Shown: positions 1-64,000 of the stretch, piece by piece | Numbering within the stretch: the first letter of the stretch is position 1 | How the letters are laid out: each line of letters opens with the position of its first letter | From: an uncultured Piscirickettsiaceae bacterium | GTDB taxonomy: Bacteria > Pseudomonadota > Gammaproteobacteria > Methylococcales > Cycloclasticaceae | NCBI GenBank assembly: GCA_913061075.1 | Contig: CAJXSK010000004.1 | Coordinates: 1-64,000 of the forward strand | Length of the DNA: 64,000 bases | Direction: 5' to 3' | Position numbers and translations under genes: made by a program | Notes under the pieces: generated by a model | Seen by the model: the letters and a program-made list of their open reading frames with translations, nothing else | The model's database searches: none | Told to the model about the DNA's origin: nothing

Positions 1-50
1 GATCTACACTATCCTCTTCGTCGGCAGCGTCAGATGTGTATAAGAGACAG
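1..50 (+). other. Illumina Nextera i5 adapter (sequencing artefact)
   Basis: Bases 1-9 are the end of the P5 flow-cell sequence (GATCTACAC). Bases 10-17 (TATCCTCT) match Nextera i5 index S503. Bases 18-50 are the Nextera read 1 transposase adapter, ending in the mosaic-end AGATGTGTATAAGAGACAG. The order and lengths (9+8+33) match the library adapter with no gap, so this is untrimmed adapter and not genome. Genomic sequence starts at base 51. Confidence 0.98.
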
Positions 51-509
51 TTCTTCAGCTGTTAGGTCTGGGAAAGTAGCTTTAGCGCGAGGCACTTCAG
101 TTAAATGGTAGTGCCAGTATTTTTTTTCTTCTTCAGGCAATTTTTCATACATCGCTGTAGGGATGATGTATTCAAAACCCATTGGCTTGTCTTGATCTTT
201 CATGCCCGTGTGGAACATAAGGCAAATCAATGTGCTGTCTTCATAGGCTTTACAGTGGTGGTGAACAATCACTTGTAATAACGGGTCATCATTAGAATGA
301 GTATCTGGCATCATATGGCGTATAGCCTGAATATGTAGATCGTTGAAGCCTAAATGGTTTGGGTATTCATTTTGACGAGGGTTCATTGTTTCGTTATAAA
401 GCTTTGTAACAGCAGCGCCTTCATGATTGTGTGAATGTACTTCAGCGTTGGCTACAAAGGATGCGCTTATTAGGCCTATGAGTATCAGGCCGGTGCTTAA
501 TAATTTCAA
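51..509 (-). CDS. DUF1264 (OBAP-like) exported protein, 3' truncated at contig end
   Basis: A signal peptide (about residues 1-22, ending VANA) is followed by a His-rich DUF1264 domain, the family of plant oil-body-associated proteins. Its hallmarks are visible: a His cluster (VIVHHHC), GFEYIIP and LPEEEKKYWHYH. The bacterial function is unknown to me. The start is TTG at 509, supported by AGGAA six bases upstream and the absence of a nearby ATG. The native reading frame runs only to base 51. Translation beyond it enters the adapter and yields the artefactual tail LSLIHI before a stop at base 30, so the real C-terminus is missing. The gene is isolated from the next one by a 195-base gap. Confidence 0.75.
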
Positions 510-649
510 AATTAGTTCCTATTAGTAATTTAAGGGTTCATATCTTCTATTTGAAGATTTTCTTTTTTCAGAGTGTTTACTGTAATTACTTATATAGCTA
601 ATTACAATATATATATTCTATAAAGCTATAACGTATTTTTAAGTAAAAT

Positions 650-682
650 AAACCCTTTATGCATTATTTGCATAAAGGGTTT
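650..682 (-). terminator. Hairpin terminator downstream of the peroxiredoxin gene
   Basis: A perfect 13-bp inverted repeat (AAACCCTTTATGC at 650-662, GCATAAAGGGTTT at 670-682) has a 7-nt loop and lies 22 bases past the peroxiredoxin stop. It is AT-rich at the base and is followed on the minus strand by a loosely T-rich stretch. The rest of the 510-704 gap is AT-rich with no gene I can support. Confidence 0.7.
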
Positions 683-704
683 AGGGTTTAAGGGTTTCGC
701 TGTT

Positions 705-1229
705 TTAAGCTTGTTTTAAATGATTTAACATTGTGTCTACATCGCTGCAAGTAAATGGGTCATCAGGGCAGTTGTCCACTTTGCCTGGCTCGCTAAATAG
801 GGCTTTTATATTACCGTCATCAACGAGCATTGAGTAACGCCAAGAACGGTCACCAAAGCCTAAATTTTCTTTTTTTACTAGCATGTCCATTTGGCGAGTA
901 AAGTCGCCATTGCCATCAGGTAGTAATTTAACGTTGTTCGCACCAAGGTTTTTACCCCATTGAAACATCGTGAAAGCATCGTTAACACTTAGGCAATAAA
1001 CGTCATCAACGCCTAGGTCTTTGAGTTCTTTGAATTTAGTTTCGTAGCCCGGTAAATGGGTGCTTGAGCAAGTGGGCGTGAAAGCGCCAGGCAGTGCAAA
1101 AACAACGACTTTTTTGTCTTTAAATATTTCGTCACTACTAACGTCTTGCCAGCGAAACGGGTTGTCAGCCTCTATGCTCTCATCTCTAACGCGGGTTTTA
1201 AATACAACTTGGGGTACGGTGGTTTCCAT
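705..1229 (-). CDS. Peroxiredoxin, Prx5 type (AhpC/TSA-like)
   Basis: Thiol peroxidase expected to reduce H2O2 and organic hydroperoxides in the cytoplasm. The 174-residue protein is one redoxin domain with the peroxidatic motif PGAFTPTCS (Cys54) and further Cys at about 80, 155 and 162. One of the C-terminal pair could be the resolving Cys. There is no fused glutaredoxin domain, unlike many bacterial Prx5 hybrids. I chose ATG at 1229, with GGAG seven bases upstream, over the TTG one codon earlier. It lies 110 bases downstream of oxyR on the same strand, which fits peroxide-induced control. A hairpin terminator follows. Confidence 0.9.
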   Translation of the reverse strand: METTVPQVVFKTRVRDESIEADNPFRWQDVSSDEIFKDKKVVVFALPGAFTPTCSSTHLPGYETKFKELKDLGVDDVYCLSVNDAFTMFQWGKNLGANNVKLLPDGNGDFTRQMDMLVKKENLGFGDRSWRYSMLVDDGNIKALFSEPGKVDNCPDDPFTCSDVDTMLNHLKQA

Positions 1230-1255
1230 CAATTATCTCCATTAAATTAAACGTT

Positions 1256-1271
1256 TTGTGATTATTCACAA
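1256..1271. promoter_or_regulatory. Inverted repeat in the peroxiredoxin promoter region
   Basis: TTGTGA-TTAT-TCACAA is a perfect 6+6 palindrome with a 4-nt spacer, starting 27 bases upstream of the peroxiredoxin ATG. It resembles a CRP/FNR-superfamily half-site pair, but the spacer is two bases short for CRP. It could be an operator or only a short hairpin. The binding protein is not known. Confidence 0.3.
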
Positions 1272-1339
1272 GATTGGAGATAGTGTAGGGCGTGAAGAGC
1301 GTTATGTGAAATCGATAGTTTTTATCGTTACAATAGATT

Positions 1340-2215
1340 TTATTTATTGTCGAGTAGCAGTTCTTCGATACGCTCTAATAAAATGCGTCTAGGATTAGTT
1401 TTTCGCCACACTAAGCAAATTGTTCGTTTAGGCTGTGGGTCTTCAAAAGGAATATAGCAAATGGCTTCGTCAGAGTGCTGGATGGCTATGTCTGGAATAA
1501 AAGTAATGCCTGTATTTGCACGTACCATTTGTCGTAATGTTTCTAAACTAGTGGCCCTTACGTTTTGTTCTTCAGTTGCACCGTTTAATTGGCAAAACTG
1601 CAGTGCTTGGTCACGTAAACAATGCCCTTCGTCCAGTAATAATAAAGGTTCACCAATTATATCTACAGCTGAGACGACAGCTTTCTTAGATAGGGAGTGT
1701 TGGTTTGAAACAGCGAGTTTAAAAATGTCATTAAATAAAGGTTTAACGACTAAGTTGTCTTCGTTAATGGGCGCAGCGAGTAACGCAGCATCTATGGTTC
1801 CGTTTTTAAGTTGCTGGAGTAAGACGTCCGTTTTTTCTTCAACCAAAATAAGCCGTATGTCAGGCAGTGTGCTTTTAACGAGTGGGACAAGGTCTGGCAA
1901 AATGTACGAAGCGAGCGTAGGAAAAGCGCCTAACTTGAATGTTCCTGCGAGTGGGTTTTGTGCGTTACGCGCGAGCTCTTTAATATGCTCGGCTTCGAGG
2001 AGCACCTTTTTTGCGCTGGATATGATTGAGTCGCCAACGTCTGTTACCAATATCTGTTTGTTGTTGCGCTCAAAAAGTGTAATGCCTAAGAATGCTTCAA
2101 GTTTTTTGATTTGCATGCTCAGCGTTGGTTGGCTAACGCAACATTGATCAGCGGCTTTTACAAAGCTTTTTAATTCAGCGACGGCAACAATATATTGTAA
2201 ATCTCTGAGGTTCAT
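1340..2215 (-). CDS. oxyR: Hydrogen-peroxide-sensing LysR-type regulator OxyR
   Basis: Transcription factor activated by H2O2 through an intramolecular disulfide. An N-terminal LysR winged helix-turn-helix (residues 1-60, with VSQPTLSMQIKKLE) precedes a periplasmic-binding-like sensor domain. The redox Cys sit in DEGHCLRDQALQFC at residues 199 and 208, exactly the numbering of E. coli OxyR. The 291-residue length is near the 305 of E. coli. The gene starts 4 bases after the stop of the upstream esterase, so the two are probably cotranscribed, and a peroxiredoxin lies downstream. Confidence 0.95.
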   Translation of the reverse strand: MNLRDLQYIVAVAELKSFVKAADQCCVSQPTLSMQIKKLEAFLGITLFERNNKQILVTDVGDSIISSAKKVLLEAEHIKELARNAQNPLAGTFKLGAFPTLASYILPDLVPLVKSTLPDIRLILVEEKTDVLLQQLKNGTIDAALLAAPINEDNLVVKPLFNDIFKLAVSNQHSLSKKAVVSAVDIIGEPLLLLDEGHCLRDQALQFCQLNGATEEQNVRATSLETLRQMVRANTGITFIPDIAIQHSDEAICYIPFEDPQPKRTICLVWRKTNPRRILLERIEELLLDNK

Positions 2216-2219
2216 ACCG

Positions 2220-2891
2220 TTAAGAAAGAATTTTTTGCAGCCAAACTTTTATATCGTTAATTTCTTGGGGAGAAACTGAATGTTCCATTGGGTAAGTGTG
2301 CCATTCGACGGAATAACCATTTTCTTCGAGAAAAGCCTTCGCTGATTGGGCTTGTTCAATAGGGATAACGGGGTCGTAATCGCCGTGGCCATAGAATATT
2401 GATAGATCAGCGTTACCATTTTGCTCAGCATTACCTAATGCGTCACGGATAGGGATATAGGTTGAAAGCGCCATAATGCCGGCTAATGGGCTAGGAAATC
2501 GAATGCCTGCGTCAAGCGCAATGACACCACCCTGAGAAAAGCCAGCGATAACAATATTTGACGGGTCAACGCCCATAGCAATCTCATCGTTAATCATGTC
2601 AGTGATGGTCTCACTAGAGTTTTTGATGCCATCGCCATCAGCGCGTTTCATTAAATCCATCACGCTAATGTCGTACCATGCCGGCATGACAGCGCCATTG
2701 TTGATGGAGACAGCCATGCTCGGTGCCTGAGGGAAGACGAAACGGATGCCGAGCTCATCTTGAATGCCTAGTTCAGGTACGATTGGAGCAAAGTCATTGT
2801 TAGTTGCCCCTAAACCATGAAGCCATATGACAGAACAGCGAACAGGTGTGTTTGGGTTTGAAATTATTGATGGAAGTCGAGTAGCTTGCAT
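2220..2891 (-). CDS. Alpha/beta-hydrolase, carboxylesterase/acyl-protein thioesterase family
   Basis: Cytoplasmic serine hydrolase of the Abhydrolase_2 family (223 residues). The nucleophile elbow GFSQGG contains Ser119. Asp173 in GDYDPVIP and His204 in PMEHSV complete the triad. The N-terminal VIWLHGLGA supplies the oxyanion hole. Family members hydrolyse short acyl esters or lysophospholipids, and the natural substrate cannot be read from sequence. It is the first gene of the esterase-oxyR pair and diverges from lptM-lysA across a 98-base gap. Confidence 0.88.
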   Translation of the reverse strand: MQATRLPSIISNPNTPVRCSVIWLHGLGATNNDFAPIVPELGIQDELGIRFVFPQAPSMAVSINNGAVMPAWYDISVMDLMKRADGDGIKNSSETITDMINDEIAMGVDPSNIVIAGFSQGGVIALDAGIRFPSPLAGIMALSTYIPIRDALGNAEQNGNADLSIFYGHGDYDPVIPIEQAQSAKAFLEENGYSVEWHTYPMEHSVSPQEINDIKVWLQKILS

Positions 2892-2965
2892 GTTGTCGAA
2901 TTATGTAAGGTTGCTTGAAAGGATTAGAGTATGCCAAAAAACGTCAAACGTTTATACTGCGAATA

Positions 2966-2971
2966 TATAAT
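2966..2971 (+). promoter_or_regulatory. Candidate -10 element for lptM-lysA
   Basis: A perfect TATAAT lies 18 bases upstream of the lptM start codon in the divergent gap. The -35 position (GTCAAA) is poor, so the promoter call rests on the -10 box and its location. Confidence 0.35.
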
Positions 2972-2989
2972 TAATAAAAGGTAGTCTGC

Positions 2990-3109
2990 ATGAAAGGTTT
3001 ATTTAAAATAGCCCTATTGTTTAACATCATGTTGGTTTTAACGGGTTGTGGCCAAAAAGGTAGCTTGTATTTGCCCAGCGAACAAATCGCTCGGTTTTTA
3101 GGTTTATAA
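2990..3109 (+). CDS. lptM: LptM (YifL) family small lipoprotein
   Basis: A 39-residue lipoprotein. A hydrophobic signal ends in the lipobox LTGC (Cys20), followed by GQKGSLYLP, the signature of the LptM/YifL family that sits in the outer membrane and assists assembly of the LptD/LptE LPS translocon. AAAAGG lies about seven bases before the ATG. Its TAA is directly followed by the lysA ATG. Position upstream of lysA-dapF is the usual one in gammaproteobacteria. Confidence 0.92.
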   Translation: MKGLFKIALLFNIMLVLTGCGQKGSLYLPSEQIARFLGL

Positions 3110-4381
3110 ATGGATTATTTTCAATACAAATCAAATCAGTTGCAGGCTGAAGACGTCACTATTCAATCGATTAGCGAGCAGTTTTCAACGCCTGTTTATA
3201 TTTATTCAAGAGCAACCTTAGAGCGCCACTGGAAAGCGTTTGATGAAGCCTTTAACGGCAAGCCACATTTAATATGTTATGCAGTAAAAGCGAATTCAAA
3301 TATAGCTGTATTAAACGTACTCGCAAGATTAGGATCAGGGTTTGATATTGTTTCTGTGGGTGAGCTTGAGCGCGTGCTTAAAGCCGGCGGTGATCCGGAC
3401 AAAATTGTCTTTTCGGGCGTTGGTAAACGACACGATGAAATCCGTAGGGCGTTAGTCGTGGGTATTCGCTGCTTCAATGTTGAAGTATCTACTGAGTTAG
3501 ATCGCATAAATAGTATCGCCGTTGATATGGGCGTTATCGCTAATATATCTATTCGAGTGAACCCCGATGTGGATGCACAGACACATCCTTATATTTCTAC
3601 AGGGCTAAAAGAAAACAAGTTTGGTTTAGCGATAGAAACGGCTTTTTTAGAATATCAACGAGCAGCAGCGATGCAGAGCCTAAACGTGGTTGGATTAGAT
3701 TGCCATATTGGATCGCAATTAACAGACACGACGCCGTTTGTGGATGCGCTTGATCGGGTTTTAACGTTAGTTCAGCGGCTGAAAAAGGTAGGTATTGATA
3801 TTCAGCACTTGGATTTAGGCGGTGGTTTAGGTATTCGTTATCGGGATGAGAAACCCCCTGAGCCAGCTGAATATGTGAAAGCGCTGTATGATAAATTAGG
3901 CGATTTGCCGTATGAAATTTTATTAGAGCCTGGTCGAGCAATAGCCGGTAATGCAGGCATGCTCGTGACTAAAGTTGAATACATAAAACCAACGGAAGAT
4001 AAGCAGTTTGCTATTGTGGATGCGGCAATGAACGATTTGATGCGCCCAGCGTTGTACCAAGCTTGGCAGGAAATTATTCCAGTCAATTTAGATTCAGATG
4101 CCAATGCAGCGTTATACGATATTGTAGGACCAGTATGTGAAACAGGCGATTTTTTAGGCAAAGATAGAACCCTGGCAATTAAAGAAGGTGACTTGCTTGC
4201 TATCCGCTCTGCGGGCGCTTATGGCTTTACGATGAGTTCAAATTACAATTCTCGACCGAGCGTTGCAGAAGTTATGGTGGATGGAAACCAAGTTCATTTG
4301 GTGGGCGCACGCCAAACAGTAGAAAGTTTATGGCAAAACGAAGCGTTATTGCCGAATGAGTTTGAGGAAGTTGGGTGTTAA
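3110..4381 (+). CDS. lysA: Diaminopimelate decarboxylase
   Basis: PLP enzyme that decarboxylates meso-diaminopimelate to L-lysine, the last step of lysine synthesis. The 423-residue protein has the fold-III barrel with the PLP lysine in CYAVKAN (Lys60), HIGSQ, the phosphate-binding LDLGGGLGI, EPGRAI, and CETGDF, which supplies a substrate-contacting Cys at the dimer interface. It starts right after lptM and overlaps dapF by 7 bases, so translation is probably coupled. Because dapF makes its substrate, the pair forms the end of the DAP/lysine pathway. Confidence 0.97.
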   Translation: MDYFQYKSNQLQAEDVTIQSISEQFSTPVYIYSRATLERHWKAFDEAFNGKPHLICYAVKANSNIAVLNVLARLGSGFDIVSVGELERVLKAGGDPDKIVFSGVGKRHDEIRRALVVGIRCFNVEVSTELDRINSIAVDMGVIANISIRVNPDVDAQTHPYISTGLKENKFGLAIETAFLEYQRAAAMQSLNVVGLDCHIGSQLTDTTPFVDALDRVLTLVQRLKKVGIDIQHLDLGGGLGIRYRDEKPPEPAEYVKALYDKLGDLPYEILLEPGRAIAGNAGMLVTKVEYIKPTEDKQFAIVDAAMNDLMRPALYQAWQEIIPVNLDSDANAALYDIVGPVCETGDFLGKDRTLAIKEGDLLAIRSAGAYGFTMSSNYNSRPSVAEVMVDGNQVHLVGARQTVESLWQNEALLPNEFEEVGC

Positions 4382-5202
4382 TACCGTTCACGAAAATGCA
4401 TGGTCTAGGAAATGACTTTGTCGTAATAGATGCCATTACGCAGACTGTGCAATTAACTCAGGAACAAATAAGAAACATGGCTGACCGGCATCACGGTGTG
4501 GGCTTTGATCAGATGCTATTAGTAGAACCTGCTCAAGGCGGTGCGGATTTTCGATATGTGATCTATAACGCAGATGGCAGCGAGGTATCGCAGTGTGGCA
4601 ATGGTGCGCGTTGTTTTGCATTGTTTGTACAGCGCCAAGGTTTAACAGACAAAAAATCAATACGCGTTGAAACGGGTGCGGGTGAGATTGTTTTAAACAT
4701 AGTGTCGTCTAACGAAGTTGAAGTTAATATGGGCGTGCCAACGTTTGTGCCCTCGGACATTCCGCTATTAGCGGATGAGGAACTGGCAGAATATGAGGTT
4801 GAATTATCTCAACAAGTCGTTTCTTTTTCAGCTTTGTCCATTGGTAATCCACACGCTGTTATTAATGTGAACGACATTGCCAGTGCGCCGCTTGAAACAG
4901 TGGGCAAAAGGTTAGAAAGTCATACGGTATTTCCTGAGCGCGCTAATATTGGTTTTTCGCAAATAATTAATAGATCTGAATTAGCCTTGCGTGTGTATGA
5001 GCGAGGCGCTGGTGAAACGTTGGCATGTGGTAGCGGTGCGTGTGCAGCAGCTATTGCTGCAATAAAATTGGACAAGGTTGATTCACCAGTTAAGGTGACA
5101 TTGCCTGGTGGTTCTTTGAATATATCATGGGCTGGATTGGGGATGCCGGTGATAATGACAGGCCCAGCAACATTTGTTTTTGATGGTACTATTACAATAT
5201 GA
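4375..5202 (+). CDS. dapF: Diaminopimelate epimerase
   Basis: Cofactor-independent epimerase converting LL- to meso-diaminopimelate for peptidoglycan and lysine. The two catalytic Cys are Cys74 (QCGNGARC) and Cys218 (ETLACGSGAC). The GTG start at 4375 overlaps lysA, has GAGG seven bases upstream, and gives the family N-terminus with FTKMHGLGNDF. The internal ATG at 4396 would remove residues conserved in the family. Length (275) is normal. It overlaps the DUF484 gene by 4 bases. Confidence 0.97.
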   Translation: MLIPFTKMHGLGNDFVVIDAITQTVQLTQEQIRNMADRHHGVGFDQMLLVEPAQGGADFRYVIYNADGSEVSQCGNGARCFALFVQRQGLTDKKSIRVETGAGEIVLNIVSSNEVEVNMGVPTFVPSDIPLLADEELAEYEVELSQQVVSFSALSIGNPHAVINVNDIASAPLETVGKRLESHTVFPERANIGFSQIINRSELALRVYERGAGETLACGSGACAAAIAAIKLDKVDSPVKVTLPGGSLNISWAGLGMPVIMTGPATFVFDGTITI

Positions 5203-5894
5203 CACAACAACTAAAAGACAATAATGAGCCAAGAATAACGGCTGAACAAGTGACGGAATACCTTTTGTCAGAGCCGGAGTTTTTCAATGAGCACCCTGAG
5301 TTATTGGATGAAATACAAGTCCAAAGTCCAACGGGTGGCGTGGTTTCACTCACTATGCGGCAATTGGCGGTATTAAGGGAAAATAACACAAAGCTGCAGA
5401 ATCAGCTGCAGGTTTTGTTAGATATTGCACGTGATAACGATGCGCTATTTGGGCATATGCAACGTTTAACAACAGATTTGCTAGACGCGCGGTGTGAAGA
5501 AGATGTGTTTGCCGTGTTAGATGATTCATTACAAGCTTCTTTTAAAGCGGATTTTTTCGCGATACGAATCGTAGCTGACGGTAAAAGCGATTTCCCTATC
5601 AGTGAAGTCATCTGGAATAAGGAATCTGAAGAAATCGAACACTTCAAACGTTTCTTTGAGTCTGAAGAAATAAAGTGTGGTCACCCGACGCATGCGCAAG
5701 CTGAAGCGCTTTTTGGCGAGAAGGCAAATGATGTGCAATCGACAGCATTTATTCCGTTTAAACTCATTGAGCAGAGCGGCCTGTTGGTTATAGGCAGCCG
5801 TGATGCCGAGCGTTTCCACCCCTCTATGGGCAATCTGTTTTTAGCTCACCTAGGTCAATTGGTCGCTAAACGACTAGCATCGTTTAGTGAATAA
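5199..5894 (+). CDS. DUF484 family protein
   Basis: A 231-residue protein of the DUF484 (YigA) family, always found between dapF and xerC in gammaproteobacteria. The N-terminus has the family segment LLSEPEFFNEHPELL, followed by a predicted coiled coil (RENNTKLQNQLQVLLDIA) and a GAF-like C-terminal region. The biochemical role is unknown. The ATG overlaps the dapF stop (ATGA), and xerC starts 11 bases later. Confidence 0.9.
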   Translation: MTQQLKDNNEPRITAEQVTEYLLSEPEFFNEHPELLDEIQVQSPTGGVVSLTMRQLAVLRENNTKLQNQLQVLLDIARDNDALFGHMQRLTTDLLDARCEEDVFAVLDDSLQASFKADFFAIRIVADGKSDFPISEVIWNKESEEIEHFKRFFESEEIKCGHPTHAQAEALFGEKANDVQSTAFIPFKLIEQSGLLVIGSRDAERFHPSMGNLFLAHLGQLVAKRLASFSE

Positions 5895-5905
5895 GAAATA
5901 ACGGT

Positions 5906-6820
5906 ATGGAGCAGTCGGCAACCGACTCAGTTCACCAATTTATCAATGTGTTACGTCATGAGCGACGTTTGTCAGATAATACGCTGAATGCTTACACGCG
6001 TGATTTAGCACAGCTGACCCAATATTGTAATGACCAGCAGATAAGAAGCTGGGATAACGTAGATGTGCATGATATCCGTTTGTTTATGACCCATAGGCAT
6101 TGCACGGGTTTAGGCTCAAGAAGCTTACAGCGAGAGCTATCTGCTTGCCGAACCTTTTTTGACTTCCTCATTAAAAAACATAGCTTGCCCTACAATCCGG
6201 CAACGACAGTTCGTGCGCCTAAGGCGGCTAAAGCCTTGCCTAAAGTGCTAGATGTAGACCAAATAAATGCCATGCTGGATACCCCAGTAACAGATGATTT
6301 GGATATACGCGACGTCGCCATGTGGGAAGTAATGTATTCCTCTGGCTTACGTGTTAGTGAAGTGACTGATTTGAATTTATTGGATGTGGACTTTTCATCA
6401 CGCACAGTTCAAGTCATGAAGGGCAAAGGTAACAAAGCCAGGTTGTTACCGCTCGGTAAAAAGGCTGTAGCGTCTATTCAACGGTGGCTGGCTGTGCGAA
6501 GTGTTTTATTAAAAGAAGGTGAGTTCGCACTATTTGTGGGTAATAAAGGTAATCGTTTAACAACCAGAAGTGTTCAATTAAGGCTGGAGCGTTGGCGAAA
6601 AAAATTAGGCATTCAAAGCCGTATTACACCGCATATGTTACGGCATTCGTTTGCGAGCCATATGTTGGAATCTAGTCAGGATTTACGTGCCGTGCAAGAA
6701 TTGTTAGGCCACAGTAACATCAGCACAACGCAAGTTTATACGCATTTGGATTTTCAGCATTTGGCGTCGGTGTATGACCAAGCTCACCCTAGGGCAAAAC
6801 AGAAAAAATCACCCCATTAA
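5906..6820 (+). CDS. xerC: Tyrosine recombinase XerC
   Basis: Site-specific recombinase that works with XerD at dif to resolve chromosome dimers. It has an N-terminal SAM-like core-binding domain (about 1-100) and a C-terminal catalytic domain. Visible catalytic residues are Arg149 (SSGLR), Lys in GKGNK near 174, His243 and Arg246 (HMLRH), His269 (LLGHS) and the nucleophile Tyr278 (VYTH). At 304 residues it is full length. It is the last gene of the lptM-lysA-dapF-DUF484-xerC run, as in E. coli, and converges with the next gene. Confidence 0.96.
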   Translation: MEQSATDSVHQFINVLRHERRLSDNTLNAYTRDLAQLTQYCNDQQIRSWDNVDVHDIRLFMTHRHCTGLGSRSLQRELSACRTFFDFLIKKHSLPYNPATTVRAPKAAKALPKVLDVDQINAMLDTPVTDDLDIRDVAMWEVMYSSGLRVSEVTDLNLLDVDFSSRTVQVMKGKGNKARLLPLGKKAVASIQRWLAVRSVLLKEGEFALFVGNKGNRLTTRSVQLRLERWRKKLGIQSRITPHMLRHSFASHMLESSQDLRAVQELLGHSNISTTQVYTHLDFQHLASVYDQAHPRAKQKKSPH

Positions 6821-6825
6821 CAGTG

Positions 6826-7500
6826 CTAGTCGGGCTTTGATGGTTTATCAGAAAGGTTAGGTACAGTATCGGATAAACTAATATCTGGCTCAGTGGACCA
6901 GCCAAATAACCGACCTAAAAACGTAAATACACGTTTAATGCCTTTCCACAATTTGGGTAACGCCCAAATCATAATAAGTATAAAAATAATCAGTGCAAAC
7001 ACGAAGAAAGTGGGGTGCTGAATAGACGCCCAAATACCAACAAACACCGCAATATCTTCCGCAATAGAGGCTGTCCAATTAGTGAATGGTTCGGGTGACG
7101 TATTAATGAGCACACGGCTACCAGCCTTGGTAGCATGAGTAGATGCCGCTAAACCGCCGCCAACGAGTGCCGCTGAAATTTCTATTGCAGGGCTAATATC
7201 ACCAATGGCACCAGCAGCCAACATAGCACCGGCAGGAATACGAATAAACGTGTGTAATGTATCCCAGCCTGTATCAACGCCAGGAATTTTGTCAGCAAAA
7301 AACTCAACAGCGTACATTAAACCGGCAGCCCCCATGACTAAAGGATCTGCCAAAATCATTAGGTCTGGCGGTAAATCAATATTGCCCGTATGAACAAGGT
7401 ACCCAAGCATTAATACGGTCGCGTATAAGTTGATTCCGCTACCCCATGCAGCCCCCATGCTAAGCGCAAGGGTTTCGGAGATGTGGTTTAGTTCATTCAC
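6826..7500 (-). CDS. DUF4126 family membrane protein
   Basis: A 224-residue integral membrane protein of the DUF4126 family. The N-terminal half has the family motif GAAWGSGINLYATVL and short hydrophobic segments. Near the C-terminus a strong transmembrane helix (FFVFALIIFILIMIWAL) is followed by a basic cytoplasmic segment and a Ser/Pro-rich tail. The function is unknown. It converges with xerC (5-base gap) and diverges from hslV. Confidence 0.8.
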   Translation of the reverse strand: MNELNHISETLALSMGAAWGSGINLYATVLMLGYLVHTGNIDLPPDLMILADPLVMGAAGLMYAVEFFADKIPGVDTGWDTLHTFIRIPAGAMLAAGAIGDISPAIEISAALVGGGLAASTHATKAGSRVLINTSPEPFTNWTASIAEDIAVFVGIWASIQHPTFFVFALIIFILIMIWALPKLWKGIKRVFTFLGRLFGWSTEPDISLSDTVPNLSDKPSKPD

Positions 7501-7638
7501 AAGGGTGGCCTTTATAATTCAATATGGAGCAAAGAATATCATAACTATCATGAATATAGGCTAAACACCCTTAGGCATGCCGCTAAGCCTTCAATATTGT
7601 GTAAAATGTAGGGTCAACATTCAAAGTGAGAGATAAGC

Positions 7639-8187
7639 GTGGATTTTAGAGGAACAACAATTGTTTCAGTACGACGTGGCGATACCGTTGTCATTGGTGG
7701 AGATGGCCAAGTAACGCTCGGTAATACCATTATGAAAGGTAATGCGAGAAAAGTTCGTAAACTCGCTAGTGGCGATGTGATTGCTGGCTTTGCTGGTGCA
7801 ACAGCGGATGCTTTTACGTTATTTGAACGCTTCGAGGGGATGCTGGAAAAACATCATGGCAATTTAACGCGTGCAGCAGTAGAGATGGCTAAAGACTGGC
7901 GCACAGATAGAATGTTACGCAAACTAGAAGCCTTGCTGGCGATTGCAGACAGTAAAGATTCGCTGATTATTTCTGGAAATGGTGATGTGATTCAACCTGA
8001 ACAGGACTTAATTGCCATCGGTTCTGGTGGCCCATTTGCGCAATCAGCCGCGCGGGCGTTATTAGACAATACCGAGTTAACAGCACGTGAGATTGTTGAA
8101 AAATCATTAAGCATTGCTGGTGATATTTGTATTTATACCAATCATAACCAAACCATTGAAGAGCTACCGTCAGAGGAAAAGAAGTAA
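7639..8187 (+). CDS. hslV: ATP-dependent protease peptidase subunit HslV
   Basis: Threonine protease forming the double-hexamer core of HslVU, which degrades misfolded and regulatory proteins. It starts at GTG 7639 with GAGAG upstream, giving a five-residue propeptide (MDFRG) before the catalytic Thr6 in [10 protein letters not shown]. Such short propeptides are known in the family. GDGQVTLGN and the C-terminal motif for HslU binding are present. Length is 182. The hslU ATG follows one base after the TAA, so they form an operon. I found no clear sigma-32 promoter in the 138-base gap. Confidence 0.97.
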
Positions 8188-8188
8188 C

Positions 8189-9511
8189 ATGAGTCAAATG
8201 ACCCCTAAAGAAATCGTACACGAGCTTGATAAACACATTGTTGGGCAAAATGCTGCCAAAAGGGCGGTGGCGATTGCACTAAGAAACCGCTGGAGACGTT
8301 CACAAGTTTCAGAGAATTTACGTGCTGAAATCACCCCTAAAAACATCTTGATGATTGGCCCAACAGGCGTTGGTAAAACAGAAATAGCCCGCCGTTTAGC
8401 TAAGTTAGCAAGAGCACCGTTTATTAAAGTTGAAGCTACTAAGTTTACAGAAGTGGGCTATGTTGGCCGCGATGTCGACTCTATTATCCGCGATCTTGCC
8501 GATATCGCCGTGAAAATGATGCGTGAAGATGAAATGTCAAAAGTAAAGCGTCAAGCAGAAGATGAAGCAGAAGAGCGCGTACTTGATATTTTGTTACCCA
8601 GAGCTGAAGGTGCTGATTCGGACGATACAAGCGGTGACTCTACACGTCAGAAGTTTCGCAAAAAACTGCGCGAAGGCGACTTAAACGATAAAGAAATTGA
8701 GCTTGAAGTGAGTGCTCCCAGTGTTGGTGTGGAAATAATGGCGCCACCGGGCATGGAAGAAATGACAAACCAGCTGCAAGGCATGTTCCAAAATATGTCG
8801 AGCGACAAAAAGAAAAAGCGCAAAATGACTATTAAACACGCGCTTGAGGCATTGACTGAAGAAGCAGCAGGCAAACTGGTTAATGAAGAAGAGCTAAAAC
8901 ATAAGGCCATAGCCAATCTTGAACAAACGGGCATCGTGTTTTTAGACGAGCTAGATAAGGTCTGTAAACGGGGTGATAGTGGTGGTGCCGATGTGTCACG
9001 AGATGGTGTGCAACGCGATTTGTTACCTTTAGTTGAAGGCAGTACCGTTACTACAAAATACGGCGCGGTGAAAACAGACCATATACTGTTTATTGCGTCA
9101 GGTGCTTTTCATTTATCAAAACCATCGGACTTAATTCCAGAGCTACAAGGCCGATTTCCTATTCGTGTTGAGTTAGATGCGCTAGTAGCAGCCGATTTTG
9201 TGCGTATATTAACCGAACCGGATGCATCGCTAACAGAACAATACGTGGCTCTATTGGCGACTGAAAATGTTAACTTACAGTTCACCGAAGATGGCGTTGC
9301 GCGAATTGCTGAAATGGCGTGGCAAGTAAATGAAGGCACAGAAAATATTGGTGCGCGTCGCTTGCACACAATTCTAGAACGTTTATTGGATGAGGTATCG
9401 TTCAAAGCCCCTGCTGGCGAACAATTGAACGAAGTAGTTGACGCGTCTTATGTTGATACGCATTTGGCTGAGTTAGCGGCAGACGAAGACTTATCACGCT
9501 ACATTTTATAG
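8189..9511 (+). CDS. hslU: ATP-dependent protease ATPase subunit HslU
   Basis: AAA+ unfoldase partner of HslV. The Walker A GPTGVGKT is at residues 57-64 and Walker B is FLDELDKV, followed by a C-terminal sensor-2 region ([13 protein letters not shown]) and the terminal YIL used to dock on HslV. The start is ATG 8189 ([10 protein letters not shown]), giving 440 residues against 443 in E. coli. An in-frame ATG 75 bases upstream lies inside hslV and is rejected. AGAGG precedes the start. Confidence 0.97.
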
Positions 9512-9518
9512 GTAATAA

Positions 9519-9872
9519 ATGACCACAATTACAGATATAGCGCTCGATCAAAAGAGCAGAATGTTGTCCCTTAGTTTTGATGACGGACGGACGACAGACT
9601 TAAGTTGTGAGTACTTGCGCGTGCACTCGCCTTCGGCTGAAGTTCGTGGCCATGGGCCGGGGCAAGAAGTACTTCAAACGGGTAAAGAAAATGTCAACAT
9701 AGTAGCCATTGAACCGGTAGGCAATTATGCAGTTAGATTGGTGTTTAGTGATGAACATGACACAGGGCTATACGCATGGAATTTTTTAATTGAACTCGCT
9801 GAAAATAAAGAAGCCTATTGGCAAGCATATTTAGAAAAGCTGGATGAAGCTGGTTATCAACGTAACGTATAA
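9519..9872 (+). CDS. DUF971 (GBBH-like N-terminal domain) protein
   Basis: A 117-residue protein matching the DUF971 family, which resembles the N-terminal metal-binding domain of gamma-butyrobetaine hydroxylase. Visible family segments are LSFDDG, LSCEYLRVHSPSAEVRGHG and YAWNFLIEL. In other bacteria it follows hslVU and precedes ubiE, as here. The function is unproven. It lies 7 bases after hslU and 13 bases before ubiE, so it is probably cotranscribed with both. Confidence 0.9.
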   Translation: MTTITDIALDQKSRMLSLSFDDGRTTDLSCEYLRVHSPSAEVRGHGPGQEVLQTGKENVNIVAIEPVGNYAVRLVFSDEHDTGLYAWNFLIELAENKEAYWQAYLEKLDEAGYQRNV

Positions 9873-9885
9873 GTAGAAGGGTCTC

Positions 9886-10635
9886 ATGGTAGATAAAACA
9901 ACAACACACTTTGGTTTTACAGACGTTCCTGTTGACGAAAAAGTCGGTAAAGTTCGTGAAGTATTTGATTCGGTTGCACCGTCGTATGATGTGATGAATG
10001 ACCTAATGTCGATGGGTGTGCACCGGCTTTGGAAACGATTTACTGTTGAGATAGCTAATATAAAACCGGGCCAGTTGGTATTAGATTTGGCCGGCGGTAC
10101 GGGCGATTTATCATCATTATTTGCCAAACGCGTGGGCAAAAATGGCAAGGTCGTATTGGCAGATATCAATGAGGCAATGTTGCGAGTGGGTCGTGATCGA
10201 ATGATCGATAAAGGCCATATCAACAATATTACATACAATTTGGCAAACGCTGAAAGCTTGCCGTATGCATCAAACCAATTTGATCGCGTTTGTATTGGCT
10301 TTGGCTTAAGAAACGTGACCGATAAAGATGCTGCTTTGCGTTCGATGTTTCGTGTGCTCAAGCCGGGCGGACGCTTATTGGTTTTGGAATTTTCAAAGCC
10401 TACCAATCCTATATTGGATAAAATCTATGATGTTTATTCGTTCAAATTATTACCAAAAATTGGCGAATTGATAGCAAAGGATGGTGAAAGCTATCAGTAC
10501 CTCGCAGAATCTATTCGTATGCATCCAGACCAAGCTACATTAAAAGGGATGATGGAAGATGCCGGTTTTGAACGCTGCCAAGTGAATAACCTTACAGGCG
10601 GAATAGTTGCCGTTCATACAGGCTACAAGCTTTAA
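9886..10635 (+). CDS. ubiE: Ubiquinone/menaquinone C-methyltransferase UbiE
   Basis: SAM-dependent C-methyltransferase acting on the quinone ring in ubiquinone (and, where present, menaquinone) synthesis. The class I fold is seen from the motif [11 protein letters not shown] onward, with the family signatures [17 protein letters not shown] near residues 30-48 and [14 protein letters not shown]. At 249 residues it matches E. coli UbiE (251). It is followed by ubiJ and ubiB, completing the usual ubiEJB run. Confidence 0.97.
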
Positions 10636-10638
10636 TAA

Positions 10639-11280
10639 ATGTCGTTGGTAACGCCTTTTTTAAAGCCTTTACAAATAGCCATTAATCGCTATTTAGAGCT
10701 TGATCCGGAAGCGCCAAAGCAATTGGCAATGATGCAAGACAAGGTCGTGTTATTGCATTTTCAGCCGTGGGACATTCAGCTGTTTGTTATGCTCACCGGC
10801 GATGGCATCGATTTGTTAGATGGCATGGACGGTGAAGCAGATACGACGATTTCAGGGTCACCCTTATCATTAGCGATGATGAACGTGCATGAGTCATCAA
10901 CGTCCAGCTTATTTGCGGGTGATGTGACGATAGAAGGTGATTTAGAACTGGGAAATAAGTTTCAGGCCTTTATAAAAAATGTAGAAGTGGATTGGGAAGA
11001 ACCGCTTTCACAACTAACAGGTGATGTGGTGGCAAACCAAGTAGGTCAACTGGCACAAAACGTTTCTAGTTGGTTGCAAGACGTATCAAAAACAAATGCG
11101 ATGAACTTAGCTGAGTTTGCCCGTGAAGAAAAAAACTTTTTGCCATCTACGTTTGAAATAGAGCGTTTTAAAAAAGGTGTAGATGAGATTTGTTTTGCAA
11201 CTGATATAGCAGAAGCTAAGATTCAACGATTAATAGCCCACCAACAAAATGAAAACCAGCTAGAAAAGGACGCAACGTGA
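10639..11280 (+). CDS. ubiJ: Ubiquinone biosynthesis accessory factor UbiJ
   Basis: A 213-residue SCP2-domain protein that, with UbiK, binds ubiquinone intermediates and organises the cytoplasmic Ubi complex. The N-terminal half is the sterol-carrier fold ([21 protein letters not shown]). The C-terminal half is helical, probably coiled coil. It starts 3 bases after ubiE, and its TGA overlaps the ubiB GTG start by 4 bases. Confidence 0.92.
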
Positions 11281-12923
11281 TACCTGTTAAAACTGCATTA
11301 CGATTGATACGGATTCAACGCGTTCTGCTTCGTTATGGGTTAGACGAGTTTGTTTTTAATCTCCATTTATTTAGACCTTTACGTTATCTAACGTATTTGT
11401 CGCCCAGTTACTTATTGGGCAAACGTAAAGGCTCTCGTGGTGAACGGCTTCGTAAAGCGTTAGAAGACTTAGGCCCTATATTTGTAAAGTTTGGCCAAAT
11501 TCTATCAACACGCCAAGACTTGTTACCGCCGGATATTGGCGAAGAGCTATCAAAACTTCAAGATAATGTCCCGCCTTTTGCGGATGAACTGGCGCGGAAA
11601 CTTATTGAAACGTCTTTAGAAAAGTCGATTGAAGAGGTGTTTAGTGAGTTCTCAGCTAGCCCATTAGCATCTGCGTCTATAGCCCAGGTGCATACGGCAA
11701 CGTTACTAACCGGTGAAGATGTGGTGGTTAAAGTGTTGCGTCCCGGCATCGGAAAAATTATCGATTCAGATGTAGCTGTGCTTTATACCTTGGCGGAGTT
11801 GGCCAATAAATATTGGGGTGAAGCTAAACGCCTAAAACCACTGGAAGTGGTACAAGAGTTTGATCACACGATACATGATGAATTAGATTTGGTTCGCGAA
11901 GCAGCTAACGCATCACAACTACGTCGTAATTTTGAAGGCTCAGACCAACTGTACGTGCCAGAAGTGTATTGGGATTACACGCGCCAAAACGTGATGGTGA
12001 TGGAGCGCATCTACGGAACACCAATAGGCCGAATAGATGAGTTACGCGAAAGGGGTGTTGACTTAAAGCTATTGGCAGAACGCGGAGTGGAAATATTCTT
12101 TGCCCAAGTATTTCGCGATAACTTCTTCCATGCCGATATGCACCCGGGCAATATTTTTGCCTCAGACGAAGCCAAATACCTAGCGGTGGATTTTGGCATT
12201 ATGGGCAGCGTTACAGTGGCAGACCAACGTTATTTAGCTGAAAACTTTTTGGCTTTTTTTCAACGTGATTATTATCGCGTGGCGCAACTGCATATTGAAT
12301 CCGGTTGGGTACCCAAGCATACCCGCGTCGATGAGTTTGAAAGCGCTATTCGCGCGGTGTGTGAACCTATCTTTGAAAAGCCATTAAAAGAAATTTCCTA
12401 CGGCCATTTACTACTTCGCCTTTTTCAAACGGCACGTCGTTTTGATATGGAAGTACAACCGCAGTTAGTGTTATTGCAAAAAACCTTACTTAATATAGAA
12501 GGGCTTGGCCGCCAACTGTATCCAGATTTAGATCTATGGCAAACCGCTAAACCTTACTTAGAAGACTGGTACAAGAAAACCGTTGGGCCTAAAGCAATAT
12601 TCAGTAAGCTAAAAGAACATCTGCCCATCATGGGTGAGAAGCTGCCCGAACTACCAGAGATGATGTATCAAGTGCTTAGCGATGCAGCAAAAGGTGAGCT
12701 TGAAATAAAATGGAAATCCAAACAGCTGGAAGAAATAAAACAGCAAATGGCAAAGAATCACCGTAAAAACATCATGGCGATTTGCGGCGGTAGTATGCTA
12801 ATTTCTGCCGCGATTATTTTAGGCTTAGATGGGTTCTCTCCACTCATGCTGGGTGATGCACCTATTGTCACGTGGGCACTTGGTGGTATCGGCGGGTTGT
12901 TACTTTTTAAATCGCTCGATTAG
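11277..12923 (+). CDS. ubiB: Ubiquinone biosynthesis regulatory kinase-like protein UbiB
   Basis: Atypical ABC1/ADCK-family kinase-like ATPase needed for ubiquinone synthesis and membrane access of its lipid intermediates. Visible motifs are the KxGQ-type segment [13 protein letters not shown], the Ala-rich loop [17 protein letters not shown] with the ATP-site Lys, HADMHPGN and VDFGIMG. Two hydrophobic helices near the C-terminus anchor it to the inner membrane. It starts at GTG 11277 in a 4-base overlap with ubiJ. Its 548 residues match E. coli (546). tatABC does not follow as it does in E. coli. Confidence 0.96.
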
Positions 12924-12932
12924 AGAATAACA

Positions 12933-13484
12933 ATGACATTAATGCACACGCCCGTTTGTGATGTTGGCTCGCCAGCACCAGACTTTAACTTACAAGGTGT
13001 AGATGGCAAGCAATGGTCACGTAATGCTTGCGCGGGCGAAAATGGCTTAATGGTCATGTTTATTTGTAATCATTGCCCTTACGTTAAATCAATTCAACAA
13101 CGCTTAGTAGAAGACGTTGCTGTGCTAAAGAAAAGCGGCATAGGCGTGGTAGCCATCATGTCGAATGATCCAAACGACTACCCTGAAGATTCGTTTGAGA
13201 ACATGCAAGAAATCGTCAAAGAAAAACACTACAACTTCCCTTATTTAATAGACGAAACGCAGCGAGTCGCTAAAGCCTATGGTGCAATTTGTACGCCGGA
13301 TTTTTTTGGCTATAACGCCAAATTGGAATTGCAATACCGTGGGCGGTTAGATGAAAGTGGTATGAATGCCGATGTGGGCAATGTAAAGAGGGATTTGGTT
13401 GAGGCGATGTTATTGGTTGCAGAAACAGGCAAAGGGCCGATCGAGCAGGTTGCTAGTATTGGGTGTTCTATTAAGTGGAAATAA
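12933..13484 (+). CDS. Thioredoxin-fold redox protein (PRX-like1)
   Basis: A 183-residue redoxin of the thioredoxin/alkyl hydroperoxide reductase superfamily. The active-site-like motif ICNHCPY places Cys45 and Cys48 in a CxxC arrangement. The family segments APDFNLQGVDGK and APC-like ICTPDFFGY are visible. No signal peptide is seen, so it is probably cytoplasmic. The substrate is unknown. It lies 9 bases after ubiB, so it may share its transcript. Confidence 0.85.
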   Translation: MTLMHTPVCDVGSPAPDFNLQGVDGKQWSRNACAGENGLMVMFICNHCPYVKSIQQRLVEDVAVLKKSGIGVVAIMSNDPNDYPEDSFENMQEIVKEKHYNFPYLIDETQRVAKAYGAICTPDFFGYNAKLELQYRGRLDESGMNADVGNVKRDLVEAMLLVAETGKGPIEQVASIGCSIKWK

Positions 13485-13519
13485 CTTTCGAGTTTGAACT
13501 TGCTAATTTATTTACTAAT

Positions 13520-14056
13520 TTAGAAGCTTGATTCGGGTCCAGCTAAAAACATCTCTTCTTCGGAAGAAGACACACGTCCAAGTATTTTATTTCTATGTGG
13601 GTAACGTCCAAAGCGGTCTATGATAGTTTTGTGTTTTAATTCAAATGCTAAGTTGGCTTCATTCCCTAGAGCCGTATACAAATCCACAGCTACTTCATGA
13701 ATAACCCTCGATTCACTATGCATAAAGGGTAAATAGAAAAAAGGGCGTTTAAGTTCTGATACGTCTTTATCTGCACCCAACCGTATTGCTTCTTGTGAGA
13801 GTGATAGGGCTAATGCGTCGCTAGTAAATGATAACGGGGTCTCTCTATATATATTTCTTGAAAATTGATCGAGCACGATAATTTCAGCTAAACGCCCTTC
13901 GGGTGTTTTTCGCCAATTGTAAAGCTCGCATTGAGCTGCTTTTGCGTGAATACCTGAGAACCTATCTATTATTGTTTGGTCAAATTGATTATCCTTCGAC
14001 CACCATTGCGTTGGTTGTATTTCTTCAAACCAAAAATATAAAATTTTTTGATACAT
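13520..14056 (-). CDS. DUF924 family protein
   Basis: A 178-residue soluble protein of the DUF924 family (alpha-helical, tetratricopeptide-like). Recognised segments are ILYFWFEEIQPTQWW near the start, IIVLDQFSRNIYR, FFYLPFMHSE, and IIDRFGRYPHRNKILGR. The function is unknown. I start it at ATG 14056, with AAGGA just upstream, over the in-frame TTG at 14068. It converges with the thioredoxin-like gene over a 35-base gap with no clear terminator. Confidence 0.88.
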   Translation of the reverse strand: MYQKILYFWFEEIQPTQWWSKDNQFDQTIIDRFSGIHAKAAQCELYNWRKTPEGRLAEIIVLDQFSRNIYRETPLSFTSDALALSLSQEAIRLGADKDVSELKRPFFYLPFMHSESRVIHEVAVDLYTALGNEANLAFELKHKTIIDRFGRYPHRNKILGRVSSSEEEMFLAGPESSF

Positions 14057-14182
14057 TTTTTCCTTCAATAGTATTTCGAATATGCCTAATTAAATTATAG
14101 GTTACAGACAAATTGAAATAATAGGTAATGGTGATGCAATACCTAAATGGTAAAGGTGTAACTCGGTTGGAAATGGGCTAAG

Positions 14183-14199
14183 CTATATCTTTAATATAG
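14183..14199. promoter_or_regulatory. Palindrome upstream of the MFS transporter gene
   Basis: CTATAT-CTTTA-ATATAG is a perfect 6+6 inverted repeat, 66 bases before the transporter ATG. It could be an operator for an unlinked regulator. The surrounding AT-richness makes chance plausible. The rest of 14,057-14,264 shows nothing else I can support. Confidence 0.25.
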
Positions 14200-14264
14200 T
14201 AAGTAATTTTAGTTTTCTCTAATTAAGCAACAAAGAAAAACGCACATTAAATAGGACAGTAAAA

Positions 14265-15596
14265 ATGGCAAGTAATGTAAACGCAATTGATCGACTAAAG
14301 TCAGAACCAATGAATGTTGGCCAGTGGGTCATTGTTGCTATATGCATCGGCACATTGGCTTTGGATGGCTATGATGTTTTATCTATCGCCTTTGCTGCCC
14401 CAGGTATTACTCAGGAGTGGGGCTTATCCAAAGCCGTCCTTGGAATTGTGTTGTCCATAGAATTAGCTGGTATGGCCGGGGGAGCGATTTTTCTTGGATC
14501 ATTGGCGGATAGTCATGGACGGCGTTTTATCATGTTATCAGGGATCACGGTTGTTACGCTTGGTATGTTCGTTGCTGGTATTGCGCCAAATATCTACGTA
14601 CTGGGTGCGGCTCGTTTAGTTACTGGTGTAGGTATAGGCGGCATTATGGCAACAGCAACGGCGACATGCTCGGATTTTTGTAATGATAAAAACCGAGTTA
14701 TGTCGGTCTCTCTCGTTGCGGGTGGGTTTCCATTCGGTATTTACCTTGGTGCAAGCTTTCTTGCGCCTTTACTTAAACAGTATGATTGGCGTATTACCTT
14801 TTATCTGGGTACTTTTTTGAGTTTTTTGTTTATCCCGCTGGTTTATTTTTATGTCCCAGAAACCATTTCATTTTTGAACCGTAAGCGCCCAGCTGGCGCT
14901 CTGGAAAAGATACAAAAAACCATGCGTCGCTTGGGGCATACACCGCCTGAAGCATTACCAATAGTTGCTGAGCAAGAGGTGGAAGTTGTTGGGGTCAAAA
15001 GTTTGTTTGGTCCGAACTTGCGGTATATCACTTTGTTATTATGCTTTGCATATTTCGCCAATGTTATGACGTACTATTACTTTGTAAAGTGGCTGCCAAC
15101 GGCTGTTACGGATTTAGGCTATACGGCATCTCAAGCTGCTGAAGTTCTAGGTGTTGCCAGTTTAGGCGGCGTCCTTGGTTCCATGGGGATAAGCTTATGC
15201 GCTCGATTTATACCCATTAGATCGTTGATGTTTGTGAGCCTTATGCTGACAGCTGTAGGCGTGGCTCTATTTCCACACTTTACGGACAGTATGGCAAATA
15301 TGAAAATGATAGGCTTCTTTGCTGGCACTTTCGTTATGGCAGCTATTTCAGGTTTTTTTGGACTGTTTTCAAGCAGCTTTCCTTCGTCGGTTTTAGGCTC
15401 AGGTTCAGGTATGGTGCTTGGTATTGGTCGTGGCGGCGCTGTGATTGGCCCGATGATTCCTGGTTTTTTATTTGCAGCAGGCCTGGCCTTTGAAAATGTC
15501 GCTCTGATTATGGCGTCAGGTTCCTTTTTGGCCGGTATGGCGGTTATCTTTTTGCATAAGAAAAAGAAACCGGTTAGATCAACTGAGAGTTTTTAG
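14265..15596 (+). CDS. MFS transporter, aromatic acid:H+ symporter (AAHS) type
   Basis: Inner-membrane transporter of 443 residues with twelve predicted helices. The helix-1 motif LDGYDVLSIAFAAP is the DGxD signature of the AAHS family (PcaK, BenK), where the acidic residues are needed for proton-coupled uptake of aromatic acids. The loop 2-3 motif GSLADSHGRR is intact. The substrate cannot be assigned because no aromatic-degradation gene lies nearby. It sits alone on the plus strand, with AGGA before the ATG and a 208-base upstream gap. Confidence 0.9.
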   Translation: MASNVNAIDRLKSEPMNVGQWVIVAICIGTLALDGYDVLSIAFAAPGITQEWGLSKAVLGIVLSIELAGMAGGAIFLGSLADSHGRRFIMLSGITVVTLGMFVAGIAPNIYVLGAARLVTGVGIGGIMATATATCSDFCNDKNRVMSVSLVAGGFPFGIYLGASFLAPLLKQYDWRITFYLGTFLSFLFIPLVYFYVPETISFLNRKRPAGALEKIQKTMRRLGHTPPEALPIVAEQEVEVVGVKSLFGPNLRYITLLLCFAYFANVMTYYYFVKWLPTAVTDLGYTASQAAEVLGVASLGGVLGSMGISLCARFIPIRSLMFVSLMLTAVGVALFPHFTDSMANMKMIGFFAGTFVMAAISGFFGLFSSSFPSSVLGSGSGMVLGIGRGGAVIGPMIPGFLFAAGLAFENVALIMASGSFLAGMAVIFLHKKKKPVRSTESF

Positions 15597-15601
15597 GCGG
15601 G

Positions 15602-15925
15602 CTATTTAATAATAGGTCTAAGGTCTTCAATCTTATCGAATAGCTGCCATATGTAATCACGAGTTCCATTTTCTCGGTGTGGGTGTAAATCAGCTAGTGC
15701 GGGATCGTTACAGTAGCTATCGAATGCCTCTTTTGATGCCCACTCCACGAGTATAAAGACTTGGCGCGGGGACATGTCTCCTGCAATAGATTCTCTATAT
15801 TTGCCTAATGATATAACCCGCCCACTGTGATTTTTAACTTCTTTAACGGAGCGTTTGGCGTAGGCAAGGTATTCTTCTTTGTTAGCGATGTTGAATAAAT
15901 TAAGTGCAAAGACTGGATTGGACAT
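15602..15925 (-). CDS. DUF1330 domain protein
   Basis: A 107-residue ferredoxin-like (dimeric alpha+beta barrel) protein of the DUF1330 family. Visible features are the N-terminal strand FALNLFNIANKEEYLAYA and the later segment VFILVEWASKEAFDSYCNDP. The function is unknown. It is the last gene of the minus-strand run ovoA, ABM, heme-barrel, DUF1330, with a 33-base gap upstream. It converges with the MFS gene, with only 5 bases between them. Confidence 0.8.
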   Translation of the reverse strand: MSNPVFALNLFNIANKEEYLAYAKRSVKEVKNHSGRVISLGKYRESIAGDMSPRQVFILVEWASKEAFDSYCNDPALADLHPHRENGTRDYIWQLFDKIEDLRPIIK

Positions 15926-15958
15926 GTTGTTTTTCCTTTGTAGGGATTTTAAAAAAAC

Positions 15959-16537
15959 TTAGTCTTGTTCATAAGTCACACGTTGAAGTGTGCTGGTATC
16001 TACGTGTTCAAAATCTTTTCCGTAAATATGTAGTGATGTCACTTCGCGATAACTTAATTCATCGGCTTTGACCTCCATTTTCATTTGAAAAGCGTTTGTT
16101 TTGGCTTTCTCAAGCATAAAAGGAGATTGAACTATCCCATAACTGTCGCTGCCAGCGGTGGCTTTTACATCAAAAATAGTTTTGTCATCAACCGTTTCAC
16201 TTGTGCCGCCAGCTAGTAAGCAAACACCTCGTGGAATAGTCAATGAATGCATAATATTGCCTGTTTCAGGCTCATAGAGCCAATGGCCTATTTGGCCATG
16301 AAAAATGTGCCCGCTTTCAATTTTAATAACAACATGGTGGTATTTTATGGCGACTAGTATTTGTTCTTCAGCATTTTCTGTGATGCCGGCCGTCGTAAAA
16401 ACAAGGGTGTTTGTAAAAGGACTTTTATCTGGGTTTGCGTCTGCATCAGGTGCTATATCTAAACCGATATTGCCGGACCATTTACCTAGTAATTGAGCTA
16501 AGGGGCCGTAATCTACGCCATCTATTTGGGTGTTCAT
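15959..16537 (-). CDS. Heme-binding beta-barrel (nitrobindin/FABP-like) protein
   Basis: A 192-residue protein of the FABP-like or nitrobindin family. The start of the barrel carries the signature LLGKWSGNIGLDIAPD, followed by alternating strands and a His region (YHHVVIKI). Related proteins bind heme in a ten-stranded barrel and can react with NO or peroxynitrite. Heme binding here is inferred from family. I start at ATG 16537, which has AAGGA eight bases upstream. The longer in-frame extension runs into the upstream gene. Confidence 0.75.
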   Translation of the reverse strand: MNTQIDGVDYGPLAQLLGKWSGNIGLDIAPDADANPDKSPFTNTLVFTTAGITENAEEQILVAIKYHHVVIKIESGHIFHGQIGHWLYEPETGNIMHSLTIPRGVCLLAGGTSETVDDKTIFDVKATAGSDSYGIVQSPFMLEKAKTNAFQMKMEVKADELSYREVTSLHIYGKDFEHVDTSTLQRVTYEQD

Positions 16538-16557
16538 GTCGTTGTTCCTTATTGTAG

Positions 16558-17115
16558 TTAACGATATAGCCAGCCTTTTAACAAACGAGTCACCATTGGC
16601 ATCACGAGGTAAGTCATCAGCAATACTTGGCCTGTCACCATCACTGCTAGCTTTAAAGCGAGCGGAAGGACGTTCAGCCACTGCCCAAAGGCTAAATTGA
16701 TACTGAATAACAAACTAAAGACGACAACAATCAGTACAAGTGCCATTTTATGCCGGTTGGGTGCAGCGTGGCTGGGTATTTCAGGCAGGGTGAACCAAAA
16801 TTCTAAGCCGGACACTTTTTTTATTTTGGTACAGCCATCAATGAGTTCTTTTTCATCAAGCTCATCTAAAAACTGTTGTCGTTGAGATGATTCTTCCCAG
16901 TTTTTTTGGTGTTCATAACTGCTAAAGCCAACGATGAGTACGTATTCACCACTTGTTTTATCAGATGGTTTTAATACATGTACGCCTTGGTGGCCAGGAA
17001 ACCCCATGGCGACTTCGGCAATGCGGTGTAACCAATCTTCGTATTTTTTTTCTGCCCCCGCTTTTACCTTGCGGGCAATCGAAACGGTGACAGCAGTGTT
17101 TGAAGAAAGAGCCAT
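16558..17115 (-). CDS. Antibiotic biosynthesis monooxygenase (ABM) domain membrane protein
   Basis: A 185-residue protein with an N-terminal ABM ferredoxin-like domain (about 8-105, VTVSIARKVKAGAEKKYEDW onward) joined to two C-terminal transmembrane helices (about 122-142 and 150-172). Proteins of this architecture are common, but the substrate is unknown. The ovoA stop ends 4 bases upstream, so it is cotranscribed with ovothiol synthase. That suggests, but does not show, a linked redox role. Confidence 0.8.
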   Translation of the reverse strand: MALSSNTAVTVSIARKVKAGAEKKYEDWLHRIAEVAMGFPGHQGVHVLKPSDKTSGEYVLIVGFSSYEHQKNWEESSQRQQFLDELDEKELIDGCTKIKKVSGLEFWFTLPEIPSHAAPNRHKMALVLIVVVFSLLFSINLAFGQWLNVLPLALKLAVMVTGQVLLMTYLVMPMVTRLLKGWLYR

Positions 17116-17119
17116 GTGT

Positions 17120-19255
17120 CTACGATATTCGTTCCCAAATGCTTAGCTGACTAAAGCTGTGTTGGAATTTACGGCTGGTGTCACGAATCACAAACGGCAC
17201 ATCGGTCGGTTCATTAATAAGTTTGAAGTGTTTGCTTAAGTGTTCTTTAAGGCCATCAAGTGTAGAGAATGGTTCGCCATCTTTACGGATGCCACCAAGC
17301 CAATTTTCTTTTGGTGTGAACTCTTCTAGCCATGTATAAGGTGATGCAATGGCTAATACGCCACCAATGTTGATTCTATGACGAATATCGTCTAGAAAAA
17401 CGGCAGGGGTGCGTAACCGGTCAATTAGGTTGATGGCGAGGACTAAATCGTAGTCGGTAAACTGCGGCTTTAGGTTGGTAGCATCACCTTGGAAAAACTC
17501 GATGTTTTCTTTGTTTTTTTCTAAGCCTAACGATTCTAGTTGTTGTTCGTGATACGAGACAATCTCACCTTCTTCAACCAATTCGTAATGGATGTTTCCC
17601 TTTTGTTGCATTTGGTGAGCAATACGAATAAACCGCGCAGAAAAATCAATCCCCGTTACGTGATCAAAGTGTTGTGCCAATTCAAATGATGCGCGACCAA
17701 CGGCGCAACCTAAATCAAATGCTCGGGTTGTAGGTTTATTTTGTAAGGCTTCCATACACAGGCGTGCGCAATGGGCGGATAAATCTTCTACATCAAAATA
17801 GCTTGGGCCATAATGAAAGTGGCAATATTGTGAGACGGCGGTGTCAGTTTCGTACATAGCAGTTGGTTTTTCCATAGGTTGATCGGATTCAACATAGCGG
17901 AAGCCCGCGTGTTGATAAAAGTGGCGCCTAAAGGCATAGCGTGCGTGTTTAGTGGCTTCATTACCGGTGGAGATCCAGCAGCCACCTTTGATAAGGTTGT
18001 GTCGCGTATCAAATGTAGGTGTTGAAAAATCGTCGTATAACGGGTGAACTTCAAAGCCATCAAACCCACTGATGGGTGTTTCCGTCCATTGCCACGCGTT
18101 GCCGATTAAGTCGTGAAATTCACCAAATGCAAAATGATCGACAGGGCAAGCGGAGGCCCAGTGCTCAAGATTGATATTGCCTGGTGCTTGTTCCCATTCG
18201 GGCTGGTCGGGAATGTCATGCAATTGGTGAAGGTGGTGCCACTGTTCTTCGGTCGGCAAACGAATCGATTTGCCCGTTTTATCGCTTAACCAGTTGCAAA
18301 AAGCCTTAGCTTCAAGGTAATTAACCTCGGCCGGCCAATTCCATGGCATCGCCTGTTCTTCCAATAAGGTACGTAGTACGTAATGATCTTCTTTTTTAAC
18401 CCAAAACAGAGGATGTTCAGGTTTTTTGTATTGAACCCATTTCCAACCTTCATCAGTCCAATATTTTTTTTGATGATAGCCATTATCTTTAATAAAGCTT
18501 AGAAATTCGCCATTTGAGACCAAGTATTTACTGGCAGAAAAAGGCTCAACTTCTGCGGATCTTTCGCCGTATTCATTATCCCAACCATAGGTGGCGTGGT
18601 TTTTGTTTTTCCCCAACGTAACCAACCCTTTTTCAACGGTTAACAGTTGATTATTTGGTGCGTCGCCTACATGAGGGCACACGTTCCAAGTAGTGTGTGG
18701 TTGTAGGTGCTCAAGTGGCATTTGGCGAATAATGGCCGATGACGTTTCAATGTGGATACGTTGGTGTTCAATGCCCATTAGAATAGGCCAAAAAGGGCTT
18801 TCCCAAGTAATGGGTAATTCTAAAGGTGTAGAGCTTATCAGTGAATCTATGAGTTCGAGGACGGTTTTTCTATAGACGCGTACTTCGTGAATGCTGGGCC
18901 AGTCATAGTTAGATTCATTTAAGTCATCCCAAGACATTTCATCAACGCCCACAGCAAAAATAGATTCAAAACGGGGATTAACGCGTTGTTTGATTAATGA
19001 GGCCAGCGTCAGTTTATTAATAAAAAACGTTGATGTATGGCCAAAATAAAAAACCAATGGGTGTCGTAAACTTTCGGGTCTTAAATAAAAAGCATCGTCG
19101 CTTTTAAAAACATCATAGAGCTGCTCTTCTAGCTCAAATGTTTGGTGAAGGTAGGTGCGAATCTCCTCACGTTTTAATTCTGCAGTACCCGTATTTAATA
19201 AGACAGTACGCGTATTTTTAGGGCTATTTACATTTTCGCTTATAACGGAAGACAT
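17120..19255 (-). CDS. ovoA: Ovothiol synthase OvoA (5-histidylcysteine sulfoxide synthase with methyltransferase domain)
   Basis: Bifunctional enzyme of 711 residues making the antioxidant ovothiol A. Residues 30-180 form the DinB-like iron site, with the expected His ligands His73 (FGHTS) and the HxxxH pair His164/His168 (IEHQRIH). The central formylglycine-enzyme-like domain (about 215-455) couples cysteine to the histidine ring with O2. The C-terminal domain (from about 500, DLGCAVGRASFELA) is a SAM methyltransferase for pi-N methylation. Length and domain order fit OvoA rather than ergothioneine EgtB/EgtD. The sulfoxide lyase (OvoB) is not nearby. It heads a four-gene minus-strand cassette. 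Confidence 0.93.
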   Translation of the reverse strand: MSSVISENVNSPKNTRTVLLNTGTAELKREEIRTYLHQTFELEEQLYDVFKSDDAFYLRPESLRHPLVFYFGHTSTFFINKLTLASLIKQRVNPRFESIFAVGVDEMSWDDLNESNYDWPSIHEVRVYRKTVLELIDSLISSTPLELPITWESPFWPILMGIEHQRIHIETSSAIIRQMPLEHLQPHTTWNVCPHVGDAPNNQLLTVEKGLVTLGKNKNHATYGWDNEYGERSAEVEPFSASKYLVSNGEFLSFIKDNGYHQKKYWTDEGWKWVQYKKPEHPLFWVKKEDHYVLRTLLEEQAMPWNWPAEVNYLEAKAFCNWLSDKTGKSIRLPTEEQWHHLHQLHDIPDQPEWEQAPGNINLEHWASACPVDHFAFGEFHDLIGNAWQWTETPISGFDGFEVHPLYDDFSTPTFDTRHNLIKGGCWISTGNEATKHARYAFRRHFYQHAGFRYVESDQPMEKPTAMYETDTAVSQYCHFHYGPSYFDVEDLSAHCARLCMEALQNKPTTRAFDLGCAVGRASFELAQHFDHVTGIDFSARFIRIAHQMQQKGNIHYELVEEGEIVSYHEQQLESLGLEKNKENIEFFQGDATNLKPQFTDYDLVLAINLIDRLRTPAVFLDDIRHRINIGGVLAIASPYTWLEEFTPKENWLGGIRKDGEPFSTLDGLKEHLSKHFKLINEPTDVPFVIRDTSRKFQHSFSQLSIWERIS

Positions 19256-19346
19256 CGTATTTTTATATTTTTATATTGTTATTTTGGTTAGTCTACTAAC
19301 GGACCCTAATAAAAACAAAGTTATTGCATAATTAAATTGACTTTTA

Positions 19347-20720
19347 TCACCCATAAATAACAGAAGGTAGCCAAGTGGCTAAATTAGGCCAAGCAGCTAA
19401 TACGCCTAACAGTAACAGCTGAATCAGAATAAAAGGAATAACGCCCCGGTAAATTTGACTGGTTTTAATTGAGGCGGGTGCAACACCACGTAAATAAAAT
19501 AAGGCGAACCCAAACGGTGGTGTTAGGAATGATGTTTGTAAGTTCAAGGCAATCATAATACCGAGCCAAACGGGGTCAATGCCCATGGCTAATAATATGG
19601 GGGCCACTATTGGTACAACAACGAATGTTATTTCTATAAAATCAAGCACGAACCCCAGCAAAAACATCACAAGCATAACCACGAGCATAGCGCCAAATAC
19701 ACCACCGGGGAGGTCGGATAGCAATTCTTCTATTAGTTCGTCACCGCCGAAGCCTCTGAAAACAAGTGAAAAAAGTGAAGCCCCAATCAGGATAAAGAAC
19801 ACCATGCTGGTCACTTGAGTTGTGCTTTGGCAAACGTTTTTTAGTTGCGTTACATTTAGCCGCTTTTTAACAAGCGCAAGTAATGTTGCGCCAACAGCCC
19901 CAACGGATGCTGCTTCGGTTGGTGTTGCAACGCCACCGATGATGGAACCGAGTACGGCCATGATTAAAAGTAGTGGCGGGAACAGACCTTTTAATAAATC
20001 TAATAATAATGATTGATCGTTAGATTGTTTAGGCCGAGGAGGGCATGCAGCTGGTTTAAAAAAAGCAATACCAGCAAGGTATAGCATATAAAGCGTGACC
20101 AAGATTAACCCGGGGATTAACGCGCCAGCAAATAGGTCGCCAACGGATACTGTTTCGGGTGAAAAAATACCCATATCAAGTTGCGCTTGTTGGTAAGCGG
20201 ATGAAATAACATCACCCAATAGAACGAGCACAATTGATGGCGGGATAATTTGGCCTAATGTTCCAGAGGCACAAATAGTGCCGCAAGCCAGTGCAGGGTC
20301 ATAATTTCGTTTTAGCATAGTGGGTAACGATAAAAGGCCCATTGTGACAACAGTTGCGCCCACAATGCCGGTACTTGCGGCCATTAACATACCGACCAAT
20401 ATTACCGAAAAACCAAGCCCTCCAGGTAAGCTCCCAAACAGTTTGGACATGTTTTCTAGCAAGTCTTCGGCGACATTGGATTTTTCCAGCATAACGCCCA
20501 TAAACACAAATAAAGGCACAGCGATTAAGGTGTCATTTTCTATAATGCCGAATAAGCGGTTAGGCAGCGCTTCTAAAAAAGACTCGTCAAATGTGCCGAT
20601 ATATTGCCCCGCAAAAGCGAACGCAAGTGCAGTGCCCGCTAGGCTGATGGCGACAGGGTAACCCATTAATAGAACGATGAAAACGGCACCGAACATCCAT
20701 AAAGCAATACTACTTTCCAT
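19347..20720 (-). CDS. TRAP transporter large permease (DctM family)
   Basis: The 457-residue large membrane subunit of a tripartite ATP-independent periplasmic transporter, with about twelve helices. The family segments VPLFVFMGVMLEKS, the family motif IIPPSIVLVLLG and GGVATPTEAASVGA are present. It couples sodium entry to uptake of a substrate delivered by a binding protein, and substrates in this family include organic acids and aromatic carboxylates. It overlaps the small-subunit gene by 11 bases. No binding protein (DctP) gene is adjacent, so the substrate cannot be inferred. Confidence 0.92.
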   Translation of the reverse strand: MESSIALWMFGAVFIVLLMGYPVAISLAGTALAFAFAGQYIGTFDESFLEALPNRLFGIIENDTLIAVPLFVFMGVMLEKSNVAEDLLENMSKLFGSLPGGLGFSVILVGMLMAASTGIVGATVVTMGLLSLPTMLKRNYDPALACGTICASGTLGQIIPPSIVLVLLGDVISSAYQQAQLDMGIFSPETVSVGDLFAGALIPGLILVTLYMLYLAGIAFFKPAACPPRPKQSNDQSLLLDLLKGLFPPLLLIMAVLGSIIGGVATPTEAASVGAVGATLLALVKKRLNVTQLKNVCQSTTQVTSMVFFILIGASLFSLVFRGFGGDELIEELLSDLPGGVFGAMLVVMLVMFLLGFVLDFIEITFVVVPIVAPILLAMGIDPVWLGIMIALNLQTSFLTPPFGFALFYLRGVAPASIKTSQIYRGVIPFILIQLLLLGVLAAWPNLATWLPSVIYG

Positions 20721-21222
20721 GGGGTTTATCCAAAAGCTTGTCGATTGATTTTAGCGCTTCAGAGAGCCCTTGTAGTAGCAACAAAAAGGCCATGCCGGGA
20801 ATGAGCGACTTCAGTAAAAACACCCCGTCAAGCCCGCCCGCTTCTCTTGAACCTTCGTAATAAGACCAAGAGCTGGACACGTAATCCCTGCTAATATAAA
20901 TGATAAAAATGCAGACAGGTAACAGTAAGAAAACTGAGCCTAGTATGCTAACAATCGCTTGGCCCTTTTCGCTTAGACGTTGGTAAACGATATCGACACG
21001 CACATGACCGTTGATTTTAAGGGTATGGGCAATGGCCAACATAAACACAAAGGCGTGCATGTAAGTAATGGATTCTTGGATGGCAATTGAGCCTATATTA
21101 AAAGCGTAGCGACAGACCACGATGCCAAACATGGTAACGACCATTAAAGCCGTTAACCAAGAAACAGCCGATGAAATGGCGTGATTGGTCCGGTCGATGA
21201 AGTGGATGATGCGCTTTAGCAT
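20710..21222 (-). CDS. TRAP transporter small permease (DctQ family)
   Basis: The 170-residue small membrane subunit with four predicted helices, partner of the DctM protein encoded just downstream with overlapping ends. The ATG at 21222 has no recognisable Shine-Dalgarno sequence upstream, so the exact start is less certain. A DctP gene would be expected next to it, but the neighbour is a divergent sigma factor. Confidence 0.87.
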   Translation of the reverse strand: MLKRIIHFIDRTNHAISSAVSWLTALMVVTMFGIVVCRYAFNIGSIAIQESITYMHAFVFMLAIAHTLKINGHVRVDIVYQRLSEKGQAIVSILGSVFLLLPVCIFIIYISRDYVSSSWSYYEGSREAGGLDGVFLLKSLIPGMAFLLLLQGLSEALKSIDKLLDKPHGK

Positions 21223-21329
21223 TGAAGGTAGGTGTTACGTAAATAAGATATATTACAGCGTGTTGTCAACCGAATACAGACCTATGCGTTAGTATGGTTA
21301 TAAAGTTAGGAAATGGTTAGAAGAAATGG

Positions 21330-21875
21330 GTGACTGGGGGGCTTTTGGACACATCACGTGAGTTGGATATCTTTCTAGCGAGTGTTGAAAAAAAGGCGTA
21401 CTGTCATGCAGAGTTTGCAACAAAACAGCCTGAAGAGGCATTGGATATTGTCCAAGAAACGATGTTGGCCTTCGCTAGTCGTTATGCCGATAAGCCCAAA
21501 GGTGACTGGCCTGCGTTATTTCATCGAATTTTACAGAATCAGATTCGTGATTGGTATCGGCGATCAACGGTTCGATCAAAATGGCGTAGTTGGTTCGGTG
21601 GGGATGCAGACGAGCATCAACATCAACTACAAAACCAGCCCGCAAAAGCGAGTGTAGAGCCCCTTAAGCAATTGTCCGCTTCAGACATTGGAGAGGGTTT
21701 AGTGAATGCGTTAAAGCAACTGCCAGATAGGCAGCAACAAGCTTTTTTATTACGCGTTTGGGAAGGATTTTCGGTAAAGGAAACAGCAGAAGCAATGAGT
21801 TGTTCAGATGGCAGTGTAAAGACGCATTTAAGTAGAGCAAATGCACGTATGAAAGAGTTGTTGGAGGATTATTAG
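21330..21875 (+). CDS. ECF-type RNA polymerase sigma factor
   Basis: Sigma-70 family protein of 181 residues with region 2 (about 20-85, DIVQETMLAFASRY and LQNQIRDWYRRS) and region 4 (about 125-178, ALKQLPDRQQQAFLLRVWEGFSVKETAEAM). Region 3 is absent, as in ECF factors. The start is GTG 21330 or possibly TTG 21345, and neither has an ideal ribosome site. The following gene is a single-helix membrane protein starting directly after the stop, a typical sigma/anti-sigma arrangement. It is not the RpoE/AlgU type, because no RseA/MucA-like partner follows. Confidence 0.88.
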   Translation: MTGGLLDTSRELDIFLASVEKKAYCHAEFATKQPEEALDIVQETMLAFASRYADKPKGDWPALFHRILQNQIRDWYRRSTVRSKWRSWFGGDADEHQHQLQNQPAKASVEPLKQLSASDIGEGLVNALKQLPDRQQQAFLLRVWEGFSVKETAEAMSCSDGSVKTHLSRANARMKELLEDY

Positions 21876-22217
21876 ATGAATTCAGACGAAATGAATGAAA
21901 CGATTAAAAAAACGTTAGTTGAACGCGAAAATAATGTGCCGGCACTTATTCAAAGTGTTTTAACACAGGCTCGCTATTCTGCTGTTAATGCAGCAAAGCC
22001 AGTTCGCAAATCATATTCATCTTGGCTATGGAGTGGAGCGGCATCACTAGCATCAATAACGTTAGTGGTTGTGTTGTGGCAGCCTATGTTGATTGGTTCA
22101 GGCACAGAAAATGCGTTATTCGACGATATTGATTTATTAGCAGCTGAGGAAGAGCTGGGCTTTTATGAGGACCTTGAGTTTATCGCTTGGGTTGATGAGA
22201 TGGAACAGTCAGGATGA
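21876..22217 (+). CDS. Putative anti-sigma factor (DUF3619-like), single-pass membrane protein
   Basis: A 113-residue protein with a soluble N-terminus of about 50 residues, one transmembrane helix (about 52-72, ASLASITLVVVLW) and an acidic C-terminus rich in Asp and Glu. The topology and position directly after the sigma gene, with ATG following the TAG without a gap, suggest it binds the sigma factor. The DUF3619 resemblance is weak, and no zinc motif is visible. Confidence 0.65.
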   Translation: MNSDEMNETIKKTLVERENNVPALIQSVLTQARYSAVNAAKPVRKSYSSWLWSGAASLASITLVVVLWQPMLIGSGTENALFDDIDLLAAEEELGFYEDLEFIAWVDEMEQSG

Positions 22218-22441
22218 AAAGCAGTCACGCTAGGGTCATTATTTTAATGGGAATATTTTTATTGCCATTCAGCGGCTTGGCTGAAGACATGCCTAGCATG
22301 GCGTTGCTAGAGTTTCTTGCTGAAGATGATGTGGATGAATCATTACTTGACCGTTCGGAAGCAATGCAACTTGAGGTTAATGATAAGAATTTAATGGATG
22401 CTGATGAAACTATAGCAGCAGATTTTGGAGAAGAAAGATGA
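22214..22441 (+). CDS. Small exported acidic protein, function unknown
   Basis: A 75-residue protein with a signal peptide (about 1-23, ending GLA) and a short acidic mature region of about 52 residues with many Asp and Glu and no Cys. I do not recognise a family. Its ATG overlaps the upstream stop (ATGA), and its own stop overlaps the next start in the same way, so it is translated within the sigma-factor operon. Confidence 0.7.
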   Translation: MKSSHARVIILMGIFLLPFSGLAEDMPSMALLEFLAEDDVDESLLDRSEAMQLEVNDKNLMDADETIAADFGEER

Positions 22442-22860
22442 GGTTTAATTTAACGGTATTACTATTGTTTAGTTTCATGTTTTGTATGGCAAACGCCTTT
22501 GCGGCTAAATCGGTTAATTGGGAAAGGTTGTCTGCTGAGACGCAAGATATTCTCAAGCCTTATGAGAATAAATGGGATACGTTGACTGAGCAAAAACAAA
22601 AACGCTTAATTAAAGGGGCTGAGCGTTGGGTCGGCATGTCGCCTGAGCAAAAGTCTCGAGCAAAAAAACGCTTTGATAAATGGAAGGCACTGACGCCCGA
22701 TAAAAAAGCCAAATTGCGTCAAAAGTTCAAAAAATATCAATCGTTGCCAGCTGGGAAAAAAAAGGCGTTCCGACAACGCGCAAAGTGGTTTAAAAACTTA
22801 CCACCGGAAAAGCGCCAAACATTAAGAAAAAAATGGAAAAGCCGTCAGGCTAGACAATAG
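22438..22860 (+). CDS. DUF3106 domain exported basic protein
   Basis: A 140-residue protein with a signal peptide (about 1-22) and a mature part made of repeated helical units built around segments such as LSPEQK and RFDKWKAL, ending in a strongly Lys/Arg-rich tail. This is the DUF3106 pattern, seen beside ECF sigma factors in proteobacteria. A periplasmic role, perhaps in metal or envelope stress like ZraP/CpxP, is only an analogy. It ends the four-gene operon and overlaps the convergent thrB by 16 bases. Confidence 0.75.
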   Translation: MRFNLTVLLLFSFMFCMANAFAAKSVNWERLSAETQDILKPYENKWDTLTEQKQKRLIKGAERWVGMSPEQKSRAKKRFDKWKALTPDKKAKLRQKFKKYQSLPAGKKKAFRQRAKWFKNLPPEKRQTLRKKWKSRQARQ

Positions 22861-23789
22861 TTTTGAGGTGAGTTGCGTCGTGCTATTAGGACGTTTTTCA
22901 TAGCTTCAGGGTTCTTTAAATGCGTCATTTCGCCTTCTTTAGGAAAATGCACATCTCGTAAGCGAGACAGCCAAAACCTAAAGGCTGCTGCTCTAATGAC
23001 CGCTGGCCAGTATTTAATTTCATTATCTGTGAAGGGGCGAACGGCTTGATACGCAGTAATTAAGGCATCAAACTTATTGGTATCTAATAAGCTGTTTTCT
23101 CCTATGCACCAGTCATTGGCTGCAACAGCAATGTCATACATTAAGTAATCGTTGCAGGCGTAATAAAAATCGATAATACCAGACAGTTTATCGCCAGAAA
23201 AAAGTGCATTATCTCTGAATAAATCTGCGTGGATAATGCCTGTTGGTATGGGCAGACTGTTGTAATCTAACTGTGCATTAAGTTCATCTTTTATGAGTGC
23301 TGATGATTCATCATCAACCAGGGGCATCAGCAGTTCAGCTGCTTGTTGTCGCCAGACATGGCCTCGGCTATTTTCCCTATGTAAGCTAAGTTCTTGTACG
23401 GCTAAGTGAAGTTTGGCTAATGCATCGCCGAGCGTGGCGCATTGGTTGTCATTTGGGTGCTCGATATCACCCCCTGCTAGTTTTTCGACGATGGCAGCAG
23501 GCTTGCCATTTAATGTATTTAAAAAATTGTTGCTTTGGTCTGAAACAGGGCGAGCACTTGGAACGCCGCTAGTTGAAACGCAGTTCATAATTTTTAGGAA
23601 GTAGGGAAGTTCTTCCGCTTTAAGTTCTTCAAATAAGGTTAAAACGTATTCGCCCTGTGTTGTGGTGACGAAATAATTTGTATTTTCAATGCCGGAGCTA
23701 ATGCCCTGAAAGTCTAATAGCTCACCGATCGAATATTGTTTTAAGTACGTAACAAGTTGGCCGTGTTGAACGGCGGTATAAACAGACAT
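22845..23789 (-). CDS. thrB: Homoserine kinase, APH-type
   Basis: ATP-dependent kinase converting homoserine to O-phosphohomoserine for threonine synthesis. It is the aminoglycoside-phosphotransferase fold version (type II ThrB) used by Pseudomonas and many other proteobacteria, unlike the GHMP enzyme of E. coli. The catalytic loop HADLFRDN and the metal-binding IIDFYYA are present. At 314 residues it is full length. It lies upstream of a 3' overlap with the DUF3106 gene and downstream of the DUF2782 gene, as in related genomes. Confidence 0.94.
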   Translation of the reverse strand: MSVYTAVQHGQLVTYLKQYSIGELLDFQGISSGIENTNYFVTTTQGEYVLTLFEELKAEELPYFLKIMNCVSTSGVPSARPVSDQSNNFLNTLNGKPAAIVEKLAGGDIEHPNDNQCATLGDALAKLHLAVQELSLHRENSRGHVWRQQAAELLMPLVDDESSALIKDELNAQLDYNSLPIPTGIIHADLFRDNALFSGDKLSGIIDFYYACNDYLMYDIAVAANDWCIGENSLLDTNKFDALITAYQAVRPFTDNEIKYWPAVIRAAAFRFWLSRLRDVHFPKEGEMTHLKNPEAMKNVLIARRNSPQNYCLA

Positions 23790-23809
23790 TTAAAATAGAA
23801 CCTTTCGTT

Positions 23810-24151
23810 CTACCAGCTAAATAGCAGCCATTGTGGAATCCTCATGCCTCTTTGAAGATCAGACTGGCGTGTTTCTAAATCGCCGTCACCATCGGTATCA
23901 ATCATGTAGTAGGCAGGTGCGTTTTTTGGTGAAATTTTGACCATGTATACACTGCCATTAACGCTGTATTCGGTAATGGTTTCTTTTTGTTCGCGGGTGA
24001 TCGTAATGTCGGGCGCCATGTCTTCACCGCTAACTATTTGAGACGGTATTTCTGGTGGTTCTGGCACGATGGCTGGTTGAGTCCCATCAGCGTGAGCATT
24101 TGAAAGCAAGCAGCTTGTCAGCATAATGAATAGAGGCAATAATCGGCGCAT
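23810..24151 (-). CDS. DUF2782 family exported protein
   Basis: A 113-residue protein with a signal peptide (about 1-21) and a Pro-rich start to the mature part. The family core follows: TITREQKETITEYSVNGSVY, then the acidic DTDGDGDLETR, then the C-terminal PQWLLFSW. This family is almost always next to polA or thrB in gammaproteobacteria. Its function is unknown. It is 20 bases upstream of thrB on the same strand. Confidence 0.88.
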   Translation of the reverse strand: MRRLLPLFIMLTSCLLSNAHADGTQPAIVPEPPEIPSQIVSGEDMAPDITITREQKETITEYSVNGSVYMVKISPKNAPAYYMIDTDGDGDLETRQSDLQRGMRIPQWLLFSW

Positions 24152-24227
24152 GGTGTTTCCTTTAATAATTAGGCAGGTGGTTTAATTATGACATTAACAT
24201 GAGGTGGTTGTACAACCTCGAGGGGCG

Positions 24228-24905
24228 TTAAAGTTCCAATAAGACCTCTTCCTCTTCCGCAGAAGGTTGGAAGCCACGGTGTTCGTAAAAATCAAAGATA
24301 ACATCTAATACTTCTTCGGGGGTTTCGCAAATCTGCATCAAATCAAGGTCGCTTTCTGCAATAGTACCATTGGTGACCAGCGTGTTTTTAAACCAATCTA
24401 ATAAGCCACTCCAGAATTCTTTATTAACTAGAATAATAGGGATTTTGCGTGATTTACCCGTTTGAACAAGGGTCAGGATTTCGGCTAACTCGTCCAACGT
24501 TCCAAACCCGCCAGGTAATACAACATAAGCAGAGGCGTATTTTACAAACATCACTTTGCGCGCAAAAAAATGTCGAAAGTTTAAACTAATGTCTTGATAG
24601 GGATTGGTGTGTTGTTCATGTGGGAGTTGAATATTTAAACCAATGCTGGATGACGAGCCTTTAAACGCGCCTTTGTTGGCGGCTTCCATAATGCCAGGAC
24701 CACCACCACTAATAACAGAGAAACCGGCGTCCGATAATGCGAGTGAAATGGCTTCAGCACGTTGATAATCTGGGTGGTCTTCTTTTAAGCGCGCAGATCC
24801 GTATACGCTAACGGCAGGGCGGACGTGTGATAGTTGCTCAAATCCTTCAACAAATTCCGCGACTATTTGGAATATCTTCCATGCTTCTCGTCTTTGTTTG
24901 CTCAT
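24228..24905 (-). CDS. LOG family protein (TIGR00730-like)
   Basis: A 225-residue Rossmann-fold protein of the LOG (lysine-decarboxylase-like) family. GGGPGIMEAANKGA and the signature PGGFGTLDE are visible. Characterised members are nucleoside 5'-monophosphate phosphoribohydrolases or nucleotide hydrolases. The specific role here is unknown. I start at ATG 24905, with AGGGG seven bases upstream, rather than the in-frame ATG 27 bases earlier. It diverges from polA. Confidence 0.88.
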   Translation of the reverse strand: MSKQRREAWKIFQIVAEFVEGFEQLSHVRPAVSVYGSARLKEDHPDYQRAEAISLALSDAGFSVISGGGPGIMEAANKGAFKGSSSSIGLNIQLPHEQHTNPYQDISLNFRHFFARKVMFVKYASAYVVLPGGFGTLDELAEILTLVQTGKSRKIPIILVNKEFWSGLLDWFKNTLVTNGTIAESDLDLMQICETPEEVLDVIFDFYEHRGFQPSAEEEEVLLEL

Positions 24906-25041
24906 TTGTTTCCCCTCAACTATGAATATCATGTTCGACTAGATTAACAGTATAAAGCTAAACGGCCGAATTTATATCGTTCGTGTGAAACGTATCCCCC
25001 TTGGGTATAATCCAGACATCATATAAAACCGGTTTTTATCC

Positions 25042-27762
25042 ATGACTGAAAAAACGCTAGTACTTGTTGATGGTTCATCGTACTTATTTCGTGCCTATCA
25101 TGCGTTACCTTTGCTGACCAATTCCAAAGGTGAATATACCAACGCCATTTTGGGTGTGACGAACATGTTGAAAAAGCTAGTTGACACCTACTCAGATGCT
25201 TATTTTGGTGTGATTTTCGATGCCCCAGGTAAAACATTTCGTAATGATATGTATCCAGAATACAAGGCTAACAGAGCATCAATGCCGGAAGAACTTCGTG
25301 AACAAATAAAACCATTGCATGAGCTAATTAAAGCGATGGGGCTACCTTTAGTGATGGAGTCTGGCGTTGAAGCAGATGATGTTATTGGAACGTTAGCGAC
25401 GCAAGCAGAATTGAATGGTTTAAACGTGATTATTTCAACGGGTGACAAAGATATTGCGCAGTTGGTCACTGAGAAAATAGCCTTAATTAATACCATGAAT
25501 AATCAATGGTTGGATGTAGCAGGAGTGCAAGAGAAGTTTGGCGTGCCGCCTGAAAGAATAATTGATTACTTGGCGTTGATGGGTGATACGTCCGACAATA
25601 TTCCGGGTGTGCCGAAAGTGGGGCCAAAAACAGCAGCAAAGTGGCTTAATCAGTTTGGTACGTTGGACGATATTATTGCCAGAGCGGATGAAGTAAAAGG
25701 CAAAGTAGGGGAGAGTTTGCGGGAGCATTTGCACGCCATCCCTTTATCTAAAGACCTCGTGACGATACGCTGTGATGTGCCACTAAATGAAGCGCCTGAA
25801 GACTTGTTAAGAACAAAGCCTGATGCGGATAAATTATTTGAACTGGTTAGTCATTATGAGCTTGGTACGTGGCTTAAGCAATTAAACGGTGGGGAATCAA
25901 AGCGAAAATCTATTGAGGTACCGTTGGAAGACGAAGACTTTCCGGAAGCGATTGAATTAACGGTAGATACTGTGCTTGATGAGGCAGGTTTTAATCGTTG
26001 GCTGGAAAAGCTATCAACCGCAGCTGTGTTCGCTTTTGATACAGAAACAACAGATTTAGATTACACAAAAGCATTGGTTGTTGGTGTTTCATTTTCAGTT
26101 GAAGAGGGTCATGCAGCCTACGTGCCGCTTGCGCATAATTACCCGGGTGTGCCGGAACAGCTTTCTAGACAATGGGTGCTGGACAAATTGAAACCATTAT
26201 TAGAGTCTGAAAGTGTAATTAAAATCGGTCAACATCTTAAATATGATGCGAACGTGTTGGCAAATCATGACATAAAGATGTTTGGTATTGGTCACGACAC
26301 AATGCTTGAATCGTATGTGCTGAATAGCACGGCAACTCGCCATAATATGGATGCGTTAGCCGAAAAGTACCTGGGTCAAAAAACTATTCATTACGAAGAG
26401 GTGGCTGGCAAAGGGGCAAAGCAAATTGGCTTTGACCAAGTGGCCATTGAAATTGCAGCGCCTTATGCAGCTGAAGATGCTGATATCACCTTACGTTTAC
26501 ATCATCAGCTTTTTTCTAAGTTGGAAAAGACAGATACCTTAAAAAAGGTCTATCAAGAGATAGAAATGCCGCTAGTGCCAGTATTGGCGAGAATGGAACA
26601 AACGGGTGTATTAGTGGATGCGCAGATGTTGTTATTGCAAAGCGGGGAGCTGACCACAAAAATAACGGCATTAGAAACGCAGGCGCATGATGTGGCCGGG
26701 CAACCATTTAATCTAGGGTCGCCGAAGCAAATACAAGAGATTCTATACGATAAATTAGGCTTGCCAATACTGAAAAAAACACCAAAAGGCCAGCCGTCTA
26801 CCGCTGAAAATGTGTTGCAAGATCTGGCTGCCGATTTTCCATTGCCTCGCTTGATTCTTGAGCATCGTAGTTTAAGTAAGCTCCGTTCAACCTATACCGA
26901 TAAGTTACCTAAGCAAGTAAATCCCGTAACAGGTCGAGTGCATACGTCTTATCATCAAGCCGTTGCAGCGACAGGGCGACTATCATCGTCAGATCCAAAT
27001 TTGCAAAATATTCCAGTCAGAAGTGAAGAAGGTAGGCGTATCCGCCAAGCGTTTGTAGCAGATCCTGGTTACACAGTGTTGGCAGCTGATTACTCACAAA
27101 TTGAGCTGCGTATTATGGCGCATTTATCTCAAGATGCAGGTTTGTTGCAAGCATTTAAAGATGGGTTAGATGTACATAAAGCGACCGCAGCAGAAGTATT
27201 TGGTGTGGGGCTTGATCAGGTAGAAAGTCATCAGCGACGCTCAGCTAAAGCGATTAACTTTGGTCTTATTTATGGGATGTCGGCATTTGGGTTGGCTAAA
27301 CAATTAGATATTGATAGAGGCGCTGCGCAAGGGTATATCAATTTATATTTCGAACGTTACCCCGGTGTAAAACAATACATGGATGAAACGCGTGAATTGG
27401 CGCGCGAACAGGGATTTGTTGAAACCTTATTTGGGCGGCGACTATATTTACCTGATATTAATGCAAAAAATGGCCAACGCAGGCAATACGCAGAAAGAAC
27501 CGCTATCAACGCGCCAATGCAGGGTACGGCAGCTGATATTATTAAACTAGCGATGTTAGCGGTAGATGATTGGTTGCAAACAGATCAGCCTGAAGTGAAA
27601 ATGGTAATGCAGGTACATGATGAGTTGGTTTTTGAAGTAGAAAACAAGTGTCTCGATGAGATGGCTCGCATTATTCAACAAAAGATGAGTGGCGCAGCTA
27701 GTTTGGATGTGCCATTAGTTGTGGATATAGGCACGGGTAAGAATTGGGATGAGGCACATTAA
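25042..27762 (+). CDS. polA: DNA polymerase I
   Basis: Repair and Okazaki-fragment polymerase of 906 residues. The N-terminal 5'-3' exonuclease spans about 1-290 (SSYLFRAYHAL, MGDTSDNIPGVP). The 3'-5' proofreading domain keeps its catalytic acids (FDTETTDLD, about 332-340). The polymerase domain carries DYSQIELRIMAH (motif A), RRSAKAINFGLIYGMS (motif B) and VHDELVFE (motif C). It is a stand-alone gene with a strong terminator right after it. TATAAT occurs at 25,006-25,011 but without a clear -35. Confidence 0.98.
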   Translation: MTEKTLVLVDGSSYLFRAYHALPLLTNSKGEYTNAILGVTNMLKKLVDTYSDAYFGVIFDAPGKTFRNDMYPEYKANRASMPEELREQIKPLHELIKAMGLPLVMESGVEADDVIGTLATQAELNGLNVIISTGDKDIAQLVTEKIALINTMNNQWLDVAGVQEKFGVPPERIIDYLALMGDTSDNIPGVPKVGPKTAAKWLNQFGTLDDIIARADEVKGKVGESLREHLHAIPLSKDLVTIRCDVPLNEAPEDLLRTKPDADKLFELVSHYELGTWLKQLNGGESKRKSIEVPLEDEDFPEAIELTVDTVLDEAGFNRWLEKLSTAAVFAFDTETTDLDYTKALVVGVSFSVEEGHAAYVPLAHNYPGVPEQLSRQWVLDKLKPLLESESVIKIGQHLKYDANVLANHDIKMFGIGHDTMLESYVLNSTATRHNMDALAEKYLGQKTIHYEEVAGKGAKQIGFDQVAIEIAAPYAAEDADITLRLHHQLFSKLEKTDTLKKVYQEIEMPLVPVLARMEQTGVLVDAQMLLLQSGELTTKITALETQAHDVAGQPFNLGSPKQIQEILYDKLGLPILKKTPKGQPSTAENVLQDLAADFPLPRLILEHRSLSKLRSTYTDKLPKQVNPVTGRVHTSYHQAVAATGRLSSSDPNLQNIPVRSEEGRRIRQAFVADPGYTVLAADYSQIELRIMAHLSQDAGLLQAFKDGLDVHKATAAEVFGVGLDQVESHQRRSAKAINFGLIYGMSAFGLAKQLDIDRGAAQGYINLYFERYPGVKQYMDETRELAREQGFVETLFGRRLYLPDINAKNGQRRQYAERTAINAPMQGTAADIIKLAMLAVDDWLQTDQPEVKMVMQVHDELVFEVENKCLDEMARIIQQKMSGAASLDVPLVVDIGTGKNWDEAH

Positions 27763-27782
27763 TGGTAGAAACTAACAGACAT

Positions 27783-27812
27783 AAAAAAAGCCGCAGATTT
27801 GCGGCTTTTTTT
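27783..27812. terminator. Bidirectional rho-independent terminator after polA
   Basis: GCCGCA (27,790-27,795) pairs with TGCGGC (27,800-27,805) around a GATT loop. It is flanked by seven A on the left and seven T on the right. It can end polA on the plus strand and the PEP-CTERM gene on the minus strand. Confidence 0.93.
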
Positions 27813-27826
27813 ATACTTTGGATTGT

Positions 27827-28642
27827 TTAGCTAGTTTGTTTTTTTCTTTTATTTGCGAACATGCCTAATAAACCCAGCCCTAGCAATGCAAAGGGTGTTG
27901 GTTCAGGAACCTGTCCTAATAAAGGGTCAACTTGAATCCAGTCGTTATTACAGCCCATTGTCCAATGAGCCATAAAAGGTTGGTTCAATAGGTTAGGGTC
28001 CAGTGAGCCAACAGAAATTCTAGCTTCCATAAACCAGTGGTCGCCGCCTAGTCCGCCAATATCAAAATCTACTTTTGAGAAGGCAAAGTCGCCATCGTCA
28101 ATCTTGGTGCCAGCTTCTATGGAGGTAGGGTGTGCCTTTGCGTAATCAGTTGTTGGGTTGGCGTTGTGAACGTCAGGTGCGTCCCATATTCCAAGGTTCC
28201 ATTCTGATACTGAATACACATCACCGGCATCACCGATGCCTGAGCTTGAATGTTCTCCACTATCGCCGCGAGTGACAATACCGTATTCAAATGTTCCGTC
28301 TAAGCCGAAATCGATACCGATGTCACCCCAGCGCCAGCCGGCGGCATTTGGGTCTCTGCCTGTAATAACAGCAACATAAATATTAGAGCTGTCGGTACTA
28401 ACATAAATGGCTTCTGCATCGTATGCTTGGCCACCATAGCCAGGGTTTAGGTAACTTGTTCCCACGGCAGTATCTTCAACATCGTACTTAGTTGAAGAGC
28501 TGATGGGTGTCCAATCAGCGGCGCTACCGCTGCCAGCAGGGTTGATCCAATCGGTCCAATTGCCATCAACAACAATGCTTGAATGTGCGTTTGAGGCAGC
28601 AATTAAAGTTAATGCGCCAATTAATGTCTTGTTAAAGGTCAT
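27827..28642 (-). CDS. PEP-CTERM sorting domain protein
   Basis: A 271-residue secreted protein. A signal peptide (about 1-22) leads into a mature region beginning VDGNWTDW, reminiscent of family 9 carbohydrate-binding (DOMON-like) beta sandwiches. The C-terminus is a PEP-CTERM tail: VPEPTPFALLGLGLLG, then a basic NKRKK end. Such tails are processed by an exosortase and usually belong to surface or biofilm proteins. No exosortase is in the window. The central region is rich in Asp, Gly, Ser and Trp. GGAG precedes the ATG. Confidence 0.88.
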   Translation of the reverse strand: MTFNKTLIGALTLIAASNAHSSIVVDGNWTDWINPAGSGSAADWTPISSSTKYDVEDTAVGTSYLNPGYGGQAYDAEAIYVSTDSSNIYVAVITGRDPNAAGWRWGDIGIDFGLDGTFEYGIVTRGDSGEHSSSGIGDAGDVYSVSEWNLGIWDAPDVHNANPTTDYAKAHPTSIEAGTKIDDGDFAFSKVDFDIGGLGGDHWFMEARISVGSLDPNLLNQPFMAHWTMGCNNDWIQVDPLLGQVPEPTPFALLGLGLLGMFANKRKKQTS

Positions 28643-28784
28643 GTTTTCTCCAAAAATTAGTGACCCCCTTCTCTCTGAAGGTATTTAAAGCATTTAGTAT
28701 GCCAAGATCATAACTAGCTGTTTTTAAAAACTTTTTTTGCAATTATATTGCGACGCATTATGAATATGTAAAAAAAACGGACAA

Positions 28785-28811
28785 AAAAAGCGGCTAGAAG
28801 CCGCTTTTTAG
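28785..28811. terminator. Rho-independent terminator after the SRPBCC gene
   Basis: AGCGGCT (28,791-28,797) pairs with AGCCGCT (28,801-28,807) around an AGA loop, with A runs on the left and T runs on the right. The hairpin is 21 bases past the stop of the minus-strand SRPBCC gene and can work in both directions. Confidence 0.9.
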
Positions 28812-28831
28812 AATATTAATTATAAATAGTA

Positions 28832-29350
28832 TTATTCGATAAGAGCAGGCGCTTCTTCAAGCATATTTTTTAGGTTGTCTAGCCCTGCGCGGTATACGCC
28901 GCTAACACCTTTTTTAACATCAGCCGCTGGTGCGTCGCCAATAGTATTAAAGTTACCCATCCAAATAACTGAAGAACCACCGTTACCGTTATCACGCACA
29001 GCAAACCAAGAAATGTAGTTTTCTATAGGCAGAACAGATGGGTCTACTTGGGTGATTTTGTAAGTAAAGTTTTTATGCTCATCGTTAAAACGAACGAGCT
29101 CTTCTGTGATAGTTGGGCCGCCTAAATCCAGCACGCGAATGCTACCGGGTTGGTTGCCATTAGTGTTGGTCGAACCAACAAAGGCAGGGTGCCAGCTTTG
29201 GATATTTCCAAAGTCTTTTGATGCCGCCCAAACAGCAGCTGGGCTAGCAGCAATCTCTGTTTTTTCTGTCAATGCTACTTCGGCAGCTTGTGCAAAGCTA
29301 AAGGCTGATGCCATTAACAGAGCAGATAGTAAACGGAATATGTTAGTCAT
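28832..29350 (-). CDS. Exported SRPBCC-fold protein
   Basis: A 172-residue protein with a signal peptide (about 1-22, ending AQAA) and a START/polyketide-cyclase-like SRPBCC domain (VALTEKTEIAASPAAVWAA, then FGNIQSWHPA). These folds bind hydrophobic ligands in a deep cavity. The ligand is unknown. Export to the periplasm is less common for the fold. AGGAT lies upstream of the ATG. It is flanked by a terminator and by the candidate small RNA, which runs in the opposite direction. Confidence 0.82.
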   Translation of the reverse strand: MTNIFRLLSALLMASAFSFAQAAEVALTEKTEIAASPAAVWAASKDFGNIQSWHPAFVGSTNTNGNQPGSIRVLDLGGPTITEELVRFNDEHKNFTYKITQVDPSVLPIENYISWFAVRDNGNGGSSVIWMGNFNTIGDAPAADVKKGVSGVYRAGLDNLKNMLEEAPALIE

Positions 29351-29461
29351 TTTTTATCCTCAGGTTTTATATTTTATTTTTAAATATGCAATTAAACGCT
29401 GCATCTGGATATAGTGGCATATACAGTCATATATCAAAAATCTTGTATTTAAAGAAAAGTT

Positions 29462-29488
29462 GAACTTTTTATGAAAGTTTTTATCTTA
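29462..29488 (+). promoter_or_regulatory. Candidate RpoE/AlgU-type promoter for the small RNA
   Basis: GAACTT (29,462-29,467) is followed after exactly 16 bases by TCTTA (29,484-29,488). This fits the envelope-stress sigma consensus (GAACTT, N16-17, TCtgA). A start near 29,494 would fall just before the first hairpin. A sigma-70 reading (TTGAAC, 16, TATCTT) is also possible but weaker. Confidence 0.6.
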
Positions 29489-29493
29489 TTACT

Positions 29494-29597
29494 GTGTCTT
29501 TATAGACATGCTTGCTCTAACCCCCCTCCCCTTGAGCAAGTTTTCAGCTGTCTACAGTTGAAACTACTTAGCCCTAGCTTTGCTAGGGCTTTTTTTA
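29494..29597 (+). ncRNA. Candidate small regulatory RNA at the Spot 42/ErsA locus
   Basis: No protein gene occupies the plus strand here, yet there is a promoter-like element and a strong plus-direction terminator. About 103 bases lie between them. Four hairpins follow in order: TGTCT/AGACA (29,495-29,508), CTTGCTC/GAGCAAG (29,511-29,540), CAGCTG/CAGTTG (29,545-29,560) and the terminator stem (29,570-29,590). The second has a 16-nt loop containing CCCCCCTCCCC, which could pair with purine-rich ribosome sites. The order polA (+), RNA (+), engB (-) is that of Spot 42 in E. coli and ErsA in Pseudomonas. I see no obvious sequence match to Spot 42. Transcription is inferred. Confidence 0.68.
29570..29596 (+). 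terminator. Rho-independent terminator of the candidate small RNA
   Basis: AGCCCTAGC (29,570-29,578) pairs perfectly with GCTAGGGCT (29,582-29,590) around TTT, followed by a run of T. The T run exists only on the plus side, so the hairpin serves plus-strand transcription and not engB. It overlaps the engB stop codon by two bases. Confidence 0.92.
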
Positions 29598-30197
29598 TGC
29601 TTCAACGTTGAGATGCTGGTCCAGCCAATCATGCAGCGGGTCTACGCCTTCCTTTTTTAAGGAAGAAAATAATTCTATTTGTACGTTTGTTGCTACGTTT
29701 TGGAGGGATTTTTGCGCCGCGAATAACGTTTTCTTGGCACTGTTTCTGTTAAGTTTGTCTGATTTTGTGAGCGCAACAAATACATCTAAGTCTAAGTGGC
29801 TGGCATACTCAATCATTTGCAGGTCACGTTCACCCAATGAGCGTCGTATATCTACAAGTAAGACAAGGCCATTAAGTGCTTTTCTTTTTTCCAAGTACCG
29901 TTCAAGTTCTTGTTGCCATTTTAATTGAACGGCAATCGGTACTTTTGCATAACCGTATCCTGGTAAATCAACTAAGCAACGCTTTTCATCCAATTTAAAG
30001 TAGACAAGCTGTTGGGTTCTGCCCGGTGTTTTGCTGGTTCTTGCAAGACTTTTTTGGTTGGTTAGCGTGTTGATTGCGCTTGATTTACCGGCATTTGAAC
30101 GCCCAGCAAAAGCAACTTCATGTTCTACACCTCGAGGCGTAGTTTTTAGATTAGGCGCGTTCAGCAAGTATTCAGCGCGGTGATATAGTTTGTTCAT
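29595..30197 (-). CDS. engB: Ribosome-biogenesis GTPase EngB (YihA/YsxC)
   Basis: Small essential GTPase needed for 50S subunit assembly and cell division. The P-loop is GRSNAGKSS (32-40), the G3 motif is DLPGYGYAKV and the G4 motif is LTKSDKLNR. Length (200) is typical. It diverges from the cytochrome genes and sits next to the candidate small RNA, as yihA sits next to spf in E. coli. Confidence 0.96.
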   Translation of the reverse strand: MNKLYHRAEYLLNAPNLKTTPRGVEHEVAFAGRSNAGKSSAINTLTNQKSLARTSKTPGRTQQLVYFKLDEKRCLVDLPGYGYAKVPIAVQLKWQQELERYLEKRKALNGLVLLVDIRRSLGERDLQMIEYASHLDLDVFVALTKSDKLNRNSAKKTLFAAQKSLQNVATNVQIELFSSLKKEGVDPLHDWLDQHLNVEA

Positions 30198-30356
30198 TAA
30201 AGCCGTTGATACTAATATAATGGTTGATTATTGTACCGGAATGCCTTGTTTTAGTATGCTGGGTCGTAAAAAAAGTCTAAACATCAATGTGTGTTTATTG
30301 TAAAATCAAAGGGTAAGAGCTAAACTATCAATTGAAGATAATAATTGGATACGAGA

Positions 30357-30659
30357 ATGAACAAAATTTTATTAATAATTTCTGCATTAATGTTACTTGC
30401 GTCAACACAAGTTATTGCGGCAGATGCGGCGGCAGGTAAAGTGAAATCTGCACAATGTGCAGCTTGTCATGGTGCTAATGGTATAAGCCCAATGGGCATT
30501 TATCCAAACTTAGCAGGCCAAAAAGAACAATATACTATCAAGCAAATGAAAGACTTCAAATCAGGTGCTCGTAAAGACCCAACAATGCAAGCAATGGTGG
30601 CTGCATTATCCGATGAAGATATTGCAAACCTTGCTGCTTTTTATGCAAGCATAAAATAA
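30357..30659 (+). CDS. Periplasmic monoheme cytochrome c (c4/c553-like)
   Basis: A 100-residue exported cytochrome. The signal peptide ends near residue 21 (VIAA). One heme site is CAACH (Cys34, Cys37, His38). The likely distal ligand is Met80 in TMQAMVAAL. It resembles half of a cytochrome c4. I start at ATG 30,357 (MNKILL) rather than the TTG four codons upstream. It is 13 bases before the diheme c4 gene and probably passes electrons to the terminal oxidase. Confidence 0.9.
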
Positions 30660-30672
30660 TTTAGGGCTTAAA

Positions 30673-31278
30673 ATGAAAACAAGTGTGTTGTTAGTTGCTG
30701 CTGTGATGTTGGTGTTGTCAGCAAATGCATTTTCTCAGGGTGATATTGAAGCAGGGCGTTCAAAAGCAGCAGTTTGTGCGGGTTGCCATGGACAAAATGG
30801 TAATAGCACGAACCCCGTTTGGCCAAAACTGGCAGGACAGCATGCGTTTTACATTGAAAAAGAGTTACGTGATTTTCAAAATAAGAAACGTTTAGACCCT
30901 ACAATGGCACCAATGGTGGCAGGATTAACTGCGGTTGATATTGAGAATATTGCTGCCTATTTTGCAAGTCTTTCATCTACGGTGGAAGCCGCCAGTGCAG
31001 ATAAAATCAAGCTAGGTGAAAAGCTGTATAAGGCAGGCAAAGCAGATAACGGCCTTCCAGCTTGTATTGCATGCCATGGCCCTAATGGTGCAGGTAGCGC
31101 GCCAGCACGTTTTCCTCGTATAGGGGGGCAGCATGCTGCGTATCTAGCTAAAGCGTTAAAAGATTTTAAATCAGAGTCACGTGATAACGATCATCAAGCG
31201 ATGATGCGCGATATTGCTGGACGAATGACAAATAAAGAAATTGAGGCAGTTGCTTCTTATATTTCAGGACTGCACTAA
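30673..31278 (+). CDS. Diheme cytochrome c4
   Basis: A 201-residue periplasmic cytochrome with two similar class I domains. A signal peptide (about 1-21) precedes CAGCH (Cys35-His39) with Met81 (TMAPMVAGL), then CIACH (Cys131-His135) with a later Met in the MMRDIAGRM region. Cytochrome c4 links the bc1 complex to cytochrome oxidase in proteobacteria. A strong terminator follows, separating it from the maturation genes. Confidence 0.95.
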   Translation: MKTSVLLVAAVMLVLSANAFSQGDIEAGRSKAAVCAGCHGQNGNSTNPVWPKLAGQHAFYIEKELRDFQNKKRLDPTMAPMVAGLTAVDIENIAAYFASLSSTVEAASADKIKLGEKLYKAGKADNGLPACIACHGPNGAGSAPARFPRIGGQHAAYLAKALKDFKSESRDNDHQAMMRDIAGRMTNKEIEAVASYISGLH

Positions 31279-31299
31279 CGTTATCTTGTTTTGTGAAAA

Positions 31300-31322
31300 G
31301 GGCAACTTTGTTGCCCTTTTTT
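31300..31322 (+). terminator. Rho-independent terminator after cytochrome c4
   Basis: GGGCAAC (31,300-31,306) pairs with GTTGCCC (31,310-31,316) around TTT and is followed by six T. The left arm is preceded by AAAA. It lies 21 bases past the stop of the c4 gene. Confidence 0.93.
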
Positions 31323-31367
31323 ATTTTTAGAGTATGAGCGACTTAACCTAGTTAATTTTGGTTTTAT

Positions 31368-33356
31368 ATGACTAATCAACCAACAACATCAATAGCACGG
31401 GGTGCTAAAACCTCAGCGCTTTTAGTCCGATTCTTAGGCTCGATGAATTTGGCTATTACTTTGTTAGTCGCTCTTTCAATAGCCGCTATTATTGGTACTG
31501 TTTTACAACAGAATCAGCCTTATACGGATTATGTGATTAAGTTTGGCCCCTTCTGGTTCGAGCTATTTCAGCAACTCGGGTTGTACGACGTATACTCATC
31601 AGGCTGGTTTTTATTTATTTTGTTCTTCTTGGTTGTGTCAACGAGTACATGCATCTATAGAAATGCACCTAATATGCTGCGCGAAATGCGCGAGTATAGA
31701 GAAAACAGTACGTTAGAAACCTTAAAAAACTATCCAAATACCTATAGTTGGAGTTTGAACTCTACTCATGTAGAGGTCTTAGATGTTACTCAAAAACTGT
31801 TTCAGCATAATGGCTATAGTGCGCGAATAAAGGAAGGTGATGGTCATACGCTAGTTTCAGGTATGAAAGGAGCCGGGAGCCGGCTTGGGTATGTGCTGAC
31901 ACATTTGGCAATTGTGTTGGTGTGCATAGGTGGCCTAATTGATGGCAATGCCATTCTGAAAGCACGAGAATTATTGGGACAAATTACCACAGAAACAAGG
32001 AACTTACCTGCTGATGAAGTGCCTGGAATAAGCCGTTTAGGCGTTGAAAACATGTCATTTAGAGGCAGTGTTTCTATTCCGGAAAGTAGAGAGTCCGATG
32101 TTTTGTTTATTAATTATAAAGATGGCTATCTTGTTCAAGAACTGCCGTTTTCAGTGGAAGTTAAAGATTTTAGAATTGAGCATTATCTAAGTGGGCAGCC
32201 TAAATCTTTTGAAAGCGACCTTGTTATACATGACGACCGATTGGCTGAACCACTACAGCAAACAATTTCTGTTAACTATCCATTAATCTACGATGGGTAT
32301 TCTATCTACCAAGCAAGTTTTTCTGATGGTGGTTCTGAACTTGAGTTATTAGCTTGGCCATTGAGTGGCTCAGGTACTGCCCAGAAAAAGTTGGAAACTA
32401 AAGTGGGTGATGATTTGCAGTTAAATTTATTTAATGAGTCTTGGGTGTTAGAAACATCAAATTTTCGGTTGTTTAATATCAACCCATCCGACGACCCTTC
32501 AAAAAAGTTTAAAAATGCTGGCCCTAGCGTGCAGTTTAAAATGCGTGATAAAACGGGTGAAGCGAAAGAGTTTTTAAATTATATGGTGCCTGTAGAAAGA
32601 GAGGGGCAGCTATATTATTTAAGTGGTGTACGTAGTTCTCCAGCAGAAGAATTTAAATACTTGTATGTACCTGTTGATGATGCAGGTGGCATTGATCGAT
32701 TTATGAATTATTTGCACGCGCTGAATGATAAAACGTTGCTAATGGATTTAGCGGCTAAGCAAAATGTAACAGGATCTTCTTTGCCTTCACAAGATTCTGC
32801 AAAGTTTAATGAGGCGATGGTCCGTTTGGTCGGGGTGTTTCTAAAGAGCGGTATGAATGGTGTGATTGAACAAGTAGGGAAAAATGTTCCTACCGATAAA
32901 CGCGAGGACGTAACTAAACTGTATGTTCGTGTGATACAACAAATGTTAGGCGCGGTGTATTTAGATGTGTTGGCTAAAGAAGGCGTTGATGTTAGTTTGG
33001 GCGTAGATGAAAAAAAGGCTGCCTTTTTTGATGCAGCGTCTGCAGCCATCAGTTCGATAGACCGATATGGTTCGCCGGTGTACTTTCAGTTAACCAGTTT
33101 TGTACACCACCAGGCTAGTGGGCTACAGATTGCTAAGGCACCAGGTAAAAATTTAGTTTATCCAGGCTGTGCTATGTTAATTTTGGGCGTGTTTTTGATG
33201 TTTTATGCGCCACAAAAACGCATGTGGGCCTGGTTTGAAACAACAGAGGATGGCATAAAGCTGCTATTATCCGGCCATGCAGTAAGAGACAATATGGATT
33301 TTTCAGCAGAGTATCAACAGTTACAGGCCCAGTTTGGCCGTATTTTATCGCCCTAA
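31368..33356 (+). CDS. resB: Cytochrome c biogenesis protein ResB (system II)
   Basis: The 662-residue membrane component of the system II cytochrome c synthase (ResB/Ccs1). It has three N-terminal helices (about 15-45, 70-95 and 165-185, including LVRFLGSMNLAITLLVALSI), a large periplasmic domain, and a last helix near residue 600 (CAMLILGVFLMFYAP). With CcsA it brings heme to the periplasm and attaches it to CxxCH motifs. The ccsA gene starts 9 bases later, and the DsbA-like gene follows. Confidence 0.94.
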   Translation: MTNQPTTSIARGAKTSALLVRFLGSMNLAITLLVALSIAAIIGTVLQQNQPYTDYVIKFGPFWFELFQQLGLYDVYSSGWFLFILFFLVVSTSTCIYRNAPNMLREMREYRENSTLETLKNYPNTYSWSLNSTHVEVLDVTQKLFQHNGYSARIKEGDGHTLVSGMKGAGSRLGYVLTHLAIVLVCIGGLIDGNAILKARELLGQITTETRNLPADEVPGISRLGVENMSFRGSVSIPESRESDVLFINYKDGYLVQELPFSVEVKDFRIEHYLSGQPKSFESDLVIHDDRLAEPLQQTISVNYPLIYDGYSIYQASFSDGGSELELLAWPLSGSGTAQKKLETKVGDDLQLNLFNESWVLETSNFRLFNINPSDDPSKKFKNAGPSVQFKMRDKTGEAKEFLNYMVPVEREGQLYYLSGVRSSPAEEFKYLYVPVDDAGGIDRFMNYLHALNDKTLLMDLAAKQNVTGSSLPSQDSAKFNEAMVRLVGVFLKSGMNGVIEQVGKNVPTDKREDVTKLYVRVIQQMLGAVYLDVLAKEGVDVSLGVDEKKAAFFDAASAAISSIDRYGSPVYFQLTSFVHHQASGLQIAKAPGKNLVYPGCAMLILGVFLMFYAPQKRMWAWFETTEDGIKLLLSGHAVRDNMDFSAEYQQLQAQFGRILSP

Positions 33357-33365
33357 GGTAATATT

Positions 33366-34541
33366 ATGAATAGTACACAAACAGCACTTCAATTTGAAAT
33401 AGATAAACAGTCCTTTTGGAAGGGGTTAACGCCTTTTGATTGGGTATGGTCCATTGTTGTGATGCTAGGTACGGCGTATGCCTATGTGATGTACCAAGAT
33501 CTAATGGATGTATATGAAAAAGGGATTTTAGTCTCTACAGGCGTGGGTCTCGTCTTTTTAGGTTGGTCTTGGAAAGCTATGCGAGGCTTATCAATAGCGG
33601 TGTTCTTATTAAGTATATTGGGTATTAGCCGCTATGTTAATGGCTTGTCAGATGCCGATACCGACTTCTTTTTAAGGTTTCTAGTTTCTGGCCAATCAGC
33701 CGTTATGTGGATGAGTGCACTCTACGTATTAGCAACAGTGACATACTTTATTGCATTTTTTGGACGTTCTGACTTTGCGGGTAAAGTGGCTAGTGCGATG
33801 ACATGGTCAGCAACCACAATGGGCTTGGTTGGGTTAATGGTTAGGTGGCGTGAGTCGTATTTGATTGGAATAGATGTAGGGCATATTCCTGTCAGCAATC
33901 TATATGAAGTGTTTATTTTGTTCTCGATTATTACGGCATTACTTTATTTGTTTTATGAGCGCCGCTATCAAACGCGTGCTTTAGGTGGCTTCGTGCTATT
34001 GATAATCAGTGCAGCGGTTGCATTTTTACTTTGGTACATGTTTGATAGGCAGGCCGATGAAATACAACCATTAGTACCCGCACTTAAAAGTTATTGGATG
34101 AAAATACATGTCCCTGCAAACTTTGTAGGCTATGGTGCGTTTGCTCTTGCAGCGATGGTGGGTACTGCCTTTTTGGTTCGAGCAACGGCTGATGAACGGG
34201 GCTCAAATGGTATTGCAACAGCATTGCCTGATTTAGATGTATTAGACGACCTAATGTATAAATCAATAGCGTTAGGGTTTGCTTTTTTTACCTTAGCAAC
34301 GATTCTGGGGGCATTGTGGGCTGCTGAAGCATGGGGTGGGTATTGGTCATGGGACCCCAAAGAAACATGGGCGCTAATTGTGTGGCTGAATTATGCCGCC
34401 TGGTTGCATATGCGATTGACTAAGGGTTGGCGCGGTAAGCCAATGGCGGCTTGGGCAATTATCGGGTTGTTTGTTACCTTATTCGCTTTTTTAGGGGTCA
34501 ATATGTTTTTGTCTGGTTTGCATTCTTACGGCGAACTGTAA
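33366..34541 (+). CDS. ccsA: Cytochrome c biogenesis protein CcsA/ResC (system II)
   Basis: The 391-residue heme-handling partner of ResB, with about eight helices. The Trp-rich heme-binding signature WGGYWSWDPKETW is intact, and conserved His lie on either side in periplasmic loops (including KIHVPANFVGYG and YAAWLHMRLTKGW). This is the WWD-domain family shared with CcmC and CcmF. The pairing with resB shows that this organism matures c-type cytochromes by system II. Confidence 0.95.
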   Translation: MNSTQTALQFEIDKQSFWKGLTPFDWVWSIVVMLGTAYAYVMYQDLMDVYEKGILVSTGVGLVFLGWSWKAMRGLSIAVFLLSILGISRYVNGLSDADTDFFLRFLVSGQSAVMWMSALYVLATVTYFIAFFGRSDFAGKVASAMTWSATTMGLVGLMVRWRESYLIGIDVGHIPVSNLYEVFILFSIITALLYLFYERRYQTRALGGFVLLIISAAVAFLLWYMFDRQADEIQPLVPALKSYWMKIHVPANFVGYGAFALAAMVGTAFLVRATADERGSNGIATALPDLDVLDDLMYKSIALGFAFFTLATILGALWAAEAWGGYWSWDPKETWALIVWLNYAAWLHMRLTKGWRGKPMAAWAIIGLFVTLFAFLGVNMFLSGLHSYGEL

Positions 34542-34564
34542 ACGATACTTTTTAGGAGAATCAA

Positions 34565-35206
34565 ATGCGTAAATTAATACAATATTCAATGTTGTTGCTA
34601 GTGTTCCTTTTTAGCAATCATTTGTTAGCAGAAAGTGATGTGGAATACGAGGAAGGAATCGATTACAAGCTAATAACACCGGCACAGCCAACAGATGATC
34701 CTAGCCGAATTGAGGTAGTGGAAGTGTTTTGGTATGGTTGCCCGCATTGTAATCACTTTGAGCCCGCCTTAGAGCCTTGGGTAAAGAACGCACCGAAAGA
34801 CGTTAACTTTTATCGCTTACCTGCCATTTTTGCGCCAGCCTGGGAAGTACATGCACGTGCATACTTTACGGCGGAAATTTTAGATGTGCTTGAGAAGTCT
34901 CATGCTGAATTGTTTTATGCGATGCATACAAAGCACGAGTCGTTGAATACGGTTGGTAAATTGGCTGAATTTTATTCGAAATATGGCATTGATAAAACGT
35001 TGTTTGAAAAGACCTACAATTCATTTGTTGTGAATACGCGTGTTTCACGTTCGAAAGATATGGTTGAGCGTTATGGAATAACAGGTGTTCCAGCGCTTGT
35101 TGTTGATGGCAAATACTTGGTGACAGGGCCGATGGCAAAGAGCTATCAAAATATGTTAAAAATAACAGATTTTTTGGTAGAAAAAGAAAGGCAAGCTAAG
35201 GAATAA
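34565..35206 (+). CDS. dsbA: Thiol:disulfide interchange protein, DsbA family
   Basis: A 213-residue periplasmic oxidoreductase. The signal peptide ends near residue 22 (LLAES). The thioredoxin domain with helical insert has the active site CPHC (Cys59-Cys62) and the cis-Pro loop GVPALVVDGKY. CPHC is the motif of E. coli DsbA. It sits after resB-ccsA, consistent with oxidising apocytochrome or other periplasmic thiols. AGGAG precedes the ATG. The encoded CCA end of a convergent tRNA gene abuts the stop codon. Confidence 0.93.
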   Translation: MRKLIQYSMLLLVFLFSNHLLAESDVEYEEGIDYKLITPAQPTDDPSRIEVVEVFWYGCPHCNHFEPALEPWVKNAPKDVNFYRLPAIFAPAWEVHARAYFTAEILDVLEKSHAELFYAMHTKHESLNTVGKLAEFYSKYGIDKTLFEKTYNSFVVNTRVSRSKDMVERYGITGVPALVVDGKYLVTGPMAKSYQNMLKITDFLVEKERQAKE

Positions 35207-35283
35207 TGGTGCGCTCGGCGGGAGTCGAACCCACGACCTTCGGCTTCGGAAGCCGACACTCTATCCAGCTGAGCTACGAGCGC
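35207..35283 (-). tRNA. tRNA-Arg (anticodon CCG)
   Basis: A 77-nt cloverleaf on the minus strand. The acceptor GCGCTCG pairs with CGAGCGC. The anticodon stem TCGGC/GCCGA encloses loop TTCCGAA, giving anticodon CCG (reads CGG). The T arm GTGGG-TTCGACT-CCCGC is normal. The discriminator A and the 3' CCA are encoded. The CCA end abuts the stop codon of the dsbA gene without a gap. Confidence 0.97.
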
Positions 35284-35333
35284 AAGAGTTATAAAATAAC
35301 GAACGTATTATAACTCGATATTCTGCTAGCCAT

Positions 35334-35361
35334 TTGGCTTTAATGAAAATAGGGCTATAAT
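35334..35361 (+). promoter_or_regulatory. Candidate sigma-70 promoter for the cytochrome c5 gene
   Basis: A perfect -10 TATAAT (35,356-35,361) is preceded after 16 bases by TTGGCT (35,334-35,339). It lies 40 bases upstream of the GTG start. Confidence 0.55.
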
Positions 35362-35401
35362 TCTATTCTGATAAATAATAGAACAATTTTAGGGGTAATC
35401 T

Positions 35402-35893
35402 GTGAGTGATGATAAAGAAGTTTTAAATAGTTTAGGTATCGTTATCGGTGTATTGGTAGCAGTAGCTATTATTATTTCGATAATCGCCGTTAATTTAACA
35501 GATGGAGATAAGTCTGATAGCGCTTCATGGCAAGAGAAAAAGGTTTTAGATAGGATCAAACCAATGGGGCTTGTTGCAACCACAGCAGCTGAGGCGCAAG
35601 AAGCGAGCCCCAACATTGCAACGCAAGATGTGGTCACTGAAAATGCTGGGCCATTAAGTGCTGAACAGGTCTATAACACAGCGTGCTTGGCTTGCCATGC
35701 GACAGGCGCGGCAGGCGCTCCAAAAACTGGTGATATAGCCATATGGGCGCCTCGTATAGCGCAAGGTACTGATGTCCTGTTTGAGCATGCTGTGAAAGGC
35801 TTTAAAGGTATGCCAGCTAGAGGAGGCTCGCCTCAGTTAACGGATAAAAATATTTCTGATGCTATTGACTTTATGGTGACTAAAAGCCAATAA
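35402..35893 (+). CDS. Membrane-anchored cytochrome c5 family protein
   Basis: A 163-residue monoheme cytochrome. An uncleaved N-terminal transmembrane anchor (about 10-32, IVIGVLVAVAIIISIIAV) and a flexible Ala/Glu-rich linker lead to the heme domain with CLACH (Cys95, Cys98, His99) and the probable Met ligand in FKGMPARGG. The c5 pattern of an acidic linker plus short domain is clear. It starts at GTG 35,402, preceded by AGGGG. Its terminator lies inside the 3' end of the convergent rep gene. Confidence 0.9.
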   Translation: MSDDKEVLNSLGIVIGVLVAVAIIISIIAVNLTDGDKSDSASWQEKKVLDRIKPMGLVATTAAEAQEASPNIATQDVVTENAGPLSAEQVYNTACLACHATGAAGAPKTGDIAIWAPRIAQGTDVLFEHAVKGFKGMPARGGSPQLTDKNISDAIDFMVTKSQ

Positions 35894-35895
35894 GG

Positions 35896-37902
35896 TTAGC
35901 TAAGGAGACTTTTCATTAGGGCTAGGTTTTCCTGGCCCTTTTTCTTTTTATCATCAGGGTTTTGTTTGTTTACAGCGGGCCATTCTAATTCTTGCTGCGG
36001 TAGCTCTGTTAGGAATCTGCTTGGTTCTGTGGAGACTAGGTCACCGTATTTCTTACGTTGGCTACAATAACTAAAGGTGATTTGTTGTTGGGCACGTGTG
36101 ATACCGACATAAGCAAGTCGCCTTTCTTCTTCTACTTGTTCGCCATCAATGCTGTTTTGGTGTGGCAAAATCCCTTCCTCCATACCGATGAGGTATACAA
36201 AAGGAAATTCTAGGCCTTTCGCAGCATGCAAGGTCATCAACTTTATTTGATCGGTTTTTTGTTCTTCTTCATTACGGTCTAAGGTGTCTAACAACATCAT
36301 ACGGTTAACAATGTCACCTAGGGAGCGTTGCTCTTCAGACTTTTTTGCGACGTTTTCAATCCATTTGATGAGCTCTAATACATTGTTTATTTTTCGGTCA
36401 GCCTGTTTGTCGCTGTTGGCGTGCGCCTTTATCCAATCGTAGTAATCAATATCGGCGACTAGTTCATGAAGTAACTCTACGGGCTCATCTGTGTCTTGGC
36501 TGCGGTCAGCTAAGGACATAATCCAGTCACAAAAACCACGAAGGTTTTTTATAGCGCGATCATTGAGTGTTTGCTCTAGACCAATTTCATAGCAAGCATC
36601 GAACAAGCTAATGTGCCTTCCGCTTGCATATTGCGCTAATTTTTCAATGGTAGATGTGCCTATTTCACGGCGAGGGGTGTTTATAATACGTAAAAAAGCA
36701 CTGTTATCATCTGGGTTGATAAGTAGTTTGATGTAACTCAAAACATCTTTAATTTCAGCGTATGAGAAGAAAGAGCTGCCGCCACTAATATCATAAGGTA
36801 ATGACAGCTCTCTTAAGCTTTTTTCCAAAAGACGGGCTTGATGGTTGCTGCGATATAAAATAGCGTAGTCGCTGTTATTACTACGCTCTTTAAATTTGTG
36901 TCGAGTTATTTCTGATGCAATTTGTTGCGACTCTGAAAATTCATCTTTACATTTGATCACGCAAATAGGCGCCTTGCCTTCAATATTGCTCCACAGTTTT
37001 TTTGTAATCAGGTGGGGGTTGTTGCTTATTAATTCGTTTGCCGCTTTGAGTATGCGTTGATTAGATCGGTAATTTTGTTCGAGTTTAATAACATCCAAAC
37101 GTGGATAGTCTTTCTTTATTTGAAATAAATTATCTGGATTGGCACCTCGCCATGCATAAATAGATTGGTCGTCATCGCCCACAACGGTAAAGTTGCCAAC
37201 CGGCCCGACCAGTAATTTAAAAAATTCATATTGGCTGGTATTGGTGTCTTGATACTCATCAAGTAATAAATAGCGAGTCGTGTTTTGCCATTTTTCTTTT
37301 ATAAGAGGTTGATCTTTAAAGAGCTCAAGTGGCCTTAATATTAAGTCGTCAAAATCGACAGCATTGCAGATTTGAATGTAACGCTGATACTGTTCGTATA
37401 AGGCAGCAGCGAACTGTTGCTGGGTATCTTCAGCAATGGCAGTCGCTTGTAAAGGTGATAGTGCTTGATTTTTCCAATCTGAAATCAACCAGGAAATACT
37501 GTTTATTTGGGCTTTATCTAGAGGGTGATCATTCGTGTCTAGAATATCATCGATAATTTTTATCTTGTCTTGCTCGTCAAGAATGCTGATGTCTTTTTTT
37601 AAGCCCAAGGCTTGGTGTTCTTTACGAATAATATCTAAGCCGAGCGAGTGGAATGTAGAAATGCGGACGCTTTTAGCACCGTTTTTTTTAATTAGTTTGT
37701 CGACACGTGCTCGCATTTCTCGGGCGGCTTTATTTGTAAAGGTCACGGCAACGATATGCTTGGGTTCAATGCCCATATCAATTAAATGAGCGACTTTCTC
37801 CGTGATAACACGTGTTTTCCCGCTGCCAGCGCCAGCAATAACCAAAAGTGGTTTGTCCGTTATTATAACGGCTCGATGTTGTTCAGGGTTTAGTTTGGGC
37901 AC
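35896..37902 (-). CDS. rep: ATP-dependent DNA helicase Rep
   Basis: A 3'-5' superfamily 1A helicase of 668 residues that helps replication forks pass protein blocks. It shows the Q-motif LNPEQHRAV, Walker A AGAGSGKT (23-30), motif II LLDEYQDTN, motif III VGDDDQSIYAWRGA and motif VI VGITRAQQQ. Length and the C-terminal end fit Rep better than UvrD. It converges with the cytochrome c5 gene, with 2 bases between the stops. Confidence 0.95.
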   Translation of the reverse strand: MPKLNPEQHRAVIITDKPLLVIAGAGSGKTRVITEKVAHLIDMGIEPKHIVAVTFTNKAAREMRARVDKLIKKNGAKSVRISTFHSLGLDIIRKEHQALGLKKDISILDEQDKIKIIDDILDTNDHPLDKAQINSISWLISDWKNQALSPLQATAIAEDTQQQFAAALYEQYQRYIQICNAVDFDDLILRPLELFKDQPLIKEKWQNTTRYLLLDEYQDTNTSQYEFFKLLVGPVGNFTVVGDDDQSIYAWRGANPDNLFQIKKDYPRLDVIKLEQNYRSNQRILKAANELISNNPHLITKKLWSNIEGKAPICVIKCKDEFSESQQIASEITRHKFKERSNNSDYAILYRSNHQARLLEKSLRELSLPYDISGGSSFFSYAEIKDVLSYIKLLINPDDNSAFLRIINTPRREIGTSTIEKLAQYASGRHISLFDACYEIGLEQTLNDRAIKNLRGFCDWIMSLADRSQDTDEPVELLHELVADIDYYDWIKAHANSDKQADRKINNVLELIKWIENVAKKSEEQRSLGDIVNRMMLLDTLDRNEEEQKTDQIKLMTLHAAKGLEFPFVYLIGMEEGILPHQNSIDGEQVEEERRLAYVGITRAQQQITFSYCSQRKKYGDLVSTEPSRFLTELPQQELEWPAVNKQNPDDKKKKGQENLALMKSLLS
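35918..35943 (+). terminator. Rho-independent terminator of the cytochrome c5 gene, inside rep
   Basis: AGGGCTAGG (35,918-35,926) pairs with CCTGGCCCT (35,931-35,939), with one G-T pair, around TTTT and is followed by T residues. It is 25 bases after the cytochrome stop and within the coding end of rep on the other strand. Confidence 0.72.
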
Positions 37903-37961
37903 AGCGAAATTAGTCTAGATGTAATGAAGTGATTTTACCAATATTGCTAGAGCTTGAGGGG

Positions 37962-39479
37962 TTATTGTTGGTTTTGTCGATCCATTCGTCTATAGCTTAA
38001 GGCTTCTGTCAGGTGTTTTCGTTGAACGGTTTCTTGATTGTCCATGTCTGCAATGGTTCTAGAAACACGTAAAATCCGGTGGTAAGCGCGGTGCGATAAA
38101 CCTAGTTTATCCATGGCCTGTTCTAGTAATTGGTGGTCGTCATCACTCAGTTGACAATGTTTTTTAATGTCAGAGGTTGAAAGTTGGTGGTTTGAATAGC
38201 CTTGCCTATGAATTGATTTATTAAGTGCTTCAACCACTCTTTTTGAAATGCTTACGCTTGACTCTTCGCCTCCTTGGGTGCCCTCACGTAACATTTTGTG
38301 TGGAATGCGAGGGACTTCAATATGCATATCAATTCTATCCAATAGAGGGCCGGATATTTTATTACGGTAACGGGTGACTTGTTGTGCAGAGCATTGACAT
38401 CTGTTTGATGTATCGCCGAGGTAACCACAAGGGCAGGGGTTCATAGCGGCAATTAACTGAAAGCGTGCAGGAAATTCTGTTTGATGATTTGCCCGTGAGA
38501 TTGAAATGCTGCCGTTCTCTATGGGTTCACGAAGCACTTCGAGAACTTTCCTATCAAACTCTGGAAGTTCATCTAAAAACAAAACACCATTATGTGCGAG
38601 TGATACTTCGCCAGGTTTAGGGTGGCTACCGCCACCAACAAGGGCAACCGCAGATGCGGTATGGTGGGGGGACCGAATGGGCGCTGTTTGCCACTGCTTA
38701 AAGTCAATAGGGTGTTGGCTAACTGAATAGATAGAGGCTGTTTCTATGGATTGTTGTTCGCTCATCAGCGGTAAAATGCTAGGCAGCCTGGCAGCCAACA
38801 TAGACTTGCCAGTACCTGGTGGCCCCAACATAAGTAAGCTATGTTTCCCAACGGCGGCTATTTCAAGCGCTCGTTTAACATGGTGTTGCCCGTGCACATC
38901 CGAAAAATCTTTATTAATGTCACTGTTAGGTGAAGGGTGGGTGATGTGTTGCTTAAGAGGTAGTTCTTGTTGTTTGCATAAATGTGCGCAAATTTCTAAT
39001 AAATGTTTGGCGCTGATTAGTTTGGATGACGAAATAAGTGAGGCTTCTTGCTCATTTTGAGTGGGCAAGCATAGTGTTCTCTTCGTTTTTTGGCACATTA
39101 ATGCAGCAGGCAAAACACCGTTGATGCTTCGAAGCTCACCGCCTAACGATAGTTCGCCTAGAAATTCATAGTCTGATAACTCAGTAGACGGTATTTGACC
39201 AGAGGCGGCAAGAATGCTGAGTGCGATGGGCAAGTCGAATCGCCCGCCTTCTTTAGGTAAGTCTGCAGGTGCTAAGTTTATGGTGATTCGTTTAGCGGGA
39301 AATTCGAATTGGCAGTTTATTAAGGCACTGCGAACCCTATCTTTACTTTCTTTAACAGCGGCTTCAGGAAGCCCAACAATAGAAAGACTAGGTAATCCAT
39401 TGGCAAGATGGGCCTCTACGGTGACAAGTGGTGCGTCAACACCTGTGCAGCTACGCGAATAAATGGTTGCAAGTGACAT
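37962..39479 (-). CDS. comM: Magnesium-chelatase-like AAA+ protein ComM (YifB)
   Basis: AAA+ helicase that promotes branch migration during natural transformation. The N-terminal Lon-like ribosomal S5 domain spans about 1-170. The Mg-chelatase ATPase domain has Walker A GPPGTGKS and Walker B LFLDELPEF. A C4-type zinc region (CPCGYLGDTSNRCQCS) and a C-terminal helical domain follow. It has 505 residues. It lies downstream of ubiK, as in Pseudomonas. Confidence 0.95.
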   Translation of the reverse strand: MSLATIYSRSCTGVDAPLVTVEAHLANGLPSLSIVGLPEAAVKESKDRVRSALINCQFEFPAKRITINLAPADLPKEGGRFDLPIALSILAASGQIPSTELSDYEFLGELSLGGELRSINGVLPAALMCQKTKRTLCLPTQNEQEASLISSSKLISAKHLLEICAHLCKQQELPLKQHITHPSPNSDINKDFSDVHGQHHVKRALEIAAVGKHSLLMLGPPGTGKSMLAARLPSILPLMSEQQSIETASIYSVSQHPIDFKQWQTAPIRSPHHTASAVALVGGGSHPKPGEVSLAHNGVLFLDELPEFDRKVLEVLREPIENGSISISRANHQTEFPARFQLIAAMNPCPCGYLGDTSNRCQCSAQQVTRYRNKISGPLLDRIDMHIEVPRIPHKMLREGTQGGEESSVSISKRVVEALNKSIHRQGYSNHQLSTSDIKKHCQLSDDDHQLLEQAMDKLGLSHRAYHRILRVSRTIADMDNQETVQRKHLTEALSYRRMDRQNQQ

Positions 39480-39503
39480 GGAATCCTTTCCTGTGGCGAA
39501 GCG

Positions 39504-39752
39504 TTAAGGTTTTATTGATGCCTCTAATTTACTTAACGCGGCTTCAAGTTTTTCTAACTTGCTGCGCGTACGGGCTAAAACAGCTGATTGAACGTCAAAC
39601 TCTTCTTTGGTGACCAAATTCAATTTTGTAAACTGCTGTTGTAGCACAACATTAAAATTGGCCTCAATATCTTTTTTTGTGCTCTCAAATGACGCGGGTA
39701 ATTTAGCGCTTAATGACTCTGCGAGTTGTTCAATTACTTTTAAATCTATCAT
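39504..39752 (-). CDS. ubiK: Ubiquinone biosynthesis accessory factor UbiK (BMFP domain)
   Basis: An 82-residue protein of the YqiC/BMFP family. The N-terminal amphipathic helix (IDLKVIEQLAESLSAKLP) is followed by a C-terminal coiled coil (SAVLARTRSKLEKLEAALSK). UbiK binds UbiJ and stimulates ubiquinone synthesis, and the ubiEJB genes are 28 kb away in this window. I start at ATG 39,752. A longer open frame upstream has no family similarity. Located between comM and the TorF porin gene. Confidence 0.92.
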   Translation of the reverse strand: MIDLKVIEQLAESLSAKLPASFESTKKDIEANFNVVLQQQFTKLNLVTKEEFDVQSAVLARTRSKLEKLEAALSKLEASIKP

Positions 39753-39810
39753 GTGAACAGTGTAACTTATTGAGCATGTTTTTGAAGAGAAAGCTGGATA
39801 AACTAATGGC

Positions 39811-39856
39811 GCACCATTATAGTGCAAAAAACATTCAATTAGCACTATTGCGGCGC
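39811..39856. promoter_or_regulatory. Pair of NtrC-like sites upstream of the TorF porin gene
   Basis: GCACCATTATAGTGC (39,811-39,825) matches the NtrC palindrome GCACCA-N3-TGGTGC with one change. GCACTATTGCGGCGC (39,842-39,856) is a weaker copy. The centres are 31 bases apart, about three helical turns, like the enhancer pair at E. coli glnA. No convincing sigma-54 promoter lies between them and the porin ATG. A TATAAT box sits at 39,898-39,903. Confidence 0.35.
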
Positions 39857-39972
39857 AATATATGATGCTTAAAAACAAATAAAATAAACGTATGCGATAT
39901 AATGTGTTTAACAATTTGTTAGTAGATTTGACGCTAACTAATTGGTTTAAACTATTAACTATGGAGCTAAAA

Positions 39973-40632
39973 ATGAAATTTTTAAAAACAACCATTGTAG
40001 CTGGTTTACTTGCTACTTCAGGTGCTGCAACAGCAGTAGAATTAACAGGTAACGTTGCTTTAACGACGGATTATATCTGGCGTGGTGTTTCCCAAACAGG
40101 TGCTGATCCGGCTATTCAAGGTGGATTTGATGCGGATTTAGGAAATGGTCTTTACGCAGGTGTTTGGGCATCAAATGTGGACTTTGATGATGATGCAAGT
40201 ATTGAGGTGGATGTATATGGTGGTTGGGCTGGTGAGTTCAATGGTGTTGGTGTTGATGTGGGTTATATTCATTACCATTACCCAAGCGAAACGTACCAAC
40301 TTGATGAAATTTATGTTGGTTTGTCATATGGTCCTGTTAGCTTCACACAATACTTTGATCTTAGTATAGATAACGACGATGAGTTAGGTGATTACTCTGA
40401 CCTAGGCTTAGATCTCGGCGAATATAATGGTGTGGCAATTTCTGCGCACGCTGGATTCTATAATGTTGATAGTAATGCTGGAGGAGATGACTATTGGGAT
40501 TACAAAATAGCGGCTTCTACATCAATGTTTTCAGTTGATTGGGAATTAGCGTTAACTGGGACAGATGAAAACACAAGTTCTGGCGATGCAGCTGATGATG
40601 CAGTTGTATTGACTGTTTCTAAGTCTCTATAA
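39973..40632 (+). CDS. TorF family putative porin (TIGR02001-like outer membrane protein)
   Basis: A 219-residue outer membrane protein. The signal peptide ends near residue 22 (TAVE). The mature N-terminus carries the family signature TGNVALTTDYIWRGVSQ, followed by alternating amphipathic beta strands rich in Asp, Gly and aromatic residues, and a C-terminal strand ending VLTVSKSL. The transported solute is unknown. The ATG at 39,973 has GGAG six bases upstream. It lies directly upstream of glnK-amtB, which hints at a nitrogen-related role. Confidence 0.87.
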   Translation: MKFLKTTIVAGLLATSGAATAVELTGNVALTTDYIWRGVSQTGADPAIQGGFDADLGNGLYAGVWASNVDFDDDASIEVDVYGGWAGEFNGVGVDVGYIHYHYPSETYQLDEIYVGLSYGPVSFTQYFDLSIDNDDELGDYSDLGLDLGEYNGVAISAHAGFYNVDSNAGGDDYWDYKIAASTSMFSVDWELALTGTDENTSSGDAADDAVVLTVSKSL

Positions 40633-40653
40633 GTTAAAGCGTTTATTTGTTTT

Positions 40654-40683
40654 AAAACGCTCCTCATTGAGGGGCGTTTTTTT
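40654..40683 (+). terminator. Rho-independent terminator after the TorF porin gene
   Basis: ACGCTCCTC pairs with GAGGGGCGT (one G-T pair) around ATT, flanked by A on the left and seven T on the right. It lies 22 bases past the stop and isolates the porin gene from glnK. Confidence 0.88.
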
Positions 40684-40719
40684 ATGCGCGTAATAATCCC
40701 TTAAGGGTCTCCGCAACAA

Positions 40720-40734
40720 GCACCATACTGGTGC
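40720..40734. promoter_or_regulatory. NtrC-binding site upstream of glnK
   Basis: GCACCATACTGGTGC is a perfect match to the NtrC (GlnG) enhancer palindrome GCACCA-N3-TGGTGC. It lies about 90 bases upstream of the sigma-54 promoter, a normal enhancer distance. A further inverted repeat, AGCATT-N7-AATGCT, follows at 40,740-40,758. Confidence 0.82.
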
Positions 40735-40808
40735 GCTAAAGCATTAATTATCAATGCTGATTACTTTGTTAATTCCTAACATGCTGATAATTATAGTTAT
40801 TACTTACT

Positions 40809-40824
40809 TGGCACGCTGTATGCA
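40809..40824 (+). promoter_or_regulatory. Sigma-54 promoter of glnK-amtB
   Basis: TGGCACGCTGTATGCA has GG at 40,810-40,811 and GC at 40,822-40,823, separated by the required 10 bases, and matches the RpoN consensus (TGGCAC-N5-TTGCA) at all but one position. Transcription should start near 40,835, about 33 bases before the glnK ATG. Confidence 0.88.
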
Positions 40825-40858
40825 TTAGTAGATGCGTCAATGAGACATTTAGAAATGA

Positions 40859-41206
<348 letters not shown>

Positions 41207-41224
41207 TTAAAAGAGGATATTAAA

Positions 41225-42502
41225 GTGGATCAAATATTAGAACTTCAATATGCCGTCGATACTTTTTACTTTTTAGTATGTGGCGCGTTAGTAATGTGGA
41301 TGGCGGCAGGCTTCTCAATGTTAGAGGCGGGTCTTGTCCGTTCAAAAAACACAGCAGAAATTTTAACTAAGAACGTGGCGCTATTTGCCATCTCTTGCAT
41401 TATGTACTTAGTTTATGGCTATGAAATCATGTACGGCGGCGGTGCAATGCTTAGCGGTATTGAGCTTGATGGTGCTGCTTCTGCAGAAGCGTTGACAGCA
41501 ACCGTACTGGCTGAGTCAAAAGAAGCTGGGTTTGGTGGTGATTCTGTATACTCAAACGCGTCAGACTTTTTCTTCCAAGTGGTGTTCGTTGCTACAGCGA
41601 TGTCCATCGTATCGGGAGCAGTTGCTGAACGCATGAAATTATGGGCATTCTTAGCATTTGCTGTTGTTATGACAGGCTTTATCTATCCCATGGAAGGCGC
41701 ATGGACATGGAATGGCGATGACGTTTTTGGTTTATATAACCTTGGCGACCTAGGCTTCTCAGATTTTGCGGGTTCAGGTATTGTGCATATGGCAGGCGCG
41801 GCGGCGGCTTTAGCAGGTGTTTTATTACTCGGCGCGCGTAAGGGGAAATATGGCCCGAACGGTCAAATTACACCAATAACAGGTGCTAATTTACCGTTAG
41901 CAACACTAGGCACATTTATTTTATGGATGGGTTGGTTTGGCTTTAACGGCGGTTCAGTTTTAAAACTGGGCGATATTGCCAGTGCTAACTCAGTAGCGAT
42001 GGTGTTTTTAAATACTAATGCAGCAGCTGCGGGTGGCGCGATGGCATCGTTGATTGTGGCGCGTTTGTTATTTGGCAAAGCAGATTTAACCATGTTATTA
42101 AATGGTGCATTGGCTGGTCTTGTGGCCATTACTGCTGAACCGTCAACACCCACACCTGCGTTAGCAACGTTATTTGGTGCTGCAGGTGGTATGTTAGTCG
42201 TGTTTTCAATTGTTGCTTTAGACAAGATGAAAATTGATGATCCAGTCGGTGCCATTTCAGTGCATGGTACGTGTGGGTTATTAGGCCTATTACTCGTGCC
42301 TTTGACAAATGATGCGGTTAGCTTTTCTGGTCAATTGATTGGAGCGGCGACTATCTTCGGTTGGGTGTTTGTTGCAAGCTTAATCGTTTGGGGAGTTCTT
42401 AAAGCTGTGATGGGTATTAGGGTATCAGCAGAAGAAGAATACGAAGGTGTTGATATTAGTGAATGTGGAATGGAGGCTTATCCAGAGTTTACTAATAAAT
42501 AA
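41225..42502 (+). CDS. amtB: Ammonium transporter AmtB
   Basis: A 425-residue trimeric ammonium channel with eleven helices. The twin-His pore residues are in SGIVHMAGAAAAL and ISVHGTCGLLG, and the Phe gate region and FNGGSVL are present. It starts at GTG 41,225, with AGAGG upstream, 18 bases after glnK. GlnK blocks AmtB when nitrogen is ample. A rho-independent terminator follows. Confidence 0.97.
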   Translation: MDQILELQYAVDTFYFLVCGALVMWMAAGFSMLEAGLVRSKNTAEILTKNVALFAISCIMYLVYGYEIMYGGGAMLSGIELDGAASAEALTATVLAESKEAGFGGDSVYSNASDFFFQVVFVATAMSIVSGAVAERMKLWAFLAFAVVMTGFIYPMEGAWTWNGDDVFGLYNLGDLGFSDFAGSGIVHMAGAAAALAGVLLLGARKGKYGPNGQITPITGANLPLATLGTFILWMGWFGFNGGSVLKLGDIASANSVAMVFLNTNAAAAGGAMASLIVARLLFGKADLTMLLNGALAGLVAITAEPSTPTPALATLFGAAGGMLVVFSIVALDKMKIDDPVGAISVHGTCGLLGLLLVPLTNDAVSFSGQLIGAATIFGWVFVASLIVWGVLKAVMGIRVSAEEEYEGVDISECGMEAYPEFTNK

Positions 42503-42524
42503 CACCTATTTTGTTTAGATTTAG

Positions 42525-42550
42525 AAGGGCGCTTAGGCGCCCTTTTTTTT
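42525..42550 (+). terminator. Rho-independent terminator after amtB
   Basis: AAGGGCGC (42,525-42,532) pairs with GCGCCCTT (42,537-42,544) around TTAG and runs into eight T. The rest of the gap to 42,741 shows no other feature I can support. Confidence 0.93.
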
Positions 42551-42741
42551 GGTTTAAATAGAGCTGTTAAGCATAAATGAATATTGTTTATTGATAGTTT
42601 TAAATCCTAATCAATTCTGTGAAGTGGCTCACAAATTAGAGCGTTGTTTGTACAAAAAATACGCCATCAACTATGCTTCATAACCATAAAAAATAAACCA
42701 TAAATAGAGAGTTTATAGATGCAGAGCGTTGGAGAGTGGTT

Positions 42742-43122
42742 ATGAAGGTGATGTTAATCGACGACAGTAAAACGATTAGAAAATCTGTTGAGCTGTATAT
42801 GAGAGAGTCGGGGCACGATGTGATATTGGCTAATGATGGTTATGAAGCCCTTTGTAAAATTTCGGAACATCACCCAGATATTATCTTTGTAGACATCACT
42901 ATGCCTAGGTTAGATGGCTATCAAACATGCGCCCTTATTAAGCAAAACCACCGATACAAAAGCATTCCCGTATTGATGTTATCAAGTAAAAGCGGGCTAT
43001 TTGATAAGGCCAAAGGAAGAGTTGTAGGAGCGGACGATTATTTAACAAAGCCGTTTACTAAGGACAGCTTATTAGAAACCATTAATAAGTTTTCTATGAA
43101 CGAAAACTTAGCCGTAATTTAA
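42742..43122 (+). CDS. pilG: Twitching motility response regulator PilG
   Basis: A single-domain CheY-like receiver of 126 residues. The phospho-acceptor Asp51 is in FVDITMPRLDGYQTC, the acidic pocket is in MLIDDS, and the switch residues are MLSSK and LTKPF. The segments PRLDGYQTCALIK and FDKAKGRVVGADDYLTKPF are diagnostic of PilG. I start at ATG 42,742, with GGAG seven bases upstream, rather than the GTG two codons earlier. PilG is phosphorylated by ChpA and promotes type IV pilus extension. First gene of the cluster. Confidence 0.93.
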   Translation: MKVMLIDDSKTIRKSVELYMRESGHDVILANDGYEALCKISEHHPDIIFVDITMPRLDGYQTCALIKQNHRYKSIPVLMLSSKSGLFDKAKGRVVGADDYLTKPFTKDSLLETINKFSMNENLAVI

Positions 43123-43141
43123 TTTAGTTGGAGAGGTTTGC

Positions 43142-43504
43142 ATGTTACGAATTTTAGTTATAGATGATTCACCTACTGAAATGCATATTATTACAAAAAT
43201 GCTTAAAAACCATGGGCACCAGTTTATTACAGCGGAAGACGGTGGTGAAGGTGTTGACTTGGCAAAAAGAGAAAAGCCAGACTTAATCCTTATGGATGTT
43301 GTTATGCCGGTTTTAAATGGATTTAAGGCGACTAGAACATTATCAAAAGACCCTGAAACTAAAGACATTCCGGTCATCATTTTAAGTAATAAATCGATGC
43401 CAACAGATAAATTATGGGGCGAAAAGCAGGGCGCAAAAGATTACCTCTTTAAGCCGGTTGAGGAATCACAGTTAATTAACACAATAAACCGTTTGGTTGC
43501 GTAA
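43142..43504 (+). CDS. pilH: Twitching motility response regulator PilH
   Basis: The second CheY-like receiver (120 residues), with phospho-Asp52 in LILMDVVMPVLNGF and the PilH-type end KQGAKDYLFKPV. In Pseudomonas it counters PilG, acting as phosphate sink or as a partner for pilus retraction. It lies 19 bases after pilG. Confidence 0.92.
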   Translation: MLRILVIDDSPTEMHIITKMLKNHGHQFITAEDGGEGVDLAKREKPDLILMDVVMPVLNGFKATRTLSKDPETKDIPVIILSNKSMPTDKLWGEKQGAKDYLFKPVEESQLINTINRLVA

Positions 43505-43508
43505 GGCG

Positions 43509-44063
43509 ATGAGTGCACTAGCGAAACAGATTAACCCTTTTAACTTGATAAGCTCGCTTGAACGAGATTACTCAGATAATAAGTTAATATTAAAAGAATT
43601 TAACAAAGGCCAGGTTGGCATTAGTGTTGTCCAAGTTGTTGTTGGTGATATGTTGTTTGCTGTTGAAGTTGGTTTGGCTGTTGAAACAATTAGATATAAA
43701 AAACCACAAAAATTACCTAGATCCCACCCATGGGGGCTTGGTGTTATTGAGGTTCGAGGCGAGGTGATACCCGTCTTTGATCTTGCTGTGTTTAATGAGC
43801 AACCGGCGGTGCAAATTGATAGAGATTGTCGGTTAATGATTATTCGCTATGAACAGCTCGCTTTTGCTTTATTAATATCAAGTGTATCAGCGGTATCAAC
43901 GGTATCTGAAATACATGAAAACGCAGATAAAAAAGATTTAGATAAGTTTTCCTGGCAAAAAACGAATACAAATCAATGGATTGATATACACGGTAAAAAA
44001 TTGCACTTCTTGGATGTTAAAAGTCTTCTGAACTGTGCGGATTTCTTAAAACTAACACTATAA
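43509..44063 (+). CDS. pilI: CheW-like coupling protein PilI
   Basis: A 184-residue protein with one CheW domain (about 35-175: VGDMLFAVEVGLAVETIRY, then WGLGVIEVRGEVIPVFDL). It should connect the receptor PilJ to the kinase ChpA. I start at ATG 43,509. The ribosome site is weak (AAGG only two bases away), and an in-frame TTG lies four codons upstream. Gene order after pilH is as in Pseudomonas. Confidence 0.88.
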   Translation: MSALAKQINPFNLISSLERDYSDNKLILKEFNKGQVGISVVQVVVGDMLFAVEVGLAVETIRYKKPQKLPRSHPWGLGVIEVRGEVIPVFDLAVFNEQPAVQIDRDCRLMIIRYEQLAFALLISSVSAVSTVSEIHENADKKDLDKFSWQKTNTNQWIDIHGKKLHFLDVKSLLNCADFLKLTL

Positions 44064-44079
44064 GTAAACTAGGAAAAAA

Positions 44080-45744
44080 ATGGCTAACAAAAAGTTATTA
44101 AAAATTGATGCACTGTTTGTATACGGTACGTTGATGGTGGTTTTTCTCGCAGCAACCATCACATCATTTTTATATATTAATAAACTGGGGCAGTACGATG
44201 ATGAATATCTAGATGCCGCGTTTAATATTGGTGTTATTTCGCAATCCGTCATACCACTTTCTAAGGATGGGGCAAACGGTCAAGAGGCGGTAGCAAAAAC
44301 ATTGGCTGATAAAGGTCGCCATTTGGTTGCTTTTGCTGAAAAGTTTTCAAACGGTAACCCAGCAACCAGCTTGCCGCCGTTGCAAAAAAGTTTGTCGGAC
44401 TTATCGTCTAGCATAATACGTAAAGCCACTATTATTTCAGATAGCCTTTTTCAAATTCAAAAAAATCACACTGTTAATAAACCGGCTGCATTACAAGAAG
44501 CAAATAAAGTGGCTAAAGAAAGTAAAGCCATCATTGCCGATTTAGATAAGGTGAATAAAGTTATTGCTTTAGGAGAGACACATCCTTTCTTTTTAGTAGG
44601 CAATATGGATCATTCGATGACAACGGTGTTAGGCCTTATCACGTTGTTATTCTTAGTTTTAATGGGTGACCATGTCATTAGAACAACGCGTAAGGAAGAG
44701 CGAGAAGCGCAAAAGGCATTTAAACAAAACCAAGATGCGATTATGAATTTGCTAGACGATATTTCAAGTCTTGCTGATGGTGATTTATCAAAAGAAGTAC
44801 GTGTTTCTGAGGATATTACTGGCGCCATTGCCGATTCAATTAACTACACAGTGGAAGAACTGCGTTCTTTAGTTCAAACCATTAAAGGGTCTGCTGAGCA
44901 AGTGACAGAGACGACACAGAAAACAGAGGTGTTAACAGAGTCTTTATTGGTTTCCAATAATGATAATGAAAAAAGAATTTCTGATGTCAATACAACTGCG
45001 TCTAGCGTTGCCTTAGATGTTCAACAGATGGCTGAACAAGCGGGTGAAGCCGCAGGCTTAGCTAATAGTTCAGCGACGGTTGCTAAAGATGGTGCTCATG
45101 TTGTTAAGCAGTCTATTGAATCTATGAATAACGTTAGAGAACAAATTCAAGAAACATCTAAGCGCATCAAACGATTGGGTGAGAGTTCTCAAGAAATTGG
45201 GGATATCTTAGAAATTATTAGTGATATTGCTGATCAAACCAACTTACTTGCTTTGAATGCGGCTATGCAAGCGGCGATGGCGGGTGAAGCAGGTCGTGGT
45301 TTTGCGGTGGTTGCTGATGAGGTTCAACGATTAGCGGAACGTTCTAGTCAGGCAACGCACCAAATTGAAGGGCTGATTAAAACCATTCAATCAGATACCA
45401 GTGACGCCATTCATTCTATGGAGTCGAGTACGTCAGAAGTTGTGTCAGGCTCAGATAGGATTGAGGCCGCGGGTGTTTCGTTGGCTAAAATTGAAGAAAC
45501 ATCGGTCACGCTTGCGTCAAACATTACTGCATTATCAGAACAAGCGAAAGCGCAAGCTAAACGCACGAATGACATTAGTGAAACGATGGGTGTGGTGCAT
45601 GGGGCGACGACGAAATCTGCATCTGAAACGCGTGAAACAGCAACACTGATTGAACAGTTATCAAGTATGTCTTCATTATTAAAAGAATCTGTCACGGGTT
45701 TTACATTGCCGCGTGATGTTATTAGTACGGATTCAGCTAACTAA
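44080..45744 (+). CDS. pilJ: Methyl-accepting chemotaxis protein PilJ
   Basis: A 554-residue transmembrane receptor of the Pil-Chp pathway. Helix 1 is at about 12-31 and helix 2 at about 183-203, bracketing a periplasmic PilJ sensor region. A HAMP-like segment and a long cytoplasmic signalling coiled coil follow. The hairpin tip [20 protein letters not shown] is the PilJ variant of the usual MCP sequence. The periplasmic domain is shorter than in Pseudomonas PilJ (682 residues). No CheR/CheB homologue accompanies it here. Confidence 0.92.
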
Positions 45745-45759
45745 AATAAGAATAAAAGC

Positions 45760-48700
45760 ATGTCAACAAACACGCAATTTGCCGCCATAAAGTGGATAAA
45801 AAACGAACTTCTGATTTCTATAAAGCAAGCGAGAGTCTTGCTGGAAGGCATTCAGACTAGCTTTAATCATGAATCGCTGGAAAAGTTTCAATCCATTGTT
45901 AATACCTTATCTAATAATTTAGAACTGGCTAATGACGATGTTGGGTCTATTTTATGTAAAGAGCTGTCAGAAGTTGCTTACTTTATTAGATTGGAATGCG
46001 CTTCAGAAAGCGCTGATAGCTCTGTAGATGATTTAATGCAGGGACTGGTATTACTTAATGATCATATTGAGAATATAAGCCAGGGTCACCGCGTGGATAG
46101 CAGAGAAATCGGTTTGATTATTGACGTATTCCGCAAGCGGCAAGAGAAGCCATGTATTCAAAAATCATTGCTGTATGTCTTAGACATTTCTAATGTTAAG
46201 ACAAGTCTTGAAACGAAAGAGGAAAATGAACCGCTTAGTATCTTGGCGCGTGAATCTAGGCCTGAATTTCAGCGTTGTTTGTTAGCTTGGTTTCAAGATA
46301 GCGATAGAGGGCCTGCATTACAAAAAATGGTTGATATAACCGAGTCTGTTAACAGCACTGCTAATATCGAATTAGTGAAGCTGTATTTTTCAGCAACCAG
46401 CATAGTCTTAAGCGGTGTTAAAGATAGAGTGTTTGGTGATGATAAAGGAGTTAAGACCTTAGTCGGCCAAGTTGATAAACAACTTAAGTTGTTGGCAACG
46501 ATGGGAGAGGCTAGAGTTGCGATGGGCTTACAACTAGGGCTGGTACGTCAAACTTTATATTACGTTGCACGGATGTCATCAGACAATAAAGCGGCGGAAT
46601 TGTTGCAAACGCAACTTAATCTAAAAGATAGTCTATCAAGTCAGGACGACAATGATGGAACCATTCATACAGTTCAAGCATTGGCATCCATTGCTGGAGC
46701 AGTAAGAGATGAATTTAAAAACATTAAACATTGGCTAGAAGATATTGTTGATAACGATAAGCCGCCTGCTGATGAGATTGATAGTTTTATTCAAGGAGCA
46801 GAAGGATGGGCAGAAACATTGTCTGTGGTTGGCGAGCAAGATTTATCAAAAAATATAGCGGATTTTGTTCGTCGTTTAGCGTTTAGTGTTTATGGAGCCA
46901 CAGAGTCAGGTGAAGAACAGCACATAGCATTGGCAGAAGATTGGCTTAAGATTGATGAAGTGTTGGTCGCGATACAAGCGAAATCAAGCATAGAGTCGGT
47001 GATTGCTGAAGATGATGTTGACGCAGTGGGTGAAGACATCCCTGTTAATGTCAGCACTGCTAAAACAATGCTATCTGAACTTAATATCATTAAAGAAATC
47101 ATTACCGAAGACTTAGATGGTGAGTTAAAGAGCGCTGTACGTTGGCAGGAAATTAACCAGCTACTTAACAATGTTCAAGCGGCGTGTCATTTTATTGAGC
47201 TTGATACGGCAGCCCAATATATAAACGATTGTCGCACATTCATTTCAGCTGTTATAAATAAGCAAAAATACCATGTGGATTCTAAAGAAGTGTCGTCTAT
47301 AGCGGATATTGTTTCGTCCGTAGAATACTTATTAGAAGATGTGGCCAATGATACTTCTGTAGCCAATGTGGCAATGTTATTAGCTAAAGATGCAGCTGCA
47401 TTTTTAATGGGTAGAGTTGAAAATGTTCGGTCGTATAGTGGAGTTGAAGAGACGTTAGAGGTGTCGCCGCAAGAAACACCCGCTGAAATTAAGACTAATT
47501 TAGACGATGAATTAAGTGATGACGATTTAGAGATTTTAGAAATATTTACTGAAGAGGTTGGTGATATCAGTGTTGAATTGCGCAACGATTTCAACAAATG
47601 GAAACTTGACTTAAATAATGAAGATGTATTGAAGGACGTTAGACGTGCATTCCATACATTAAAAGGTAGTGGGCGACTCGCGAAAGTTGAGTTTTTATCA
47701 GAACCGTCATGGTCTATTGAGCGTGTACTTAACCATGTCATTGAAGATGGATTAGAGATTAATCAAGAAATGGTTGGTCTTGTTGGCCACTTTGTTGCGT
47801 CATTGCCTGAATGGGCGAACAAAATAAATGGAGAACGACCCGAATTGTCGGACATGAACGATATGGTTTTGGCGGCGGAGTCTATTGAAAAAGGTGAGCA
47901 ACCGATTGTTTCATACGTGACGGAAGACATGCGCAATGATGACGCTAATGAGATAAAAGAGGACGTTGATGACGAACTTTCTGGTGATGTTTTAGAGCCG
48001 GAACTTTGTGAAATATTTTCTAATGAAACAACGGTTCATTTAGCGACTATACAAACGTTCCTTGATGAGCACGAGAATCAAGAAACAGTCACAGTTAATG
48101 AATCACTATTTAGAGCGCTACATACTATCCATGGCTGTGCATCGATGTCGCATATCGCAGAGGTTGAAGAATTAAGCGGTGCAATGTGTGATTACATTTG
48201 CGAGCTTTATGAGAACAATGTCAATATTGAAGTGGTTGATTTTTATTCTGTATTGACAAAATATCATGCGACGACAGCGCAACAGGTTGTTGCTCTGAAT
48301 ATTCAAGATGAAGAGATGCCAAATCATCAGGCATTATTTGAACGAATTACCAAAAAACATGATGAGTTGGTTGAACAGGTAAGCCAACCAATAGATCAAG
48401 ATATTGATGAATCAAATACAACAGTCGACTTAACAATAAACGATGTTGACCTTGATAGTATGAATAAAGAGGAGCCTGAACAAAAAGATACTGCTAAGGC
48501 AAATGCTGAACAAACAGTTGAAAGTGAAATGGAAAACATTGAGCCGAACGCTGCAGAATTATTACCATTTGTCGCTTCTAATGAAGTGCCTGCAAATGAG
48601 AGCAAGCCCTCGTACGAAAGCATTGATAATAATGATGATCTGGAAATGCAGGCTGTCTTCGTGGAAGAAGGTGTCGAACTGCTTGAAGAGATTAGTGATT

Positions 48701-50928
48701 TGTTTAAAGGCTGGATAAATGACATTGATAATAAGAAGGCTTATTTAGACAAGGTATTACATATATTACATACGTTGAAAGGTAGCTCTTTATTGGTCGG
48801 TTTGGACGGTTTTGGCGGCGTGGTGCATGAAATTGAAACATTAATTGAAGATTATCAAGAACGAAATGAGACCTTTACAGAACCCATGCTGTCTCGTTTG
48901 TTGTCAATATCTGATGATTTACATGTGGGGCTCAATAGTGAAAGCTTAGAGACAAACCCAATTAGTTACGAGGCATTAATTGAGTCATTGAAGCAACCTG
49001 GAGTGGTTGAATCACCGATTGTTGAACAAGTCGTTGAAGCTGAGGTTATAGACGTTGAAAAAGCGTCACTAAAAGCGAAAAAAGTTAAATCTGCAGTTAA
49101 AGCTAAAGAGCAAACAGTAAAAATATCTAATAGCTTATTAGATAGATTAATCACGGATGTGGGTGAGGTAAATGTGTTGCAAGGCCAGTTGGCTAAGAAA
49201 AACAACCAACGCGAAAACCAAATCAAAGAATTAACGCTAACGATTGAACGGTTGCGTAAACAGTTAAGAAAACTTGAAATTGAAACAGAAGCACAAGTTT
49301 TATTTAAGGTTGACAAAGCGGCTGAAGAAACTGAATTTGACCCACTTGAGATGGATCGCTATTCGCAAATACAGCAACTGTCCCGCTCGTTATTAGAAAG
49401 TATTTCCGATTTGGAAGAGATAAGAGATAGCTTGCTTCAATCTGATGATGAAATTTCAGTATTAATGCAAAAAGAAGGTGGTCTAACAGATACGTTGTTA
49501 GAAGATTTACTAAGAACAAGGATGGTGGACTTCTCGCGTTATGTTCCTCGTTTTGATCGATTGGTAAGGCAGTTGGCCACTAATTTGAACAAGCCTGTTC
49601 AGTTGCTAGTGCAAGGCGCCGAGACTGAAATCGATCGTTTCATTCTTAATGAACTGCAAACGCCGATCGAACATATTATTCGAAATGCAATGGCGCATGG
49701 TGTTGAGCCAGCCGACGTGCGTAAAGCGAACAATAAGCTGCGCGAAGCAAGCATTACACTTAATTTGAGTAGAGAAGGTTCAGAAATTCATTTAACGATA
49801 TCAGATGATGGCCCTGGTATTGATGTATCAAAGATTAAAGAAAAAGCATTAAGGTTAGGCCACATCAAAGAGCATGAAGCCTTGTCTGAGCAAGATTTGT
49901 TTCAGTTTATTCTAAAGCCAGGATTTTCAACACTAGATGAAGCATCGAAAATAGCTGGCCGTGGTATTGGTATGGATATTGTGAATGACACGGTCCGTCG
50001 TATTGGTGGTGCATTAACTATTAGTAGTGTGAAAGGAAAAGGTTCATCATTTCACCTAATTTTTCCATATACCATGGCCATTAATATGGCATTGATGGTT
50101 AAAACACATGGTGTGCAGTACGGTATTCCAAATAATTTTATTCAGTCAGTTATAAGTGTTCCTAGAGCAGCATTGATTGAGGATTTAAAGAGTAGTCAGC
50201 CCGTATTAATGCATTTAGATAAACAATACCAGTTACATGACTTATCACAATTGTTAGGGCACGGTTCAGGCGCATTTCAATCTACCGCTAGTAAATCAGT
50301 TCATGTGTTATTGATGGGCTCAAGGGAAGAAAAGCATGCCGTTGTTATCGACCAATTGGTCGGTAACAAAGAAGTGGTAGTGAAACCATTAGGTTTACAT
50401 TTAGATATGATTTCTTGGCTTTCTGGTGCAACAGTATCCGATGAAGGGGATATTGTGATGATGTTAGATCTGCCAGCACTGGCTTCATTAGGTGAGCCAA
50501 CCCAAGAGGTTAGCAAGCCGGTTGATGCTGCTGATGATAAGCCGACGGCTCCGCTTGTTATGGTAGTGGATGATTCGATCACCTTCAGAAAAGTAGCAAC
50601 TAGATTATTAAAACGTCAAGGCTACGATGTGGTGGATGCACGTGATGGTCTTGATGCGGTTGAGAAGTTAACCAATATTACCCCGGATCTCTTTTTATTG
50701 GATGTGGAAATGCCGCGCATGGATGGTTTTGAATTAGCACGACATATTCGTCATACAGAAGGTATTAATGATTGCCCAATTGTTATGGTGACATCAAGAA
50801 CGGGTATAAAGCACCAAAACTATGCCAAAGAAATTGGAATTAATGAATACTTTGGTAAGCCATTCGACAATAAAGTCCTGGTTGAAAGTATTAAAGATTT
50901 ATTGGAGGCTAGTTATGCAAACGAATAA
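45760..50928 (+). CDS. chpA: Hybrid sensor kinase ChpA/PilL (Hpt-CheA-CheW-receiver)
   Basis: A 1722-residue central kinase of twitching chemotaxis. The N-terminal 500 residues are FimL/ChpA-like helical bundles. Three histidine phosphotransfer domains are visible by motif: His632 (FHTLKGSGR), His788 (LHTIHGCAS) and His1004 (LHTLKGSSL). The CheA dimerisation and ATPase region follows (HIIRNAMAHGVEP, SDDGPGID, GRGIGMDIV; about 1230-1435). A CheW domain lies at about 1440-1570. The C-terminal receiver has phospho-Asp1648 (LLDVEMPRMDG). It is shorter than Pseudomonas ChpA (about 2470 residues, eight phosphotransfer domains). The middle is unusually acidic. Confidence 0.95.
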   Translation: MSTNTQFAAIKWIKNELLISIKQARVLLEGIQTSFNHESLEKFQSIVNTLSNNLELANDDVGSILCKELSEVAYFIRLECASESADSSVDDLMQGLVLLNDHIENISQGHRVDSREIGLIIDVFRKRQEKPCIQKSLLYVLDISNVKTSLETKEENEPLSILARESRPEFQRCLLAWFQDSDRGPALQKMVDITESVNSTANIELVKLYFSATSIVLSGVKDRVFGDDKGVKTLVGQVDKQLKLLATMGEARVAMGLQLGLVRQTLYYVARMSSDNKAAELLQTQLNLKDSLSSQDDNDGTIHTVQALASIAGAVRDEFKNIKHWLEDIVDNDKPPADEIDSFIQGAEGWAETLSVVGEQDLSKNIADFVRRLAFSVYGATESGEEQHIALAEDWLKIDEVLVAIQAKSSIESVIAEDDVDAVGEDIPVNVSTAKTMLSELNIIKEIITEDLDGELKSAVRWQEINQLLNNVQAACHFIELDTAAQYINDCRTFISAVINKQKYHVDSKEVSSIADIVSSVEYLLEDVANDTSVANVAMLLAKDAAAFLMGRVENVRSYSGVEETLEVSPQETPAEIKTNLDDELSDDDLEILEIFTEEVGDISVELRNDFNKWKLDLNNEDVLKDVRRAFHTLKGSGRLAKVEFLSEPSWSIERVLNHVIEDGLEINQEMVGLVGHFVASLPEWANKINGERPELSDMNDMVLAAESIEKGEQPIVSYVTEDMRNDDANEIKEDVDDELSGDVLEPELCEIFSNETTVHLATIQTFLDEHENQETVTVNESLFRALHTIHGCASMSHIAEVEELSGAMCDYICELYENNVNIEVVDFYSVLTKYHATTAQQVVALNIQDEEMPNHQALFERITKKHDELVEQVSQPIDQDIDESNTTVDLTINDVDLDSMNKEEPEQKDTAKANAEQTVESEMENIEPNAAELLPFVASNEVPANESKPSYESIDNNDDLEMQAVFVEEGVELLEEISDLFKGWINDIDNKKAYLDKVLHILHTLKGSSLLVGLDGFGGVVHEIETLIEDYQERNETFTEPMLSRLLSISDDLHVGLNSESLETNPISYEALIESLKQPGVVESPIVEQVVEAEVIDVEKASLKAKKVKSAVKAKEQTVKISNSLLDRLITDVGEVNVLQGQLAKKNNQRENQIKELTLTIERLRKQLRKLEIETEAQVLFKVDKAAEETEFDPLEMDRYSQIQQLSRSLLESISDLEEIRDSLLQSDDEISVLMQKEGGLTDTLLEDLLRTRMVDFSRYVPRFDRLVRQLATNLNKPVQLLVQGAETEIDRFILNELQTPIEHIIRNAMAHGVEPADVRKANNKLREASITLNLSREGSEIHLTISDDGPGIDVSKIKEKALRLGHIKEHEALSEQDLFQFILKPGFSTLDEASKIAGRGIGMDIVNDTVRRIGGALTISSVKGKGSSFHLIFPYTMAINMALMVKTHGVQYGIPNNFIQSVISVPRAALIEDLKSSQPVLMHLDKQYQLHDLSQLLGHGSGAFQSTASKSVHVLLMGSREEKHAVVIDQLVGNKEVVVKPLGLHLDMISWLSGATVSDEGDIVMMLDLPALASLGEPTQEVSKPVDAADDKPTAPLVMVVDDSITFRKVATRLLKRQGYDVVDARDGLDAVEKLTNITPDLFLLDVEMPRMDGFELARHIRHTEGINDCPIVMVTSRTGIKHQNYAKEIGINEYFGKPFDNKVLVESIKDLLEASYANE

Positions 50929-51406
50929 GGAAATGATCCGGTCAGTGTTAATTCCACTGACTGAAGATGCCTTGTTGTTGCCTCACTCGGCATTAGTTGA
51001 GATTATTCCCGAGCGCGAAATTCGCCAAATAGACGGCGCGCCAGAGTGGGTGCTTGGGGAAATAGAGTGGAATAACGAAACCATGCCGTTGTTGTCGATT
51101 GAAGCGGCTACGGGTTCCGAAAAAAAAGAGAAGTCTAAACGCGCGCGACTCATCGTATTAGCATTTTTAACTAAAAATAATCGATACAACTATTTAGCCA
51201 TTCGAGCAACAGGGGTGCCTAAGTTAGTACAATTAGTGCCTGACGCGTTAGAAGTGAAAGAGTCGCATGGAATAGGTTCCAAGTTTGTAAATTTTTATGG
51301 AACACTTGATAACCAATCCGTTATTCTGCCTAATATGGCAGAATTAGAAGCGAATATATTGTCAATTAACGTTGGTAATTCACACCTGTCTTTAGCTAAA
51401 GCCTAA
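50915..51406 (+). CDS. chpC: CheW-like protein ChpC
   Basis: A 163-residue single CheW domain protein ([20 protein letters not shown], then [19 protein letters not shown]). Its position after chpA identifies it as ChpC, a second coupling protein of the Pil-Chp system. It starts at ATG 50,915, which has GGAGG seven bases upstream and overlaps the end of chpA by 14 bases. It converges with purC, overlapping by 4 bases. Confidence 0.88.
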
Positions 51407-52293
51407 TTGGTTAATTTGTTAAATGCTTCTTGGTATTTAAGGGCGGTTTTTTCGGCGACGTCAGTGCTTAACGCTGGCCCTGGATCAGTTTTATCCCAAT
51501 CAAGCGTTTCTAAGTAGTCTCGTACAATCTGTTTGTCATAACTGGCCGGACTTGTGCCTACTTTGTATTCGTTAGCATCCCAGAATCGAGATGAGTCAGG
51601 CGTTAGTACTTCATCAATTAAGTGCAAAACGCCATTGTCATCAAGGCCGAACTCAAATTTTGTATCTGCAATAATAATATCGCGCTCTAATGCATATTTT
51701 GCTGCTGTTGTGTACAGGGTTAGACTGATGTCGCGCACTTGTTTAGCGAGGTCTTCGCCTAGTAAGTCAACCGTTTTCTCATAAGATATGTTTTCATCAT
51801 GATCACCGACAGCAGCCTTTGTAGATGGCGTGAAAATGGCCTCAGGTAATTGCGACGCTTGTTGTAAGTTCTCAGGCAACTGAATGCCGCACACTTTGCC
51901 AGAACGTTGGTAATCTTTCCAGCCCGAACCAATTAAGTACCCTCGAACGATGGCTTCAATGGGTAATGGCTTTAGCTTTTTAACGATAATGCCGCGCTTT
52001 TCAAGACGTTGACAATCTTCTGCGCTGTCTAGTACTTTATCTAATGTTAAATCAGATAGTTGATTTGGTATTAAATGGCCTAATTTTTTGAACCAAAAGT
52101 CAGATACTTCATTTAACACAATGCCCTTGCCTGGTATCGGGTCAGGTAAAATAACGTCAAATGCAGATAATCTGTCCGTGGTGACGATAAGCATATGCTT
52201 GTCATCAATATCATAAATGTCACGCACTTTTCCTTTGTGTATAAGTGGTAAGCTGTTTAGGTTGGCGTCGAGAAGAGAAGCTGGAATAGTCAT
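51403..52293 (-). CDS. purC: SAICAR synthase
   Basis: Phosphoribosylaminoimidazole-succinocarboxamide synthase of de novo purine synthesis. The ATP-grasp-like fold is evident from [55 protein letters not shown] and [14 protein letters not shown]. At 296 residues it is the longer form seen in yeast and many proteobacteria rather than the 237-residue E. coli type. It is a single gene on the minus strand. Confidence 0.96.
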
Positions 52294-52377
52294 TAGATTG
52301 TCGTGTGGTTGAAAAGCCGCTAATCATCTAATTTTATTAATAATTTTGCAAGTAAAAGGTGTGAAAGAGTAGGTGTC

Positions 52378-53142
52378 ATGGGAAAAATATTAGGTGGTGT
52401 GTTTGGTTATATGACGTTTGGTGTTTGGGGCGCGCTAATTGGCGTCTATATTGGTCATAAGTTTGATACGGGTATGGCGCAGAATTTGCTAAACCCTGAG
52501 CGCCAGCAGCAAATTAAAAAAACATTTTTTAAATCAACGTTTGCTGTAATGGGGCATGTGGCCAAAGCGGATGGACAAGTGTCGCCTGAAGAAATTCAGA
52601 TGGCACAACGCGTAATGGCCCAAATGGAATTGTCTCCCGATATGAAAAAGGAGGCGATTGCAGAGTTTAATAGGGGCAAAAGTGCAAGTTTTGATTTAGA
52701 TGTTGAATTGGCCGAGTTTAAACAATCGTGTCAACGTCATAAAAACTTGGTCAAAATGTTCATAGAAGTTCAACTTCAGGCAGCCTATGCAGACGGCACA
52801 TTAGATAGCTCAGAAGATGCGGTTTTGCTGCATATATGCGGACATTTAGGCATACCAAAATTTGCATATGAGCAATTGAAAAACATGATGGGTGCAAGTC
52901 AGCGTCGAGGCTCCCATCAGCAATCTCAATCTACGCCTGAAGAAGCCTATGCTATCTTAGGTGTTAATAAAACGGCGACAGACGCCGAGGTAAAAAAGGC
53001 ATATCGCCGACTTATTAGTCAACATCATCCTGACAAATTGGTATCAAAAGGTTTGCCAGATGAAATGATGAAGATTGCCAAAGAAAAAACGCAACAGATT
53101 ACAGAAGCGTATGACACGGTTCGTGAACTTAGAAAAAAATAG
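52378..53142 (+). CDS. djlA: Membrane-anchored co-chaperone DjlA
   Basis: A 254-residue DnaJ-like protein. An N-terminal glycine-rich transmembrane segment (about 5-27, GGVFGYMTFGVWGALIGVYI), a TerB-type helical domain (about 45-165) and a C-terminal J domain with HHPDKL (about 185-254) follow the DjlA order. It stimulates DnaK ATPase near the inner membrane. It diverges from purC. Confidence 0.93.
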   Translation: MGKILGGVFGYMTFGVWGALIGVYIGHKFDTGMAQNLLNPERQQQIKKTFFKSTFAVMGHVAKADGQVSPEEIQMAQRVMAQMELSPDMKKEAIAEFNRGKSASFDLDVELAEFKQSCQRHKNLVKMFIEVQLQAAYADGTLDSSEDAVLLHICGHLGIPKFAYEQLKNMMGASQRRGSHQQSQSTPEEAYAILGVNKTATDAEVKKAYRRLISQHHPDKLVSKGLPDEMMKIAKEKTQQITEAYDTVRELRKK

Positions 53143-53206
53143 ATTTATTTGTTGGTGAATAGTCTCGGCAAAGGTTGTTTATTTTTTTGTTATCGTCTTT
53201 GGTGTC

Positions 53207-53236
53207 TTGTACATTAGCTCAATACCCCGATAAAAT
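53207..53236 (+). promoter_or_regulatory. Candidate sigma-70 promoter for yajQ
   Basis: TTGTAC (53,207-53,212) and TAAAAT (53,231-53,236) are separated by 18 bases. They lie 34 bases upstream of the start codon. Confidence 0.4.
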
Positions 53237-53269
53237 ATTTAAACTCTTAATAACGTAATAGGAATAATA

Positions 53270-53752
53270 ATGCCTTCATTTGATGTGGTGTCAGAAGTAG
53301 ATATGCATGAATTAACAAATGCTGTTGATCAGGCGAACAAAGAAGTGACAACGCGCTATGATTTTAAAGGAACGGATGCAAAAGTTGAGTTGTCGGGCAA
53401 TGATGTGTTGTTGGTGGGCGAATCTAAATTCCAATTGGGGCAGATGCTTGATATCTTGCGAATAAAGCTATCTCGTCGAAACATTGATGTGGACTGTATG
53501 GATGCGCAACCTGCTGAAGAATCTGGCTTAAAGGTTAAACAAAAAATAGTGATTAAAGAAGGCTTAGATACTGAGTCAGCAAAAAAAATCACTAAGCTTA
53601 TTAAAGAAAAGAAGCTTAAGGTTCAAGCGCAAATTCAAAATGAACAAGTTCGCGTAACAGGGAAAAAGCGAGATGATTTGCAAGCCGTTATGGCAGAACT
53701 TAGGTCGGCGGCCTTGGGTCTTCCATTACAGTTTAAAAACTTTAGGGATTGA
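53270..53752 (+). CDS. YajQ family cyclic di-GMP-binding protein
   Basis: A 160-residue protein with two ferredoxin-like domains, of the YajQ/UPF0234 family. The start MPSFDVVSEVDMHELTNAVD, TRYDFKGTDAKVEL and the end GLPLQFKNFRD are diagnostic. Some members bind cyclic di-GMP and act as transcriptional co-factors. The role here is not known. A hairpin terminator follows. Confidence 0.93.
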   Translation: MPSFDVVSEVDMHELTNAVDQANKEVTTRYDFKGTDAKVELSGNDVLLVGESKFQLGQMLDILRIKLSRRNIDVDCMDAQPAEESGLKVKQKIVIKEGLDTESAKKITKLIKEKKLKVQAQIQNEQVRVTGKKRDDLQAVMAELRSAALGLPLQFKNFRD

Positions 53753-53766
53753 AATTACAGTACCTC

Positions 53767-53797
53767 CGTTGCCGGCAAACTTTTGCCAACGTTTTTT
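53767..53797 (+). terminator. Terminator after yajQ
   Basis: CGTT-GCC-GGCAAA pairs with TTTGCC-AACG around CT, with a 3-nt bulge on the left arm. Six T follow. It lies 15 bases past the stop. Confidence 0.7.
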
Positions 53798-53924
53798 GTA
53801 AAAGGTAGTAAACCAGCATTTTTTTAAATTAATAATTCTCTTAACTTATTGATAATAAATACTAAATTTAAATAGGCACATCAATTGCATTTGAATCAAT
53901 TATCTAATTGAATAAAGGTGTGAT

Positions 53925-54761
53925 ATGCGGTTTTTTACGTTATTTAATGTCGTTTTGTTAATGTTGTTGTGCTCGGTTGTCGTGTTGATTTCACCAAGTC
54001 ACTTATTGGCACTTATCAATCTACCGGGCTTTATTGTTGTTTGCGGTGGAACCCTATGTGCGGCCATATTAAGTAAGTCGCAACACAAGACGGTTGGATT
54101 ATTAAAAGACATTCCGTCTATTGTAAAAAGTGAGCAAACGCTGCACGTGCATATGGACTTTAAGCAATTGTTACGGCTAGCGTACTTGTTTCGATCTAAT
54201 CAAAAAAAGCTGCTGGAGCAAGAGCTTAAACCGGTTGGCCAAGTTATATTAAAAAAGGGCACTCAACTAATACTTGATCGTTGTGATATAGACGATGTGC
54301 AGAAAATACTTAATAAAGAACGCGCTAAACTAATTCAAGTTGATGTAGAAAAAGCGCAGATGCTACGAATGATGGCAAGCTATGCCCCAGCATTCGGCAT
54401 GCTGGGAACCTTGTTAGGCATGATACATATGCTGTATGGATTGGGTGATTCAGGCTTAGATGAAATTGGTTCAACGATGGGTTTTGCTCTTTTAACGACG
54501 CTGTATGGGTTGGTGTTGGCAAACTTGGTCTGTAAGCCATTAGCAATGAAAGTTGAACGGCAGGTAGCGCATTATAACGACCATATGAATACCTTGATTG
54601 AGGGCGTTACGATGATGAGTGCTAAAAAACACCCATTAATCATTATGGATATGCTTGAAGCGAATGGTTTCCCTCTTGAGGTACCACAACAGCCTAAGAA
54701 GAAAGCAGATCGGTTTTCATTTTCAAAGTTAATTCCAGTTGCTACTGCCCATGTCGACTGA
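53925..54761 (+). CDS. motA: MotA/TolQ-type motor stator protein (MotA-like)
   Basis: A 278-residue inner-membrane protein with four predicted helices (about 5-25, 28-50, 148-172 and 182-204). The pore helices carry the MotA pattern APAFGMLGTLLGMIHML and GFALLTTLYGLVLANL. With the MotB-like product of the next gene it should form an ion-driven stator. No flagellar gene is nearby, so the partner rotor is unproven. It overlaps motB by 11 bases. Confidence 0.85.
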   Translation: MRFFTLFNVVLLMLLCSVVVLISPSHLLALINLPGFIVVCGGTLCAAILSKSQHKTVGLLKDIPSIVKSEQTLHVHMDFKQLLRLAYLFRSNQKKLLEQELKPVGQVILKKGTQLILDRCDIDDVQKILNKERAKLIQVDVEKAQMLRMMASYAPAFGMLGTLLGMIHMLYGLGDSGLDEIGSTMGFALLTTLYGLVLANLVCKPLAMKVERQVAHYNDHMNTLIEGVTMMSAKKHPLIIMDMLEANGFPLEVPQQPKKKADRFSFSKLIPVATAHVD

Positions 54762-55389
54762 TTCTAATGTGAAGCGACGGTTTGACGATGCGGGAAATCT
54801 TCAGACAGATATTAATGAACAAGAATCGTGGGTGCTAAGTTACGTGGACTTGTTGTTGTTAATGGTGACGTTGTTTGTGTTATTACTGAGTTATCAGCAG
54901 CAAGAATTAAAAAAAGCACAAGAACAACAGGTAACAGTTGAGCCGGTTTACACACTAAAGCCGACGTTGGTTGACCAAGTGTATGTGGCGGGCTTAAAAG
55001 GTAAAGTGAGTTTTATAGAGGAAAATAACCGAGTTAGACTCGCCATGAGTGACCATATATTATTTTTACCTGGAGATGCTAACCTTAGCCATTCTGGCGA
55101 ACAAGTGCTCGATGAGCTGGCGGCGATGTTAAAAAAACGACCGTCTAAAATTCTTGTTGAAGGGCATACAGATAATCAAGGTATTTCAACACCTCGGTTT
55201 CAATCAAATTGGGAACTTTCTTCTGCTAGGGCTAGCAGTGTTACACGGCATTTAATTTCGATGGGGATTAGCCCTGCTCGACTAAGCGCTATTGGTTATG
55301 CAGATACTCGTCCGCTTGAGGAAAATAATACAAAAATAGGGCGTACTAAAAATAGGCGGGTAGAGCTTGTTTTAACAGCACTTGAATGA
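54751..55389 (+). CDS. motB: OmpA/MotB domain stator protein (MotB-like)
   Basis: A 212-residue protein with one N-terminal helix, SWVLSYVDLLLLMVTLFVLL, containing the ion-binding Asp33, then a linker and a C-terminal OmpA-like peptidoglycan-binding domain (about 115-210, with VEGHTDNQG and SSARASSVTRHLI). I start at ATG 54,751 inside the motA end. It has no strong ribosome site, so translational coupling is likely. It is shorter than E. coli MotB (308). Its last 18 bases overlap the convergent kinase gene. Confidence 0.83.
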   Translation: MSTDSNVKRRFDDAGNLQTDINEQESWVLSYVDLLLLMVTLFVLLLSYQQQELKKAQEQQVTVEPVYTLKPTLVDQVYVAGLKGKVSFIEENNRVRLAMSDHILFLPGDANLSHSGEQVLDELAAMLKKRPSKILVEGHTDNQGISTPRFQSNWELSSARASSVTRHLISMGISPARLSAIGYADTRPLEENNTKIGRTKNRRVELVLTALE

Positions 55390-56331
55390 CACTTTCTCGG
55401 CTTGGTGGTGCGTGCCAATATCAATAGTTAAATCTGATATTTTAGGCAAGCTTTCAAGTTGATGGCGAGTTAGCCTTTCAAAATGGCTAATGAAACGTTG
55501 TAAGGCATCTGTCGAACTCATTAGGTGAGGCTCGTGGTGGTGTTGGTCGATGAGCTTTTGTTCTTGAAGCCCCCGCCATTTTAGAATAGAGGAAAAATTA
55601 GGAATCTTTAAAAATACTAAACAATCAAGCAGGTTAAATAGCGTTTTATAATCATTTTTTAAATGTTCATTAACAGTTGTACGCCAAGTCCCTGCTCTAT
55701 CTTCTTCAGACTCTAACGCGTTAACAGGGTGGTTAAGTTCACCATCTTTCTGCGGGCCTGAGCCAACACACCAGCCTTCAAATAGCACAATATCAATAAC
55801 TCCACGGCAGTTTGGCCAGTTCTTTTTAGAAGCTCTGTCATCGTTGCCTTTATCAAATAAGGGGTAATTCATAGTTTTGCCCGCCTTTAATTTTTTGAAG
55901 TCAGTTAGTAGCTGAATACCAAGGCTTGTGTCATGTGTGCCTGGAACGCCGCGCGTTTGAAATAAAGGGTGAATATCTTGCGCCATTTGTTGGCGTTCTA
56001 ATCGTGGTTTGTAAATATCATCGATTGATAATGTCACAACGTTTAGGTTGTACGCGGTTTTTAAAATACTGGCTAACAGTAAAGAGAGGGTTGTTTTCCC
56101 GCTGCCTTGAGCGCCATTCACGCCAACAATTAAGGTGCCATTGGTATTTGAATGTTTGTTAAATAGCCAGTTTGCAAAGGGAATATATAAGCTCGATAAA
56201 TACGGCGTCAGGTCGTTGGTTATTTTTTGTTGTGTGCATATATTATTAAATGCAGGTGAAGTCCGTGTTATCAACGCGTCCATTTCTTGAGTACTAATTG
56301 GGTTTTCAGCGGAAGGCCAAAGAGGTGTCAT
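55372..56331 (-). CDS. D-glycerate 3-kinase-like P-loop kinase
   Basis: A 319-residue kinase of the plant GLYK/YggC-related family. Walker A is GAQGSGKTT (about 72-80), and the catalytic-acid strand SIDDIYKPRLERQ, NYPLFDKGNDDR and VLFEGWCVGSGP are typical. The predicted reaction is ATP-dependent phosphorylation of D-glycerate. Substrate is inferred from family only. It ends 1 base from the DUF445 gene's upstream region on the same strand. Confidence 0.82.
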   Translation of the reverse strand: MTPLWPSAENPISTQEMDALITRTSPAFNNICTQQKITNDLTPYLSSLYIPFANWLFNKHSNTNGTLIVGVNGAQGSGKTTLSLLLASILKTAYNLNVVTLSIDDIYKPRLERQQMAQDIHPLFQTRGVPGTHDTSLGIQLLTDFKKLKAGKTMNYPLFDKGNDDRASKKNWPNCRGVIDIVLFEGWCVGSGPQKDGELNHPVNALESEEDRAGTWRTTVNEHLKNDYKTLFNLLDCLVFLKIPNFSSILKWRGLQEQKLIDQHHHEPHLMSSTDALQRFISHFERLTRHQLESLPKISDLTIDIGTHHQAEKVSFKCC

Positions 56332-56332
56332 A

Positions 56333-57070
56333 TTAAATTAAGCTAAACACCAGCCCGATTAATCCTCCAAATACGCCACCCCACACGACGAGCCAACCAA
56401 GGTGCGCTTTAATCATTTGCTGGATAATTTGTTTTACTATGTCAGGCGTTAACTCGTCTAATCGTTTTTCGACAATAGCTTCAATGTCCTTGATTAGATC
56501 GCCGCTAATTTGTTGCGCATTAATGCCTTCATGTATCGCTTCAACAAAGGCTTCACTTTCGGTCATCTCGGTTAGGGTGTTACGAATTTTTTTGCAGAAA
56601 GGCTCTTTCAACGGTTCAAGTGCTTCAACGCCGCCAACCATCGCAAGCATGCTGCCGAAAGATGATTCAGTAATAGCTTCCACTAGGCTTTGAAATAGTT
56701 TGTCATAGTCTAGTTTGTCTAATAAAGGATCTACATTAAACAATTGCTGGGCTGAATCTTCTTCGCGTTGTAAAAAACGTTCGATATTTTCTTGAGTAAA
56801 AAACTGCCGCATAATGAGATCTTGAATGCCACGCTTAAATTCTTCGAAATGGGCGGGAATAACACCAGAACCATATAGAAAGGGAACGCGCTCGAATAAC
56901 ATGTGGATAGCAATCCAGTTGGTGATGGCGCCAGACAAGGCAAAAATACCAACAGCTTTAATGTTGTCTGCATATAAGGGGCTAAAAAAACTGCCCACCA
57001 AAATACAAAAAGCGATAACGTTGGTTAGTAGGCTTTTATTGATTGAAGAAGGTGTTTGCGCGGTATCCAT
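56333..57070 (-). CDS. DUF445 family membrane protein
   Basis: A 245-residue protein of the DUF445 family. N-terminal helices (about 15-35 and 40-60, with the family motif GAITNWIAIHMLFERVPFLYGSGVIP) are followed by a long helical soluble part and a C-terminal helix (VVWGGVFGGLIGLVFSL). The function is unknown. I start at ATG 57,070. A TTG 78 bases upstream would extend it into the CopD-like gene, and no strong ribosome site decides between them. Confidence 0.8.
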   Translation of the reverse strand: MDTAQTPSSINKSLLTNVIAFCILVGSFFSPLYADNIKAVGIFALSGAITNWIAIHMLFERVPFLYGSGVIPAHFEEFKRGIQDLIMRQFFTQENIERFLQREEDSAQQLFNVDPLLDKLDYDKLFQSLVEAITESSFGSMLAMVGGVEALEPLKEPFCKKIRNTLTEMTESEAFVEAIHEGINAQQISGDLIKDIEAIVEKRLDELTPDIVKQIIQQMIKAHLGWLVVWGGVFGGLIGLVFSLI

Positions 57071-57095
57071 CGTTTTAATCAAAACGTCTCGTAAA

Positions 57096-57560
57096 TTAAG
57101 TAAATAAGTATCTGCCGCCTGTTGCAACAACGACAACAGTAAGCCCAAGTATTAAGTTAATGCCAATTAGCATTCTGATTTGAGCTAAGTGTTTCCCCGC
57201 CTCTTCCCAATTATTATCTATCACTGCCTGAGTAAGGCGTTTGCGAGGAGCAAAAAATAGATGCATAAATAACAAAGACATAATAATGCCCATACTCATC
57301 ATAATATGGATGTGTACGCCAAGGCCTTTCATGCCGCCAAATTTAACGGAAATCAACCAAAACCCAGTACCTAAAAGAAGGACAACGGATGCCCAGACCC
57401 AAGGAAAAAACGTTGAGAAAACGTTTGACCAGAGTGTGAGCCGTTGCGGTGGTTCAAATTGGATGGCCGCGATAGGACGTAAAACTAAGTAAGCGAAGAA
57501 CATACCACCGACCCAAATAACGGCGGATAAAACGTGTAAGCTTATAGCGAGAGGTATCAT
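57096..57560 (-). CDS. CopD family membrane protein
   Basis: A 154-residue protein with four predicted helices. The start IPLAISLHVLSAVIWVGGMF is the His-containing first helix of the CopD superfamily, and later helices keep His residues (VHIHIMMSMG, MHLFF). CopD proteins act in copper import or handling. This short form could instead be a heme-type membrane protein. GGAGC precedes the ATG. It is upstream of the DUF445 gene on the same strand. Confidence 0.8.
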   Translation of the reverse strand: MIPLAISLHVLSAVIWVGGMFFAYLVLRPIAAIQFEPPQRLTLWSNVFSTFFPWVWASVVLLLGTGFWLISVKFGGMKGLGVHIHIMMSMGIIMSLLFMHLFFAPRKRLTQAVIDNNWEEAGKHLAQIRMLIGINLILGLTVVVVATGGRYLFT

Positions 57561-57587
57561 GATTGCTCCTGTGTGATTGTTTAATGA

Positions 57588-58385
57588 TTAGCGTTGCTGA
57601 GTAACACTTGTTAACCAACTATGTATTGATAGTGCAAGCGGTTCACTTAAACCGGTGAATAAATGATCAGCACCTTGTGTTTCTTGTTGCCTGTTTAAGG
57701 CGTTATTTTTAGATAAAATTGTCTTCCGAGTATTGGCCATTTGTACAACGCTGGGAAGGTCTTGGCTACCGTATATATCTAAAGTGGGTATTTTAACTTT
57801 TTCTAATAGCGCTATTGTACTTGTATCATCAGTTTTTGATGGCAGTGTGGGTAAGCCAATTAACACTAATGCATCACATGCTATGCCTTCTTTAGATGCT
57901 AAGAAGCTGATGGCCATAACAGCGCCTAAGCTGTGGGCGACCATAGTACACGGTTGATTGGGAAAGTTTTCTTTAAGGTAATTCAGAGAAGCTTCAATTC
58001 TAGGCGCGCTTTCGGGCACCAGTGTTATGTAGTCATCCATTGGTGCATCGTGGGGCAAAATGGGTAATTGAATGGCGAGTGTAGACCAGCCGTATTGTGC
58101 TAAGTTGTCTCGTAAAGGGTGAATGAGTTGTGGTGCATTGGGGTTTGACCCCATACCGTGAAGAATTAGCGTTACGCCTTTCGGTTTCACATCCGTTTCT
58201 TTATTGAGAAGGCCGATGAATTCAGTGTCAGACGCTTTAAGTGACACAACGTCGCCTATAATAATGCTATCTTTTATGGTCTCGGCGAGCATTTTTTCGC
58301 GTTCGATATCAGACGCACTTGTAACGCCAATCAAGCCAAATAGACTTAAAAAAAGCATGATAAAAAAAGACAGGTGTTTTTTCAT
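57588..58385 (-). CDS. DUF3530 family exported alpha/beta-hydrolase
   Basis: A 265-residue protein with a signal peptide (about 1-24) and an alpha/beta-hydrolase domain of the DUF3530 family. LILHGMGSNPNAPQLIHPLR matches the family segment after strand 3. The nucleophile elbow is AHSLGA. GSQDLPS gives the Asp and GADHLF the His. Its substrate is unknown. It diverges from the DUF2835 gene. Confidence 0.8.
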   Translation of the reverse strand: MKKHLSFFIMLFLSLFGLIGVTSASDIEREKMLAETIKDSIIIGDVVSLKASDTEFIGLLNKETDVKPKGVTLILHGMGSNPNAPQLIHPLRDNLAQYGWSTLAIQLPILPHDAPMDDYITLVPESAPRIEASLNYLKENFPNQPCTMVAHSLGAVMAISFLASKEGIACDALVLIGLPTLPSKTDDTSTIALLEKVKIPTLDIYGSQDLPSVVQMANTRKTILSKNNALNRQQETQGADHLFTGLSEPLALSIHSWLTSVTQQR

Positions 58386-58466
58386 GTTGATAGCTAGATT
58401 AAACTAGGAGTTGAAGTGACAATAGTGCATCAGACGCAAGCAAAAAGCCAGTAGTAAGGTCGAAAT

Positions 58467-58694
58467 ATGAGTTCTCAATATATACGGTTTAAGTTAGCTA
58501 TATCATCAGATGCATTTTTAGCTGTTTATAAAGGCCATGCAAAAAATATTTCAACTATCGCATTGGATGGTCGGCGGGTTGAGTTTGCTGCTGAAAAAAT
58601 CAGACAATTTTTAAGCCATGAGGGGATTTTCGGCGTTTTTGAGATGGAAATTGACGAGGAAAGCCGCTTTATATCGATCAAACGGCTGGGATAG
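58467..58694 (+). CDS. DUF2835 family protein
   Basis: A 75-residue protein matching DUF2835: the N-terminal YIRFKLAISSDAFLAVYKG, the middle LDGRRVEFAAEKIRQFL and the C-terminal RFISIKRLG. The family is small, soluble and uncharacterised, found mainly in gammaproteobacteria. It lies 68 bases upstream of rpe. Confidence 0.82.
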   Translation: MSSQYIRFKLAISSDAFLAVYKGHAKNISTIALDGRRVEFAAEKIRQFLSHEGIFGVFEMEIDEESRFISIKRLG

Positions 58695-58762
58695 CCGTAT
58701 TGGGGTGAAAAAAAGTCTAAAGTCGGTTAACCTTCTTATACTTTAACGATGCGCACGATGCT

Positions 58763-59434
58763 ATGAAAACACCTTTAATCGCCCCTTCTATTCTTTCTGC
58801 GGACTTTGCTCGATTGGGTGAAGAAGTTGATAATGTATTAGCGGCCGGTGCTGATGTAGTGCATTTTGATGTGATGGACAATCACTATGTTCCCAACTTA
58901 ACCATTGGTCCCTTGGTTTGCGAAGCGCTGCGTAATCATGGTGTAACAGCTCCCATCGATGTGCATTTAATGGTGAAGCCTGTTGATCGAATTATTCCTG
59001 ACTTTGCTAAAGCGGGGGCAACTTATATCACGTTTCACCCAGAAGCCAGTGAGCATGTGGACCGCAGTTTGGGTTTGATAAAAGAGTTGGGTTGTAAAGC
59101 GGGTTTAGTGTTTAACCCTGCAACGCCGTTGAGCCATTTAGATTATGTGATGGATAAAATTGACGTTATTTTATTGATGTCAGTCAACCCAGGTTTTGGT
59201 GGGCAAAGCTTTATTCCAGCCACCTTAGAAAAACTTCGTCAAGCGCGCCAACGTATTGATGCCAGCGGGTTTGATATTCGCCTAGAAGTCGATGGTGGCG
59301 TTAAGATTGATAATATTGGAGAAATCGCCGCCGCCGGTGCCGACATGTTTGTCGCGGGGTCAGCTATTTTTAACACCAATGATTACACAAAAACAATCAA
59401 CGACATGCGCGAACAAATAGCTAAGGCATTGTAA
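58763..59434 (+). CDS. rpe: Ribulose-phosphate 3-epimerase
   Basis: A 223-residue TIM barrel that interconverts ribulose 5-phosphate and xylulose 5-phosphate in the pentose phosphate pathway. The metal and catalytic residues appear in [48 protein letters not shown] and LEVDGGV. It is followed immediately by gph, as in E. coli and Pseudomonas. Confidence 0.97.
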
Positions 59435-60127
59435 ATGCAGGCACTGATTAAACAAGGTACGCCAAAGCTGATGGCGTTTGATTTAGATGGCACCTTGGTA
59501 GACAGCGTGCCAGATTTGGCGAATGCAGTGAATGCCACATTAGCGGATTTGAAATTACAACCACACGATCAAAACCAAGTACGAGGCTGGATTGGTAATG
59601 GGGCCCAAGTGCTTATTAAGCGCGCGTTATCGGGTGATCTGAAAGGTGACGTGCCAACGGAATTATTCGAAAAAGTATACCCCTCTTTTTTGACATACTA
59701 TGCAGAACATTTGTGTATAGATAGCACCTTGTATTCTGGTGTAAAAGAAACACTACAGGCTTTACAACAATCAGGCATTACCTTGGCGTGCATTACCAAT
59801 AAACCGTCGCAATTTACTGCGCCATTGTTGGAGAAGTTAGGTCTTGCTTCGTTTTTTGACTATGTCGCGAGCGGTGATACATTCATCGAGAAAAAACCTC
59901 ATCCTATGCCATTGTTAAGCGTCGCTGAACATTTTGATATTCAACCTGGCGAGTCTCTTATGGTTGGTGATTCTATCAATGATATACAAGCGGCTAAATC
60001 GGCGGGTTTTAAGTCGGTTTGTGTCGATTATGGATATGCCGGAGAGCATGATATCTATACAATGTGCGCAGATGCGGTGATAAGCCAATTTTCTCAATTA
60101 AACGGGTTTCTGCAAAAGGCAGCGTAA
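59435..60127 (+). CDS. gph: Phosphoglycolate phosphatase
   Basis: A 230-residue HAD phosphatase that removes 2-phosphoglycolate, a product of DNA-end repair. Asp16 and Asp18 are in AFDLDGTLVDS. Motif II is ACITNKPSQF, the Lys motif follows, and motif IV is GDSINDIQAAKSAGF. The ATG directly follows the rpe stop. The gph stop overlaps by one base the ATG of the tryptophan leader peptide (TAATG). Confidence 0.95.
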   Translation: MQALIKQGTPKLMAFDLDGTLVDSVPDLANAVNATLADLKLQPHDQNQVRGWIGNGAQVLIKRALSGDLKGDVPTELFEKVYPSFLTYYAEHLCIDSTLYSGVKETLQALQQSGITLACITNKPSQFTAPLLEKLGLASFFDYVASGDTFIEKKPHPMPLLSVAEHFDIQPGESLMVGDSINDIQAAKSAGFKSVCVDYGYAGEHDIYTMCADAVISQFSQLNGFLQKAA

Positions 60128-60225
60128 TGACTTACTTTTTATACCAAAAGGGCATAAGTTTCGTAGAAACGATGGGTCTGTTTAACTCAGCTTTATCAAA
60201 TGAACGATGGTGGTGTTGGCGATAG
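60127..60225 (+). CDS. trpL: Tryptophan leader peptide
   Basis: A 32-codon open frame whose last residues are WWCWR followed by TAG. Three Trp codons in four are the mark of a ribosome-stalling leader. ATG 60,127 has AAGG seven bases upstream and overlaps the gph stop (TAATG). A shorter version could start at ATG 60,172 (17 codons), but that ATG follows a small hairpin and lacks a good ribosome site. The trpE ATG is 66 bases past the stop. The peptide should sense charged tRNA-Trp. Confidence 0.8.
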   Translation: MTYFLYQKGISFVETMGLFNSALSNERWWCWR

Positions 60226-60267
60226 TGATAGTCACGTCTTAGTGCGTGAAATCGACCACCACGTTTT
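60208..60267 (+). promoter_or_regulatory. Putative trp attenuator structure
   Basis: The Trp codons (TGGTGGT, 60,208-60,214) can pair with ACCACCA (60,255-60,261), adjacent CGAT (60,220-60,223) with ATCG (60,251-60,254), and inside TCACG (60,232-60,236) with CGTGA (60,245-60,249). Only four T follow (60,264-60,267). A stalled ribosome would hide the left arm. GTGA-TAG-TCAC is a possible alternative hairpin. The fold differs from the classic four-segment attenuator, and terminator strength is uncertain. Confidence 0.5.
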
Positions 60268-60291
60268 AAATATTGATAAAGAGATAAGCCA

Positions 60292-61770
60292 ATGACACCA
60301 ACACAATTTCAAGAATATACATCACAGGGGTTTACTCAAATCCCTTTAATGCGAACTATTTTAGCCGACTTAGAAACACCGCTTAGCGCCTATATGAAGC
60401 TAGCTGACGGACCCTATAGTTATTTGTTTGAGTCTGTTGAGGGGGACGAAAAATGGGGCCGTTATTCCATTATCGGCTTGCCCAGTGAAACGGTCATTAA
60501 AGTGACGGGTCACAATATTGTGATCTTAAAAAATGGCGAAATTCACGAACAAATAACCAATGAATCTCCGTTGCAGTGGATTCGTGATTATTCAGCTACG
60601 TTTAAAACCCCAAGCGTTGAGGGCCTGCCTCTATTTACTGGTGGTTTAGTTGGGTATTTCGGGTATGAAACCATTCATTACATTGAACCCAGTGTTGCCA
60701 ATGCTTCCAAGCCTGACCCCATTGGTTCTCCCGACATTGTGTTAATGGTGTCAAAAGATGTATTGGTGTTTGATAACGTGAGTAATAAGTTGATGATTAT
60801 TACCCACGTTGACCCATCTGAACCACAAGCGCTAGAAAGTGGCTTGGCGCACTTGCAAGGCATTGAAGAAAAACTGTCTCAAGCTAAAGTGAATAATACC
60901 TTCGGCAAATCTGGGCAATCTGCGAATCAGGAAAGTGATTTTATATCGGGGTTTACTCAAGATGGTTTTCAACAAGCTGTAAAAACCGTTAAAGAACATA
61001 TAGTTGAAGGTGATGTGATGCAGGTGGTGTTGTCGCAACGCATGACCATACCTTACCAGGCCTCATCAATTGATTTGTATCGGGCTTTGCGGTGCTTGAA
61101 CCCGTCGCCCTATATGTACCACTTGAATTTAGGCGATACTGATGTGGTGGGTTCATCACCTGAAATATTAACGCGTTTAGAAAACAATGAAGTGACCGTG
61201 CGGCCGATTGCGGGAACACGTCCGCGCGGTAAAAACCGTGAAGAAGATATAGCCTTAGAAAAGGAGTTGCTGGCAGACCCTAAAGAATGCGCCGAACATT
61301 TAATGCTCATTGATTTAGGGCGAAATGACGCAGGGCGTGTGTCTGAAACGGGAACGGTTAAATTGACGGATAAAATGATTATTGAACGGTATTCGCACGT
61401 CATGCATATCGTCTCGAATGTGAGTGGGCAATTAAAGAAAAACTTAGATGCTGTAGATGTATTGGAAGCAACATTTCCTGCAGGTACGGTGAGTGGCGCA
61501 CCTAAAGTACGCGCAATGCAGATCATTGATGAATTGGAGCCGGTTAAACGTGGTATTTATTCGGGTGCGGTGGGTTATATGTCATGGTCTGGTAACTTAG
61601 ATACGGCTATCGCTATACGCACAGCTGTTATTAAAGACGGGCAGCTCAATATACAAGCCGGTGCAGGTATTGTGCATGACTCAATTCCAGAAAACGAATG
61701 GGCTGAAACAATGAACAAAGGCCGTGCAATATTTAAAGCCGTGGCGATGGCACAAGGTGGTGAGTTATGA
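60292..61770 (+). CDS. trpE: Anthranilate synthase component I
   Basis: A 492-residue enzyme that converts chorismate to anthranilate using ammonia from TrpG. The N-terminal tryptophan-binding site is near [20 protein letters not shown]. Catalytic signatures are [26 protein letters not shown] and [20 protein letters not shown]. It is the first structural gene of the trp run, behind the leader peptide, and overlaps trpG by 4 bases. Confidence 0.97.
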
Positions 61771-62360
61771 GTGCTTGTAAATTAGTGATGATCGACAACT
61801 ACGACTCATTTACCTACAACTTGGTGCAATATTTCGCGGAGTTGGGCGCAGATGTGCATGTGTTGCGTAATGACCAAGTAACCGTCGATGACGTGATGGC
61901 GATGCAACCAGACAGGTTGGTTATTTCGCCAGGCCCCGGCGCACCGGATAAAGCCGGTATTTCTTTGGAATTAATTCACCGTGCAGCGGGCAATACGCCA
62001 TTGTTGGGCGTTTGTTTGGGGCATCAAAGCATTGGGCAAGCGTTTGGCGGCAAAATTATTCACGCTAAACAAATTATGCACGGCAAAACATCGCTCATTC
62101 ATCATAACAATGCGGGTGTTTTTAGTGGCTTAACCAACCCCTATATTGCAACTAGGTATCACTCGTTGGTAGTTGAAAAAGAATCGTTACCAGACTGTTT
62201 GGAAATAACAGCATGGACGGAGACGTCGAATGGTGACATGGATGAAATTATGGGTTTCCGCCACAAAGAATTAGACATTGAAGGCGTGCAGTTTCATCCA
62301 GAATCTATTTTGACTGAGCATGGACATGGCCTGCTGAAAAACTTTTTAGAGAAGCGTTAA
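61767..62360 (+). CDS. trpG: Anthranilate synthase component II (glutamine amidotransferase)
   Basis: A 197-residue class I glutaminase that feeds ammonia to TrpE. It has the nucleophile Cys83 in [16 protein letters not shown] and the His-Glu pair in [21 protein letters not shown] is also typical. It may serve as PabA as well, as in some related bacteria. It lies 2 bases before trpD. Confidence 0.96.
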
Positions 62361-62362
62361 TA

Positions 62363-63400
62363 ATGAATATAAAACAAGCCCTTGAGGCAGCTATTAATAA
62401 CCAAGACCTATCAACTGAGCAAATGATTAGTGTGATGCGCGAAGTGATGAATGGCGAAACAACGGATGCGCAAATTGGTGGGTTTTTGGTTGCGTTAAGA
62501 ATGAAGGGTGAATCGTTAGACGAAATTGAAGGCGCCGCCATTGTTATGCGCGAACTGGCATCTAAAGTGAGCGTTTCGGGTGATTATCTCGTTGATACCT
62601 GTGGTACAGGGGGGGGTGGTTCCGAGTTATTCAATGTGTCCACTGCGAGTGCATTTATCGTTGCAGCGGCTGGCGGCCGAGTGGCTAAACACGGCAATCG
62701 TTCTGTATCTAGCGTTACTGGCAGTGCAGATGTGCTTGAAGCAGCTGGCATTAGTTTAAATTTAACGCCAGAAGAAGTGGCTGAGTGTATAGCGGATATT
62801 GGTATTGGTTTTATGTTTGCACCTGCGCACCACAGCGCCATGAAACATGCGATAGGGCCAAGGAAAGAACTGGCTCAACGTACTATATTCAATATGTTAG
62901 GGCCAATGACTAACCCGGCAGGCGTAAAGAATCAGGTCATTGGTGTATTTAATGGGGCATTATGTAAGCCAATCGCCGAGGTATTAGGCCGCCTAGGTAG
63001 TGAGCATGTTTTAGTGGTGCATGCCCAAGATGGTTTGGATGAAATTAGTTTGGCTACACCAACACATGTGGCAGAGTATAAACAAGGTGCCGTCGAAGAA
63101 TATGACATAACGCCGGAAGAAATGGGCATTGAAAGTCAAAGCCTCATAGGTTTAACCGTTGATAGTGCAGAGCAATCATTAAAGTTAATAGAGGATGCAT
63201 TAGGTGAGCAACAGACATCTGAGGGCAAAAAAGCGGCGAATATGTTGGCATTAAATGCAGGGTCTGCTCTGTATGTATGCGGTATTGCGGCTACCCTGAG
63301 AACAGGCGTTGAGCTTGCCCAACAAACAATCGTATCGGGTGCCGCACTACAAAAAATGGCTGAATTAAAGAAAAAATCACAAGGTTACCAACATGACTGA
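62363..63400 (+). CDS. trpD: Anthranilate phosphoribosyltransferase
   Basis: A 345-residue enzyme that joins anthranilate to PRPP. The PRPP-binding glycine loop is [36 protein letters not shown] and the anthranilate-channel region [13 protein letters not shown] follow. It is not fused to TrpG, unlike in enterics. Its stop overlaps the trpC start by 8 bases. Confidence 0.96.
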
Positions 63401-64000
63401 TACGCCTGATGCATTAAAAAAAATTCTTGCTAGAAAGTGTGAAGAAATTGCAGAAAGATCAGCGAAGGTTTCTATTGAGGATTTAAAAAAACAAATTGAA
63501 ACAGCGTCTCCTGTCCGTGGCTTTATTAAGGCCATCCAGCAGAAACTAGCTGAAGGCCAAGCGGCAGTGATAGCAGAAGTAAAAAAGGCGTCGCCAAGTA
63601 AAGGTTTGCTACGTGAAAATTTCGTGCCAGCAGACATTGCGGCGAGTTATCAAGCGGGTGGGGCAGCGTGCTTATCTGTCTTAACGGATAAGGACTTTTT
63701 TCAAGGGTCCGAGGCGTATTTGGTAGAAGCTAGAGGCGCTTGCAATTTGCCGGTGATTCGTAAAGATTTTATTATAGATGCGTATCAGGTGTATGAAGCG
63801 AGAGCGATGGGTGCCGATTGTATTTTATTAATTGTTGCTGCCTTGGATGATGAGCCATTAAAAACGCTTCATGAATTGGCGAATAGTCTAGGTATGGATG
63901 TATTGGTTGAAGTGCATGATGTAGAAGAGTTACAACGTGCATTAAAGCTTAATCTTTCGTTGGTTGGTATTAATAATAGAAATTTGCGAACGTTTGAAGT
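63393..64000 (+). CDS. trpC: Indole-3-glycerol phosphate synthase, truncated by window end
   Basis: The first 202 codons of a TIM-barrel enzyme converting CdRP to indoleglycerol phosphate. It starts at ATG 63,393 inside the trpD end. Visible signatures are [51 protein letters not shown] and [12 protein letters not shown]. About 60 residues are missing because the window ends. It is a monofunctional TrpC as far as visible, with TrpF not fused in the part seen. Confidence 0.95.

Follow-up and report, generated by a model that had tools for sequence, protein, structure and literature searches.

An untrimmed Nextera adapter at a contig end and the false C-terminus it gives to a DUF1264 gene

The beginning of contig CAJXSK010000004.1 (C4), from an uncultured Piscirickettsiaceae bacterium, raises a simple question: does the gene that runs into the contig end really stop there, or are its last codons something that the organism never encoded? 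The window, i.e. the whole stretch of 64,000 nucleotides analysed here, is the start of C4, one of the 20 contigs (2.26 Mb) that make up the genome. We are as good as certain that what stands at its edge is an untrimmed Nextera (Tn5 tagmentation) adapter, an ordinary sequencing artefact with nothing biologically new about it. The gene is split by this artefact, and its missing part can be recovered from the same assembly.

The adapter and the open frame that enters it

The first 50 bases of the window read, in order, gatctacac, tatcctct, tcgtcggcagcgtc and agatgtgtataagagacag, and are confirmed as coming from the Nextera i5 adapter (Table 1). In order, its parts are P5, i5 index, Read 1 site and mosaic end; the full i5 oligonucleotide is 70 bases long, and the 50 at its 3' end are the ones present here. 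The 19-base mosaic end has a single exact copy in the window, directly abutting the insert, and was matched in none of 100 shuffled sequences, even with three mismatches allowed; the 14-base Read 1 site, at two mismatches, was matched in 20 of 100 shuffles and is not significant by itself. The index is supported independently by public contigs: of the 126 matches to this adapter listed in at least 120 public stretches, 19 have the index in front of them, and no other 8-mer is commoner there. These results agree with a first-pass annotation of the sequence that had placed an untrimmed i5 adapter and its index at bases 1–50; the one small correction to its extent of 1–53 is that genomic sequence begins at base 51.

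On the minus strand, an open reading frame of 159 residues (30–509) ends in ...TAEELSLIHI, and its translation bears out the further statement of that annotation that the gene enters the adapter and acquires LSLIHI before a stop at base 30. Against Pfam, the protein scores as DUF1264 (PF06884) with an E value of 7e-15 and 55.5 bits, the gathering cut-off being 25, residues 71–145 aligning to positions 16–89 of the 171-position profile. Compared with other DUF1264 proteins, the copy in the window breaks off after residue 153 of 195 and is otherwise an ordinary member; just as ordinary are its neighbours on the same strand, a redoxin-family protein (705–1232) and a LysR-type regulator (1340–2215). 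The artefact thus drops 42 genuine residues (154–195) and adds six.

Table 1. Adapter and gene features at the start of the window, and adapter-derived residues in inspected phage records
Feature	Position	Strand	Remark
P5 part of Nextera i5 adapter, 3' end, 9 bases	1–9	+	GATCTACAC
i5 index	10–17	+	TATCCTCT; carried by each of the 5 i5-tailed ends in the assembly
Read 1 primer site	18–31	+	TCGTCGGCAGCGTC
Tn5 mosaic end, 19 bp	32–50	+	AGATGTGTATAAGAGACAG
False stop codon TGA within adapter	30–32	-	
False C-terminal tail, adapter-encoded	33–50	-	LSLIHI
Genuine gene part	51–509	-	residues 1–153 of 195-residue DUF1264 (PF06884) protein; TTG start
Exact 53-base overlap with adapter-trimmed C5 end	51–103		inside gene
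Phage CDS, LR597636.1			adapter-derived tail VSYTHLTLPTICSV
Phage terminase, LR595870.1			CLLYTSDAADD near end
Phage CDS, LR597653.1 (L312)			N-terminal ...QMCIRDS
Phage CDS, LR597643.1 (L315)			begins exactly at adapter ATG, MCIRDT

The remainder of the gene on a second contig and in relatives

Where, then, is the rest of the gene? A second match to the window protein in the same genome sits where contig C5 ends, immediately next to an i7 tail; it is the remaining 3' portion of the gene, complete with a real stop (L053, C5:214891–215890). Because this part of the gene and its stop stand at the C5 end, C4 and C5 are genomic neighbours. When all pairs of the 40 contig ends were compared after tail trimming for exact overlaps of at least 12 bases, the two ends were found to overlap within the gene (Table 1), and the gene joined across this overlap encodes 195 residues ending in EGAKLLPVVNETYGKVIYFKKPHDELPLGEPYVLIVQDMPEQD. 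Six other exact end overlaps were found, each exactly 55 bases long, a regularity that would fit de Bruijn assembly at k = 55. The start of C17 and the end of C19 share a 55-base overlap that lies in a hexanucleotide repeat, (AACCAG)n, and this break is for that reason attributed to the repeat and not to an adapter.

Matches to the protein at E ≤ 0.001 were obtained in 19 of the 61 genomes searched, its own genome counted, and the closest whole homologues are those of two genomes of the same genus, G012 (85% identity) and G010 (83%). The joined C-terminus aligns to both without gaps, and all end in the identical PLGEPYVLIVQDMPEQD; the alignment covers these two loci (L010 and L011) of nine given, the other seven being left out. 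Past the junction, C5 and the two relatives continue with AAKILP[VI]VNETYG.../GAKLLPVVNETYG..., residues different from LSLIHI, which is accordingly false, as had been claimed. Additionally, the sequences of C4 and C5 map side by side in both relatives with the identical 53-base overlap (9623–9675 of the G012 stretch and 4513–4565 of the G010 contig). The first-pass annotation had proposed looking for the same gene in a related genome, and in both genomes it is uninterrupted across the junction; this contiguity is an independent check, which shows that C4 and C5 adjoin and that no adapter belongs between them.

Tails across the assembly and the origin of the break

The window is not the only place in the assembly where an adapter is found. 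Eleven exact matches to the mosaic end were obtained among the 20 contigs, none of them lying more than 60 bases from the nearest end, and a reversed mosaic-end control pattern gave no match in the same contigs. Eleven of the 40 contig ends are tailed, five with i5 and six with i7 sequence. The i5 tails share their index, and the i7 index AGGAGTCC stands in five of the six i7 tails, the sixth (C19) being cut before the index; a single index pair throughout is as expected from a single library. Part order, sequence, position and the single index pair are all the same as in Illumina Nextera/Tn5 i5 contamination of contig ends; what is less usual is that the rest of the cut gene could be located elsewhere in the assembly, on a contig that bears the opposite adapter. 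At five of the 11 tailed ends, open frames of at least 60 codons, which are candidate genes, enter the adapter, three of them ending in LSLIHI and two in VSYTHLRAHETDSY; at C16, C18 and C19 the scan covered 400 bases. The tails are 41–50 bases long in 10 of the 11 cases and 33 bases in one (C19). The idea that the assembler's k sets tail length by chance k-mer sharing was dropped as a misfit to the 33-base tail of C19, and it is also disfavoured by public stretches that come from several assemblers.

Some contig ends carry repeated sequence of another kind. One common sequence forms the start of C3 and the ends of C9 and C17, and another forms the starts of C9 and C14; both run into GGGGGGATTACA and then into different flanks, a pattern that a multi-copy mobile element would leave at its two ends if its copies had been collapsed in assembly. 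The end of C11 resembles the closing part of a gene for an IS3-type transposase.

How might the break between C4 and C5 have come about? Fragments shorter than the read length would be read through into the adapter, and with trimming incomplete and coverage running out, contigs would retain the adapter tail of the last read. Window base 51 marks one Tn5 cut site, and a second lies at the C5 end once its tail is removed; 53 bases of the gene are enclosed between them. An overlap of 53 bases would fall short of the apparent k of 55, so that C4 and C5 would never have been joined; the gene stands divided, with a falsely complete 5' part in the window and a 3' part on C5. This account of an overlap shorter than k applies to one junction, the C4 start and C5 end being the two of the 11 tailed ends that are paired by exact overlap.

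A variant of this account, which we consider possible and somewhat unlikely, concerns a detail of the break and not the artefact itself: a single 53-base fragment with i7 and i5 sides, read through from both ends, may have marked the break in place of two separate fragments whose ends enclose those bases. The shared 53 bases do have a tail pointing away from them on either side, i5 on C4 and i7 on C5, hence of opposite type, and totals of 53 + 50 and 53 + 49 bases would each suit a read length of about 100. However, such a fragment alone would provide no link to the flanks at k = 55 and would need other reads or smaller k steps.

Might base 50 instead be the end of a genuine Tn5-like insertion? 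In favour of this idea, transposases recognise the mosaic end, but outward of the 19-mer come the Read 1 site, then the 8-base index and then P5 sequence. Moreover, tails of both the i5 and the i7 kind are present, the 19-mer is confined to contig ends, and the gene is uninterrupted on C5 and in both relatives. We have rejected a real transposon end here as extremely improbable. Least credible of all, and likewise rejected, is that a shortened DUF1264 variant natively ends in LSLIHI: the open reading frame is formally complete, with a stop, but the tail is wholly adapter-encoded, the rest of the gene is on C5, the long form is present in both of the related genomes aligned, and the same peptide terminates open reading frames at the ends of C3 and C16.

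Adapter tails in public records

An untrimmed adapter at a contig end is by no means peculiar to this genome. Of 369 genomes of the class that were searched, 11 contain the mosaic end, this genome counted, and scans of genome_contigs and viral_contigs for a 33-base stretch of the adapter each gave at least 120 stretches that contain it. Matches lie no more than 120 bases from an end of the stretch in 121 of the 126 listed for genome stretches and in 119 of the 120 listed for viral ones; among the matches listed, 67 of the 121 end tails of public genome stretches are 46–50 bases long. The same 33 bases occur in 26 of 50,697 phage records and eight of 72,556 plasmid records, and are absent from all 20,395 records for complete E. 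coli genomes. One draft genome of 3.1 Mb (G414) holds 463 copies of the mosaic end (231 forward, 232 reverse), far above the others of the 369 searched. Exact copies of the 33 bases also lie deep inside long records, among them the phages MK373775.1, MK170160.1 and MZ092003.1 and several Klebsiella plasmids, which suggests misjoins through the adapter and not end tails.

Have such residues been deposited as protein? In nine of the 26 phage records the match falls under a listed feature, in 13 it falls under none, and the last four are without annotation; in all four of the nine that were inspected, picked because a feature was listed, the deposited CDS contains adapter-derived residues (Table 1). 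An ATG on the forward strand of the mosaic end yields false N-termini beginning MCIRD.... The first-pass annotation had held that anyone annotating this contig automatically would deposit an artefactual C-terminus; the phage entries lend this warning substance, but in its general form it is too strong, as screening at submission would catch such cases. We found nothing in the literature on Nextera adapter contamination at contig ends of assemblies. Any of the tail peptides occurs in three papers, one of which prints, for tagged CLN3 clones, a transposon-derived peptide that starts with LSLIHI and ends with DVYKRQ (PMC4106830).

For the DUF1264 gene, the consequence is that the false stop lends a truncated gene the look of a complete one, a minor matter of data hygiene. 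More broadly, we give even chances to the proposition that adapter tails in public drafts hide short overlaps, that some split genes could be rejoined from a bacterial assembly alone by trimming and end matching, and that LSLIHI, VSYTHL..., CLLYTS... and an N-terminal MCIRD flag chimeric proteins. Such false endings do occur in other public assemblies, and their fixed peptide tails would let such entries be found.
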